Positions 1 to 64,000 of a stretch of 64,000 bases of DNA are shown piece by piece. Positions within the stretch are counted from its first letter, which is position 1; the number at the start of each line of letters is the position of its first letter. This DNA is from Apostichopus japonicus (lineage: Eukaryota; Echinodermata; Holothuroidea; Aspidochirotida; Stichopodidae): contig NC_092582.1 of NCBI RefSeq assembly GCF_037975245.1, positions 12,956,077-13,020,076 on the forward strand. Direction: 5' to 3'. Position numbers and translations under genes: made by a program. Under the pieces are notes generated by a model. It was not told the DNA's origin. It saw nothing but the letters and a program-made list of their open reading frames with translations, and made no database searches.

Positions 1-300
1 ATGAGCTCATTTGTATATGCAGAATATATTAATCAATAGGCCTGCAATATTAAAAGGGACAAGTTATATCATAATAACAGAATATCTATAGACGATATAT
101 CTAGTTAAGAAAAACAAATGTTTTAAAATATAACCGACACTTTGCTGAAAGATAAACAAATCTATGTATCTGGTTCTTATTGAGTTATATTACATTTTCT
201 GAAAATGTTTAGGTTAAATTAGAAGAAAATTACTTGAAAGATATTTTGCAACAGCTTTTGTAAGACGAAGTTTGGTTTGAAACAAGATTTTGCATTTGAT

Positions 301-487
<187 letters not shown>

Positions 488-759
488 CCAACTCATTACG
501 ATTTTCATTTATATATATTCATTTGCCTTTGTCGTTTACCTCCATTGCATTAACATAAAGTCTGTTCAAAGTATCTCTTTCGAGATCCGGCTTTAGGAAT
601 CACAAATGATTTTCGAGTTGGATAGCATCATGTTTGATCTCTAGAGTAGGGCAAAATATGTCACCAAAAACAGAACTAGTATTGTTCGATATAGGTGACA
701 AACGCCTACAGTGGAATTACGATCTTCCTTACCGGTTTCGAACCTCTGGACATACAATC

Positions 760-861
760 AGCGTCCATAGCCTAGTGGTTAGGGTGTCCGCGTACAGAGC
801 GGGAGGCCCGTGGTTCGAATCCCGGTGGAGGCTGAAAGTTTTTTCACTGTTCTTGATTTTC

Positions 862-866
<5 letters not shown>
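760..866 (+). mobile_element. tRNA-derived SINE, family 1
   Basis: Head 760-833 folds as a tRNA. A box TAGCCTAGTGG, B box GGTTCGAATCC and a 5-bp anticodon stem (TCCGC/GCGGG) are visible, and acceptor arms pair with one mismatch. A short body AAAGTTTTTTCACTG and an AT-rich tail follow. An identical 3' half occurs at 428-487. Confidence 0.8.
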
Positions 867-902
<36 letters not shown>

Positions 903-926
903 AAAAAATATATATATATATATATA

Positions 927-957
<31 letters not shown>

Positions 958-958
958 T
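866..958. repeat. (AT)n array with A-rich interruptions
   Basis: AT dinucleotides interrupted by AGAAAAAA and TTTAAAAAAAA. Sits at the 3' end of the family 1 SINE, probably expanded from its tail. Confidence 0.9.
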
Positions 959-960
959 TT

Positions 961-1057
961 TCTTTTTCTTGTGGATATTCTTAACTTTCCAACACACGCC
1001 ATCAGACATGTCTATATATATATAGACATGTCTGATGGCGTGTGTTGGAAAGTTAAG

Positions 1058-1074
<17 letters not shown>
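961..1074. repeat. Perfect palindrome, arms about 56 nt
   Basis: Symmetric about 1018/1019, with centre (TA)6 and arms including TTAACTTTCCAACACACG and its complement. Nearly perfect for about 56 nt each side. Its right arm overlaps the outer left arm of the next hairpin. Confidence 0.9.
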
Positions 1075-1442
<368 letters not shown>

Positions 1443-1578
1443 TTGTCGTCATGATGTTAAATATCTGTTATAAATTTGCCACAAACCAAATGGCGGCCGT
1501 CGGCAAACAGGCTTGTTTACATGCCACTTGTGTGTCCCTTTAAAACGATTCAGGCATTTTTCCAGAAACACTGTTGAT

Positions 1579-1985
1579 ATGGCGTCTTGTAGGGGCAGTG
1601 TAAGGCGTCACTTGGCCTTTAATGATCGCCGTGTAAGAGTTTTATAATCTTGATGCTTCTCGATGATAACTTGTGAGTGTTCCACTGAGACCGAGAGAGC
1701 AGGTAAACGCTGTTCTCCGAATTTTGAGTTAAAATGTCATATACGCATCAATTTCTATGCATATACGTGTTTGTTTTTCTTTTGTGGTCAAATGTATTTC
1801 AGAGGACTTGGAACAAAACGTAATAAGAATGATTTCGCCCCAAGTGACAATCATTTCATCTTTAGTTTTCGTCAAAGGTTACTCTAGCTGAACGTCATTT
1901 GAAATTGCAGAAATCATAGAAAATGAAAGAGATCACATGGATAGCCTTGATACCATGATGGATGTTGCTAATTCAAACAGTACAG
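1579..1985 (+). CDS. Possible 5' exons of another gene
   Basis: Two exon-like segments. The first begins ATG at 1579 (MASCRGSVRRHLAFNDR) and ends at GTGTAAGAG, where either of two GT sites can be used. The second, 1910-1985, lies between GAAATTGCAG and GTAAAT and reads IIENERDHMDSLDTMMDVAN. Only the first GT (1631) gives a compatible phase. No downstream exon could be linked, and no family is recognised. Confidence 0.3.
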
Positions 1986-4029
1986 GTAAATTACTGTTGG
2001 ATGGATTCAGATCTTGCCTTGGTTTATCTTGACAGATTGCAAACATGCGCAGGCCTGTTTCATACCTTGTCGCAATCCATCATTTGATTAAGAATAAGTC
2101 AATTAGAAATGGTTTCTTTATATAAATCACTTTTCTGCTGTATAATATCTATCTGTCTGTCTGTCGGTGTTAAATAAACGAATCTTCAAATACTTTCAAA
2201 TGATACGATGTAGAAATGAATCACGAACTAATTCCAGTGGCACGGACGTGACGTCACGACCATAGCTTCCTGAATCGATTTCGTCATCACATTACGGTCT
2301 CTTAGCAACATGATGTTCATATATACAAAAACATACCTTCGTCAGGAGACACAGGAGGAGGGGAAGTGTATGCACATATGAATCCCCCTTACAGCAAATA
2401 GAGTGAAGAAATGAAAACAAAAATCCAGATTTTAGATTAACGAGACTTTGCGACTGATCGATTAAAATATGAAATTCAAGTCCCGTCATGGCGTCTGTTT
2501 ACTATTTAGCTTTCCAAAAAGAAAGATTTTATTCTTTATGACAAGTGAACGTTGGCATGCTAACGTCGGTTAGAAATCGGTATGTTGAGTTAGAAGTCCG
2601 TATATTGATATTAAAGAGTATACGAGCTACACAGATAGCGGAGCGTATAGAAATGCTCACACGGGTAGGGGTGGGTGGGGGGGGGGTAACCACGGAGGGG
2701 GAGGTGGCGGTTTTGTTGAAAACATTCAAGTACTGGATTTTGTGTGTACAGAAAGCATATCGGATCTATCACCATACAGTGCTTCATTCAGTTTCAAGAA
2801 TGTCTTTGAGTCATACCTTGATCTGATTCATACCTGCAGAGCGCAAGCGCAGCTTCTTCTTTTCGAGCAACAAATTTAACTAAACCTACTTTGCGTAAAT
2901 ATACAAGCTGGTGACAACGACGGGACTGAGCTTGAAAACCATCCATCTAACTGTCATCCTTCGGGCACGGCTCCCTGTTTCATAAAGGTCTGAGGTTTCA
3001 TAAAGGTTTGAGAAGGTCTGCGCCAGTTCTATACCCGCAGGTCAGGCGGAAACGCCGTCGGGCAGAGTACTGCTGCCAGCAAGGCTTGAGCAGGGGTGGG
3101 GGGGGGGGAAGCAACTATTTGAAGCGCATAGGCACCCCCTCCCCATCCTTCCTATAAAATGGCATTCTTGTATGTGTTTCTGGTCAACTTTCACTTTTAC
3201 AAGTAATGGAGTTTACCTGAAAACATTTGAAATTTTCCCATTTACATTTGGACACGTGATTCATAATGTATTTGGGGAAATGTCTGAACGACTAGACGTT
3301 GTGAAACGAATCGAATTCCTTTGATTCCTGGAGATTTTTCGTGGAAACGCTTGCAACTATTTATTATTTACTCGCTATTCAACGGTAATATGGCAGAAAA
3401 GATTGGAAGCAGATGCTACCATATTCCAACAGTCCAATTCGATCTTATTTGGAATAACGCACCGTCTGTTTCGTCATTTGCATACCAAACGTGAAATTTT
3501 TTTTTAATAGAAATGTTAATTTGGTACCCTTCCCCCCTTCCCCCCCCCCCCCCCACCCGCGCGCTCTCTCTCTCTTTGTTTTACTTTCTGTGTCAACTCG
3601 ATACGTTTCCTTGAGATCGGAACTGGATGAGTGCAAGGTGGGTCACGTTACTAACTTCTTGAAGAATAGCAAATACCCATACTGACTTTCGATCAATTTC
3701 CCGTCTGTCTAGGTGTCTTGGATTGGCTTATCCGTTATTGATTTCCTCTCTCTCTCTCTGAGATCACATTCGGCTAGATGAGGTAGATAGACTCTCGGAA
3801 ATAAAACAGAAATATAGTAAAGCCTGCTTACTAACGCTAGACCCTCAGAGGCCACGTCGGGTTTTAAGACCCATACAAATCTGCCCATGAATTTCGAGTG
3901 AAGTTATTGATAATAATTAGAGAAAGAGACTTAGTCATAGAAATAGTAAAAGTAAAAAAACAGTTAAAGATGGCCTATCATTGATCATTTGATACACAAT
4001 GACTGGCCTTTGAAGTCGTAGTAAAAAAA

Positions 4030-4245
4030 CTGAAGGAATTTTCAATTGTTTAAACGGTGAAGATGTTGGTGGACACAATAACAAGCTCATTGCTTACTGG
4101 TATCGTGTATAAATTAGGCTCCAGGAATCCTATACACGGTTCATCAGTATTGTTCAAAATTACATGTTAAAATTGATGAAAGCCACCAAACGTTCATTGT
4201 CTGAATACTGTCACCGTTTAAACAATATTCCGGATAATAAAAAGT
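4030..4245. repeat. Foldback (MITE-like) element
   Basis: ATTGTTTAAACGGTGA near 4048 is matched exactly in reverse by TCACCGTTTAAACAAT near 4210. An inner inverted pair CGTGTATA / TATACACG lies between. A nested hairpin of about 200 bp with no coding capacity. Confidence 0.6.
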
Positions 4246-5090
4246 GCTCCGTAGGGAAATTAGTATTTCTCAATTTGAAAAAAAAATAAAGATTTGATGC
4301 AAGAAAAAAAATATTTGGGGTTTGAGCATGAGTGACCATTACAACGCACACACCATGTACTATTTATAGCATAAAACCCTACATATTGCAGTACAAACCT
4401 GAGGTCATAAGTACTGCCCCTCAATATGCTAGAAAGTCAGAAAATGGTCACATATGCCAAAAACCTCAACATGCATTTGATTGCCACTTATTAATAGGTA
4501 TTAATAACCACGCGGAGATATTCCATTTTCTATTTTAATATCGTACTCGCCACTGTCTGGGCATAATTTTGTGGATAAGAACCTCCATGAAAGTATTTTG
4601 TTTTTTTCTTGTTTAAATTTGGAACAATAAACTGATGACCTCCAAGCAAACACATCATCTGCTTTTTAGACACTACAGTGAAGAATAGACAAAACAGAAT
4701 CATACAATATTTAATATACGAGACAGTTCGAGTTAAAAATAACGACAAACACAAAGTTTCAAGAAAATATTTTACTTTCAATCTTGAAATCCGCCGTATT
4801 ATTTTTAGGTGGTCCGACCCTCTAACCACCCTCACTCTCACCTTTTCCCTCCTACGCACCCCCCCCCCCCAAAGAAAAATACAAATAACACATGCATGAA
4901 CGATGCGGGAATATGTTCATGTCTTGGAATCAAATCTATATACACATTTGTGTTTCCTTATATAATCCCTGCCTTAAAAGTCTTCATCATCCAACCACAC
5001 GCAACATTCAATTATATTTCAAACAGATTTTCTTCCAAAATGTGACAGCTGAAACAATCATTGCTTCAAGCTATATGTTCATATCCGTAC

Positions 5091-5091
<1 letters not shown>

Positions 5092-5175
<84 letters not shown>
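5092..5175. repeat. (AT)n microsatellite
   Basis: About 84 bp of pure AT dinucleotide after GTACGTGT. Confidence 0.98.
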
Positions 5176-5176
<1 letters not shown>

Positions 5177-6249
5177 CAGTTATAAAGACATTAATAGTAT
5201 ATAAATATCAGACTGATCTCTGTAATACCATGCCAATGTTAGTAATGTCCCTTGGGAAATTACAACAAAAAAACAAAAAAAAAGACAGCGGGAATTGAAG
5301 TAATGTCGAAGTGTTTCGGATGTTTTAGTTTTCTAAATATCTCAAGGGAGAAGCTCCGAACTACCCAAATGAAGGACAGACCAAATGGAGTTTTTTTTAT
5401 TATATAAAATCCGTCTTTAGAGTTAAATCATTGTTTTTTTGAAATAATGTCTCACCTTTCCGTCCGTCGTTGCAACAAAATACTTAATTCTGAATAACAT
5501 ATACCAATGCCATAAAGCTTAAAGAATTAGTCATTTAATGCCTTCTTTATTTATTTATTTTTATTTTTTAAATCAGAGGGGTTTTTCTTTCTGGCAAAGC
5601 AATGCAATATCACGTGATGTAGTTAAGCCTGTTAGAATTTTTCATCTAGCAAAGAGTGAGAAATTTAGGCGGTTGTAAAGATTTATCATAAAAATGATTG
5701 GTGATATGACAAACTTCCCGCAGCAGATGTAAAATAATGAATTAAGTTGGTCATAAAATATATCCATTTGTGGCATAAATCAGAGGTGGCCTCGCGGATG
5801 AAAAAATAATAAAAATGTATTGTTAAAGACGATTTAACAGAGCAAGAAGCTGTATTGGTGGATTCTATTCAACCACATATATACGGCTATACTATTTGGT
5901 TAGAATGGATAAAAGTCGTCGCTAGTTATATTAGCCCATTCAAGATGGGGTACACTTCCTTGGTCATAGAATGATGGTTAACTGATCAAGTTAAATCGAT
6001 TCGTTACAAATATTCCTATCAATAATTGTGACACTTACATAAATATACAAATATTTTACATTTCACTTATACATACTTCCTAAGTTGAGAATTTATATAA
6101 TGGAAGATAAAGGTCGGATCAAGATCGGCTGCAATAATTTTTTTTTAACGTGACTTTCCAATGTATGTTTCTCGAATATAACCTCTCCAAAATATACTAT
6201 TAAAGTTATTCAGACCGTATAGGTTTTGTAATATCCTTCGATACGATAT

Positions 6250-6443
6250 TTTATTAAGGAAAAGTCACCCAGGAAAGAACCTGGGCACGAAACCAAACTA
6301 CCAAACGACTGATCCGCTCTCAGCCCTAGTCCCCTTGCACCGGGACTGTGACTGTGTGATCATCGTCGGGTGTGCATCACCATTCCCCTCGAAAGGGAAC
6401 AGATATACTACACATGATCTTAGCCAAAAGGCCGAGAAGCGAT
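6250..6443 (-). ncRNA. Retroposed RNA with U2 snRNA 5' head (SINE-like or chimeric retropseudogene)
   Basis: Read on the minus strand from 6443, about 39 nt match the 5' end of U2 snRNA: ATCGCTTCTCGGCC, TTTTGGCTAAGATCATG and TGTAGTAT, which includes the branch-point recognition GTAGTA. The following ~150 nt do not match U2 (no Sm site, no stem-loops III/IV). They contain self-complementary blocks, for example CCCAGG/CCTGGG at 6268-6285. An 11-bp direct repeat CGATACGATAT flanks the unit at 6239-6249 and 6440-6450, overlapping its 5' CGAT by four bases. It ends in a short A-rich tail, as expected of LINE-mediated retroposition. A functional U2 gene is excluded. Confidence 0.8.
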
Positions 6444-6507
6444 ACGATATAGTCGTTTATTAACAAAGCGCCACCAGCATATTAGTACGTGTGTTTCGGT
6501 ACAGCTT

Positions 6508-6880
6508 GAATCAGCGACGTAGCCAGGAATTTGAAAGGGGGGGGAGCACTTTTTGCGACTGATATGGATTTTCAAATTGTAGGCACGACTATCTGAGTGG
6601 AGCGCCACCATCGGTTGGCGCGGAGCGTACAAGAAAATTTTTGGTTTTACAAACCGCCCAGATGGCCGGAAACGGCCCTTCCCGAGTGTTCATTCTGGTT
6701 CCATGGCCTCTTGCTAACTTGAGACACCTCATTCAATATCATTCAGTATTCATCAGTATTCAAGATCAAAAGAGCACTGACAAAATACCATGCTAAAAAA
6801 CAACAGTTTAAAAAAAAATCGACACTGAAAGGGGGGAGCGGTCGCTCCCCCTGCTCCCCCCTGGCTACGTCCCTGGCTTG
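6508..6880. repeat. Inverted-repeat element with G-rich termini
   Basis: GACGTAGCCAGG near 6513 is mirrored by CCTGGCTACGTC near 6862, each followed inward by a purine/pyrimidine tract (GAAAGGGGGGGG and CTCCCCCCT). Likely a non-autonomous DNA element. Confidence 0.55.
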
Positions 6881-9200
6881 AATGTCATTCTCTCTACTGC
6901 TACTTTTTATGGTGCTTATCGAATTGTGAGTAAATAGGCCTATATTAGCCATTCTCTAAAGATTGTCAGTATTGCCCCCAAAATATGCTATAGAAAATCA
7001 TGTAAATTTCAACAAGCATATTGTAGTGCCACTTAAAACGCTATAGTTATCCACACGAGAGACATTGCATTGAACTGTCTAATTTAATACTGCTGAGTAA
7101 TTTTAAAAATCAGAGCCTCTAAGCATAGTCTGTCTGAAAGCCGTTTTAGCAAATTTTAGCGTGCTAAAATTTGAGGACAATACTGATGTGTTTTTAATGC
7201 GGAGATAACGAGAATTTTTTTACGTAAATCTCAAAGCTTTTACAATTTTATTCTTTATATATCTCTTATTATTTATAATCCCATTTATGTATATTTTAAT
7301 GTCTATACTTGAATAAAGAAATGAAAATACAAATAGTTAGAATGCCTGACATAAGAGTTCTTGTAGATAATTTTCTGGTGTTTTTAAATTCTGGAGACTT
7401 TAATAATTGCGTATAGCCAAGAGGTGGTCCGCAGACCAAAAAATGTTTTAATATGTAATATTCATCTCAAAGATATCGGTAAACCAGTCAAGGGTTGATG
7501 TGTTGCCAAAAAACAATTCCTATACGTTCCTCGATGCACAACTCGCCCGCAAATGCACACAACATGCAAATGGGCCTGATGATACATGTGGAGGCTATTC
7601 TTTCTCTCAACAATATCTCAAATCGGTAACCCCACCCCAGATAATTTACTGTTTACTTCAAATAACTTTAATTAATACAGGCTTTAAATGATAGATAAGT
7701 CCATATTGTAACCGCTAAGCACTTTAATGCCGTAATAATAACTGTTTAGGTACGTATAGGCTAGTTCATTTTAAGAGGAAGACTACTGAATATTTCGGTT
7801 TCTATTTCGCTTATATAATTACACAGTGCATGGATAATAATCCGTTCCTCATTTGGGGGCCTTTCCTTTCTATGAAAACACGACTAAGACACCTGTTTAG
7901 AAAGAAAAAATATTACTTTCTCCGCGTGGTATACTTTAGAAGACAAAAAACACGAATATATATCAACACTTCTGCCAATACAGCTGAAAATATAAACACC
8001 CTCTTTAAATAGTGGAATACGCCAACGGGGGAGGAATAGAACTTGCCATAACATGACATGCGAATACCAGACTTACATGTTCCGACACAAAAACTCAGGA
8101 ATTGGTTGACCGAGGCTTGAAAATGTGGCTCTTCATTTTTTTCGGAGAGAGAGATGAGGAGCTATAGCTTAATATATAGGATTAATATATAGGATTGATA
8201 TATATATTAATCCTAATTTTGAAGTTAATAACACATTTAACTCAGGCTACTTAATTTAAGGTAAAGGAAATGTAGAGCTTGTTTTTAACAACTGCTAAAA
8301 TGGGAGAGCAAACTCCCTGGAATATGTGTTTGAAAGTTACCATACGTAAACATCAAGACAATACATGAATCACACAATCATATCAATTATTTATGAGATT
8401 TGACTTTTCGTTATGCCACCTGAAATAAATGACGAATTTTCTTAAAATAGAAAATACGTCATTTGCTTCTTTTTTAGCGGGTACATGTACTAGTAGCGCG
8501 AAAATATTTGGTTATGTGTCATATGAAGAGACTTCTCATACTGCACTACAACACTAATCAGTTGTCTCTCATCTCGAAGAAGCGGAAATAATAATTAACC
8601 TACATTGTCTAAGTCTAAATACTGAAATCGACAATGTAGTTCATGAAGATTACCGCTTGATTTATGTACGTAAACCTAACTCGGTTGTGCAATGTAATTA
8701 GCTCAGCTCAAACATCAGATCCTACACGCAGTTATTGAGTATTAATATTAGGCCTAATTTTATGTTTAGTGTAACTTAGGCCTATGCACATTGCCCTATA
8801 TTCGGCTGGGTTGTATATATGAATGTACGTCACTGTACTAACTTTAATTGTGTCACAGTTGATATGAGAATCAAATCCTTAGTGCAAGACAAGCATTTCT
8901 AGACTAATCCGGCCTAGATTTTGGGCTAGGCTTGACACAATAGTCCTGAATATAGCCTAAGTTGGGGGTTTTACATATTGATTAATATTATTGTAATAAA
9001 ATAACTATCAATTTTATTGTATTTTTGTTTAACAGGGCTTATATCATGATCTCTGGGAGCGGTTTTGGGGGGGGGGGTTACATTTGAAATATATGCAACC
9101 AACATGATTGTCTATCTGTTTGTGCAAATTTTTTCTGATCTTTGAAATCGAGAGAAAGCCCTATGTTTTTATGTTTCCCTATTTCCTCAAGTTCTCCTTT
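6880..9200. other. No gene recognised
   Basis: AT-rich DNA with a short AT-rich duplicated motif (ATATATAGGATTAAT) at 8169-8215 and several TAGGCCTA octamers. Nothing else supportable. Confidence 0.5.
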
Positions 9201-9338
9201 TGCCTCCACAGTGTACTGTTACCTGACCACAACAGTATTTTCCGAGAAAGCACAGTTAAGGATGACTGGATCATGATGGAAAAGAACTCTTGAGGACTTA
9301 TCCTGATCTTTGCTCGTCGGCAGTATACTGCAAAAAGA

Positions 9339-9442
9339 ATGGCATTTTGGAAGAAGGTGACCGCTTGGCGTCAGAAAGATCAAAGATCCATCATAGATGA
9401 ATGGGAAAAAGGACAACGATTAGTGTATGGATACACAACAAG
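9339..9442 (+). CDS. Gene A exon 1 (putative start)
   Basis: Opens with ATG at 9339 and reads MAFWKKVTAW..., ending TTR across the junction. It leaves phase 2, which is what exon 2 requires. The donor AAG|GTGTTG is weak. An acceptor-like CCTCCACAG at 9203-9211 could begin the exon with 5' UTR, but several upstream ATGs would then precede the start. An in-frame TGA at 9291 bounds the frame. Another start exon remains possible. Confidence 0.5.
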
Positions 9443-12400
9443 GTGTTGTACACAATTCTTTCTTACTAGCTCTCTCAGTATATCCAGAGAATTGTTCACA
9501 AACTATGGGAGCACAATTTTGTCCTCCAGTTTGAGGTGTCAAAGATCAAATTTCAGCTCAGGTTATGTTTGGTAAATTTCTGATACTTTTTTTTTGATTG
9601 AATGAATCCCTTATGTTCACATCATGTCACATTGCAACAGTACTCTGGATTAGATGCCATTTTGGTGAATGTGACTAGACGTCACATTAACAAGTGTCCC
9701 TGAAAATGTCCCAGATTTAACAAGACGTCCTTGAAATATTAAAATACAACACTTTATTGACAATTGATTTAGAAATGTTGCAAAATCTACCTTCCTGTCT
9801 GTTATTCTTTAATGGCACGTCATTAAAAACCCATAGATGTACTCAAATACCTCGCACAGACGAACGCAGAGATCGATACAAGAACGACTATAATGTAAGT
9901 TAGGCCTATCCTACTATATACGCAGAGTACATGTACAAGCGTGAAAGTGTTTCCCACGATAAAGAAGTCTTGTTACTCCTGTGCTGACCTGTACGCCAGC
10001 TCTTGATTATGTCATGTCTGTGCTCTACCAGACTAGCACTGTTTTGCTCAAAAGGGGAGGGGCACACATTCCACCTTCAATATTTTTTACCAGATTCATA
10101 TTTCAATGATAGGTCATCTTAATTTTGGTGATTGTCAACTGACAAATATGCATACATGTACATTAAATACAGCTTTCACTCAAAATTCTAGTTTGCCCAT
10201 TTTGTCAAAAAGCGTATCATGACTTGAAAAAGTGTTAAAAAGTTCCCAAAATTACTTTCTAGCCAATAACACTGTTCCCTTGACATTAAAGATGATCAAA
10301 CTTAGCAGTCAGTGACATGCTTATAGTAAACCAAAGTTGACATTGGACCACACCCAGCAAAAAATGTACCCTAATTTTACCGCGGTAAACTATGGTAAAT
10401 GTGTGGTAAATAGGGTAAATGTGTGGTAAAATTGTGGTAAAATCAACCGCGGTACATTTACCGCAGTTTTACCATGGTAATACCGCGGTAAAAGTATGGT
10501 AAAAGTGCGGTACATTTACTGCGGTAAATTTACCGCAGTTTTACCATGGTTTTACCGCGGTAAAAGTGTGGTACATTTACTACGGTAAATTTACCACAGT
10601 TTTACCATGGTATTACCGCGGTAAAAGTAGGGTAAAAGTGGGGTACATTTACCGCGGTAATTTTACCGCAGTTTTACCATGGTTTTACCGCGGTAAAAGT
10701 GTGGTACATTTACTACGGTAAATTTACCACAGTTTTACCATGGTATTACCGCGGTAAAAGTAGGGTAAAAGTGTGGTACATTTACCGCGGTAAATTTACC
10801 GCAGTTTTACCATGATATTACCACGGTATAAGTAGGGTAAAAGTGCGGTACATTTACTACGGTAAATTAACCACAGTTTTACCATGGTATTACCGCGGTA
10901 AAAGTAGGGTAAAAGCGTGGTACATTTACTACGGTAAATTTACCATAGTTTTACCATGATATTACTGTAGTAAAAGTAGGGTAAGTTTATATGGTACATA
11001 AACTACATATGTGAAATTCCTACAATTGTGCCATGATTAACCACAGTAAAAATAGGGTAAAACTATATGGTGCAATTATACTATGGTAAATTTACCATAT
11101 TTGTACCATGATTTTACCACAGTAGAACATATATGGGTCACACTATGAAACATGATGGTACATTTACAGCAATTTTCCATGATTTTGTCCCATATTTTTG
11201 CAATACTGATATGACAAACCTTTTGTTCTATTCATATCTTAATGTTGGCAATATTAATTACCTGTGGATATTAGTTGAATAAAGAAGAGAGACAAACTGC
11301 TATTCCTATATGTTATAGTATGCATCTCTTTTCCTAAAAAATAACAAGCAGAGGATAGATACATAGAGAATTCCTTCATGGAATCCCTGATATATTTGAG
11401 AAGAGACAACAATTAATTCTTTTTTCATTATTAGGGAGAACATAAAAGCCTTTAAAATGAAAAAAGAACTATATAAACTAGCACACATAAGGCATAGCTT
11501 CTGTGCCTCAACACTGTGGCACACAAAAATTGACCAATCAGTGTCCTCAGATTTGGGTATTCTCTGTCAGGTCCATTAAATGACTTGACAAGTCTATGTA
11601 TCTATGAATCTTTCTATTTAAAACAATTCTTTGAGGACAATAAGAGATGAAAAGTCCAATCTGGACTACCAATTAAGTCAAAAGAAGAGAGTCAGGAATC
11701 ATACCATCTAGGGTAATTGAAATTCAACAAAGCTTTCTCATGTGTGAAACCTCCATGGATTTGATGAATTAAAAACTGTTGCATTCTACAACTGAGGACT
11801 TACATGTCAGGCTTACAACCATTACAATAAGGGTAAAGGCATATAGCCAAATTATGATACAGTACACTGATGGGTGAAATTCAAAGAAATATATGGCATA
11901 CATGCTGATTGAAGTTAGGACAAAATCATGCTCAATGTTAGGTAAAACTGTCCTACAATTAGTGTAAAATCATGGTAAATTGAGGTAAAACTAAGGTAAA
12001 AGCGTAGTAAATCTTCGGTAAAATTGGGGTAAAAGTGTGGTAAAAGTATGGTAAAATTAGGTAAAACTAAGGTAAAAGTGTGGTAAATCTACGGTAAAAT
12101 TGGGGTAAAAGAACGGTAAAACTGTGGTAAATTTAGGGTAAAAGTGTAGTAAATGCATGGTCAATCTAGGGTAAAATTGGGGTAAAAGAACGGTAAACTG
12201 TGGTAAAAGCGTGGTAAATATATGGTAAAATTGGGGTAAAAGAACGGTAAAACTGTGGTAAATTTGGGGTAAAAGCGTAGTAAAAGTGTAGTAAAAGCGC
12301 GGTAAAAGTATGGTAACACCGTGGTAAATTGCGGTAAAATTGGGGTAAAAGTGAGGTAAAACCATGGTAAATTTGTGGTAATTTACTGCGGTAAACCGCG

Positions 12401-15400
12401 GTTTACCGCGTCCATAGGGCCAAAACACCGCGGTAATGTACAACAAATTTACCGCGTTTTTACCCCGGTTTTACCGGGGTAAAAGTGTGGTATGTTACCG
12501 CGGTAAATTTGAGGTACATTTTTTCCTGGGCAGGTGATTATTTATAATTATTTAAAAGTTTTCTAGCATATTTTGGGGTAGTCAACCCTCATGAATGCAT
12601 TCAATTCAATATATCTGTTAATACAAATGTGTGATTTCATTTCAGAAATTATCTGACAACGTTTGGAATGTTTGATGGTGGTAGTGGAAGACTTGATAGG
12701 AAGCAGTTGCTGAAAGCATTAAGTTCTATTGGGTTATATCCATCAAAGTCACAAAGTAAGTTGTAACTCAGCAAAAAACACTACTGTATTGTACTGAATA
12801 TGTGTCAGGATCCGATCTGACATGGCTTGTTCTATTACATTCTGTACCAAATGTCATATTTAGGATGCATCTCTCTTTGATATTGTCCCATACAAACAAA
12901 TTAACGATAGGAATTAGCAACACATTTGACTATCTTGTGTTGCAATTGTAATGTCTACCAGAGGTAGCCTAACACTAAGGCTAACACTAGGTCCTGAGTG
13001 TGTAGGCTTTAACAGTTAACTGCCTAACAAGGCTAAAATTGAATTTGCATCCAGAATACCAATCACCACTGGTCATTTACGTTCATTCTGAAAGTTTGAC
13101 TGACCATTGCAAGAGCAGTAAATTTGAAAATGGTCATTGGCTCAAGCCTAATGTTTGATCATGTTGATAACTTTGTTTCTTGCCTTGTTTCTTAGTTTTT
13201 AACATGCTGAAAACATCAGTGGAGTGCCACGATCGACCAGACGAAGATGCCCAGCTGTTTGTAACCTTTGGTGATTTTTGTATCTATGCATCAGATTTAA
13301 TGGATGGCTACAACAATGATGGGTTTGTTCCTTTTCTCTTTTTAATATACGGCAGTGGTATGTGCAGAAGTGGCCAGGGAGGGGGGAGATGACCCCACCT
13401 CTATTATGAGTGGGTTTATGGGTGGGGGAAAGGCTCAGTCATCAATTTTTTTTCTTTCCTTTCAGTAGGGGAAGAATTAGACCACTTCTCCATGCCCAGG
13501 ATGCCCTTCTGTAAAGGTTCATACACTACCTAAACCAGTACCCCCCCATACTGATGTAATGCATTTCTGTTGTATAGTCGTTAATTCTGAAATCATGATG
13601 ATCATGAATGTACTATTTCAGAAGTTGTATGTATAGGCTTGTCTTGCCCATGGTGAAGGGTCACATGACTCTCCCTTAGATATTTCAAAGTGTTGTCTGC
13701 AAGTTTCTTTCCTTCAATCTGCTTTAAACATGAAGGTAACCAAACAAAGACTAAATTTTTAAATTAAAATCTTGCTGTGTATTCGTGGAATATAAGATAT
13801 TCTAAATCATTAAATTTACTTAGTTTGCATTCTGCAATATATACCCATTGTAGTATAAATGGGACAGCTTTTCAACAGTGGACGCTGTCATATATCAGTC
13901 CTAACGCGCGTGATGAAAGAAAATCAAAGAAACATGATCGTGCGAGAGCGCTCTCAAGCATGTGAACTCGATGGTTGAACTTGCATACAGCTGTGTGATT
14001 GGCTTGTTCAAGGTTCCACTCGTCCGGTTTGGCCGAATGAAGAGAGTGCTTCAGGAAACACAAATCAATTGGGGCGTAAAACAATTAGTTTGACTTGAAA
14101 CTTCAAAAGCATTTTTCAAAAGGTCCCTTCTTTAATAATTAAGAACGATTATGCTACTCACGGTACCGTTATGATCTGCAGTCAGAAACTGAAACTTGTC
14201 AAGTTTTACCAAACTAGATTGGACCCATACGACAGCGCCCATTGTTAACTTTGGGTGTGGTTTTGCTGATTTCCAATCCCAACCCCCTCCACCATAAGCA
14301 TCTTCTATCTCAATTTTGCAAATGCCAAACATGTTTTCTTGTTACTGTTAAAGAATGTCTCATGTGGTGTTGAGGCTAGGATTTTTTTTCCAATAAAATC
14401 CTTATGTGTTGGTCTCATTTTTTGTCCAACCGCATCACAATGTGTGTATATTTTTTCACTTGCTCTTTTGTAAACTAATTTGCTTTCTTTGTAAAGTGCC
14501 TTGAGCAGTGACTTTTGTCTACTGATTTGGCACTATATAAGTCTCATTTATGATGATTATTATTATTATTATTAATATTTTGAACTCTCCTCAGATATGG
14601 TCAGACATGTACAACTTCCAGCACTGCCCATCGTCCTGCTCAGCAAAGGCCTTCCATAACATCTCGTTATGATGGTAAGTCCTAAGTTTGTTTTAAACAA
14701 TCTCCACTTTGTTCTCTGATGTTAAAGGAATAACGAAGGCAGGGACCAAAGATAATTGATATTATTCAGTAACATCAAAACTCTCTAATATTCAAGTTTT
14801 AAGTTAACCGCTTTCTGTTTGACTGCATACGCTCGCTTTGAAAATTGGCTCCTAAGGCCTCACCACAATACACGGTAAGCTGCCATTGATTACGTAATAC
14901 ATTTAACATTCCATATTGATGAGTGACATATCATATAATAAGTGACATAACAGTCTGTATCGTCAGTTAGTAAGAATAATACTCAACACCTTGTAAGTTT
15001 AATGACATGAAACGTAACGTTACATAGTAGCAGCTTGGACAGATCACATATTTGGTATGTAATTGTACCACGTTGAGTATAACAAGTCTAATGTGGGCAA
15101 AGGTCAATGGTCGTTTGAGTTAACAAGGGGTCAAATTATGAAAATCATGTTTCACACAATATTTCAACAAGGACAGATGTCATATTTGGTATGTTGATGT
15201 ATCACATTTAGTACAAGAAGCCTATTGTTGAGGTCAGAGTCATTTCAAGACAGCCTGTGTGAATTTATTGCCTGTCACATCACACTGCTTTTCACTGTAT
15301 AACTAAGATCAAGTATGTTGTACACCCTCACTATACGTTATGTCAGATTCATGAAGAAAACTGCTAATGTTACAACATCAAAACTACAATGCATTTTTAC

Positions 15401-18400
15401 ATTCTGGTTTTAAAATCTTGTCTGCAAGTATTTTTGGATTTTTTGTGCTTCTTTTAATTTTTCTAGTTTTTCTGGGAGGATCTTGTAACCCTACAACGTG
15501 GAGAAAGGATACTGCCATACCGATGCTCAAGCGATACAATTTATCTTTTTATAACCCCGTAAGAGAAGTCTAAACATTCACAACTTCATATAAAAGTTGT
15601 TAACAAATTAATTATAGCACATAAAAGTATCAAGGGTTTCTCTTTTCTTCTGGAGATGTATTCAGAATTCATCCAAGGGATTGAAAAGACGGTTCTGGTG
15701 GAAAACTAGCGGCATTTGCTTTCAAAACGTACATAGCCTCACTCCAGTTCCAATTCTTAGGCAATTAAACTATTGTGTTTGTTTTTTTTTTCTACTGGTG
15801 AACATTACTTAGTTCCTGTGCTATTTTTACCTATTGTCTTTTCTTTTTTCCATCTACTATACTCTTCTGATGGTTGGCACAAAGAATGGTTGTCAGTCAC
15901 CAAATTTCTTAACTTTATGGAACGATATGTCAGTTGTTTGTTCGTAAGTTCGGATGATGCATTGCAACTCCTGTGCAGCGACATGTTAAAGAAATACCTT
16001 CCAGCTTTATATCGCTGTGTTTCCAAGTCAAACTGTGCAAACTCATGGATATTCATACTTTACAAATATTTGCAAATTATCTAAACATATGTGGCCATTG
16101 CATGACTTTTAGACTATTGCCTTTTAACCCCATGTCACCTTCCTTTGAGTAAACTTATTTTCATATTGCCAATAGGGAAACTACCCGGTGTGCATTTGTC
16201 AATGTATCTGGTGGTGGCCTAGTGTTATTTGTCTTTCTAGTTTGGTTATCTGGTTCCATTAACATTGCAACCATCTGTAACTTTCTTGTTTCCTAATAAA
16301 GTCAGTGCATAATTTTCATTCCAAAGTTAGTAAGAACTATGATGGGTATAATATAACGCTAGGAATGTCCAAGAAATGATAAACAGAATGTTTGAGAAAT
16401 ACTCAATGTCCTCCATCTGTACATTATTACGCAAAGGCAATGTGTCAGTTTTGTTGAAAACACAACATGCTTATTTTTTGGGCAATGTGGTTTATTACCA
16501 AGGAATATTATAATTGTTTGTTAACCTCTGAGGTACTTATCATAATGTCTCCAAATGGTGAATTTTTTATAATTTAGACAGATTGAAGCTGGTACTCAAA
16601 CTGTTTCATGTTGTGAAGTGAAGTGGAACAGAGCAAAATCTACACAGAAGTTCTATCATTGTTCCAGCACATTCTGTTTGCTTTTTTTTCTCCTCTCATC
16701 ATAAAAATGTTCAAACCTGCTGCTGGCCTTTCATTAATTTTTGCATTTTTCATGAACAAAAAGTCTGCATTCCATGCCATCCACTTTTGATCAGTTTTAA
16801 AACCAAATTAAAAAAAAAAAAAATTTGCATCACTTCTGGTATTTATTTTCATCCCATGCCCATTTCATGGTTTGGTTTTACGGCCATCTTACTCCACCTC
16901 GCCTTAAACCTTCACGTTTCGCTTTCTTTCCGCTTTCATGCCACCCGTTCTACCTTCTTTTCTTCCCGTTTTTTCAAAACTTAGCATCATTTCTCCTCAC
17001 AGCAAGTGGAAGACTGGGGACCCGAGTTGATCGAGATCGAAGACCAAGCTAAGAATAATGCCCGTTTGCTACTCTTTGTCCTCGAGAATTCAACACGCAG
17101 TATCGCCTCTATGGTGGAAGCTGCATTTCACTCAGGCAAGTCCCGGCCCTTTTATATATCGACACACCTTAGAGGATGACTCTAGCTAGAATTTTAATCT
17201 TGAAATATTATAGTCCAAGCCTTTTGTGGTTTTTATGATATCCAACCATCAAAATATGCTAAAATTCAGGGAATTTCCTTTTTGGTTAAAATTGATGATT
17301 TCAGCTCCTCGGTGTAGGCCGAAATTTTGATATGAGAAAATGTGTGAGAGGATAGAACAAACGTCTGTTTGCTCTTTTCCATTTTTCGATGGTTCAATCT
17401 AGCTGTATGTCTGTCTGTCTGGCTATTCAAATGTGTCTTCACAGTTGTTTCGTTTCAGTTCAGCAAGCTGAAGAAGATCCTGATAGGATCCAAACTTCAT
17501 GCTCTCTAACTTTTATGATATTTACCCACACTTGCCTGCACAGGCTTTCTGCAGGAGATCAACAGTTTCTTAACAACTTTTTCTCTCTATGCCTTTAAGA
17601 GGTCAAACATTTGTCAGGTTGCTTGCTAAGTTTGTTGGAAGGACCACTTATCTTCGGCAGTTTAGTCTGACAGTGCAATTGAAGATGTCAACTTTATCCA
17701 ACTCTCTGTTATGATAAACATCACTTATTGCAATGCTTAATAACAACTGTGTGTCTATACAACCGGATACAAGGGTACTATTTGTACACATTGCTCTTAA
17801 TGACTTTGTCTCTTAGTCCATCACCAACTTGAGAGGTGCCAAAGGATCACAGGAATGTGAGGCATCCTTATATTAATGCAGTATGTTTTGTGTGAAATTT
17901 ATTTCATGTCTTCTGGGGCGTTTTTCTCTTCCATTTTGCGACTTTCTCAGGAGATCAACGTTTGCTTATGTTGGTGATTAAAGGTATTCCTGACGAAGTA
18001 GAAGGGGAAAAGCTTGAAGCTTCGTAAGTATAGAAAAATACCATGGAAAGAATATTCCAGAATCTTGTCTAACATTGCATCGCTTGAAGTGATAAATAGG
18101 TGATTGAGTATGATTATAAAATTATTAAATGATGCATTGTACTTTGATGACCTAAGAAAGAAAAAAATCAGATTGTAAATTTGAGGGATATTTTCTTTTT
18201 TTATGGAGGTAAATATTAAATGTTTGGAATAAATTTATCACATCATGATATATCTTTTCTTGAAAATTAGGTAGGTTATGTTAGGTTAGTTTTGGGATGG
18301 GATGTCACTGAAGCCAAGTCACACACTGAAGATTTAAAAGTAGATCGTTACACAGCACATAACTCAGAAGTACATCCTCATGCATATGCATAAGTGTGTT

Positions 18401-21400
18401 ACAGTTAATTTGATCATAGATTATTCATTGAGTCGGAAAGTTAGAGTGTACATACCTCAGAAGTACATTCTTATACATATGCATGAGTCTGTGAAAGTTC
18501 TCCAATACTATAACATAACTAGGGTACATCATTTGCCTGTTAAATGATGTAGACATAAATTGTATCTTTTCTACCAAAATGAACAAATCATGGCAAAAAT
18601 CTAGGTAGATATTTGACTTTGCCATATACATATATTCTATTCTTTAGTATGAAGTGATTCACTATTGTGGCCAATCACATCTTTTTCTTCTCAATCTTAC
18701 GACTTTCATTATTTCTCATTGGTTCCAGAAATTGCTCCTATCAAAATATGTAAGATTCCTTTACTTTAACCCAAACATTAACATGGCTTTCTCAACATCT
18801 TCATTCAGTCCCACACATGGGTTTTTTTCTCATTCGCTAACTCTATGAATATTCATGATTTCATTCCACAAACTTTTTTGCATATGCATTATTGCATTTT
18901 CAATGTTGTCAACTTTTTCTATATTCAAAGTAACCGAAGGAGTTTTGAAACCCCTGCCCCCCCTCCCCCTCAAGAAAAGAAGAAGAAGTTAAACAAAAAC
19001 AAATATATTTAACATCTAGCCTCACTTTAAAGTTAAGAAAAGAGAAAAGTTTGTAATACAAGGACGATATCAATCAATTAATATTTATTTTTACCCAGTC
19101 CAATCTTGATTTTGACTTTTCAAGTGGCATAGTTATGAGCGAGGTCAACTGATATGATACTAGTAGGTATCACATTTTGTGTTATGTAGTGTCCCAAGCT
19201 CAGTAGAGTATTTGCTCTGTAATTTTCTCACATTCTGGGAGAGATATTCTTATTCTTAACTGTATCTTTGAATTGATCTCTGCACTTTGTTCACTTTGTT
19301 TTATAGACAAACCTCACAACACCAAAGGAAAGTTTTCCTATGAGTCATAATGTTAATTAAGCATTTATTTTTACGATGCTTAAGCGACCACGAATGTGGG
19401 AGAGACTCGCAAGGGCTTATGGATTACAACTTCACATCGGGTGGGTTCAAATTCAACTGACAATTTAACTCAAATTTGGAATCTTTTAAATTCAGAAAGT
19501 CATTTCAGATGGGAAAACCGTAGATTGTTCTTGGATGAAAAAACCCATCTTACTATATGACCCGGCCGGGGATCGAACCCGGAACCTCCCAATTGCTAGG
19601 CCTCATTGCTTGAAATGCCACCGCCTTTATCCACTCAGCCACAGCACCATTTGGGTTTAAGACCTGGTGGTTGTCCCATTAGAAACACAAAAAAGGGCTA
19701 ACTCATGCCATAAAATTGAAGATATTTAACAGATTAAAACATCTCACCAGTCTTTACTCTTCAATAAATACACAAGATGTTACTATTGCATTATAATAAT
19801 AAAATAATCCCCTGCAAAATACTAAGCATATCACATATTTACCTTCATTATGCTATGGAACCATATGCATCCCCTCTCACCCCCTCCCCTCCCCTCTCTC
19901 CACCATCTCTCCCCTTTCCCACTATACAAGTTCCTCTGTTAACACTTTCTCTCAGATTCTTTTAAGATTCTAGCCGTCTATCAAGTGCAGATTAAAATTT
20001 TGAATGGTGTTTTCTTTTCTTTTCATCTGTTAATGCATGAGCATAGAGTTTAATGGTAGGAGGTATAAGTTTAGGATGTCAGTCAAAATGTCATTCTGTT
20101 CATTTACATGTTAAAATGCATTGTCAGTTATTTCCCTCATTTATTGTTTATTATAAACATTTTGGAACTTCAAAATTATGGAAATTTTTCTGTGTTGGCA
20201 AAGTCTCAGGAATAAACAAACAAGCAAGTAAAAATAAAACTGCACAGCAGATTTTACGATTCCTTTACCCACAAGTTATTCCTATCATCAAGCATCAAGG
20301 TATTGCTCTGGTGAATCGGACTGCCTTTTTCGTTTACTTCCTTCCTTACTTCCTTCCTCTAAAGCTCACAGACAGGTAGGGTAAATTTCTATGGGCCAAT
20401 AGGGTTTCTTTGCATTTCTCCTTACTTACTGAAGTTATACATTTTTGGTATTTACTCTTGTCCTTTTGTTCACTACTTTTAAGTGTAATAAATAAATCAA
20501 TGAAACATCAACAGTGTTGACACCGTAACCACCGGCAACATTACAATAGATCATGAGCTCCCAATAGTATAGATACAGCATATCTCTATTACAGAAAATG
20601 AATAAATTATCATACGTAAATACAAAAGAAAAATGAAGTGATGTAGTAAAAACTGAAGTACATGTGGCTCGTCGATGATGTCATATTTAGACTTGATCAA
20701 GTCTCCAGCTTTGTATGTGAAAAAACACTAAATCTGTGATATCTCCTTACATGGAATATCATTTTTATTTAGTTGTTCATGGAAGTTGTTCATGACAATT
20801 ACCTCAACAATTCTGAGAAATAATGTTGGTATGGTTTATGCCTCCTCAAACGTGCGTTAATAATATTCTTGGTAATAATATTATATTCTTGCAAGAATTG
20901 CCTTTAATTGGTTATTAAACCGAATCACTCGCTGACATTACATAACAACCGCTCTTACAAATCCTCTATATAAGCAAACTATGCTAACTATTGCAAAAGC
21001 AGGTATATAAGGGTTTGTGGACTGACCAAAAAAAGAAAGAAAATATGCCATTAGTGCAGTGGTGTAATCTCATTGGTTCAGTAGTAATGAAATGCCTCTG
21101 ATGATTCATGTGGTATCGAATAAAACTTTTGCTGGGAGGTCATGAATAAAACCCAAAATGTGGATTATGGAATTCCTCATATATGTTATATTGAGTTTCT
21201 CGATGGCACAATGACTTCACAGATTGGTACCCGTAGAATGTTTTTAGTTTGATTAATTCGAGCATGACATTGCGTCATCTTCCTGCTGTTTGACAGGGTT
21301 TTGAGGATTTCAGTCCTGTTATTAACAACTGCCTTTAACTAATTTCAAAACCTTTTAATTAGAAATTTGTGAAAGTGAGAGCTTCAGAATTTTTTTATAG

Positions 21401-24400
21401 AGTATACATAACTGTAATATTAACTTTATCAAACTAGGTTTTTTTTTAAAGTCTAGCTATTAATCACCAGCAGGTAAGGAAAAGGGCTATGATAAAGAGT
21501 TATGTTAAAGCATGATCAGGAAATTTTAGGGGGTGGGGAAGGAAGGGGGGTGTAAGGAAAACATTGTTATTTGTAACATTGTGTTATGCCAAATAGTGCT
21601 AAAATTTGGTAATTACTATTCTGTGTGTAAAAAACAGATTTTTGCTTTATTTTTGACACTATGTGACACCAAATTCTTATTTAAAAAAAAATGCAGCTCA
21701 ATTATTCAAGTCTTCGTTCAACTAATAATTTAACTGCTAAAAGAAAATGAAAATTTGCAGATGCCTATTTGTATTTAATTAATATTAATATGGACAATTG
21801 TCTCGGGAGATGATTCTTTAAATATTTAAAAGAGCATCGTTAGAACCTTACTCGTTAAATTTATATTTGGTGGTAATGTAAAGTTTCGCCGGGTGTTTTG
21901 CTTTGATGATTGGCAATCCAGCGAATAATTTATCCGGTATCGCATCACAAAATGCTATGCAAAATGGGCACACTGCTACACAAGTGCAAAGATGCATAGC
22001 AGTGTTTGCACAATCGCACCATAGTATTTTATAAGAGATCAAATTCAGGGCCTTCAAACCTGCCATACAAAGGTTGAACACCAAATTATAGCCTACAATT
22101 TTGTGGCCAATACTGATAACCATTAATCTTTCATATATTTTATAGTGCAGTGCAATGCATGTAAACAATCTATTTGCCTATTCAAACCAAAAAAAAAAAA
22201 ACAGAAAAAATGCTTAACATTTTGTCCCTTCTTTTCCTCTCCATGTATTGTTTTTGTCAAATGTCTGCAAAAGTCTTCATGAGTGAATCGGAATCAGAGT
22301 TATAAAACATGGGTTTATATGTAAATGAAACATTTTGATTAAGAAGGGGCTAACGGGGGGTGGCAACTGTGTTAAAGCAATTTTATGGCATTTCAGATAT
22401 AGATATTGCTATTTATCATAAAAAATATCAGGACTGGTTTTGAAAATAGATACAGATTATGGATTATAGTGTCAAGGATTTATGGAGGGACTTTAGTGAA
22501 TGGTACATCATTTTATGCATCCTTGCGTTGTTTGGATCAGAATGGGACCAAAGAGTACAAAACTCTTCTTTAATTCATTTCTAGGCTGATAGAGCTTTAA
22601 AGTGGTACCCTTTTGTTATAAAAAGCAGTATTTACTTTCAGAGCATATCATATACACTTCCATATACACTAAAACAGAAGTAATCTGGGTAAAATGTGTC
22701 TTGGAAACATTTGAAATGATCCACCTCGCCTAAGTACTAATGGGGTGAAATTGCACAGGTGGATTTTTTGTAGGAGCTTATGTTTCATGCATGAAACTTT
22801 GTGTTAGCAATACTAAAAGTCAGTGTGTGTGTTTGTGGGTATATGAGGGGGGGGGGTGAGGTGGAGGTGGGAGTGGGAGTGGTATAGGAGTAGGTTCGAG
22901 ACTTGTGTGGTTGCCTCTATAAAGCATTAACAAACTAGCAGTTGTATATCTTCCTCTTTACAGTGAGTTACAGGATCTTAAGAGAGGCCATGCATTTCTC
23001 TGCGACTTGGTCGAACGTCAGTGCCTTCCAATTTTTGAAGATTTAGAAACAGCAATACATTGTTCTGCCAAAGTCCTTCAGCAAGGCGTGTCCATCCGTC
23101 AGTTAACACCAGAAGATGGTGCCCAACCTGTACGCAATCCTCATATACGTGTAGCGGATAGACTAATGTAAGTTTTACCCGTCATATGGGTACTCATCCA
23201 TATCATTGACCCAGGAATGGTTGCATATTCATGAGGGGTAGGTGGAGAAGGTGGAAGAAAAAACATGTACTTGCAGTATGTAGTAGTTTGAGAAGATTTT
23301 ATAAAACTAATTTGCATACTAGTTGAAACATTGGCAATCAGTTGTTTCCTCCTCCTGGTAGTAGTCCTATTCATAGTTTTTTTTAAATATTTTTATTTTT
23401 ATTTGTCTTTGTTCCTTTATTTATTTATTTCTTTTATTCTTTCAGTAATATCAAGGAAACATTTAGGTCTTACCAGTCTCTGGAGACCGGAAAATTACCT
23501 CTATCAGATGTGAGTATTAACTGACTTAAAAGGAAGCATGAACGTGCGAAACTGTTGGAATGTGATAGTCCAGCAAAAAATAGATGCACTCTGGTTTAAT
23601 TATTCAGATTGTAGTGCAAGGCTCTGAGTGCTAGTGCAGGTACTTGAAAACTTGTATTAGTACCTATACTAGACTTCATGAGTACCTAATGAGTACAAAG
23701 TCATGAGAGTGACTACCACTGACTATGCTAGAATACAATTAACAACTCACTTCAAGTCTGGAGTTTTCTTCAACTAACTCATTTTTCAAAGTTTCAATGT
23801 ATTATAAATGTCAGAAATTATTGATAATAACAATAATAATTTTTTTTTAATTAGTTATACCGACCGGTCTCTATGGACTTGACAAGAAACAAAAATGAGT
23901 ACAAAAATACAGCATAGTAGAACAAAAACTGAGAGAGACACAAAATGATTGAAAAAATTACAAGGTCCAATGAAGGTAGCTTGTGAAAAAGTGAGTTTTT
24001 AAGACCCTTTTAAAATTGTCTATGATAGGGGCATTCCTAATGTGTGTGGGGGGGGGGGGGAGAGTGTTCCAGAGTTTGGGGGCCGCAAATCGAAAAATGA
24101 TAATGCCCTCTCCTCCATTCACACGTAATTATTAACGTCTATCAACTCTGAATGATTCAACTTTATCGATAAAAATCAGCTTAGCTCAATTCATAATCAA
24201 CAAAATGGCACAATTATTCGAAATCCAAAAAGGACTTCATATACTTGTTAATACATTGAAAGCATTTACAATTGCTAAAGGCTTTACAAATTTAGTTTTT
24301 ATTCCAACATTATTTTGTTGACGTAGAATTCTAATAATTCTTTTGCACCTTTCCAATGCTCCCCTTCCTCCCCTCCAGACAAAATTAGCCCTTAAAGTCC

Positions 24401-27400
24401 TCAGCGGGAAGGAAGCGTCATTCCCTGCTCTACAACAGATCATCTCCAGGTGTTCTTCTCAGGAAAAAGACTTTGAGTTTGATTTCGATCAGTTTTGCTG
24501 TCTGTTGACAGAGTTTGAACAATTGCAGCCTTATAGGAGAGCAGCGACCAGATGGTATTATTCAGCAAAAAGTAAGTATTATCTCAGAAAAATTGTTTTT
24601 CTGCGTAAATTTAGAACAAAGGAAGAGCATTGAAACAAATGTCTATCCTGCATAAATAATTGGTGTCAATCACTGAACAACTTTAAGCATTCATGACACC
24701 TTTTTGTTGCATAGTTTGTGTGCAATGAAGTAGTAGTAATGGTAAGGCCATTGTTGCAACTAGAATTGATGATAGGGGTTTATTTCTCTGGAGGAGGGAG
24801 AGGATGGTAAGGAGAGGTGAAGAGGTGTGAGTTTTGGAAGTACTTCATATGACATGGGTCACATATTCTAGTGTTATTTAATGATATTTTCTTGTGAGTA
24901 CCTGACCAGAATCAGTCTTGGAGCCTCGTCAATCCTCTGTGGCTTAAAATAAAATACTTATTTACTGACTTTTTAAACTCAGTGATGTTGTTTGAATGAA
25001 TTTACTGTTCCTATTTCTTGTATCCTCAGGATACCTGTATGGAGGGATGAGTACTCCAGCTCCTCCCGTAGAACAGAACATGCGGAGGGACATATTCCTT
25101 GGAGGTTCTTGTCGGGATACAGAATGGAGAAAAGAAGTCATTCCACTTTTCAGGTAATAAATAAAGACAAAAGTATGTTGTTATACTTTGTACAAAGGAA
25201 AGCAGATTGGGAACTTTGTTACTATAATATGATTAAACCAGTGCTGTGGCGGAGTGGATAAAAGCAGTGGCATTTGAAGCAATGAGGCTTAGCAATCGGG
25301 AGGTTCCGGGTCCAGGCCGGGTCATACCAAGGTGGGTATTTGATCCAAGAACAATCTACGGTTTTCCCATCTGAAATGACATTCAAAATTGATAAGATTC
25401 CAAATTTGAGTTAAAAATGTTGAATTGGAAGCTACCGACGTGTAAGTTGTAATCAATAAGCCCTTGCGAGTTTCTCCCACATTTGTAGTCACTTAAGGGT
25501 GGTATTATTTATTATTATTATTATTATTATTACTGTCTTTTGTCAAGATTGAAATTATGCGATCATCCACAAGCAGGAACCAGTGAGCATAACACACTGG
25601 CTGTCTCCTGAGAGTTTTGTTTTATTTGTTGCAAGATCTTTCAAACTACACTGTATATAGCAAAATCAGCAAAAGACAGTTGTGTGAGTATATTAGTAGT
25701 TAACCAATCAGGGCATTGGAAATTTCATTTTGCTTTAATGATGGGAAGACAAAATCACAGTTTGAGATTTTCAATAACTGTCTTTATACTATTTAGCTCA
25801 TCTGAATAAAACCACCCTGCCACTTTTGTGTGTTGTAATAATGATTAATTTTACTATTTCACACGACTTGCAGAAAAATGGGTCTGACAATGTACGATCC
25901 ACAGCGGCCTCACTGGAATTTACGATTCCTTCCGTTAGAGGCTCAAGCCAAGGCTAATTCTGATTACATGCTCTACGTTATTAGTTCTACCTCTAGAGGT
26001 ATCGCAGCTATGGTGGAGGTAAGCTGACCATTCTTTCTAATACATTATTCTATGTTATTTTATGGGAATCATTTGACACGATAACTGGAAACTTTGAGAA
26101 ACCGTTTATTAAAGTACGTGTTTCCCATGAATCGTTCATGTTAAAAGCAGAACAGTCTGTGTCCACTAGGAACAACGACAATGATAGGCTGTATGCAGAG
26201 GCATCTTGGGCATTGGATACTTTGTTCCTTAAGTATATTATAAGATGCCTTTTTCTTTTGCCCCATATTTCCCTGGACCCCTCCATATATTCACATCCCA
26301 TCCTACAGCCTTTCCCGTAGGCTCTGGGGCTTCAGTCCGGCCCGTCAGGCTACATGACCCAAAATTAGTGTAATGCAGTACTGTCCATTTAACTAATGAG
26401 CATACGTCAATAGCAAGTGTGCTAAAGGAGGAGTTGACAAGGAAATGTTTCTGTTGGGAAGTCAAACAATGTTTTGTATTCAGAATGTTAATTTGCTTGG
26501 AATATTCTTTAAATGTTATAGTTATTGCATTTAATGATCACAAATATGTTATTGAATAGAACAATGGTCACCCATGCTCAAAAGACGTTACCTCTCAGTG
26601 ACATTTTAAAAGAATACATTCACCTCCTCTATGACAAGGAAATATTTAGAGGATTGTTACCTGTGTGGAATTCTTTCAAAATGGTTGAGGAAATTGGAAT
26701 GTTAGCACAAAATATGGGTAGTCATTGTTAAGAAATGGACACCCATGCTCTAGCTCCCATGGTCATATAGCATGCTAAGACTTCGTCCCTTGTTTCGCGT
26801 ACTGACAAATATGCATATTATGTTATTTGTTTTACGTAGTGACGAATGGTTTTGAAACATCTATATGCCCTTAAAATTGTTCAATGTCCTTTAAATTTAG
26901 AACGGCAATAAAATATAATTTGTTGTCTGTAACTTAAAACTAGGAGATTGCTGCTTAGAGAGATATTATTTCTGATCAAACATTCAGTTGCAAATCAGTG
27001 AAATGATTTGGACTGTGATGATTTTTATTGAAACATTCGTCAGTACGCCAAACATTTGTAGCCTGTAAAGATGAATACTATTTTCAATGCATGTAACAGA
27101 ATGAGAGCAATTGTTAACATTTCTGTATTTGATCGCCTATATTAAATTAATCTAATAATGTCTTTGTCTTACTCGTCCTATAGGTGGCGCACTTCATCGG
27201 TCAGAAAAGAAAGGTCGTACTTTGTATACAACATTTACAGGAAGGTTGTACTATTGATGGAGAGGAGGTTAGTAATATTTAGAAGTCCATTATTCTAATG
27301 AAGGAATCTTTTCATTAAACCACACATTATCACAACAAATGCCTATCTCTTATTGTACTCGCTGTTTGTGGTTAGTTTCTGCACCGTATTGCTTTCTTGG

Positions 27401-28281
27401 CTGAATGATGGATAATAATGCTTTGTTTATGTAGATGCCACCTCCATATAGTATAGATCTGATGATTGGTTGCTAAGAGACTGGAATAGGAGCCGATATC
27501 TGTCTCCTTTTAAAAGAAACCGGGCAGTTTTGATTGTTGAATCCTCAAAATTAGTGATGAACTCAAGTTGAAGGCAAAAAGTTATTTGAGTCATGATTTG
27601 TGGTACAAATGAAAAGGGTTGTGAGAATCTTGTATATCAAATGTACAATAGTTTTCTGTTCCTAACTCATTGATTATATTAATTTTGATGCTATCCTAAT
27701 TGGATATATATGTTTCATACTGTATGTTTCATAGTGAAGAGCCTACTGTACAGATATCTGTGCTATGCTACAGCACTATTCTTCTTGCTTTCATAGCCTA
27801 ACACACTGACAATGTACGTGTCAGTCTGATGATATATTTAAACAAAATATGAACCATGCAAATTTTTGAATAAAATATCCCTCAAGCAATTCAATTTTCC
27901 TTTCAGCTCTCCTCAAGATCAATTAAGGACTATAATAGAGGGCGTTGTTATCTAGCAGATCTGGCTAGCAGACAGGGTACACCAATATTTGACAACGTCG
28001 TGGAGGCCGCTAAGTCACTTATTGCTCGGATTCAAAGGGACAGATCACCTAGTTCAATGTGTAAGCTATCGAAACATGAAACATTTCAGCAGCAATATTC
28101 TCATCGACAACATGAAAGGGAGTTAACGCCTCCCACAAGTGGAACCATCTCAGAGGAAACGCGGAGTAAAGTAGACCCATTAACTGAGAGTAAAGTCAGT
28201 CTAGGAGATGTTGAAATAACCCAAGAACAAAGTGGTACATCCCAGGTGGCAGGTCATACAATATTATCTGATTCTACCTGA
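9339..28281 (+). CDS. Gene A: EF-hand / tandem NDT-like protein, 14 exons, about 635 aa
   Basis: Assembled from 14 exons (9339-9442, 12646-12755, 13196-13322, 14595-14674, 15467-15558, 17003-17135, 17951-18023, 22964-23167, 23446-23509, 24379-24571, 25030-25153, 25874-26018, 27184-27267, 27907-28281). Every junction has a compatible phase, and the total of 1908 nt gives one open frame. Approximate residues: 36-110 degenerate EF-hand pair; 141-280 NDT-like domain 1 (FLGGSC, TWRK, SMVEAA); 305-380 second EF-like pair; 415-555 NDT-like domain 2 (FLGGSC, EWRK, AMVEVA); 556-635 Ser/Thr-rich tail. The family cleaves or transfers at the N-glycosidic bond of deoxynucleosides. The Glu in the MVE motif (E210, E483) fits the catalytic position. 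No signal peptide or membrane segment is seen, so it is probably intracellular. The substrate is unknown and I do not recognise a named orthologue. Exon 1 is the least certain; exons 2-14 are solid. Confidence 0.85.
10353..12530. mobile_element. 2.2 kb GGTAAA-rich non-autonomous element with terminal inverted repeats
   Basis: Ends CCCAGCAAAAAATGTACC (10353) and its inverse GGTACATTTTTTCCTGGG (to 12530) match 17 of 18. A CA dinucleotide borders each side. Left part 10370-11140 is a tandem array with monomers of 61 and 72 bp marked by TTTTACCATGG. The middle, 11150-11940, is unique. The right part 11945-12520 is an irregular GGTAAA array. It lies in gene A intron 1 and encodes nothing; the 129-codon minus-strand frame at 12057-12446 is repeat translation. 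Confidence 0.75.
12646..12755 (+). CDS. Gene A exon 2: first EF-hand-like helix-loop-helix
   Basis: Acceptor TTTCATTTCAG and donor GTAAGT flank a frame reading FDGGSGRLDRKQLLKAL then SSIGLYPSKSQ. This lines up with the first EF-hand of calmodulin-like proteins but the loop is about two residues short, so calcium binding is doubtful. Enters phase 2, leaves phase 1. Confidence 0.85.
13196..13322 (+). CDS. Gene A exon 3: second EF-like helix
   Basis: Acceptor TTTCTTAG. The frame reads IFNMLKTSVECHDRPDEDAQ, then VTFGDFCIYASDLM. It matches the closing half of an EF-hand pair (the helix that follows xFxEF). The donor GG|GTTTGT is non-ideal. Leaves phase 2. Confidence 0.8.
14345..14580 (+). mobile_element. 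LINE/SINE 3' tail
   Basis: Contains TTGTAAAGTGCCTTGAGCAG and GGCACTATATAAGTCTC followed by (ATT)n. This is the 3' end organisation common to many invertebrate LINE-mobilised repeats. 5' limit uncertain. Located in gene A intron 3. Confidence 0.6.
14595..14674 (+). CDS. Gene A exon 4: Ser/Thr/Pro-rich linker
   Basis: Acceptor CTCTCCTCAG and donor GTAAGT. Encodes a polar linker (TCTTSSTAHRPAQQRPS) between the first EF pair and NDT domain 1. Enters phase 2, leaves phase 1. Low-complexity composition gives little functional information. Confidence 0.8.
15034..15222. repeat. Imperfect direct repeat pair in gene A intron 4
   Basis: A segment centred on CATATTTGGTATGT and followed by an ACAAG block occurs near 15034-15087 and again near 15169-15222, about 130 bp apart, with substitutions. 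Confidence 0.5.
15467..15558 (+). CDS. Gene A exon 5: start of NDT-like domain 1
   Basis: Acceptor TTTTTCTAG, donor CCC|GTAAGAG. Encodes VFLGGSCNPTTWRK and then IPMLKRYNLSFYNP, the first strand, substrate loop and second strand of an NDT-like Rossmann fold. It is directly comparable to exon 11 (IFLGGSCRDTEWRK). Confidence 0.92.
17003..17135 (+). CDS. Gene A exon 6: NDT-like domain 1 core, GC donor
   Basis: Acceptor TCTCCTCACAG. Encodes QVEDWGPELIEIEDQAKNNA, then LLLFVLENSTRSIASMVEAA. E210 in SMVEAA is the likely catalytic glutamate. The exon ends TCAG followed by GCAAGT, so the following intron is of GC-AG type. No usable GT lies nearby in a compatible phase. Confidence 0.92.
17951..18023 (+). 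CDS. Gene A exon 7: NDT-like domain 1 strand
   Basis: Acceptor ACTTTCTCAG, donor TTC|GTAAGT. Encodes GDQRLLMLVIKGIPDEVEGE, the strand and loop after the catalytic helix, equivalent to exon 13 in domain 2 (GQKRKVVLCIQHLQEG). Confidence 0.9.
18357..18502. repeat. Direct repeat pair, 93-bp spacing
   Basis: CTCAGAAGTACAT followed by CATGCATATGCAT-like sequence occurs at 18363 and 18456. Local duplication in gene A intron 7. Confidence 0.55.
19363..19650 (-). mobile_element. tRNA-derived SINE, family 2, copy 1
   Basis: On the minus strand the head starts near 19650 with A box TGGCTGAGTGG and B box GGTTCGATCCC (Ser/Leu-like long variable arm). An about 200-nt body is shared with 25240-25531. It lies in gene A intron 7, antisense to the gene. 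Confidence 0.8.
22964..23167 (+). CDS. Gene A exon 8: end of NDT-like domain 1 and linker
   Basis: Acceptor CTCTTTACAG, donor AAT|GTAAGT. Encodes LKRGHAFLCDLVERQCLPIF, paralleling YNRGRCYLADLASRQGTPIF of domain 2, then a linker that starts the second EF-like region. Enters and leaves phase 2. Confidence 0.92.
23446..23509 (+). CDS. Gene A exon 9: second EF-like pair, first helix
   Basis: Acceptor TATTCTTTCAG, donor GAT|GTGAGT. Encodes INIKETFRSYQSLETGKLPL, resembling the entering helix and loop of an EF-hand with acidic ligands mostly lost. Confidence 0.88.
23842..24115 (-). pseudogene. LINE 3' end with reverse transcriptase C-terminal remnant
   Basis: On the minus strand, IIFRFAAPKLWNTLP is followed in another frame by IIDNFKRVLKTHFF, the typical C-terminal pieces of a CR1/L2/RTE-like ORF2. 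A ~100-nt 3' region and poly(A) follow, seen as TTTTTTTT near 23850 on +. A poly-C/G tract interrupts and shifts the frame. In gene A intron 9. Confidence 0.65.
24379..24571 (+). CDS. Gene A exon 10: second EF-like pair
   Basis: Acceptor TCCCCTCCAG, donor AAA|GTAAGT after one base of a split codon. Encodes KLALKVLSGKEASFPALQQI and EFDFDQFCCLLTEFEQL, the pattern of helix-linker-helix then FDFDQF at the end of an EF-hand. Leaves phase 1. Confidence 0.92.
25030..25153 (+). CDS. Gene A exon 11: start of NDT-like domain 2
   Basis: Acceptor TGTATCCTCAG, donor CAG|GTAATA. Encodes a Pro-rich lead-in, then IFLGGSCRDTEWRKEVIPLF. Near-identical in motif to exon 5. Confidence 0.93.
25240..25533 (+). mobile_element. 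tRNA-derived SINE, family 2, copy 2
   Basis: Same family as 19363-19650, in sense orientation in gene A intron 11. Ends in a (TTA)n tail at 25503-25533. Bases of the T loop are deleted, so the B box (GGTTCCGGGTCCAGGCC) is damaged. Confidence 0.8.
25874..26018 (+). CDS. Gene A exon 12: NDT-like domain 2 core
   Basis: Acceptor CACGACTTGCAG, donor GAG|GTAAGC. Encodes MGLTMYDPQRPHWNLRF, then EAQAKANSDYMLYVISSTSR and GIAAMVE. E483 is the predicted catalytic glutamate. Confidence 0.93.
27184..27267 (+). CDS. Gene A exon 13
   Basis: Acceptor GTCCTATAG, donor GAG|GTTAGT. A 28-codon phase-0 exon encoding VAHFIGQKRKVVLCIQHLQE and a short acidic loop of NDT-like domain 2. Confidence 0.92.
27907..28281 (+). 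CDS. Gene A exon 14: end of NDT-like domain 2 and tail, stop
   Basis: Acceptor TTTCCTTTCAG. Encodes YNRGRCYLADLASRQGTPIF and a helix ending LIARIQRD, then about 80 residues rich in Ser, Thr, Glu and Gln with no recognised fold. TGA at 28279-28281. Confidence 0.93.
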   Translation, partial: LSSRSIKDYNRGRCYLADLASRQGTPIFDNVVEAAKSLIARIQRDRSPSSMCKLSKHETFQQQYSHRQHERELTPPTSGTISEETRSKVDPLTESKVSLGDVEITQEQSGTSQVAGHTILSDST

Positions 28282-30060
28282 TGGCAACATTGATTGGAGT
28301 GTTTGATGTCATAAGCAAAGCATTGTGGGTAGGGGCCATTACACCACGTCTCTTATATCTGAGATGTGGCAAGCTTGGGTTTGCCAGTATATTTGAAGAT
28401 GATGTTGCTCATCTGAGAGGCAAATACCACTGTATTATAATCCGGTTTCATGTGTGGGGTATCCTTTTATCACTAATGATGGATGACTGGATAGGAAAAC
28501 TGTAAATCTGCTTCATTGAGCAGCTGAGCAGTTTACTTAAATATCATGGATGGTTGCTAAGGAACTGTGCATCTTTCTCAATGAGCTGGAGAGGAGTGTG
28601 GTGAGCAGCATGATAATAGTTTAGATACAGATGGCTGCTCACTGAGCAGCTGAGCAGTATGGTGGTATCAGTTTAGACACAGATTGTTGGTAAGAATTGT
28701 AAATCTGCCCCATTAAGCTGCTGGGCAATGTGGTTTGCACCATATTTATCGCATAGCATGAGAATCTAATATGTTTCAATAACAGTTACATGGTGTTTGG
28801 AGAGTTATTTATCTGTTCCGAGTTCAGTTAAATTAAAGTCATCATAGCCTGTTTTTAGTAGGCAAGGGAAATGTAAATAAAACCAAAAATGCTCTTTGCT
28901 GCTGGTTAAAACCAGTTTATAGGAAAATAGAAGATAAACATGTCGGACAAAATATCCTATGCAAGAAGAACAATCCATGCCAATGATAGATTTGTTATGT
29001 TTTTTTGTAAAACTTTTTCTCCTTTTTTGGGGGGCTTCATTTTATCATTATAATATCCAAGGAGATCTTTCAGCCTATACCTTTAGTGTTTTCCATTGGA
29101 CCATTTTATGTTACTTATTGAAGTATGTTTAAATGTGCTGTGCTCTAAGTTTGTACTAGCATTAAAAAGAGCAAAGGAAGAACCTTTATGGACATGTGAC
29201 ATTCCTGTTTGCAATAAATTAGATTACGGGAAGGTGATGACGAAACCATAAAAGCAGATCAAAAACTTGACCGTCCAAACTGTTCAAGCAAACTGGAGTG
29301 ATAAGCATCATTCAAATTTTGTCCAAGATTGAAATATCTGAACTTTTTATTTTATATTTTATGTTTTCTGTGTGCAAATGCAGTGTTATCCAAAAGTGAC
29401 TGAATTCACAAGAATGGTAATTTCATAAGAATGCTAGCTAGCTAAAGGTAGATCCAGAATTATCCAATCAAAATGAAGTTTGACCTAGTATGCAGGAATT
29501 ATTTCATGAAGTGAAGCATGAATTAATCAAGAGTGTACATAGTTAAATTCCAGACCTATTTCAGTTCATGCTTTACATTTAGTTTTGACTTTGTGTAACC
29601 CATGAGGAGCTGACTAAATGATTTACTCCCTAAACTTTGATCATCAATTCTCTTTGATGGGAAGAACCTCACTCATGTTGAAAGAAACTGGGGAATTCTC
29701 CAAACAGAAAAATTATTTTGAAATGTAATACCCTTTTAGCACGAAGCAGTCGTTTTTCAATGGGCTGTCATATATTTGCACCAAGTCATTTTTGACATTT
29801 GCTTCAATGAACTTTTAGTTTTAATATTGTGCTGTTGCTTTTAGTAGGGGAATACCATAGCAACAAAATTTCAGTAGAGGAGTAGACTTGCTACAAGTAA
29901 AAAATTAGAAAGAAAACATTTAAGGTTTGTATTGCCTGCATTATAAACATTTCTTCAAATTTGTCAAGAACATACATCATTGTTGGTGTGATGTTGTTTT
30001 TGTGAAACTTTAAAAAAGTGTTCTTTGATAGAGTTGTTAATATTTATAAAAACAATAAAC
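28282..30060 (+). other. Gene A 3' UTR (probable)
   Basis: No coding signal follows the stop. AATAAA hexamers occur at 29213-29218 and 30054-30059 and are candidate polyadenylation signals. The first part holds degenerate repeats (28498-28735). Confidence 0.5.
28498..28735 (+). repeat. Degenerate tandem repeat in gene A 3' UTR
   Basis: Three to four variants of GTAAATCTGC..CATTGAGCAGCTGAGCAGT separated by GATGGTTGCTAAG-like spacers. Begins 216 bases after the stop. Confidence 0.6.
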
Positions 30061-30712
30061 TAAGGTAGGCAGAGAGAGGTGTCCTATCTTTGCAGTTTAC
30101 TCTTTTGTGTGTAAGTAGTTCTATGAAATAACATCTGTACAAGTTTATACCAACAGTTATTCTTTACAAGTTTTCTCTTTGAATTTATATCAAACTTATG
30201 AAGGTTCTTCATGTTTCTAACACTTTCCATAATAATGAAATCACAAGTGCAATTCTAAACATTGAATCAAATCAAATGGTGCTCTAATAAAAGAAATGTT
30301 TTTTTCCAGACAAATATTTACACTTATCCACTTGAAATAATCCTTGGCTCACAAGAAAGATTTTCCTTAACAACAACCACTGTAGTCTTTTTTGAAATAT
30401 CTCATTGTAAGTACAAAACAAAACGTTTAAGATTAGATGTTAAAAGTGTCACATAGTTTGAAAATTGCAAGTTTTCAAGTTAAAATTAAAATTTTAAATT
30501 TACAGGGTAAAAATAAAAAATGTATAAAAATTTATAGCCATTTTGGGCCACTGAACAAACCACATGTTGTAACTGAAAGTACATTCGTGGAATACTAAAG
30601 ATTTCTTATTGGGACGATTTTTTTTTATTTGGTACATATGGAGTGTTGGCCAAACTCATCAGCTCTCGTAATAATTGTATTTTCAACTGAATGGCTCATT
30701 ATACACAAAATA

Positions 30713-30842
30713 TATAGGAATATATATATATATAGGAATATATATATATATAGGAATATATATATATAGGAATATATATATATATAGGAATATATATAGG
30801 AGTAACAGAAAAACTGTTAAACATATATATATATATATATAT
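30713..30842. repeat. Tandem repeat of GGAATATATATATATATA
   Basis: Five units of AT-rich sequence each opened by TAGGAATA, then a pure AT tract at 30822-30842. Short Tyr/Ile frames across it are artefacts. Confidence 0.85.
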
Positions 30843-33800
30843 ACTGCACTGTTTACTCTGGTTATAACATATGCAGTGGTGTCATAAGATGAGGTAGGAG
30901 TGGAGGGAAGGGGTTTTGATTAGTTGATTAGTTGTCTCATATTTGGTCACATGTATAATTTTGATTGGGAAAGTAGTGTAGTTTTAAGTGACATATTTCA
31001 TAGTACATACAACAGTGTGTAGGGGTGTAGGGGTTGGGAGTAGGCCATTACTGTTTGTGTTAATCGCTTCGAATAATTTTCTCGGAAGGGCTTCATCCAT
31101 TTGGGTTAGTTTACCCGTAACATTGAGGATTACTTTCTGTACCTCAGTGGCTTTTACTTTTATTTCAACCCTCACTTTTTGTTATCAAATAAAGGAACAA
31201 GTATTCCTCCAAAAAAAATACATAGGGGCTGCCAATTTTGAGACAATACTTTACAATTTTAATTTCCAAACAAGAATTAATTCTTGTGCCCCTAGATTTG
31301 GGAGGTAATTAAGGTTTTAGTTTTCTCTTTAGCTTTTTTCCAAAGACCATTTTACTGTAAAAACTATATATAACACTCTTATGTAAAATTGTATGATATA
31401 TATATTTTGATCCTCTGTTTATAATTTATTCACCCATAGTTTCATCATAATTTTCTTTGCTTTTTCTTTAACTCTTAAATACTTGCTAAAGAAAAGGATG
31501 GGTTTAAAAAAGTGATAAAGGAGGGGAAGGTGCTTCCTAAGCCAGGGTCAACAAGCTTGAAATACCTTGACATTTGTAGAGGTAGTCCTAGAGCCTTTGT
31601 GCATGGATATTACCAAGTCTCAACATTCTACAGAAGGGGGGGGGGGGATGAGTGGGTGCTCATTCTTTCCATTGATGAATTAGTTCCTTGCAGTGAAATG
31701 TATTGTGTGAAATTTGTAATGTTTGATATATTTCATGGAAATACTTTCACTTTTCTTAATGTTGTCAATTGTTTATATCTAAACCATCATTTTCATACTG
31801 GTATATTCTTCATGAACTTTACTAAATACATTTCTACCATTCCAGAACTTGACATGTCTTCTTTTATTTCATGTTTTGTTTGATTTTGTAAGCTAATATC
31901 ACATGTGTGCTGAGATCAGTCATAGGACTTTAAGTCAGGATCAGTAGTGCAGTGTGGGGCTGGCTTAATGCTCCTAGAATTTAACAGTGTGTGTAATCTT
32001 ACAGTGTATTCTCTACAATCACAATTGACCAAACCACAAGCGAAACTGTCCCTTTGTCAAGGAAATGTTTCTTTTAAACCCAAGAAATTGGGCCAATTTA
32101 AGCGTTGACACGTGTAAGTCGGGATGAATCTTTAGGCTATTTGCCACAGACATTTCATCAGGCTAGGAAGATCTTTATGAGACGGCATCATAAATAACTA
32201 CATAGAAGACAAATGTACAATATGTGCTGCATAGCGCCTGTGTATTCAACGATCCAGTTAGAATCCATGAAATTATCATAAATCATGTTTCTAATCAAAA
32301 TTACTAAAGAGTTAGCTCGTTATTCATTCTACATCACAGAAGTGCTATACAAGCATGTAAATTGATATTTCAAAATCCAAAAAATGTATTCGTTCTTAAA
32401 AAGTCTCATAAATTTGATACAAAGTTACAGAGGATTGATAAATACTCTCTACTTATCATTACTTTTGTAGAAAAGTTAATTCTGTAGTAAGAAATATTCC
32501 AGAGTACAAAAAAATTGGTTCCCATATGCATACAGTTATTGAAGCCCTTTAGTATGTTTAACTAATCTTTAAACTTGATTCAAACCAAGGAAGTGCTTAC
32601 CATTTCCATTTGTTCAAACCAATAATATAGTTAGTTACCTTGACAATGTCAAATGGTTGGTAAGTAACAGTTTGAGAGCAAGAAAACACACTTTCCCTGA
32701 AGTATACTAAATAATCTCTGCCTGCCATAATTAAGCCTATACAGAGGTACCCAACAGATACCCGCCCCCCCCCCCCATTAGAAAAATTAACTTCAATTAA
32801 CTACAACCTGAGAGAAACACTGCATTTCAACCCACAGTGCATGAAAATCATGATAATATATTTACGTAGGCTTCTGTTCTATTCCTTCTTTTCATCACTT
32901 TGGAACTTTTGAAGTAAATTTGTTAAGATAAAAGAATGTATAAGTAGTGCAGTGTTTCAAAGCATATCAAACTGAGAGTTTCCCTTGACAAGAAGATTTA
33001 ACAAAGAAAAAACATCCTCCATCACATAATTATAACTAAATCAAATTTTATGTAAATATCGACACCAAAAAATAAAAAATTAGTCAGTCCAGCATGTTCA
33101 ATTCTTTATATATGTAAAAGTAGGTTAGGCTATGTGTCTATTTATTGTAAAGGGTCAATCCTAAAATGTTGATGTATGTTTTCAACAGAAATCAGCAATG
33201 TAGATGTTACATATTAGTTTATTTGATGTTTCAGAAAATGATGTGGTCAACACAACTAGCTCTTTTTCAGTCTATACTGAATTATTAAATGTTCCACTTT
33301 TCAACTGGTTCATGCAAAAAAAAAATTAAAAAAGGAAATGCATTCTTGCTGATTTGGCAGTTTAAAAGAAGATGCTCGTCACAGAATCATCAGGAAATAT
33401 TCAATTCAAAGATCTTGGGTCAATATTGTTACATGAAAATAAACCAAAATACCAATTTTACCACTTAAGCTCCATTTGAACAAAATACATAGCTTATAAA
33501 AAAAAAATAGTAAATAAAGGTAATAATGATAATTAATCAAAACAAAATTGCCATATTAATTAAATCACTGAACTGTGCTACAATATATACATTTTAGAAT
33601 TAGAATAGCAAATAATTAAATGCAATTATTAAGATGAGTGCACTTTTTGACTTGAGATCTGAATATGATCCACATTTTGAATACCTTGATTCCCATTTTT
33701 CAGTACTGATTTCAGAATTTCTAACAAATTTTCTTGGGAGACATTTTATAAATCAAACCATCATATTTACCTATAATAAGTGATATTGATGCTTGTGATG

Positions 33801-33994
33801 AACAACTACTTTCCTCCCCTCCCCCCCCCACATCCCCCCACGACCCCCTTGTTACACCTCTGCTACTTTTTAAAGTTCCACTGAAATAACTGACAAACAT
33901 TTTGGTATATGAATCAGTGTTACAGACAAACGCAGGAAAAGTAATATCTGGGTAACAAATGTACAAAATGTTGTTTGGATGTGGAGAAATATTG

Positions 33995-34037
33995 AGGGAG
34001 GGGAAGGGTGGGGAAGGGAGGGGGGAGGGAGGGAGGT
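33995..34037 (+). repeat. G-rich tract, potential G-quadruplex
   Basis: Runs of three or more G repeated at short spacing (GGGAGGGGAAGGGTGGGG and on) over about 43 bases. Meets the simple quadruplex pattern. Confidence 0.6.
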
Positions 34038-37000
34038 TGAGAAGTAGTTCTTTAGTATCTATAAGATATAGGTGAATTATGATGGCTGGATTAAAATGTC
34101 TCCATTTTCAAGCAAAGCCTGCATTGCACAATAATCAACATCACATTTTTATAAATTAGAAGATGGCGGCAAATCTACAATTTTTTAATATACAACTGAT
34201 CTACCGATGATGAATATTATCTAAGATGTAAGATGCAAATTAACATTTTTAGTATTAATAAAAATGGTTTTCTAAGTTGAAAGAAGGCATAGTACAAGCA
34301 CTTGATAGAAATTATAACAAATCTCATCTCATTACATTACATAGGAATACACTTTACATAGGAATACCCTTTATATAGGAAAGCTACAGAAGTTGTACAC
34401 TAAACCATGAACAGGTGATCTACAGCATACTGAACACTAAAATTTAAACTTAGAAAAAATTAAAAGTAGAAATCAAAATCAATTTAGAGAAGATTTCAGG
34501 GAAATAAATTGAGGAGTTAATATATTTTAAAAAAAGCAACCAACCAGAAAACAAAATATCAGTAAATTAATTTGGTTTTTTTTGGGAACAGGACTTGAAA
34601 GAGTCGCATTGAAAGACTTTCAGACTAATCAAACGTTGAAATCGGTAAATTACGATTAAGGTTCAAAGTATTTGGCAAACTAATTAATAACCGATAATTT
34701 ATTAATGCACAAAGCACATTGTCTTCTTTCAATTACTCTGCAAAGATTATGTGGTCATTTTTACGAGGGAAAAAAAATTGTACGTGAAAAGCCTTTTGGT
34801 ATGTGGGATATGAATAGCTTTATAAATACTGTCTATGTTGAATTATGATTTTTATGGGTGTGGTTTATCTTTGCAGTGCTTGTGTTATATTGGTATTCAT
34901 TTCTATCTCTTGTTTTCTAACTAGCACCCACATATGAGGTATCTGCTGTTTTCTTCTTCTTTTTTGTTTCTGCTCAAAATCATAAAAGTAGATTTTATAA
35001 GGATCAGTCGCTAGGGCCTTTATCGTAGGTGGCAGCAGATTATTTCTACTGTTCCAGTAGACGAGATCTCTGAATCTAAATCTGTCTTTGCTAGAAAAAG
35101 CAAACATTTGGCAATCTGGGTTTTATTTTTTTAAATTTTTATCTAGCACCCTCTTCTTAGATTTGAAAGATTGAAGTAACTTTGCTGATCCTAAACAGTT
35201 TATGCTAATCGATGAAATTTTGGCAATTACTAAATACAAACTTATTTCCTATTTTCTTACCCAACTTCAAGCAAAAATTTCATCTTCTGAAACTTGATAC
35301 AAAAAATGTTCTTTGCAAAGTTATCCCAAACTTTTACAGGTATTTTTTATGATAAATCTTGAGTGAAAAAGTCGACAAAAAGAGAACCTTTACCGGACGA
35401 ATTACAAAATGAAGGAAACCAAGCACCAGATAATAGAGTAAATATTGTTAGTACAATGAGTGAGTACACAGTGAATGATGGCAAGATAAAAAATATATAT
35501 ATTATTTTATAAACAGTTCATGAGGTTATATGGACCCTTTCCCCCCCCCCCAACCACCCCGCCCCAAAAATGTAAAATATGAAGTGAATACCAACATGTA
35601 AATATAGAATAATGCAATCGATAGAATATGAAAAGAAAGGATAGCTTTTGAAGGTCATCTATTATTCCCCCCCCCCCTCTCCCTCCCCTATTGTCAACCC
35701 CAAATATTCTAACTACAGTGAAATAATGGTCACAAAATGTTCCAACCTTCAAAAAGCATTTTCGCTATACCCTGAAAGCACTTTACCCTCTCGGCAACAG
35801 TTTTGGTCTCATTTAGCACCTGGCAATCTCTGGGAATAAATTAGATGAACAGAAACTCCAGTGTGTAGTTCTGAAGAAGCTATTTAGCAAATTCATAACA
35901 GTCTAAGAATGGGGACTACGCTAATGACCTTCATGTGCCGTGAAGGTGTGTTATGAAAGTTCAGTGACACCTGGGGAAGTAAATTTACATAACAGAATAA
36001 GATACAGTTGACCGTAAAATGAGAGAGAAAGAGACAGCGAGAGTGATAAGAGAGAGAGTTTAGACTGGAGAAGAGGACAGGGCGAAGAAAGACAAAACAT
36101 CTCATGTGCTGGTTCATTTTAAAGACTGGAGAATTGTGGTATAAGCTGCATAGGCCTCGCAAAAACAATTCTCTTTCGCACAACCTCGATGAAAAAGACA
36201 TGAAACTCTTCCACTGAACCAGACAGACAGAATTTAAGGAAAATTTTGAGAAAAGATGATATATGATGGTTATCCTTAGACAAACATGAAATAGTAAATA
36301 TTTTAACTGCATAGAATATTTAAGACAAGTATTGGCTCAAATGTTGAAGCTTTTTTCTTCCAATTATTTATTTATTTTTTAATAAATGCCAAAGAGTAAA
36401 CCAATGATGGTACATCAATTGAGTACTAGATCACATTAAACACTTTTAAATATTTTTTTGTCAGAAGAAAAACAACACCTTGTGTTTCCTTTGAAGTGTG
36501 ATGGTGCCAGAATACAGGGTTTATATGAAGGTTAATTACGAAAAAGATTGATACACACATATAACAGGATCCTTAGATGAAAACACAACAAGCCGGCATG
36601 TCTTTGATAATGATTTTTGAACTAATTCTAAAAACACTCGAAAATTTTCACTATAAGATGAGACAATTTTGCCTATTATATATGCTTCCTATTTTTCCGA
36701 CAAACGGAAAACACGTTTAAGCAATGCAATGTCCAAGATGTTAACTGCATCTGTATGTGCAAATCGAATTTGCTCCCTTCACTCTGAGGTGAGTTAGAGA
36801 AGCTAATATTTGTTATTTTAGTAAAAGATTATTCAAGTAGTTTCAATATCAAGGCACTTTTTGTTGAATACAGGATGAAAAGACCTAAGGGGTATACATA
36901 TTCGTTTTACGATAATATAAAAAACGTTCTTCAAGATGGTATATCGAGATTATAGACATATAAGTCCTTTGAGATTTTTATTATTTCTCCGAATTTTTTG

Positions 37001-38705
37001 GTCACTATAAACATGAATTCTAGAGGGCGCCAAAAGGATAACCCAGTTGTCTGTTAGAGGTACAAATGTTAAGTAGAAATGTATGAAAACTAGTATATTT
37101 TTGTTTGTATAAGTATGGTAAAAGTTTGAAAATTCATGCAGCACTGACAAGGAATGTTCCATTTGATAAGTGATGAGACAAGTCAAGAAAAATGTGCCTT
37201 TCTTAAATGACGACGGTTTAAATTGACCGTAATATACAATGGAAGAGAGTTTCCTTTGATTTCCATTGATGCTATTAACTGCAATACCAAATTATTCCAT
37301 TTTAGATTACACCTTAAGTGTTATTATTACATGTCAGTGTGCAACTATGACATCACACAAGTTTGCTTCAAGTTCACTTTTGGTGGAATATCAGATAACT
37401 TCAACTGTCAATATCTCATAAACAGTAAATAGGAATTGAATGCAAATTTCACTAGAATGCTTAGATTATGTTCCTCTTTAACATATCAAAACAAAATTTT
37501 GGCCTGGACTTTTCTTTAAATAACAGACAATTTCACATTAAGATTTATAGCATGCATGTGTGAAGCCTTGGGACTGAACACGGTTAGAAGTGTCAGCATT
37601 TATCCCAAGCTGAACTGAAAGTATATAGTTTTGAATGACAAGATATGTACACACTTGTTTCCAGTTGCACTACAGCCATACTTTTCCCTATGAGACTAAT
37701 AGTGACTTCGCAGGCTTCTCCTAATACACATTACATTTTAAGCACATGTTTAGCAGTTTGTGCATAGAACTTGCCTATCAAATACAATCTTGTCATGTGT
37801 AAATCTGACCATCTGAGCACTACTTCTAATAACCAGCTATTTACTCATCTAGGTAGGTCATATATGCGAAGAAAACTCTCAAGATGAAGAATAAGAAAAT
37901 CTGCAAAGTCCTTGTTGACATTTTAGTTTATCTTCCCAAATAACACATACCAGCCTTATCAGATACGTACCGTAACCATGGTAATCAAATCAAATGGATA
38001 TGAAGTTGTCTATGAAGAGTAGAAATCATCTTTAAAATGACTTGGCGTTGACTTGGCGTTCAGGATGATGAATATCACGAAGACATAGTAAGACGGGTGA
38101 CTGAAAGGTGCCAGAGATTACGTGGCGCCCGACGTGGCGTTAAAGAGGTTCGTGGAATACTCTCCACTGTACAAACTGACAGAGGCAAATAGCATTATTG
38201 CAATGTCTTGCAGGTATCTTTCTTGAAGGCAACTTTCGCTTGATGAGCATCTTCATGTATTTTGGACTTGCCTGAAGGAGGAACAACTCCGCCTCTTCCT
38301 GTGAAATGGAAGTAAAAAAAGGCAGAGATATCTTTGACACAGGTATTACTCTGCATTATTCTGATTATATTAACTGTATTTTGTTTTACAAGAGACTTCA
38401 TGTCTGTCATATTTCTGCTTTTTCTTCTTTTCCCAAGTACAATTTAATTAGCGAACAATTGTCAATTGCACTGGGGGGATTAAAATATGTTTAGAATAAG
38501 GCTTGATCAATACTGAAACAAACAAAATTACTTTGGAGAAACCAGTAAGAATCTTAGTTTAACTAGCCTGCTTCACATGAGGTTTTTGTTGGAAGTTAAA
38601 CATAACTGGCAGTAAAAAAAAAATTCTAAAAGGCCATAATAGTTTCAGCTCTAAATGTGACTGTAACGACAACTAGACAGATGAAAAAAAAGGAAAAAGA
38701 TGATC

Positions 38706-38840
38706 TCATACATCCAGTGTTGAGGGATCCGTGTCAGCTACCAAAGTCTCTGGTGACAATACCCTCAACTTGCTGTCTAGGGTCAGTCTGGAGGTATCAT
38801 CAACCTCTCCGGATACATCAATGTTAATAGTTGATGAAGC
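38706..38840 (-). CDS. Gene B exon 6: terminal exon
   Basis: Acceptor TGTCTCTACAG then a phase-0 frame ASSTINIDVSGEVDDTSRL, then TLDSKLRVLSPETLVADTDP and stop TGA at 38708-38706. It is placed with gene B because of strand, phase match and the good acceptor. The intron from exon 5 is 3.6 kb, so the join needs transcript support. Confidence 0.65.
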   Translation of the reverse strand, partial: ASSTINIDVSGEVDDTSRLTLDSKLRVLSPETLVADTDPSTLDV

Positions 38841-41800
38841 CTGTAGAGACAGAAGGAATGATGTGATTTTAACGTTTTAATGAGATCATGAATACAATAT
38901 CCACATACAGAAGAAATAACTTATTCCCATTTGACAGGTGCTTGAGTTTCCCAGTATACTGAGTAGTACTTTTCATATTTACCTTTCTTTTCAGGACAAT
39001 ACATACTTAAATCTACATGTTCAAAAGCTGTCTCATGAAATGAGAAAACAGAATAAGTTGCTGTCAAGTTTCCAAGGATCCAATATTTCCATGAAAATGT
39101 AATTTGGTGTTCTTTCATTAGTTTAAGAATTGCTCTAGCTCCACAAAAAATTATGCAGTGTGTCACTGTCTGACATGGAATGATGTGATAACTATTAATG
39201 AGATCATCAAGATTGATACAATATCCACAATACAGCAAAAGTAACTTAATTCTCATTTGACAGGTGCTTGAGATTCCCAGTATTCTGAGTAGTGCTTTTC
39301 TCTTTTACCCTTTCTTTTCAGGACAATACATATTTAAATCTACATGTTCAAAATGCTGACTCATGAAATGAGAAAAAAGAAAATGTTGCTGTCAAGTTTT
39401 CCAAGGATCCAATATTTCCATGAAAATGTCAATTGGTATTCATTCATTAGTTTAAGAATTGCTGTAGTTCCACAAAAAATACAAATTTATGCAGAGTGTC
39501 ACTGTCTGACACTGCTAAAGACTACAGCAGAAAGAAAAAAAAATGGTCATAACAATTTCCTTAAGCATCAAATTTTCAAAACCAAATTGTGACAAAGTTT
39601 CACATGCAGCGGCCTAGGTATTTAGGAAAAGAGGAGAAGAAAACTGTGTACCGGTAAATAACAATATCTAAAGATATGTATAGAGATAACAGCATTTCAC
39701 TCGTTAATGAAGGATTTACCACTTAAAGATCCACTTAACCAGATTATGGGTGGAAATATCCATAGGCGAAATGGGTGGAAATATCCATGAAGCAAAGTAT
39801 CAATACACCGTAGATTCCGCAATATAAATATCACTTATGGTATTTTGCATACCAACAGACTGACATCTTTAAATTTTGAGGTATCATAAATGATGTAAAA
39901 ATCACACCCAAATGTCCCTATTTGTCTATAGTTAAGTCTTAAAACATATTCACCTTGCTCCCACCAGTATTTCTGTGCTGTTGTAGAAATTCTTTCATGT
40001 TGGTCTGGTGAGAAAAATGGTTCCATAATTTAAATATTTTTTTTAAAACTAATTCCATCTTATGTTCACACAACAAGTCTGCAAAATTAGGCACTCATGA
40101 ATGTAAGCCAATGTAGCAAGATCTATGCCGGTATTGACTAAATATTACCTTCAAACTACATGACATGTCTGTCACCCCATTATTTCATAAATTACGATGC
40201 AACTATTAAAAAAGTCCTTTTAACGTCATATAAATAAAGCAAACATGAAATCAAACACTATTTTATCCTAAAGTGGCATTAAAACCTGTACTGCATGGCA
40301 AACATTTTATTTGAGAGCTTTAAAGTTCCCTCCTTTTTGGTTTTGAAGTAGTTCATGTTAGTTCTGAATAGTTGATATAATGGCTGGTGTGCTAGACTAG
40401 ATAGTCCAGTCACTTTGACTGATCCACTGTGACCTTTTCTCAAACATAAGAAAAAAATCGCCATAAACTAGCAAATGGCGTATGCATAACATATCAAAAC
40501 TATTCTGTCTCTAAGGTCATCCTTTTTAAGGGATAATGCCAAATTCTTGAACACCAACATTCACACATTAATGAAGCTGTCTAAATACATATATTTATAT
40601 ACCCTACTTTGTGACCTTAAGGAATGTTAACTGATTAACCAGTCTGACAAGTTTAATTCAGGTGTGAAAGTCTTCCGGTCCTATATAAAATGACTTTACT
40701 GTTCTTTGGGTAAAGGAAAATTGAAATAACAAGCCTGCATAGTCACAATCTACACAGTTCACTCCACAATATAGTAAAAGAATTAGCAGTACTCCGGAAA
40801 AGTCAAGAAATAAATATTTAAAAACGATACAATGACAGGTAGACACCAAAATATGGCTACATACTTAAAACTTCAAGACCAAACATAGATAAATATACAT
40901 CACTAGCTAGAAATCAATAGATTTGAAAAGAACTTAATACCCCAATTTGACTGGTAGATGTATTGCCAGTTCATTTAGATTGCTTAAATAAAAGTACAAT
41001 AAATTTGAGAAATCCAATTACAACAGGTTGATAACACTTATCAAGCTAATTGTGACCTAATTTATATAATTGCATGCCAATCTTCACACTTTGATAAATA
41101 GTGATGATGCATATTGGTGGCCTTACATCTGTTCTTTTGCAAGCCTCCAATTTGTAGGCTAAGCGAATTTTGTGTATATTTTTGCTAGTACACTCCACAT
41201 GAATCACATGAAAGGAGTTGTAAAACACATTTTCATCTTCACATATTATGAAATTGCACTCCTAACTCAAGTAAAACATACACCTTGAAATATATACATT
41301 TCTTACCTTGCATTTTTCTAGATCATAATAGATGAAATGTAACTGGTATGTCGGTGGTTAAGGAAAAATCATTTAGGATGTTTATTAATCACTTTGCAAC
41401 AAACTCATTTATTCAAAAGGTATGGTATGAACAAAACTAGTAAATTTTGAGAAGGATACAACTGCTCGAAACCAAAATCCACGGAAGTTGTCTGTTACAC
41501 CGATCAAAACATTGTGCGGGCTTACAATCATATTGGATTGTGCAATACTGGGTTCTGCAGAAGTGGTAAGCTGTTGAAAGATAAGGATAGAAGCAAAATA
41601 TAAGAAAATATAAGAAAACATAATTACCCCTTTAGGGCCGGGAAATATACAGCCTGGGTTAACTTAAGTTAACTGGCCGGTCTGTACGGCCTTTTGTACC
41701 TTTATACTTGCACGAATGCCCTTTAACCTAATGTGGTCGCCATTATGCTATTATACAAAATAGCTAAATAGAATTGATGGCAAAGGCCAAGAAAGATCGA

Positions 41801-44800
41801 TCTCCCAGGCCTGTTAATAAGCATGTTACTGGTAGCTTTGTTTTCCTTCACAAAGTGAAAATGGATAAAATACCAATACTTGAAAGATTGTGACATAATA
41901 GATTTCATAAAAACAGCACAACTAAAAATGATAACGATTTGGAATTATCATAGCAAAGGTGTGATAAAATACTACTTGGTTACAATATGTCAGCATGGGC
42001 ACTCAAAGCAAAACAAAAACCATCCGTAGCAACAGGAAAGTATTCCTTTCAAATATTGTCTTCAAATACATGTCTTCTCACTGCTTGCTCTAATTACCGA
42101 GCAGTATTATTCCAGTACAATTTGAATACGAGATTAGTTTTCTTGGCAAAGATGAAGATTAAGTATTACTATTGGGCGAAAATTTAAGCACGCTTAAAAA
42201 TTGCTAGAAGTTTGCAAAAGTACTTTCCTGGAGGCTTTGATCCTCCAAATTATTCTCGGCAATTGAGAATTACTAAAATAGACGGTTAAATATCTCTGTC
42301 TGAATAACTAAGGATCCTTTTAAATGTGGCAGTGAAAAATCTCTTGAGAAGAAGGGTGACCAATATTTGACTTTCTAGCATAATTGGGGGGCAGCGCTGA
42401 CGACCTTTGAAGAGACTGTAAAGACATACCCGTCTTCTCTGGTAGTATGCGATAAAGTGTATCGTGATGGTGGCTAGGGTGGACAGAATCCAAGATATGA
42501 CCAAGGACCAAACGACGCGGATGCCTTTGTCTGGGTGAGGCTTTGTGAGGTTGAGGACTACTCCACACGTGATGAGAATTGTGACCAAGATACTTAAGAC
42601 CAGATGTAAGTACCAGTTATACCAAACCGAGTACCACCTCATTTTACTTGAATCTAAGATGGCAGTCACAGCGTTGGTAAAGTCCAGTTGAGGAATCTGA
42701 AATTTCAAAATCAGGGCATAATTTATCTAGTATCGCATCACAAAAGTTTTTTTTTACACAGGAACCAGAGTAGTTAGTATGAGACAAAATTTAAGACACT
42801 TCATAACTGATATGCAAAATTTGAACATTATATTATTCCTTGAAAATATGAAATAAACCTTATAAAAGAGTGCAACATTGTGGATAAAAAATTATACATG
42901 AATTTCATAAAAAAAAATAAAAAAAAAAACAATATGATATGTAACATAAGTTTGTTCCATATTCAAGAGGACTTTCCATGTTTTTCCATATGGCTGTCAT
43001 TTTGCACAAAATGTTTTGCAAACTTACTGGAAGAAAATTAAGAGATGAGTAATAAACTAGGAATGAAATTGTTTACTCTTGCAGTGATACAATTATACAG
43101 TTTACTTTTTTATTTTTTATAATTCTGTCATTTCAGGGTTTTGGGTTTGTTTTTGAAATATTCTCTTTTGTTTGATCTCTGCTTGTTTCTTCTTCTTTTA
43201 TTCCATGTTTTTAAATCTCATTTTTCACTAAATGTTTTGCAAAGTTACAGGAACGAAAGAACAGAGGAGTCATACTCATGGAATGAAAACTTATTCTTGT
43301 ACTGATATGGCTTCCTTTTTTTATTTTTATTTATATTTTATTGGTTTGTAAATGTTCTCTATTGTCTGAAACAAACTTCAGTTCCTCTCCTTCTCTCTCT
43401 CTCTTTCTGCAAAAGAGGAAATTTTCGTCAAACATTTTCTTTACAAACGATTAACAGAAAGAAGTACAGGTACACTTCCCTGTCAGAAAACAGAACCACT
43501 TACTATAACGCCTTTCCTGGCCAGTCCAGCTGGACAGTAGACGGTGTCGAACCGTGCTTTACAGAAACAATGTGATGTAGAACTGGATTGTCCTAGTTCA
43601 AGGCCATTCACAAGAGCTGCACAAGATAAAAGGAATCATTAACTGCTACATATTATAGATACATTAGACTAGAATTCAAGCAATTATCCCCCTTTGGTTT
43701 ATCTTGGTCTTCCGTGTCTGTTCTTGCCCAAGACCCTTTGTGGAGTTTTGAAAAAGACTAATCTCTTGCCCTGCAAATACTTCTTGATCAGAGATTACGT
43801 TGTAAGTATGATACATTCATGCGACGATAATGGCCTTAAATTGTAAACAAAATTCTGTTACAAATATTAGCAATCAGTTAAAGAACTGCAACACCAGATG
43901 CACCTTATTTCAACTACTTTGCTGGAGGAACAAGGGTTGTAGGTGTGACTATAAATGAATACTGTCATAGAGTAACAACTTGCTCATTTCACTTTCTTGA
44001 TATAATGAGGAATACCAAACATGCCAGGGCACTACATTACAGTTAATGTGGTTGGAAGCAGAACCATGATTCCGTATCTTAAGTAATGAAATGCCAATAG
44101 CTGCCTTTTAATTAAAATGGTCATGCTATAATTACATCTTGTTGGGGAAATAAAGACAAAAGTCATTTTTTTAAGACTCTATACAACATTTTTGTACCTG
44201 CAAATTATTATTTTGAGACTCAAATGAAGTTGCTAGAGGTATAGAGAGGGAGGGGGGGGGGGGGTGGACGAGGGCAAGTAGTTTATTGTAGCAATCTTGA
44301 CACTGGTAATATGAGAAATTGCTGTCATGTCTGTACAGTGTTAATGCGAGCTATGTACTTAGCTCAGAATAAGATTTACCTTCCCTGCTTCTACTGCTCC
44401 TTGGACTGCCATCAACTGATGAAAAACCTGTTTTTATACAAAATTAGAAGAAAAAAGCAATACTAATTAATGTGAATATCACAGTCATGCGATGGTCTAC
44501 TGAATCAAACCAGTTATTTATGTGGGAGTACACAACTAAAATGCATAGCTACTGTACTATATACAGCAGTGTTACTTAATCTACTTTACGCACCCATAAC
44601 AATTGATGAATAATATCTGCAGGAATGAATCGCACACTTTAAGTGGCCCATATTAAAACCTGATCTATATGACAGTAACATACAGATTTCAAATTGTTAA
44701 CATTAGTAACATTAAAGAGAACAATTCACATCCACCCCCTTGTGAGACTTCCTGACTGAGAGAACGGTTTGTCAATTAGGGAATGTCACTACCTCCTCCA

Positions 44801-47800
44801 TATACCTGGCCAGAAACAGGTTCAAAGGAAAGAGCTGAATTTGAGTTTTAACTTGCTAGAAACATCAATGGGCTGTGTTGAGGTGCTTGGATATGTTTAG
44901 TTTATGGATTTTTTAATAGGTATTCCACCTTGGAATAGGTTCTGTCTTCATCATCCATTTAATATAGAAATGATTGAAAATTATTTTAACTTGCACTTCG
45001 GGTAATACCAATGTTCTTTCCTATAGCATCAGACTCCCTGGGGTTATGCCTTGCACCCGCAGAGGGTGAATGCATACCAGAAGATGCACAGTTGCTATAT
45101 ATTGTGTTATATGCAAAACTGCATTCATTTACAGAATGACTTACATACATACTTTTTGCTGTATTGCGATTCTGTTATTAGCACATCCACTAAACTTTCT
45201 GCAATATATAGGCAAAAATTGTACTATTCTGTAAAGAAAGAACCATTCCATCTTTATCTTTATTGATTTATTTCTTCCTTATTATGTTCCACTTGCCGTA
45301 AACATCACCACTAAGTAAGTTGGTCTTCCATCACGTACACATAACACCAGGGACCACTTGAAATCTAAGTCTACACAGGTATAAATGTAAACACAGTTTA
45401 CAGCCATGAATGAATTCTTAACCATAGACCAACATTCTTAAGCTTCTTATTGAGTTTGCACTGTGAGGGGAACAGGCTACTAGATAAGCCAAACAGTAAA
45501 CAGTTCCTGCCAGACACTGTCAATGGGAAATCTCTCAATTGGCAGCATGGAGTACAGTACACTAGGGACTATTCAAGATGTAAAGTCAAGAAGCAGAAGT
45601 AAAAAAGACTACCAAATGACCACGAGAAATGTAAAACACTGGTCACTTACAATGCCTTAGATGATGTCACTTATGGAACACTTGAAAAGATAAACATTTC
45701 CATGGTATTCATAGTCTGATTCCCAAGGACTGGGATGTTCACAATGTATTCATTGTGGTATAGGCTGAAAAGAGGGCATTCTTTTCTACTGAACTTGAGA
45801 AGCTTCAAGGATTTTAATTTCCTTTCTACTTCCTCTAGAAACTTATAATAAAGTCCCTTTACATTCCTCCCTTAGGAGGGCTGGTACACTCACAACAGTA
45901 TCATCAGGGGAATAGGCTGAAAAGAGGCAATCCTTTCATTGAACTTGGGTAGCTTTGATGGATTTTCTATTCTATTGTCGATTGTTCTGGCCATGCCAAG
46001 CTTGTATATTGACTTGTGAAGTATTCACCTATTGTATTCACTGTGTAAGGCATCACAGCCATTACATCTCAACAAGTCATTAAATGTCAGAGATTGTCAA
46101 TTGTCAAACTATTCACACAAGACAGGAACATAGTACATATCTTCAGTAACCATACCTGCCCCGTGCAAGTTCATTAGTTACTCAAATACTCCTGTATACT
46201 GGATTTGAACAAGAATGTTTTTAAACAAAATTATTCATTCATTCATTTATTTTCCATTTCCTCACAATGTTTATATAATAATAAGACGGTGAAGACAATA
46301 CCATGCAAAGAAAATAATAAGTAATACATCATATAAAAGAAAAATAATGGAAATTACGGAGAGAAAATGGTGGAAGGGCTTGAAAATCGTAACTTGTACA
46401 CGTAGAAGCCCACCAAAAATAAAGATAACATGTATAAAGTATATGGGCATGATTATAGAACATAAGGTGAGGAGAAAATTCATACAGTATGTATTCTACT
46501 GTAAAAACACACACAATGAAATGCAAATTAACTCACTGATTTGAAGGGACCCTACAAAGGTCTGCCAGAATGTGTTGGACATGGCGCTGATGATCGGGAA
46601 GTCGTGGAGAAATTCAGGCAAGTCCACCTCCGTCTGAGTGACCACTAAGACCTTGGTACGATTCGTCAGGTAAGGTCTCAGGGTCTTCAAGTTTTCGTAA
46701 GAACACCAAGGGCTACTCATGAAGTCCGGAGATAACACCAGCACGATCTTCTTAGCGGTCGAGAGTGCGTTGACCACTTTGTCCATCTTGGCAACTCCGG
46801 GGTCTAGTTCGTGTACCATGTTGGCACATTTGAACCCATACGCTGGCGACTCCAGCCTTGATATGACATTGTGTGTCCACTGGTCATCTTCTCCCGCTGC
46901 GCAAAAGAAAGCATGACACTTTTCCTCTCCTTCCAACTTTGCGGCGATTCCACCACTGATGTGCTGATGCGCCTCGTCTGTACTCCTGGTGTCCCCGTCC
47001 GAATCACTACCAGTGGTGGTCATTACACCTCTTACTTGGTCAGCCTCTGGTTTCCAATCTCCAAGAGATCCGGTGTCTCCATCAAGCAATTGTTCTGTAA
47101 TATATGTGATTAAATATATAATTTACATTTTGATTTAAATGTACTGTAACATACTATAATTTGTTTATTTTTTTTTTTTATAATTGTCTGCAGTGGATGA
47201 AACATAACAAAACTCCTTCATATGGGAGCAAATAAGCAGCCCTAACCACACATGGATGTCCAGCTTTGGGAGAATCCAATTACCATATATCAATATGCTA
47301 ATATAAGAGCTAGTTTGAATAATCCAAAGAAGTGCTTTAATATGCAAACTACAGGTTTAATTTTTTTTCAAAGTATACAGTTTGTGCTGCAAGAAAGTGT
47401 AAACTTAATGTAGTTCAGCGAGAGAGAACACGAGTACTGCAAAAATCTTATGTTTTGTCGGTTTCTATCTTACACTTTAGGAGACTGACATGTTTTTTTT
47501 ATCTAAGCAGGAGCTGCTTCACAGGTTGAAAACCATTCAAAAACAGAGGACACATTTGTCTAATAGCCAGATGGTCAACTATGGATGGAGTATAAATAGA
47601 CAGAAAAAAAGTGGGATTAAAGGAAACTGGAGATGAACGAGCTGAAATTCATTCAAGAGAAGGCTTTGAGAAACTAAACATTTATATTCTTATTCCTGTA
47701 GGAGACAATCTGTACTAGATCCCATCCCCCCTCCCCCCCCCCCCCAAGATGGATGAAATGGATCTTACCATTAGCCACAAACAAGGTGGTTTCTTGAGGG

Positions 47801-47844
47801 TCATCATCATTGTGGTTGACATCTGCAGGATAAGGAGTATCCAT
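38706..47844 (-). CDS. Gene B: TIR domain protein with two C-terminal TM segments, 6 exons, about 398 aa
   Basis: Six exons on the minus strand (47844-47769, 47094-46537, 44427-44380, 43616-43504, 42696-42430, 38840-38706) join in compatible phases to one 1197-nt frame. Residues 1-82 are acidic and polar; about 83-208 form a TIR domain with KCHAFFCAAGEDDQW (box 1), HELDPGV (BB loop) and VLVLSPDFMSSPWCSYE, where E159 sits at the conserved WCxxE position. A Ser/Arg linker (213-227) and a Cys-containing linker (228-265) follow, then TM1 about 290-313 and TM2 about 325-348, a basic QRRR, and an acidic 44-residue tail. TIR domains act in Toll/IL-1 type signalling as adaptors, and some hydrolyse NAD. 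The short loop between the TM segments implies a hairpin, with TIR and tail on the same side, probably cytosolic. No LRR, death or Ig domain is seen. I do not recognise a named family with this order. Confidence 0.85.
38880..39515. repeat. Tandem duplication, unit about 317 bp
   Basis: The segment from TTGACAGGTGCTTGAG at about 38932 reappears at about 39249, with shared blocks GGACAATACATA, CTACATGTTCAAAA, CCAAGGATCCAATATTTCCA and GTGTCACTGTCTGACA. It starts just upstream of gene B exon 6, inside intron 5. Confidence 0.75.
39520..42285 (-). other. Rest of gene B intron 5
   Basis: AT-rich sequence without recognisable exon. Short open frames have no splice context. Confidence 0.5.
39740..39790. 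repeat. Short tandem repeat ATGGGTGGAAATATCCAT
   Basis: Two copies, each itself containing the palindrome GGAAATATCC-like core (TGGAAATATCCA). Confidence 0.6.
42286..42429 (-). CDS. Alternative C-terminus of gene B by intron retention
   Basis: If the GTATGT donor at 42429 is not used, the exon 5 frame stays open for 47 more codons (VCLYSLFKGRQRCPP ... LSYSDRDI) to a stop at 42288-42286. The retained tail is basic and partly hydrophobic, unlike the acidic exon 6 tail. Confidence 0.4.
   Translation of the reverse strand, partial: VCLYSLFKGRQRCPPIMLESQILVTLLLKRFFTATFKRILSYSDRDI
42430..42696 (-). CDS. Gene B exon 5: two transmembrane segments
   Basis: Acceptor GAAATTTCAG, donor CGG|GTATGT. Encodes TM1 (HLVLSILVTILITCGVVLNL), a short loop TKPHPDKG and TM2 (VVWSLVISWILSTLATITIH), then YYQRRR. 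Enters and leaves phase 0. Confidence 0.88.
43504..43616 (-). CDS. Gene B exon 4: Cys-containing linker
   Basis: Acceptor ATCTTGTGCAG, donor ATA|GTAAGT. Encodes ALVNGLELGQSSSTSHCFCK then ARFDTVYCPAGLARKGVI. Three cysteines (CFC and YC) lie close together before the membrane segments, and could be lipidated or metal-binding. Function unknown. Confidence 0.8.
44380..44427 (-). CDS. Gene B exon 3: 48-nt Ser/Arg linker
   Basis: Acceptor TATAAAAACAG, donor GAAG|GTAAAT. Encodes SFSSVDGSPRSSRSRE, a possible phosphorylation-rich linker. It enters and leaves phase 1 and is divisible by three, so it could be skipped without frame loss. Confidence 0.75.
45760..45985. repeat. Imperfect direct repeat in gene B intron 2
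   Basis: TATAGGCTGAAAAGAGGGCA and a following TTTC..TGAACTTG..AGCTT block at 45762-45815 recur at 45910-45968 with small indels. Confidence 0.5.
46246..46290. repeat. Dispersed repeat copy shared with 48596-48636
   Basis: TTCCATTTCCTCACAATG followed by TTTATATAATAATAAGAC is identical at both places, 2.3 kb apart. Confidence 0.65.
46537..47094 (-). CDS. Gene B exon 2: TIR domain
   Basis: Acceptor ATATATTACAG and donor ATCA|GTGAGT. A 558-nt exon holding a polar N-terminal part and the complete TIR domain (about residues 83-208). Conserved pieces: DKVVNALSTAKKIVLVLSPD, PWCSYENL, and a final FWQTFVGSL helix at the box 3 (FW) position. Confidence 0.93.
47769..47844 (-). CDS. Gene B exon 1: start codon exon
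   Basis: ATG at 47844, with an in-frame TGA two codons upstream that supports this start. Encodes MDTPYPADVNHNDDD and continues to FVAN. Donor G|GTAAGA leaves phase 1, matching exon 2. The 5' UTR must begin further upstream, possibly with an exon near 51.4-51.5 kb. Confidence 0.8.
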
Positions 47845-48419
47845 CTTTCATCAAATTTCCAATCAAGGTATAATAGAACAGCCAAGAGAAGTTGTCGTGC
47901 CAGGTATCCCCGAAACCAGATTACAGGTTTAGCTAGAAGTAAAGAAGTGGCATACAGTTATAATGTCAATATTCAATAGGAACCAATTTTCCTTAACTTA
48001 GGCTTAGTATTTTGACATTGATGCAGAAACAAACATAGCAGTCACATCCAGATTTATTAGCTAAGCATATTTATACTTGCACAGTTGTGCTCATTAGTAA
48101 AAAGGACAGTGTGCTTCTTATAGCTGCCAGCCAGTAGACAGTGCGTGCATATTGTGCACACTGTGTAGATAGCATAAAACTTCAAATGTAAAGCATCCAA
48201 CCGAAAGGAAAATATCTGGTCTGGAATGCATTCATCTTTTTGCTGGCGACTCATTTCAAAGATGAGGATGGGTGGTCTGTTCATTAAATCTATAAGTAAT
48301 GCAACCTGTGGAGGAGGGTGTGGACAACATATTTTAAACTATAAGAAAATTTACTTTGACAATGTTCTTATTTAGTAATTTGTTAGGTGAGTTTTGACAA
48401 TAATTTATCATTCCCCATA

Positions 48420-48792
48420 CACTATCCAACTGGTTGCATTATGTTGCAATCATTTATTAATTGTATTGTATTATTATAGCTAGAGGGATGGAAAACACCA
48501 TACTAGTTTAATGAAGGATCACAATGCCCATTTATTTGTATGGAAAGGTAATACACACTTGTGACAATATCATTATACAAACACTATTTATTTATTTTTT
48601 TTCCATTTCCTCACAATGTTTATATAATAATAAGACACTATCCAACTGGTTGCATTATGTTACGATCATTTATTAATTATATTGTACTATATTATATTAT
48701 TATAGCTATAGGGATGGAAGACACCATACTTGTTTAATGAAGGATCACAGTGCCCATTTATTTGTATGGTCAGGTAATACACACTGGTGTCT
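48420..48792. repeat. Direct duplication of about 150 bp
   Basis: CACTATCCAACTGGTTGCAT through GGTAATACACACT occurs at 48419-48560 and 48636-48785 with a 10-15 bp indel in the AT-rich middle. The spacer includes the repeat also seen at 46246. Confidence 0.75.
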
Positions 48793-48837
48793 AAGCTAAT
48801 TAATTACAGTAACTCACTTGGAAATTGCAAATTCTGT

Positions 48838-49330
48838 ACACTACAGTAGGTACAGTACACAGTGTACAGTATATTACAGTACAGTGTTTATAGTACAGTA
48901 CACTGTACTTGGAGTGCTATGTAATATAATACAGCAGTGTTCACAGTATAGTATATACTGCACTTAACAGTTCTGTGTACAGTGTATTACTGTATAGTGT
49001 TCACAGTATATGGTACTTAACAGTACTTACTGTGTACAATATGATATGCAGCACAGTGTTCACAGTACAGTTTACTGCACTTGCAGTACTATGTATGCAC
49101 AGTATACCACAGTACAGTGTTCACAGTATTTGGTACGTAATGTTGTGAACAATATACAGAACAGTGTTTACGGTAATATACTGCACTTACAGTACTGTGT
49201 ACAATATAATACAGAACAGTGTTAACAGTACAGTAAATAAGTATTACACTTACACTACTAGTGTACAATATAATACAGCAGTGTTCACTGTACCGTATAC
49301 TGTACTAACAGTACTGTGTATAGTTTTAAT
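48838..49330. repeat. Degenerate minisatellite with ACAGTGTTCACAGTA core
   Basis: CAGTGTTCAC-like cores occur near 48881, 48934, 48995, 49054, 49115, 49162, 49216 and 49279, spaced 47 to 63 bp. Units are rich in GTAC and self-complementary ACAGT/ACTGT steps. Lies upstream of the gene B start codon, probably in a 5' UTR intron. Confidence 0.75.
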
Positions 49331-49351
49331 ATACAATGGGCCAACAGTAGA

Positions 49352-49410
49352 TCACAGAATAGTTAACTACAGTACAGAATAGTTAACTACAGTACAGAAT
49401 AGTTACGTAC
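49352..49410. repeat. 20-bp tandem repeat x3
   Basis: CAGAATAGTTAACTACAGTA repeated three times, the last copy with TACGTACAG. Confidence 0.8.
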
Positions 49411-51435
49411 AGTACAAACAATGTGTGTGTATTTTTTCCGTCATGATTTTACCCATGTTCAATAAAATGTCAATTGAACAAACAGAACCTTAGTTACACA
49501 CAAAGTTGACACTTTTTAGCCACACATAAGCATTCTCCACATTCTCCATTCAACTGTGCATACACTACCTTATGCCATTCATAGACCTTGACCTTTCCTT
49601 CGCATAGTGTGTTGTTAGTTATCTAGTTAGAACTATTGTAGCAAATACCATACTGTAAATATATATGTATGTATAATTCCTTTACCACAATTATATCTTT
49701 CTTTCAAATCCTTTTACTTTCCCATCAGTACATTAATAACAGAAAAATGAATGGAAAATTATGTGAACCAATGATTTGACATTCAAATCTTTCTCTAACG
49801 GTTAAACATGTTTATATACTCTTCTTCATAACTTTTCACATTTACATAGCGCAAGCATAGATCTTCAAGTAAATATTGTTATTGTTTCCTTTTTCTGTTT
49901 TCTTTGTATTTGTCTTTTGCTAATGGGGGCCTTATATATAAGCTAGAACGCTTCTTGAGATTCCTGTGAACCCATTTCTTCATTAACATTCATCATTTTT
50001 TTTCAGGTTTAAGCTGCTTAAAGGTACACTTTGTCTCACATTTATGTATAACTATTCATACTTACTATGTTAAGTGACGCTGCTTCAAGTAAAGTTTTTC
50101 ATATACAAATAATAATCAAAATATTTATTCTGCAACTGTGTCACACTAAGACAGCCTGTTGAATACACACATTGTGAGGAATACCATTTAAAAGTGTCAG
50201 TTCACCTATGCAGAGAGTGTTTGTGGCTCCAACACCTTCACACCATTCAACCACATTGGTCTGAACATCCAAGAAGGAAATGACTATCTGGTCTTGTCTA
50301 TCAACATTTACATGTCTCCCATTGTTACACACCTCAGAGTTATTTCCTCAGCCCTTAATCTCATCAGGGCTCTTTCCTTTCATCTTACCTCTCCTTGATT
50401 TTGTCTATTTTTGCTATATATTCATTGCTTTTTTTGTGTCTATTTTAAAGGTCTATGGACACCTATGAACAACATTAACCTATTCACTCTAGATAATAGA
50501 CATTAGAAACCATGGAAATAGCTGCAACTCCCATCAAAATCCATCAAAGATTGACAATTTTTCTAGTTTTTTTAAGAATATACATTGATGATGTAAAAGA
50601 TGTGACTGCCTTATTTCCTGTCATGTTATTTCTTTGCTTTTACAACCTTCATATCAAGAACACTGAACACAGGTGTGTGGCCCTACTTAAGGCAATTTAT
50701 TGAAATATTTATCGTCTTCTTAGAAAAGAGGAACATCCCAGAGAGGAACATTATTCAAATGACCTCTGTAGAAGATCCTGCTAGTATTAAATCTTTAGGC
50801 CCACTTATTTTTACCTCCACACATACACAGGCTCTTCTGCAGTTGATAATCAGTTTGCTAACAGTTTAATATCTCAAAACTAACATCAAGATAATGAAAT
50901 TTTCCAAACATTAGTAAAGAAAAAAACCCTTATTTTTTAAGTTATTTTTTGTTACGTCAATTATATCATCCCAACTGGTATTTGTGTCCAATACAAAGAA
51001 TGAAGAAATATCCCTCAATTATTCTTTGTTGCGTTTTTGTTGACAATGACACTGGTTACATATCCCTTAGTTACTATTTTCATTAATTATTTGAATTAAT
51101 GTTAGAAAATGAGTTTTACAAATTAAAATAGTCAACTTCGCTGCTGAAAAATACCCCTTATAAATAAATGGCACTATTCAACTGGGAAATAAAAGACTTG
51201 ATCTGCCATCCTCAGCCTGGCCTACGCTTACATAACTAAGTACATCATACATGATTGAAGTACATAAGCTATGCCTAACTTAGGCTATTAATTAAAAGTA
51301 GCCTATCGTATGCCTAACTAAGTGGGTAAGTTGGACTACAGTCAGGCTATGTCGGAAATAACTTTCCCGTTTTAAATTTTTTCAGGTAAGTTTCTTAGCA
51401 AACAATAATACTTCGATACAAAATAGAAAACTTAC

Positions 51436-51500
51436 GCTTCAATCTCCAGCACTAAACCCGCCCACTTATATCCGTAAACAGACTCAGGAGGTCGCCGGAA
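51436..51500 (-). promoter_or_regulatory. Possible gene B 5' UTR exon and promoter region
   Basis: On the minus strand a donor AAGC|GTAAGTTTT lies at 51435. The upstream sequence is less AT-rich than its surroundings. It could be the non-coding first exon of gene B, about 3.6 kb from the start codon. No TATA box or initiator is identified. Confidence 0.3.
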
Positions 51501-52503
51501 AATTCTGCTGTTTTAATTGTACCGGAACATTTTCAGTGCGGCTAATGCATAATTGCGGTTTATTTTGTTTGTGTACACCAGGGAATTGAATTTACGGAAG
51601 CTATCAAAACACACAGGTAACCTTCGAGAGAAATAAACATAGGAAGCTTACAGCGTTAAGAACAAATCTTGAATTGGTAATATTCAATCAATCTTTAAGC
51701 GGTTCCCTAAGACATAATTATTTGTCATGATTTTACCTACTGGACAGAGTCGGCCATTCACAGACTTTAAACGCATCCGTAATAGTCGACTTGTCTCGCG
51801 CCCCTGGTACGCCTGTCGGAAGCTAGCAGTCACTAACAGCAGACACTATAATACTAACGAAAAGGACACTATAACACACCAACAGGTTACCAAAACAGCA
51901 GCACTTCTGCTTCTTCTTGATACTGTGCAGACACCCAGTTGGCTGGTTATCACGCACAGGGTCCCTGTGGAAGTGTAGGGATAATTTTAAATTGAGCCTT
52001 TTCGACAAGAATCAGTGGAGGTTTGAGTCTGCTAACTGGATTTGAAGGAATTGAAATCTGGCGCTGCGCGGGTATTTGGTGGCAAGAAGTTCCATTCCCA
52101 TGGCTGTTCTTGGATACAAGAGTACTGGTAGCACGCAGGGGGTAGGATCCGGGTGGCACTGGGGGCACGTAACCCCTCCCACTTTTTCCCTAAAATAGCA
52201 AATGTGTCCTACTGGCAAATAAAATGTACCCCTTTGATGAAGAACTGTCTTTTGGATATTTTAATTTTGTTAATTTTAGTATTTTTTTTTTTAGTATTTG
52301 AATTAATCACGTGCAACATAACAGTATTGATAGCTTACTAACACATCATGTATATTTAAGTGATATGGCCGGTGTGTATCGGTTTATAGCATATAGTGGT
52401 GGTTGTACAATGAGAAAGTGCACCTCTGATGTCCTCCCCCCCCCCCCCACATTTTGGAAGCTTCCTACCCCCTGGTAGCACGTCTTGTTGAATGGTGGAG
52501 TTA

Positions 52504-52710
52504 TTATATGATGTGCAGTCCTGTAGTTTGTCTTGTGGTGATGTTGCTGGGTCTCTGAAGCTGGATGTTTGGAGGGGTGATGTTATTAACCTCTTCATAG
52601 ATGGCAGTAAAGCGGAGTCTGATGCGCCGCTCTTCCAGGGATTCCCACTGCAGGTCACACAGCATGTTGGTGACGCTTTCCCTGTAGTTTACACTGGCAC
52701 AATATAGCTG
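52504..52710 (-). pseudogene. LINE reverse transcriptase C-terminal fragment
   Basis: Minus-strand frame from 52689 reads NYRESVTNMLCDLQWESLEE then RRIRLRFTAIYEEVNNI, the conserved SVTxML..L.W.sLeeRR..aRL..xY..vN element that follows the RT domain in LINE ORF2. It ends at a stop at 52504, and no upstream RT is present: a 5'-truncated, decayed copy. Confidence 0.75.
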
Positions 52711-54199
52711 TTAATTATTTTTTTAATTAAATAATTCGAGTTATGGTGATCTATGAGGTGGAGCGAGTAGAGACGATTGTTTTCTACATATATTTCATTT
52801 CATTTCATTTAGTATTGCCGCCCAAATTTATAAAGAAAAAATAACAAATTCAATGACGGAACTCTATACTCCTGATTCGGTCCCTCAGAAACTACGAGGC
52901 GATAAAAAGATGTTTCCAAAACTCCTTGAATTTCAGTCGGGCGCCCTCGATTTAATCAACCTGCCCACATTTTGGTAGATATGAAACAATATAAAGTAGA
53001 TCACAGAAATTTATACAAATTTCTATGATTTAGATCCGTCCAAAAGTTTAACGGAATTGAATGGGTTGGCATGTATTCAGCAATGATTATAATTTTGTTT
53101 GTGTAAACGTCTGTCTGTTAAAAGACATAAATTATATAGAACAGACGGATGAAAATGATTGAAAGTTATTTAAAGAATTTAATAAATTCGTTGGTGAAAT
53201 GTTGAGATTTCTTCGTAAAGCAGTCGAAAATAATTGAAGATTTAAACAGTTGAGCATATCCTGCTCTATGCCCAATATGGCAGCTAATGGTTAGGACTAT
53301 CGTAGCATCGTAAAAGCATAAACCGTGATCAGTGTGACCGTTATGGCTTGAGGCTTGAGGCAGGGAAAGGAAGGAGGCATGAAAGGCATATATCTCCCAC
53401 CCATCCCTTCCGCCTGAAGAAAAATGCTCCTATAGTTTATTTGCATTACTCACAGCATTCTGTGCAACCTTTACCCCCTCCCCACCCATGTAGATCTCAT
53501 TACTAGTGATGTGTCCATCCCCCACTTTCAAATCTGGCGACGCAAGTTAGTGCAACGACATTGTTTTATTTTTTATTTATAACTATTATTGTCGATTTAG
53601 TGTGGCACATACCTTAGCTTAACATTTGTTTTCGTTTCAAATTGATATTTTTTCCCCATATGATTAATGTGTTCCAAGATGCCAAAATGTATTTGTTGAG
53701 TTACGAACAACATGACATCCGCTTTGAAGAAGAAAAATCGTGTACGGATTGAATATCGTAAAATATTTAGCTATAATACACTGCGCTACTATCTTGGACA
53801 GTGGGTTGGTTTCTGACAGGTATAGGCCTACAGGCCTACCAAGATTGGGTTTGGGAAGTTAGGTGAATGTCATCTGAATACAAAATGGATTTTACAAGAA
53901 AACTATATCAACTTGTCTTGAAAAGAAATCTTCTCTTGGTGGAGTTCCATTGGAGAAGTTAGCCAGCAGATCTAAGTGTTAACAACTCCTTGCACATCTT
54001 ACAACAGGGAGCTACGAGGTAACAGGAGCAAAATTCATTTTACGACTTTGTTGTAGGCATGACAACCACGCAACATTACGTCATCAGGCATCCTGCACTA
54101 GCTGCTTGTAAACAACAGCGTACAGTATCTATGGAGTCCATGCATAGGTCTAACTATGGTACGACCGGGATTCACATTTAATTTCGAAGGCTGAAGAGC

Positions 54200-54373
54200 A
54201 TTTCGAGAAGTTGCTCAATTATCCTTTTCGACAAAAGGGAAATGGTGTAGTTGGCACAACAAGTTTCGTGACTCTATAACATGTTATTTGTGTAAATTTA
54301 CTGAGAGATCATTGTATACTGTCAAGGAAGAACTTGGGCTACAACGGAAGTGGTCTGAATCTCAGTTGGCAAT
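54200..54373 (+). other. Gene C candidate 5' exon
   Basis: Ends at a strong donor (AAT|GTAAGT). A frame open from a TGA near 54190 reads KWCSWHNKFRDSITCYLCKF and on to RKWSESQLA, which looks protein-like, but it has no ATG. Joined to the next exon in that phase it stops after KEWDAWRF. In the phase that keeps the next exon open, this exon is UTR. The coding status is unresolved. Confidence 0.35.
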
Positions 54374-54791
54374 GTAAGTATACCTAGCCCCCAAACTTTA
54401 ATTAAGTTAGGCTTGCAACAGTAGCTAGTAACTTACTTCGGAACAAAACACTAATGAAACCGCGCGACACTTCGGTTAGACTAAGGCTAGTAATACTATT
54501 GAATGTATCGTTCATTTTTTAGAACTGAAGAAAAATGTGTAAAATAACCAGACGTTTCATGTTGGTTGGTTCCTTTTATAGGCCAGACCTAATTTCTTAC
54601 TTGTCAGCATTAGGCGAGTAGGCATATATTCAAAACTTCATGCAGATAGCCTTGTACATAAATGATTTTGCTGATAGGCTATAGGCTAGATACTCTATAT
54701 ATTTCTCAGACTTACAGACTGATAGAGTAACAAGTTAGTCAAAGGAAGTTTTTGAAGTGTTTTCCCCCTTTATCTTTTCATATTTCCTTAG

Positions 54792-54836
54792 CAAAGAATG
54801 GGATGCTTGGAGGTTTTGAAGCAGTTTATAGAAAAG
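54792..54836 (+). CDS. Gene C exon with likely start codon
   Basis: Acceptor ATTTCCTTAG. ATG at 54798 has a good context (AGAATGG). Frame MGCLEVLKQFIEK ends at a weak donor AAG|GTACTG in phase 0 and continues naturally into GENLDRFMVLF of the next exon. Confidence 0.45.
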
Positions 54837-55534
54837 GTACTGTTTGGCTCCTGGAGGGATGGGGGGAAGAGGGGAGAGGGGAAGGGAGGGTTTTCATACT
54901 CCCTTTACTCTGTCTCCTCCCCCCCCTCCACCCCTCTGGAGGTGCTACTGGGTACTATTATGAGCTGTATCCTTTTGCAATTAGCGATTACACACATGTG
55001 TGCAGCAAAGTGGCAGATTATAAAGGATAAAGTACTAGACTTTGTTTATAAATTACATACCTGTGGCTATAAATGACATTTGTAATAGTAAAGTCACTCA
55101 ATACAGACAAACTGCAATTTTTATATGTATCACCAATGAACATTGTTTCTTATGTCTTGACACTGCAGAATCATGAAATGATCATGAAAAGGTATTTTAT
55201 CCCTTCTGGTGTTCCAGGATATGCAACTGGTTGTAAATCCAGTTAGTACAGATTACAGGCTATAATTGACACAATAGTATTACAGAGGTAGTACTATGCC
55301 AGGACATGGTTAATGTCATGTGGTTAGGTTTATGTGTACGTAGTTTTGTACTATTACAGTACCACATCTTGCATAAATCTTACTCTTGAACTGTTTATGT
55401 AAAGAGTAATGTAACTTAACATGCACTTTACTTGCACATAGTATAGTGAGCTAAAGTAATTGTAACATAAGAGTATGCCCTGATGTGGGGCCTTGACTTA
55501 CACCATAGCCAGTTTTTGCAGGTTTTGAGGCCCA

Positions 55535-55590
55535 CTGACATGTAGGCCCATGTAGGCCCATGTAGGCCCACTACTATTGTAGGCCTATGT
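55535..55590. repeat. Short tandem repeat of CATGTAGGCC
   Basis: Three to four copies of CATGTAGGCC, ending in TAGGCCTATG, in gene C intron sequence. Confidence 0.7.
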
Positions 55591-58500
55591 GTATGTAATG
55601 ATTGATTTATGTCATGACTGATAATAGTGCAGCTCACAGGTATATTAAATGTCAGTATATGAATTACATAAAGTATTTGTGGGGCTTGAGTGATCAAGCT
55701 TAAAAATAAAACATTATGCAAATCCCTAAAATGTCGCTTGAAGCTGCTTTCCATTCCATTTATTTGTAGAGGGATTTTAAAAATAAAAAATTGGAATTGA
55801 TCTACAGTTAAAGGAGGATGCATGCAAAATGAAGGATGGATTAAAGTGTGGAAAGAAATGATTGTAATACCAAAGGTGCAGAGGATGCAATGCATTTAAA
55901 TGCAATGATGTTACCATTATCAGGGAATGGATGATGGATTAAACTTAATTCTCTTGTACTCTCTTACTGTACCTGTTTCTATACAACATATATGCACTAC
56001 CATGAACCTACTCAAATTAATTGGTAAAATTTTAGCACTGTGCCCACATTGACCCTCTTCTACAGAAACACTGGTCCACTTCCTCTTTCCGGGCTTAAAT
56101 ATCTGCTGTTAACATCCTTATTCATTAAACTTGTCACCGTTTTGAAACTGTTGCTTTTGTTTTGTTGTGTGTGATCTCTTTGGTTTCTGATGATCCCTAC
56201 CAAAAATTCAGTACCTTCCAATTAAGAGTATTTTTTCTTGTGTTGGCTTTTGCATGCTTTCATGTTTCAAACTTTTGTCCTAATTAAGCAAAATGAGAGC
56301 AACAATAAGCGTACACAGAATAGCAGTAATGCAAATCTTTGTCGGTGTGGGATCCAGGAGCCCATCAAAGGACCCCTAGAGAGGGTCAACAGGGCAAAGG
56401 TTTGTAGTTTTCGTCATTTCCAGAACTTATAATTTATGTTCAGCTTCAGGTCAGCAGAAGTTTGGTGGTAGACACAAGCAAATTACAGTCAGTAATTTTG
56501 TAAAAGATTTGTAAATCTTCCTGCCTATTTTCTTTTGGACATGGCAAATTATGCCACCGGGAGAATGGGGACGGGACCCTGCATTTGGAAGACATGATCC
56601 CAAATCCACCTCCCTCTTGGAGCTTGGAGATGCCACTGCCTGCCCCCACCTATGGCCTACAAGCACTCTGATCTACCTAGCTTAAAAACATAAGTGCAAT
56701 GTATGTAGGTTCAATTGTCCTGTCTTGAAAATTCATACATCATTTCCAGACATTAAATAATCAGTAAGTGTTTCATCATTTGTATTTTCATTGATACATC
56801 ATACTATAACATTTGATATTTCACATATATTTATTAAATTATTAAATTGATAATATTAACTCTAAAATTTACTGTGCATGCATATAAATTTGTCTAATTA
56901 TAATGTGAGGTTTGAAGTAGTCAACATTCCAAGCACAGTACCAGTATTTTCATATATGTGTCCAACTTTGTGGAAACAGAAGCATTTCTAAAAATGTTGG
57001 AATGCATTTCTAAAATGTACATTTTCAGGAAGTATGAATGTGTTTGCAATCTTTGACTTTTCATTTCCAACTTGTGAAATTAATCTAGTAGACCACAGGA
57101 TGAAATACTGTACTAGAGCGTAAATGCGTAATATATGTGTGTGTTTGTGTGTATAGCTTTTGTGGATATGACAGCATATTTGGCTACAGAAATGTATGTA
57201 TGCTTAACTCCTTATAAATGTATCGATGCATTAAATTTAAAATCTACAAATTAGTTTTGGAAATACAGTAGCCTTGATGCTTCATGACAAGAACAAAGCT
57301 AATTCACCTTCAATCAGCCTTAGAATGCATCAGCTATGGCAAATTAACGCAGATTTATTCCTTGAATTAAACTTTAATTTAGCGCTGTGGTAGAACTCTT
57401 TCACCTAGCTAAACCTTAAAGTATAGAATAAGATTGGAAACTTTTTCTGTGTATTACTGATTTACAGTATACTGTACTGTATTGTGATGAGGTATTTAGA
57501 CAAGACAATAAAGGAAAAACAAAGTTCTAAGGAAAAAAAAATCTTCCAATGGAATCGAAACATTTCCTTCTTTCTACAAACTTGAAAGCTATCCCAGTGT
57601 ATAGTTTAATCATAATTAAACTCTGCAGCTGACAGAAATTTGAACATTCCCAACTCCAATGCTGCTACTATAACATATGTGAATGTATTTCACTAGTTTC
57701 ATGTAAACCTTGAGTTACTCTCATAAATTACAGAACTGACAAACAATTGATGTTGAATGATCTTATTTTATCAATATGAAGTGGATTCAATTTTGATATG
57801 TAAGTGCATTGTGTTCACGTTAGGTTACAAGCAGTGTGTCAACAGGTTTTTTGTTTGTGTAAATTAGATGAGCAATAAAGTAACGTGTGAAAAAGTAAAA
57901 ACGAAATGTTCTCGAATATCCTAATAGGCATAGGAACTAAATTGGTTTGAAAATGAGTCAGTTGCTAGAAGTGTACACATATGGAAATTGAGTTCAAATT
58001 CTCATTGAAGATATCTGTAAATATTACCCATATGTATACATTTTTCTCAGCTCGCTACTCTGTACGTATGTTTGTAGAGATCGAGGAATTTCCTTTGGGA
58101 AATTTGTTTTTCATTTTATGCTCACATCGAAACTTTAAAGTTAAATTAAAACCAAACCCTGCATTTTATACACATGTAATTGGAGCTGACAAAGATTAAA
58201 AATTGTGGATACATACAATACTTTACACACAGCTGTGTAAAATAAGTTAAGTATTGTTCAAGAATGAAATGGAGATTTTGGTACATCTGATTGAACCTGA
58301 GGGTCTTTGTATACATGTACTGTAGTCCATAGACCTTAAGGCCTAAATGCAGGTTGAATCTTTAGATTCCAGAATATTATACCAGTTGCACCTTGGTTAG
58401 TGCTCAGTGGAACAAATTAAGAATGTAGGAATTATTTGCATCATTGATGTGTGTTTTTCACTTTAAATATTAGCCTTTTGCTGTATTCTAAGAGAAGTTT

Positions 58501-59226
58501 TCTTAAATGTAATAACTGAATAAATAAGTTTCATGGAAAAGTTTTGTTGTTGTATTCGCTGTGCACCAAAGCACTAGAAATTTAGTCTAGCTGGTTGTAG
58601 AAATATACTGTACAATTCCAATTGTTTGCAAGAAAGCACTATAATTATGCACCAAGCTCAAATTAAAAAAAATAGTCTAGATACTAATTTACTCAAAATT
58701 AACTGGTGAAAGAGGATTCAATTTTCAACATCTTGTTGAAATTTGCATTAATTTTCCATGTATTGTTTTGCAGATGGCAACATTAGGAGTTGCAATGTTT
58801 TGTACCAGAAGTGAATTTTAAGCAAACATGCAGACCTGTGTGATGTCATAGATGCACACAGACAAAATTTCTTTCATATGTTGTTTTTTTGGTAATAAAA
58901 GGTACATACAATTTTTCTTCTTGAAAATGTGGATGCAAATCAGCATATTGTATGAATACACTCTAGTCATTGGAGGTATATATTGATAACTTCACATCTC
59001 CTATTGAAGCAATTAAAGCTGGAGACCCTGTCCACTCTCCAGTCCAAATAACAACAATGAAGTGAAAAGAAAACAAAGAACAACAAAAGCATTTTGCTCT
59101 CAATGTGCAAAGTCTACGACATCACATCCAATTGCGTCAAGTTATCTAGCAAACTAAAATAAAACTGTTAGCAAACTGCTGATCCATTAAAGAGCCTACG
59201 TAAGAGAATGTGTAAAAGTAAAATTG

Positions 59227-59379
59227 GCCTGACTTTTCGATCCTCTTCAGAGGCTCCTCAGAAATCCTCTTCAGAGGATCTTCAGAAATCCTCTTCAGAG
59301 GATCTTCTTCAGAGGCTAAATGACAAGTCATTTAGCCTCTGAAGAAGATCCTGCTACAGTAGGATCAAAACGTCAGGCC
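59227..59379. repeat. Foldback element with CTGAAGAAG core and one-sided tandem expansion
   Basis: Inner arms 59299-59324 and 59327-59352 are perfect complements around AA. Outer blocks GGCCTGACTTTTCGATCCT and AGGATCAAAACGTCAGGCC match 17 of 19. The left arm carries about 2.6 copies of a 24-bp unit (CCTCTTCAGAGGATCTTC..) that the right arm lacks. Confidence 0.8.
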
Positions 59380-59785
59380 AACTTCCTCTTTCAAAAGTGA
59401 TCTAGCAAACATTGACATTTTCAACTATCATGCACCAGCCCCATATAAGTACAGGAATTCCATTAAAGTTTCACAGATGCTTAGTATTATGTTTATTTTT
59501 TAATTTAATTTTTTTGAGACAGAAATTTTCCTCTGGGCTCATCTGTAATTGTTTCCTGTTTCCTTGTAAATCAGTTATATTTTAAGTCCAATTCCAAAAA
59601 AATGTCCCTAGAAGGCATGCATTATTCAGCTAATACATATACATACATACATACTTTAATGTTTAATACAGTCTGTAGACGTTCTAACTAGCTGTTTTCT
59701 GTTACAGGGGAAGACATGTTTGTATATCTGTTTTAAGTGATTGATGTCATAATCTCCACACAATAAACATGCTGCTCTTTCTCAG

Positions 59786-59977
59786 GGAGAGAATCTCGAC
59801 AGATTCATGGTTTTGTTCCTTCTCTACAAGTGGCAGTTAGACTTAACAAAAAGCAATATGTCTGATAGAATTGACAGCAGCTCAGATATACCAGAGGCAT
59901 TTTACATGCTCTGCGACCGCGATCTTTATATCCAATATCGCTATAAAAGGCAGCCCGAAATGTTTTTAGCTGATAGC
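59786..59977 (+). CDS. Gene C exon, unrecognised product
   Basis: Acceptor TGCTCTTTCTCAG. 64 codons: GENLDRFMVLFLLYKWQLDL, then SDRIDSSSDIPEAFYMLCDR, DLYIQYRYKRQPEMFLADS. Composition is clearly protein-like and mixed hydrophobic/charged. Donor AGC|GTACAT is weak; without it the frame runs on to a stop at 60073. I do not recognise the family. Confidence 0.55.
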
Positions 59978-60089
59978 GTACATAAATTTTCTCATGCTTT
60001 AACTCACTGCATTATTACTGTTACTTATTACCGTGGTTTGTTTGCAAAATTTGAAATGAAAAGTGAACTTTAAAGCTTTTTTCCTCTAG

Positions 60090-60154
60090 CAGGAATTATA
60101 TTCGTGGCTGCAACCTGATCAGAAAGATGACCATCAAGAGCATGAAAACTATGA
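60090..60154 (+). CDS. Gene C exon with tandem NAG acceptor
   Basis: Acceptor region TTTCCTCTAGCAG offers two sites three bases apart, so the exon may begin with or without a Gln codon. Encodes (Q)ELYSWLQPDQKDDHQEHE and then NY, highly acidic/polar. Donor GA|GTGAGC leaves phase 2. Continuation not found with certainty. Confidence 0.5.
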
Positions 60155-63100
60155 GTGAGCTGTTTAGGAATTTAATGTGCTCTTCTGTTACCTGTCTTCA
60201 CTCTACTTTTGCACTCCTTCCATCTACCTTGCCTTATATAATATAATATATTATAACTGGTAACATTTTAGCACTGCAGCTCCATTGACCATCCTACAGA
60301 TCAAGGCCCATCACCTCTTCCTTCCAAATCTGCTGTAATATTTTTACAGAGGTATATTGCAGTAACTAGTTAGTGGGAAAGGCCTTCTTTTGCCATGCTC
60401 ATATCCAACACAATGAAGTGACATCATAACATTTTGGTTATCAAATTTCAGAGTTGTTGACTCAAGTCTCAATGACTTGGACTCAAGTCACCATTTTCTT
60501 TTTACCTTTGACTTGACTTGGCAGTAAGTGACTCGTGACTTGACTTGCATGTATCTGTGAAAATCATATTCTACATCCCAGCCAAACTACTGCATACTGT
60601 ATTCAACAACATGTTTTTTATATTTATTTATATCAAAAAGGTAACTTGTGAAGTTGGTAATTAGTGGTTACCAGACTTTAAAAATAAATGACTGACATGT
60701 ATCTCATAACTCTTAAATTGGTGATACATCACAGACAAAGGCCAACTGATCATGCAGTATGTACCTGTCTGTGCTTTGCAAAAGCAACTGACTTTCTGAA
60801 AAGATCTTGAAAATCTTTATTTCAACAACTTATATTGTTAAATTGCGTGACTCAAAATGTAAATTTGTATGGTGAGAGAGTTTACATGGCAAATGCTAAA
60901 CAACAAACAAACAAAAAATAATAATATTGTAAAGATTGAAAGAGCTGAAACTGCTGTAGGTGACAAGCCTAAGTGTTCTCTGGTAAATGAGGTCGATTTG
61001 TATCACTGTTAGTTGTCACATTTTGACAGAATGTAAGTCTTTCAATCCTATTTTAAGGAACTTAAAAGAAATTGAGCTTGCTTTTCACATGACACTATAT
61101 ATCTATAAATAGTTTTCAGAGTATTCTCTGTATTTAACATAGCTTACAAGATTTCTGTTTACAGCAAGGTAAGAATTTGACTGCTGATGGATGTGCACAG
61201 CATCATGCAGCTACAGTACATTAGGCTGTGTAGCACAAAATCGCTTGTGCTCTGCCCTTTCACACAATATAGGCATCAATAGTAGCTCTGTACATCTACA
61301 TTCTTTGATATTGATCGATTGATTGATATTGATAGCTGCTTCCTTTTTTGACATGGTCCATAAGGAGACTGGTGTACGTTATTTGCTTGAGATTGTAAAA
61401 GTATTGAGCTATAGTGATTTTGGAAAAAAGGAAGTGAAGAGGGTGGGGGGGGGGGGGAGATAGGAGAGCGACCTAGGGAGAATAAAAAATATAGAGAATA
61501 GGCTTCTGGAGTGTAAAAGATAAACTCAAGTGTAATGTTCAATTATGTGTAAATTAGTAGCGTATCTCAATGAGTTTGGAACATTTGATGACCAAATATC
61601 AAAAATGCTTTTCGAAGGTTTGGTATTTTCCAATATACTTTGCACTAACTTTCTAATGACGTACTGTGCCTACTGATACTGGGGAATCTCTACTGCATGA
61701 CACCACAACTAATTCATCATAACATATTGTGCGTCTCCCAGGCTCTTAGGTAACTTACACTACAGTTTCTTGGTCGAACGCACAATTTGACTTTTGGCCT
61801 TTTGAAGCGCATAAACCAAAATTTTTTACTTCACTTCATGTACTGTATACATAGTAAACTATTGCAACTCCTCATCGTGGCCATTAGTCCAAAGTAGATG
61901 AATCTTGGCAGCCCGTGTCAAATTTCCCATGACAAATTGTCTTTGATAATTTGTAGCGTTTCAAGTTTAGGGCATTGTGTCAGTTCTGTTTGTAACAGCG
62001 CATCTGAAATGATCAACGATATCTCAGGGGCATACTGAAGCGTGTCCGTGGTTGCCTGTGGAACGGCAACTTTGTTAATTGTATTAAAGTTTCATTAAGA
62101 TGAAATTATTTTTGGTAGCTGCATGCATGTATGGAGTGTAAAGAGCTTACTGTAGTACTACTGAAGCTGTAACAATCTTTCCTCTTTTAATATATACTGT
62201 AGGCAGTACAGGAATACTTGATTGGGTAACAATATTGCACAATTTAAGGTGTTAATAATGATTGTGTCAATAAAATTGTCAAGCAACTTAAGAAAATATA
62301 CTCTTCACTGCATGCTCACAGTACTTGTAAAAAGTCAAAGTCACTTTTAGTGTTATTTTTTGTACTTGATACTTTGTTTTTCTATTTAAAACCATCTCCT
62401 TTACCTGCAGTGTGAGTGGGAAAATGATCTTATGGGCTTCTTATGAAATATTGAAACCAATCTGCATGCCATAACAATTAAGGTATAGTATTTGTCAGCA
62501 GGAAGTCTTCCATGAAATAAGGAATAAATTAAATTATAACTTCACATAAATGATCATGACATACAGTAACTCCTGTACATGTTGGACAGATCTGTTAAAT
62601 GTTTAAATTTCCATCCCATGTAATGTACATTAAGTCATTGGGCTTCTACACAAATTTCCTTAAATGCATACGTCTATTTATATACATAGAGTGTGTGTTC
62701 TTTGACATAAAGAATTTGCGGGCCATGACGTCACATACTGTAAAGTGATTTACTTCGCTCTCCTCTCGCCTCTCTCCAGTCTTACTCAGCCGCCAGATTA
62801 CAGAATTGCTATAGTTACCCATACTGTGCAGCATAATGTTAAGAATTAAACAATATTAAAATGTTTCGAGCATCAACAGGCTTTTATTACTGCACCTCAG
62901 AAACCCTTTGTACACCTATGGATAACTTGTTCCTCAGTCCTAATTTTTTTCCTTTGCACGAATTACATCAAGATTATTAGCTGTTGCGCATCCTGCTTTC
63001 TTGTTGCATTAACTTCTCATCTCTCTTATAGTACCCGCCTCCTCTGTTGAAATTTTGAAATGGATAATTTGGAAGTGGGGTGATGACGTGGAAGTAAGGA

Positions 63101-64000
63101 TCCTTGAGAGTCAGTGCTGACAGTTCAATATTAAATACTGTACTTTGAATTACTCACTACGTAGGTAGATAGGCGACAAATATTGGTCTCTTATCCCATA
63201 AATTATGCCAACACTAGCAAAATGTGATTGCTTCGTCGAAGCGGAGAGAATGATATGTATATTTCTACCTTCAAGTTAATAATGCATCCTCCTACAAAAT
63301 CGTTGCTGTTTAATATCTGAGATACAGTATGCCACTCAAAGTTCAGCATGAGAAATTTGGTATTTTTACAATACAATACACTTTCTCAATAATGTGGACC
63401 ATGCAACCATTTCATTTCATTATCATCAATCTTTTCTGATGCCATGTATATAATAAAAGCTTGACAATTTTTCATTACTGGAATTAGGTGGTCTCTTGCA
63501 GTGCATGTTTCATATTTAGTTCTACTGACCATATGAAACTAAACAAGACTTTAGTCTCTTCCCCTGCCCCCCCCCTAATTTTTTTTTTTAAATTGATTAG
63601 TTTAATATAGGAATGGTATAGAGAAAGTGGGTCACATGGATGAATTTTATCTTCTGGTGCTCAGATACAGGCCGCGTTTTCTTCATTTTAATGCGAAGAA
63701 TTCACTCCCAAGCAGTTAAATTAAGTGCCATCAGCAGGAGGAGAGATGGATCTACAGTTTGCTAATGGTAATTTATTAGAAATAGATGACAGATCGTTGA
63801 TGCAATTAATTTCACTTATTTCAAGTTGTGTAAGCTGAGTGAGGAGAGTGACATTCTTTTCTTCTACTGTATGTATTCATGGTTCACAGTAAGCTTTTAG
63901 CTTTTGACATCCATTTTCACTCTTCAAAACAATTTGAGGTTTCAACTGTGTTGCCCAGAGCACGTCTGTATCTGAAAGATGTGTATCATTGACGACATGT
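60155..64000. other. Mostly unassigned sequence
   Basis: Apart from the exon-like segment at 63032-63093 there is only AT-rich DNA with poly-G (61443-61456) and poly-C (63560-63573) tracts and a CRE-type palindrome TGACGTCA at 62726-62733. Short open frames have no support. Confidence 0.4.
63032..63093 (+). CDS. Exon-like segment, unassigned
   Basis: Acceptor CATCTCTCTTATAG and donor GAA|GTAAGG enclose an open frame PASSVEILKWIIWKWGDDVE entering in phase 1. The phase does not match the exon ending at 60154, so an intermediate exon would be required if both belong to gene C. Confidence 0.35.

Follow-up and report, generated by a model that had tools for sequence, protein, structure and literature searches.

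Does the TIR exon on the minus strand of a window of 64,000 nucleotides from the holothurian Apostichopus japonicus (the window being the whole stretch of DNA analysed, part of contig C22 in a source genome whose 35 contigs total 671.6 Mb) belong to the same gene as the two-helix membrane exon located downstream of it, and what protein would such a gene encode? The preliminary description had joined six exons in the order acidic N-terminus, TIR, Ser/Arg and Cys linkers, transmembrane hairpin and acidic tail, and had proposed a membrane-tethered adaptor or NADase of an undescribed class. These six exons do join in frame, giving 398 residues and a stop. The minus-strand model obtained here comprises ten exons and 515 residues, is open from the start codon to the terminal stop, and has the domain order acidic N-terminus, TLR/TIRAP-type TIR, short linker and TMEM268. 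Its exons are the following.

E1, 47769..47844, minus strand: acidic N-terminus MDTPYPADVNHNDDDPQETTLFVAN, including the start codon; 3' end in phase 1; G+C 0.43; donor 4.3.
E2, 46537..47094, minus strand: acidic stretch and the entire TIR domain; phase 1 to 1; GTGAGT donor.
E3 (tentative), 44380..44427, minus strand: Ser/Arg linker of 48 nt; phase 1 to 1; fits the frame; donor 3.7.
E4, 43504..43616, minus strand: opens the TMEM268 part and contains Cys; phase 1 to 0; acceptor 5.6, donor 1.9.
E5, 42430..42696, minus strand: two-helix membrane hairpin of TMEM268, identified by hydropathy, a structural model and, together with E4, PF14800; phase 0 to 0.
E6, 41460..41570, minus strand: TMEM268 exon (..NVLIGVTDNFRG..); PF14800 match in E6-E8; acceptor 5.3, donor weak.
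E7, 41307..41342, minus strand: TMEM268 micro-exon LHFIYYDLEKCK, aligning with human QLWFVYFDLENC; strong donor (6.3).
E8 (tentative), 39954..40004, minus strand: TNMKEFLQQHRNTGGSK; in frame; donor 4.0, acceptor 0.6.
E9, 38712..38840, minus strand: acidic internal exon; acceptor 9.9; joins E10 in frame.
E10, 38140..38298, minus strand: C-terminal TMEM268 exon and stop (..RHCNNAICLCQFV..); PF14800 positions 250-293; acceptor 8.8.

Exons E6, E7 and E10 were selected with human TMEM268 as a guide; under strict splice-site cut-offs zero exons were listed, and ten further open reading frames of the window gave no Pfam match under E 0.01. An in-frame stop is found two codons 5' of the start codon in E1, while use of an alternative acceptor at 47822 (score 2.8) would turn E1 into an internal exon. 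The Ser/Arg linker (44427-44380) of the preliminary description kept its frame fit and gained no independent support: E3 showed no homology, has its frame and donor score as its basis, and can be skipped with the frame kept. The C-terminal layout had to be corrected, as exons at 41570-41460 and 41342-41307, and probably that at 40004-39954, sit between the hairpin and the supposed acidic C-terminal tail (38840-38706), which is best read as an internal exon (38712-38840) continuing to 38298-38140. The G+C content of the TIR exon (0.51) and of the membrane exon (0.46) exceeds the 0.34 found across 38841-42429, a comparison stretch that includes three short exons of the ten-exon model.

The membrane part had been taken for an undescribed one. 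Analysis of the spliced model revealed instead that the hairpin belongs to the DUF4481/TMEM268 family (PF14800, 5.4e-21, 75.6 bits, cut-off 25), DUF4481 being reported as the domain of TMEM268, alias C9orf91 (PMC6748091), and the match was still 2.3e-19 when E8 was removed from the TMEM268 part. Three separate pieces matched consecutive parts of the profile in order: E4 and E5 positions 11-111 (6.9e-4, 19.5 bits, under the cut-off of 25 when taken alone), E6-E8, extended by three residues from the end of E5, positions 120-182 (8.7e-8, 32.3 bits, the only piece passing the cut-off alone), and E10 positions 250-293 (0.0012, 18.7 bits, under the cut-off). Neither E5 alone nor E6 alone matched PF14800, and DUF4481 was seen only once exons were joined. 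The hairpin in exon 42696-42430 was confirmed as two hydrophobic stretches of transmembrane length (approximately model residues 294-314 and 326-348 by hydropathy) separated by a short turn, and a single-sequence AlphaFold2 model of this exon gave two long helices with the turn at KPH (mean pLDDT 77); the same exon had no match among PDB sequences at E <= 10.

The TMEM268 part aligned along its length with human TMEM268, in a sequence that is considered sound since it matched PF14800 at 3.4e-138 across all 293 positions. The alignment score of 133, compared with a mean of 33 (s.d. 4.9, maximum 56) in 500 shuffles, overstates the surprise because E6, E7 and E10 had been picked for resembling the human protein; a better test is given by the Pfam scores. 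In this alignment the E4/E5 junction falls within one residue of the position of human Ile71, and since human TMEM268 isoforms are reported to differ at I71 -> IQ (PMC6748091), the junction suggests an intron common to both genes. A search of the genome with E5 found a single place at E <= 1e-3. Contig C18 gave a weak hit to DUF4481 (16.6 bits, E 1.16), which was regarded as a chance match, with no more TMEM268 or TIR exons in its flanks; the family search that produced it says little on other copies, because even the exons of the window were missed by that search.

On the sequence evidence, the TIR and TMEM268 exons probably form one minus-strand gene, a fusion, presumably read as a single transcript. 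E2 has phase 1 on both sides, E4 is entered in phase 1, and all TMEM268 junctions after E4 are in phase 0, an arrangement that fits the insertion of a TIR exon into a phase-1 intron of TMEM268. The FW motif marks the end of TIR domains, and the frame of E2 reaches its GTGAGT donor right after FW; were this donor unused, the TIR frame would end at a stop at 46496. At the donor the G+C content drops from 0.50 to 0.33 within the next 30 bases and stays at 0.23-0.33 for 120 bases, which makes onward splicing of E2 probable; TMEM268 supplies the next conserved exon of the minus strand. Counting against the fusion, G+C returns to 0.43-0.47 at 46358-46417. The splice scores of E2 are weak (acceptor -1.1, donor 1.3); weak sites within the TMEM268 part are the E7 acceptor (absent among acceptors scoring >0), the E6 donor and the E9 donor GTATGA (absent among donors scoring >3).

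The alternative is that the locus holds two neighbours on the same strand, namely a soluble TIR-only gene made of E1 and E2 with its own end, and an ordinary TMEM268 gene about 3 kb downstream that starts from a short first exon of its own; the fusion would then be an artefact of the gene model. Such an arrangement would agree with human TMEM268, which has no TIR and 37 residues ahead of DUF4481. E2 and E4 lie 2.9 kb apart, and this interval contains ten possible first exons whose donors are in phase 1, compared with a mean of 3.1 and a maximum of 9 in 60 shuffles; the donor of the best candidate (46174-46156, ATG at 46174, donor 5.4) was equalled or exceeded in 17% of the shuffles. An end for the TIR part could be supplied by any of 19 candidate terminal exons (the longest of 56 codons) and by an AATAAA near 46250, but such exons are no commoner than in shuffles (mean 20) and the AATAAA lies inside the dispersed repeat D2. 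The agreement in frame between E2 and E4, both in phase 1 and expected by chance about 1 time in 3, and the fall in G+C at the GTGAGT donor where the TIR ends also argue against two genes, which we regard as unlikely.

The TIR exon at 47094-46537 stood as described, with Pfam matches to TIR_2 (1e-8) and TIR (6.7e-8), both above the family cut-offs (the two scores are 36.2 bits against 28 and 33.0 bits against 21.3); in the spliced 515-residue model the values were 4.5e-8 for TIR_2 and 2.5e-7 for TIR. Comparison of this exon with PDB sequences gave 35 matches at E <= 0.1, of which TIRAP was the best (9.2e-8) and TLR1 the second (4.5e-7), followed by TLR2, TLR10, a metazoan TIR-STING fusion (6wt6, 8.1e-6) and TLR6, with weaker others including MyD88; SARM1 was not among the 35. 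The predicted structure showed an alternating strand/helix fold of low confidence (mean pLDDT 52), and Foldseek ranked the MAL TIR filament first, a weak match with E 1.2e-3, with zero matches at E <= 0.001. A search of the same genome returned 11 further TIR matches at E <= 10, eight of them at E <= 1e-3, and seven of the 11 form an array on contig C9, where the sole locus checked against Pfam (L004) contains LRRs and a TIR. Nine of the 11 loci were compared (L012 being partial), L003 and L013 having been left out as short unrelated frames, probably on the wrong strand; WCSYE and FW were common to the window TIR and the seven C9 copies. With TIRAP and TLRs as the closest PDB relatives, SARM1 absent at E <= 0.1 and these two motifs held in common with the C9 copies, the TIR of the window points to the signalling type. 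Scans of viral contigs with the TIR exon and the membrane exon found no relatives.

An enzymatic role, in which the TIR would cleave NAD+ as in a SARM1-type NADase while the hairpin holds the protein at the membrane, had been offered beside the adaptor role, and we found no specific support for it. The window TIR does contain SPWCSYEN, a WCxxE helix whose glutamate we take to be the equivalent of the catalytic glutamate of SARM1, but WCSYE is also present in the TLR-type frames of the C9 array, the best PDB relatives are TIRAP and TLRs, with SARM1 absent from the 35 matches at E <= 0.1, and the BB loop HELDPGVA retains the Pro-Gly of signalling TIRs, which makes this role very improbable. Hardly credible, finally, is a degenerate locus (pseudogene) whose TIR and TMEM268 exons merely appear intact, for although decay would agree with how far the sequence has diverged from human TMEM268, with the AT-rich E7 (G+C 0.25) and with several weak splice sites, the ten exons share one frame with no stop before the end, nine of the ten have a G+C content of 0.41-0.51, and the DUF4481 matches are collinear.

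The best reading is still, as first described, a TIR protein tethered to the membrane and distinct both from TLRs and from the known adaptors of vertebrates. No LRR match was found in the 515-residue model at E <= 0.01 and the helices are C-terminal of the TIR, so the make-up is not that of a TLR; no death domain was matched at the same threshold, and the make-up is likewise not that of MyD88. The probable role of the TIR-TMEM268 protein is that of a TIR adaptor tethered to the membrane. The two-helix hairpin would anchor it in the membrane with the N- and C-termini both cytosolic, the N-terminal TIR would face the cytosol next to the membrane and could enter assemblies formed by the TIRs of Toll-like receptors or MyD88, and the TMEM268 part would keep the protein beside integrin-type or phagocytic receptors and steer their turnover.

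Human TMEM268 is reported to have transmembrane helices at 104-126 and 130-152, to be located chiefly in the ER and the plasma membrane and to use residues 104-342 in binding the C-terminus of ITGB4 (PMC6748091). Residues 1-152 of TMEM268 are reported to bind the C-terminus of CD11b (PMC11169502); these reports of integrin-tail binding concern mammalian TMEM268 only. Since both binding parts contain the membrane helices, they suggest, and only suggest, that both TMEM268 ends are cytosolic. According to the same CD11b study, TMEM268 shields CD11b from endosomal-lysosomal degradation and aids complement-mediated phagocytosis in LPS-stimulated mouse macrophages (PMC11169502), and for CD11b itself a promoting effect on TLR4 signalling is reported from dendritic cells and not from macrophages (PMC3905776). 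From these reports on TMEM268 and CD11b we infer a tethered adaptor that would link TLR-type signalling to receptor turnover. More tentatively, it is possible that some invertebrate lineage has conserved TIR-TMEM268 as a genuine membrane adaptor, which arose when exon shuffling brought a TIR exon of phase 1-1 into the first TMEM268 intron. Such an adaptor would couple Toll-type signalling directly to the handling of integrins or phagocytic receptors and would serve as a "Rosetta stone" predicting vertebrate TMEM268 beside TLR/MyD88 complexes.

TMEM268 is little studied, and its loss is reported to weaken anti-bacterial defence in the mouse (PMC11169502). A natural TIR fusion, if true, would give it a concrete and testable partner pathway and would represent a membrane-bound adaptor built through exon shuffling; if transcripts confirm the join, TIR immune signalling and the clearance of bacteria by white blood cells, which TMEM268 aids in mice, would be tied in one molecule. 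Titles and abstract openings of the papers listed for DUF4481, TMEM268 or transmembrane protein 268 mentioned no TIR fusion, none of the matches listed for these names paired with the TIR domain contained both, and TIR-TMEM268 was unnamed in the titles and abstract openings listed for invertebrate TIR repertoires, supplementary tables lying beyond the reach of the search. As far as these searches go, the join is a new combination, whereas its membrane domain belongs to a class already known. Novel TIR combinations in invertebrates are themselves a known phenomenon: 28 new ones, 20 of them amphioxus-specific, are reported from amphioxus (PMC2575513), TIRs with armadillo folds, EGF-like or COR domains from Aplysia (PMC9334734), and transmembrane TIR proteins from Hydra (PMC6043800).

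Among TIRs of known structure the nearest by sequence are those of TIRAP/Mal and of TLR1/TLR2. TIRAP is not known to have transmembrane helices, unlike the window protein, and TLRs carry LRRs and one transmembrane helix ahead of the TIR, whereas the helices of the window protein come after it. The TIR-STING fusion resembles the window protein in joining a TIR to another immunity protein family and differs in its partner, as no STING domain was matched in the 515-residue model at E <= 0.01 and the helices following the TIR are of the TMEM268 type. The closest likeness of the membrane part is to TMEM268 (C9orf91), with which it shares most of the PF14800 profile, the two-helix hairpin, the stretches VLxGVTD and FxYxDLxxC, the C-terminal RHxN..CxCQ and apparently the intron near Ile71; human TMEM268, of 342 amino acids with DUF4481 at 38-328, has no TIR, while the protein of the window carries one at its N-terminus.

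A 51-nt repeat occurs twice in the window with 94% identity between the copies, and the first AATAAA seen past the TIR exon lies inside the copy at 46237-46287.

46237-46287 and 48586-48636 (window): 51-nt repeat, two copies

The DUF4481 profile gave a weak match (16.6 bits, E 1.16) at locus L014 of the same genome (G000), covering profile positions 35-103 and beginning close to the position that corresponds to the boundary between exons E4 and E5; no further TMEM268 exons were seen in the L014 flanks.

L014 1501-1707; G000:C18:11951214-11951420: AT-rich, weak DUF4481 profile match

Seven TIR matches were packed into approximately 0.42 Mb of contig C9. The open frames that hold six of these matches are 702-1058 aa long, and the frame of the seventh has 189 aa; L004, the sole array member scanned with Pfam, carries LRRs and TIR in its frame.

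G000:C9:23380720-23804493: TIR array, L004-L010

A further TIR combination within this genome was found at locus L011, where tetratricopeptide repeats (TPR_2, 1.2e-7) precede a C-terminal TIR_2 (1.2e-14).

L011 1-1881; G000:C18:298437-301697: open frame, TPR then TIR, Pfam matches
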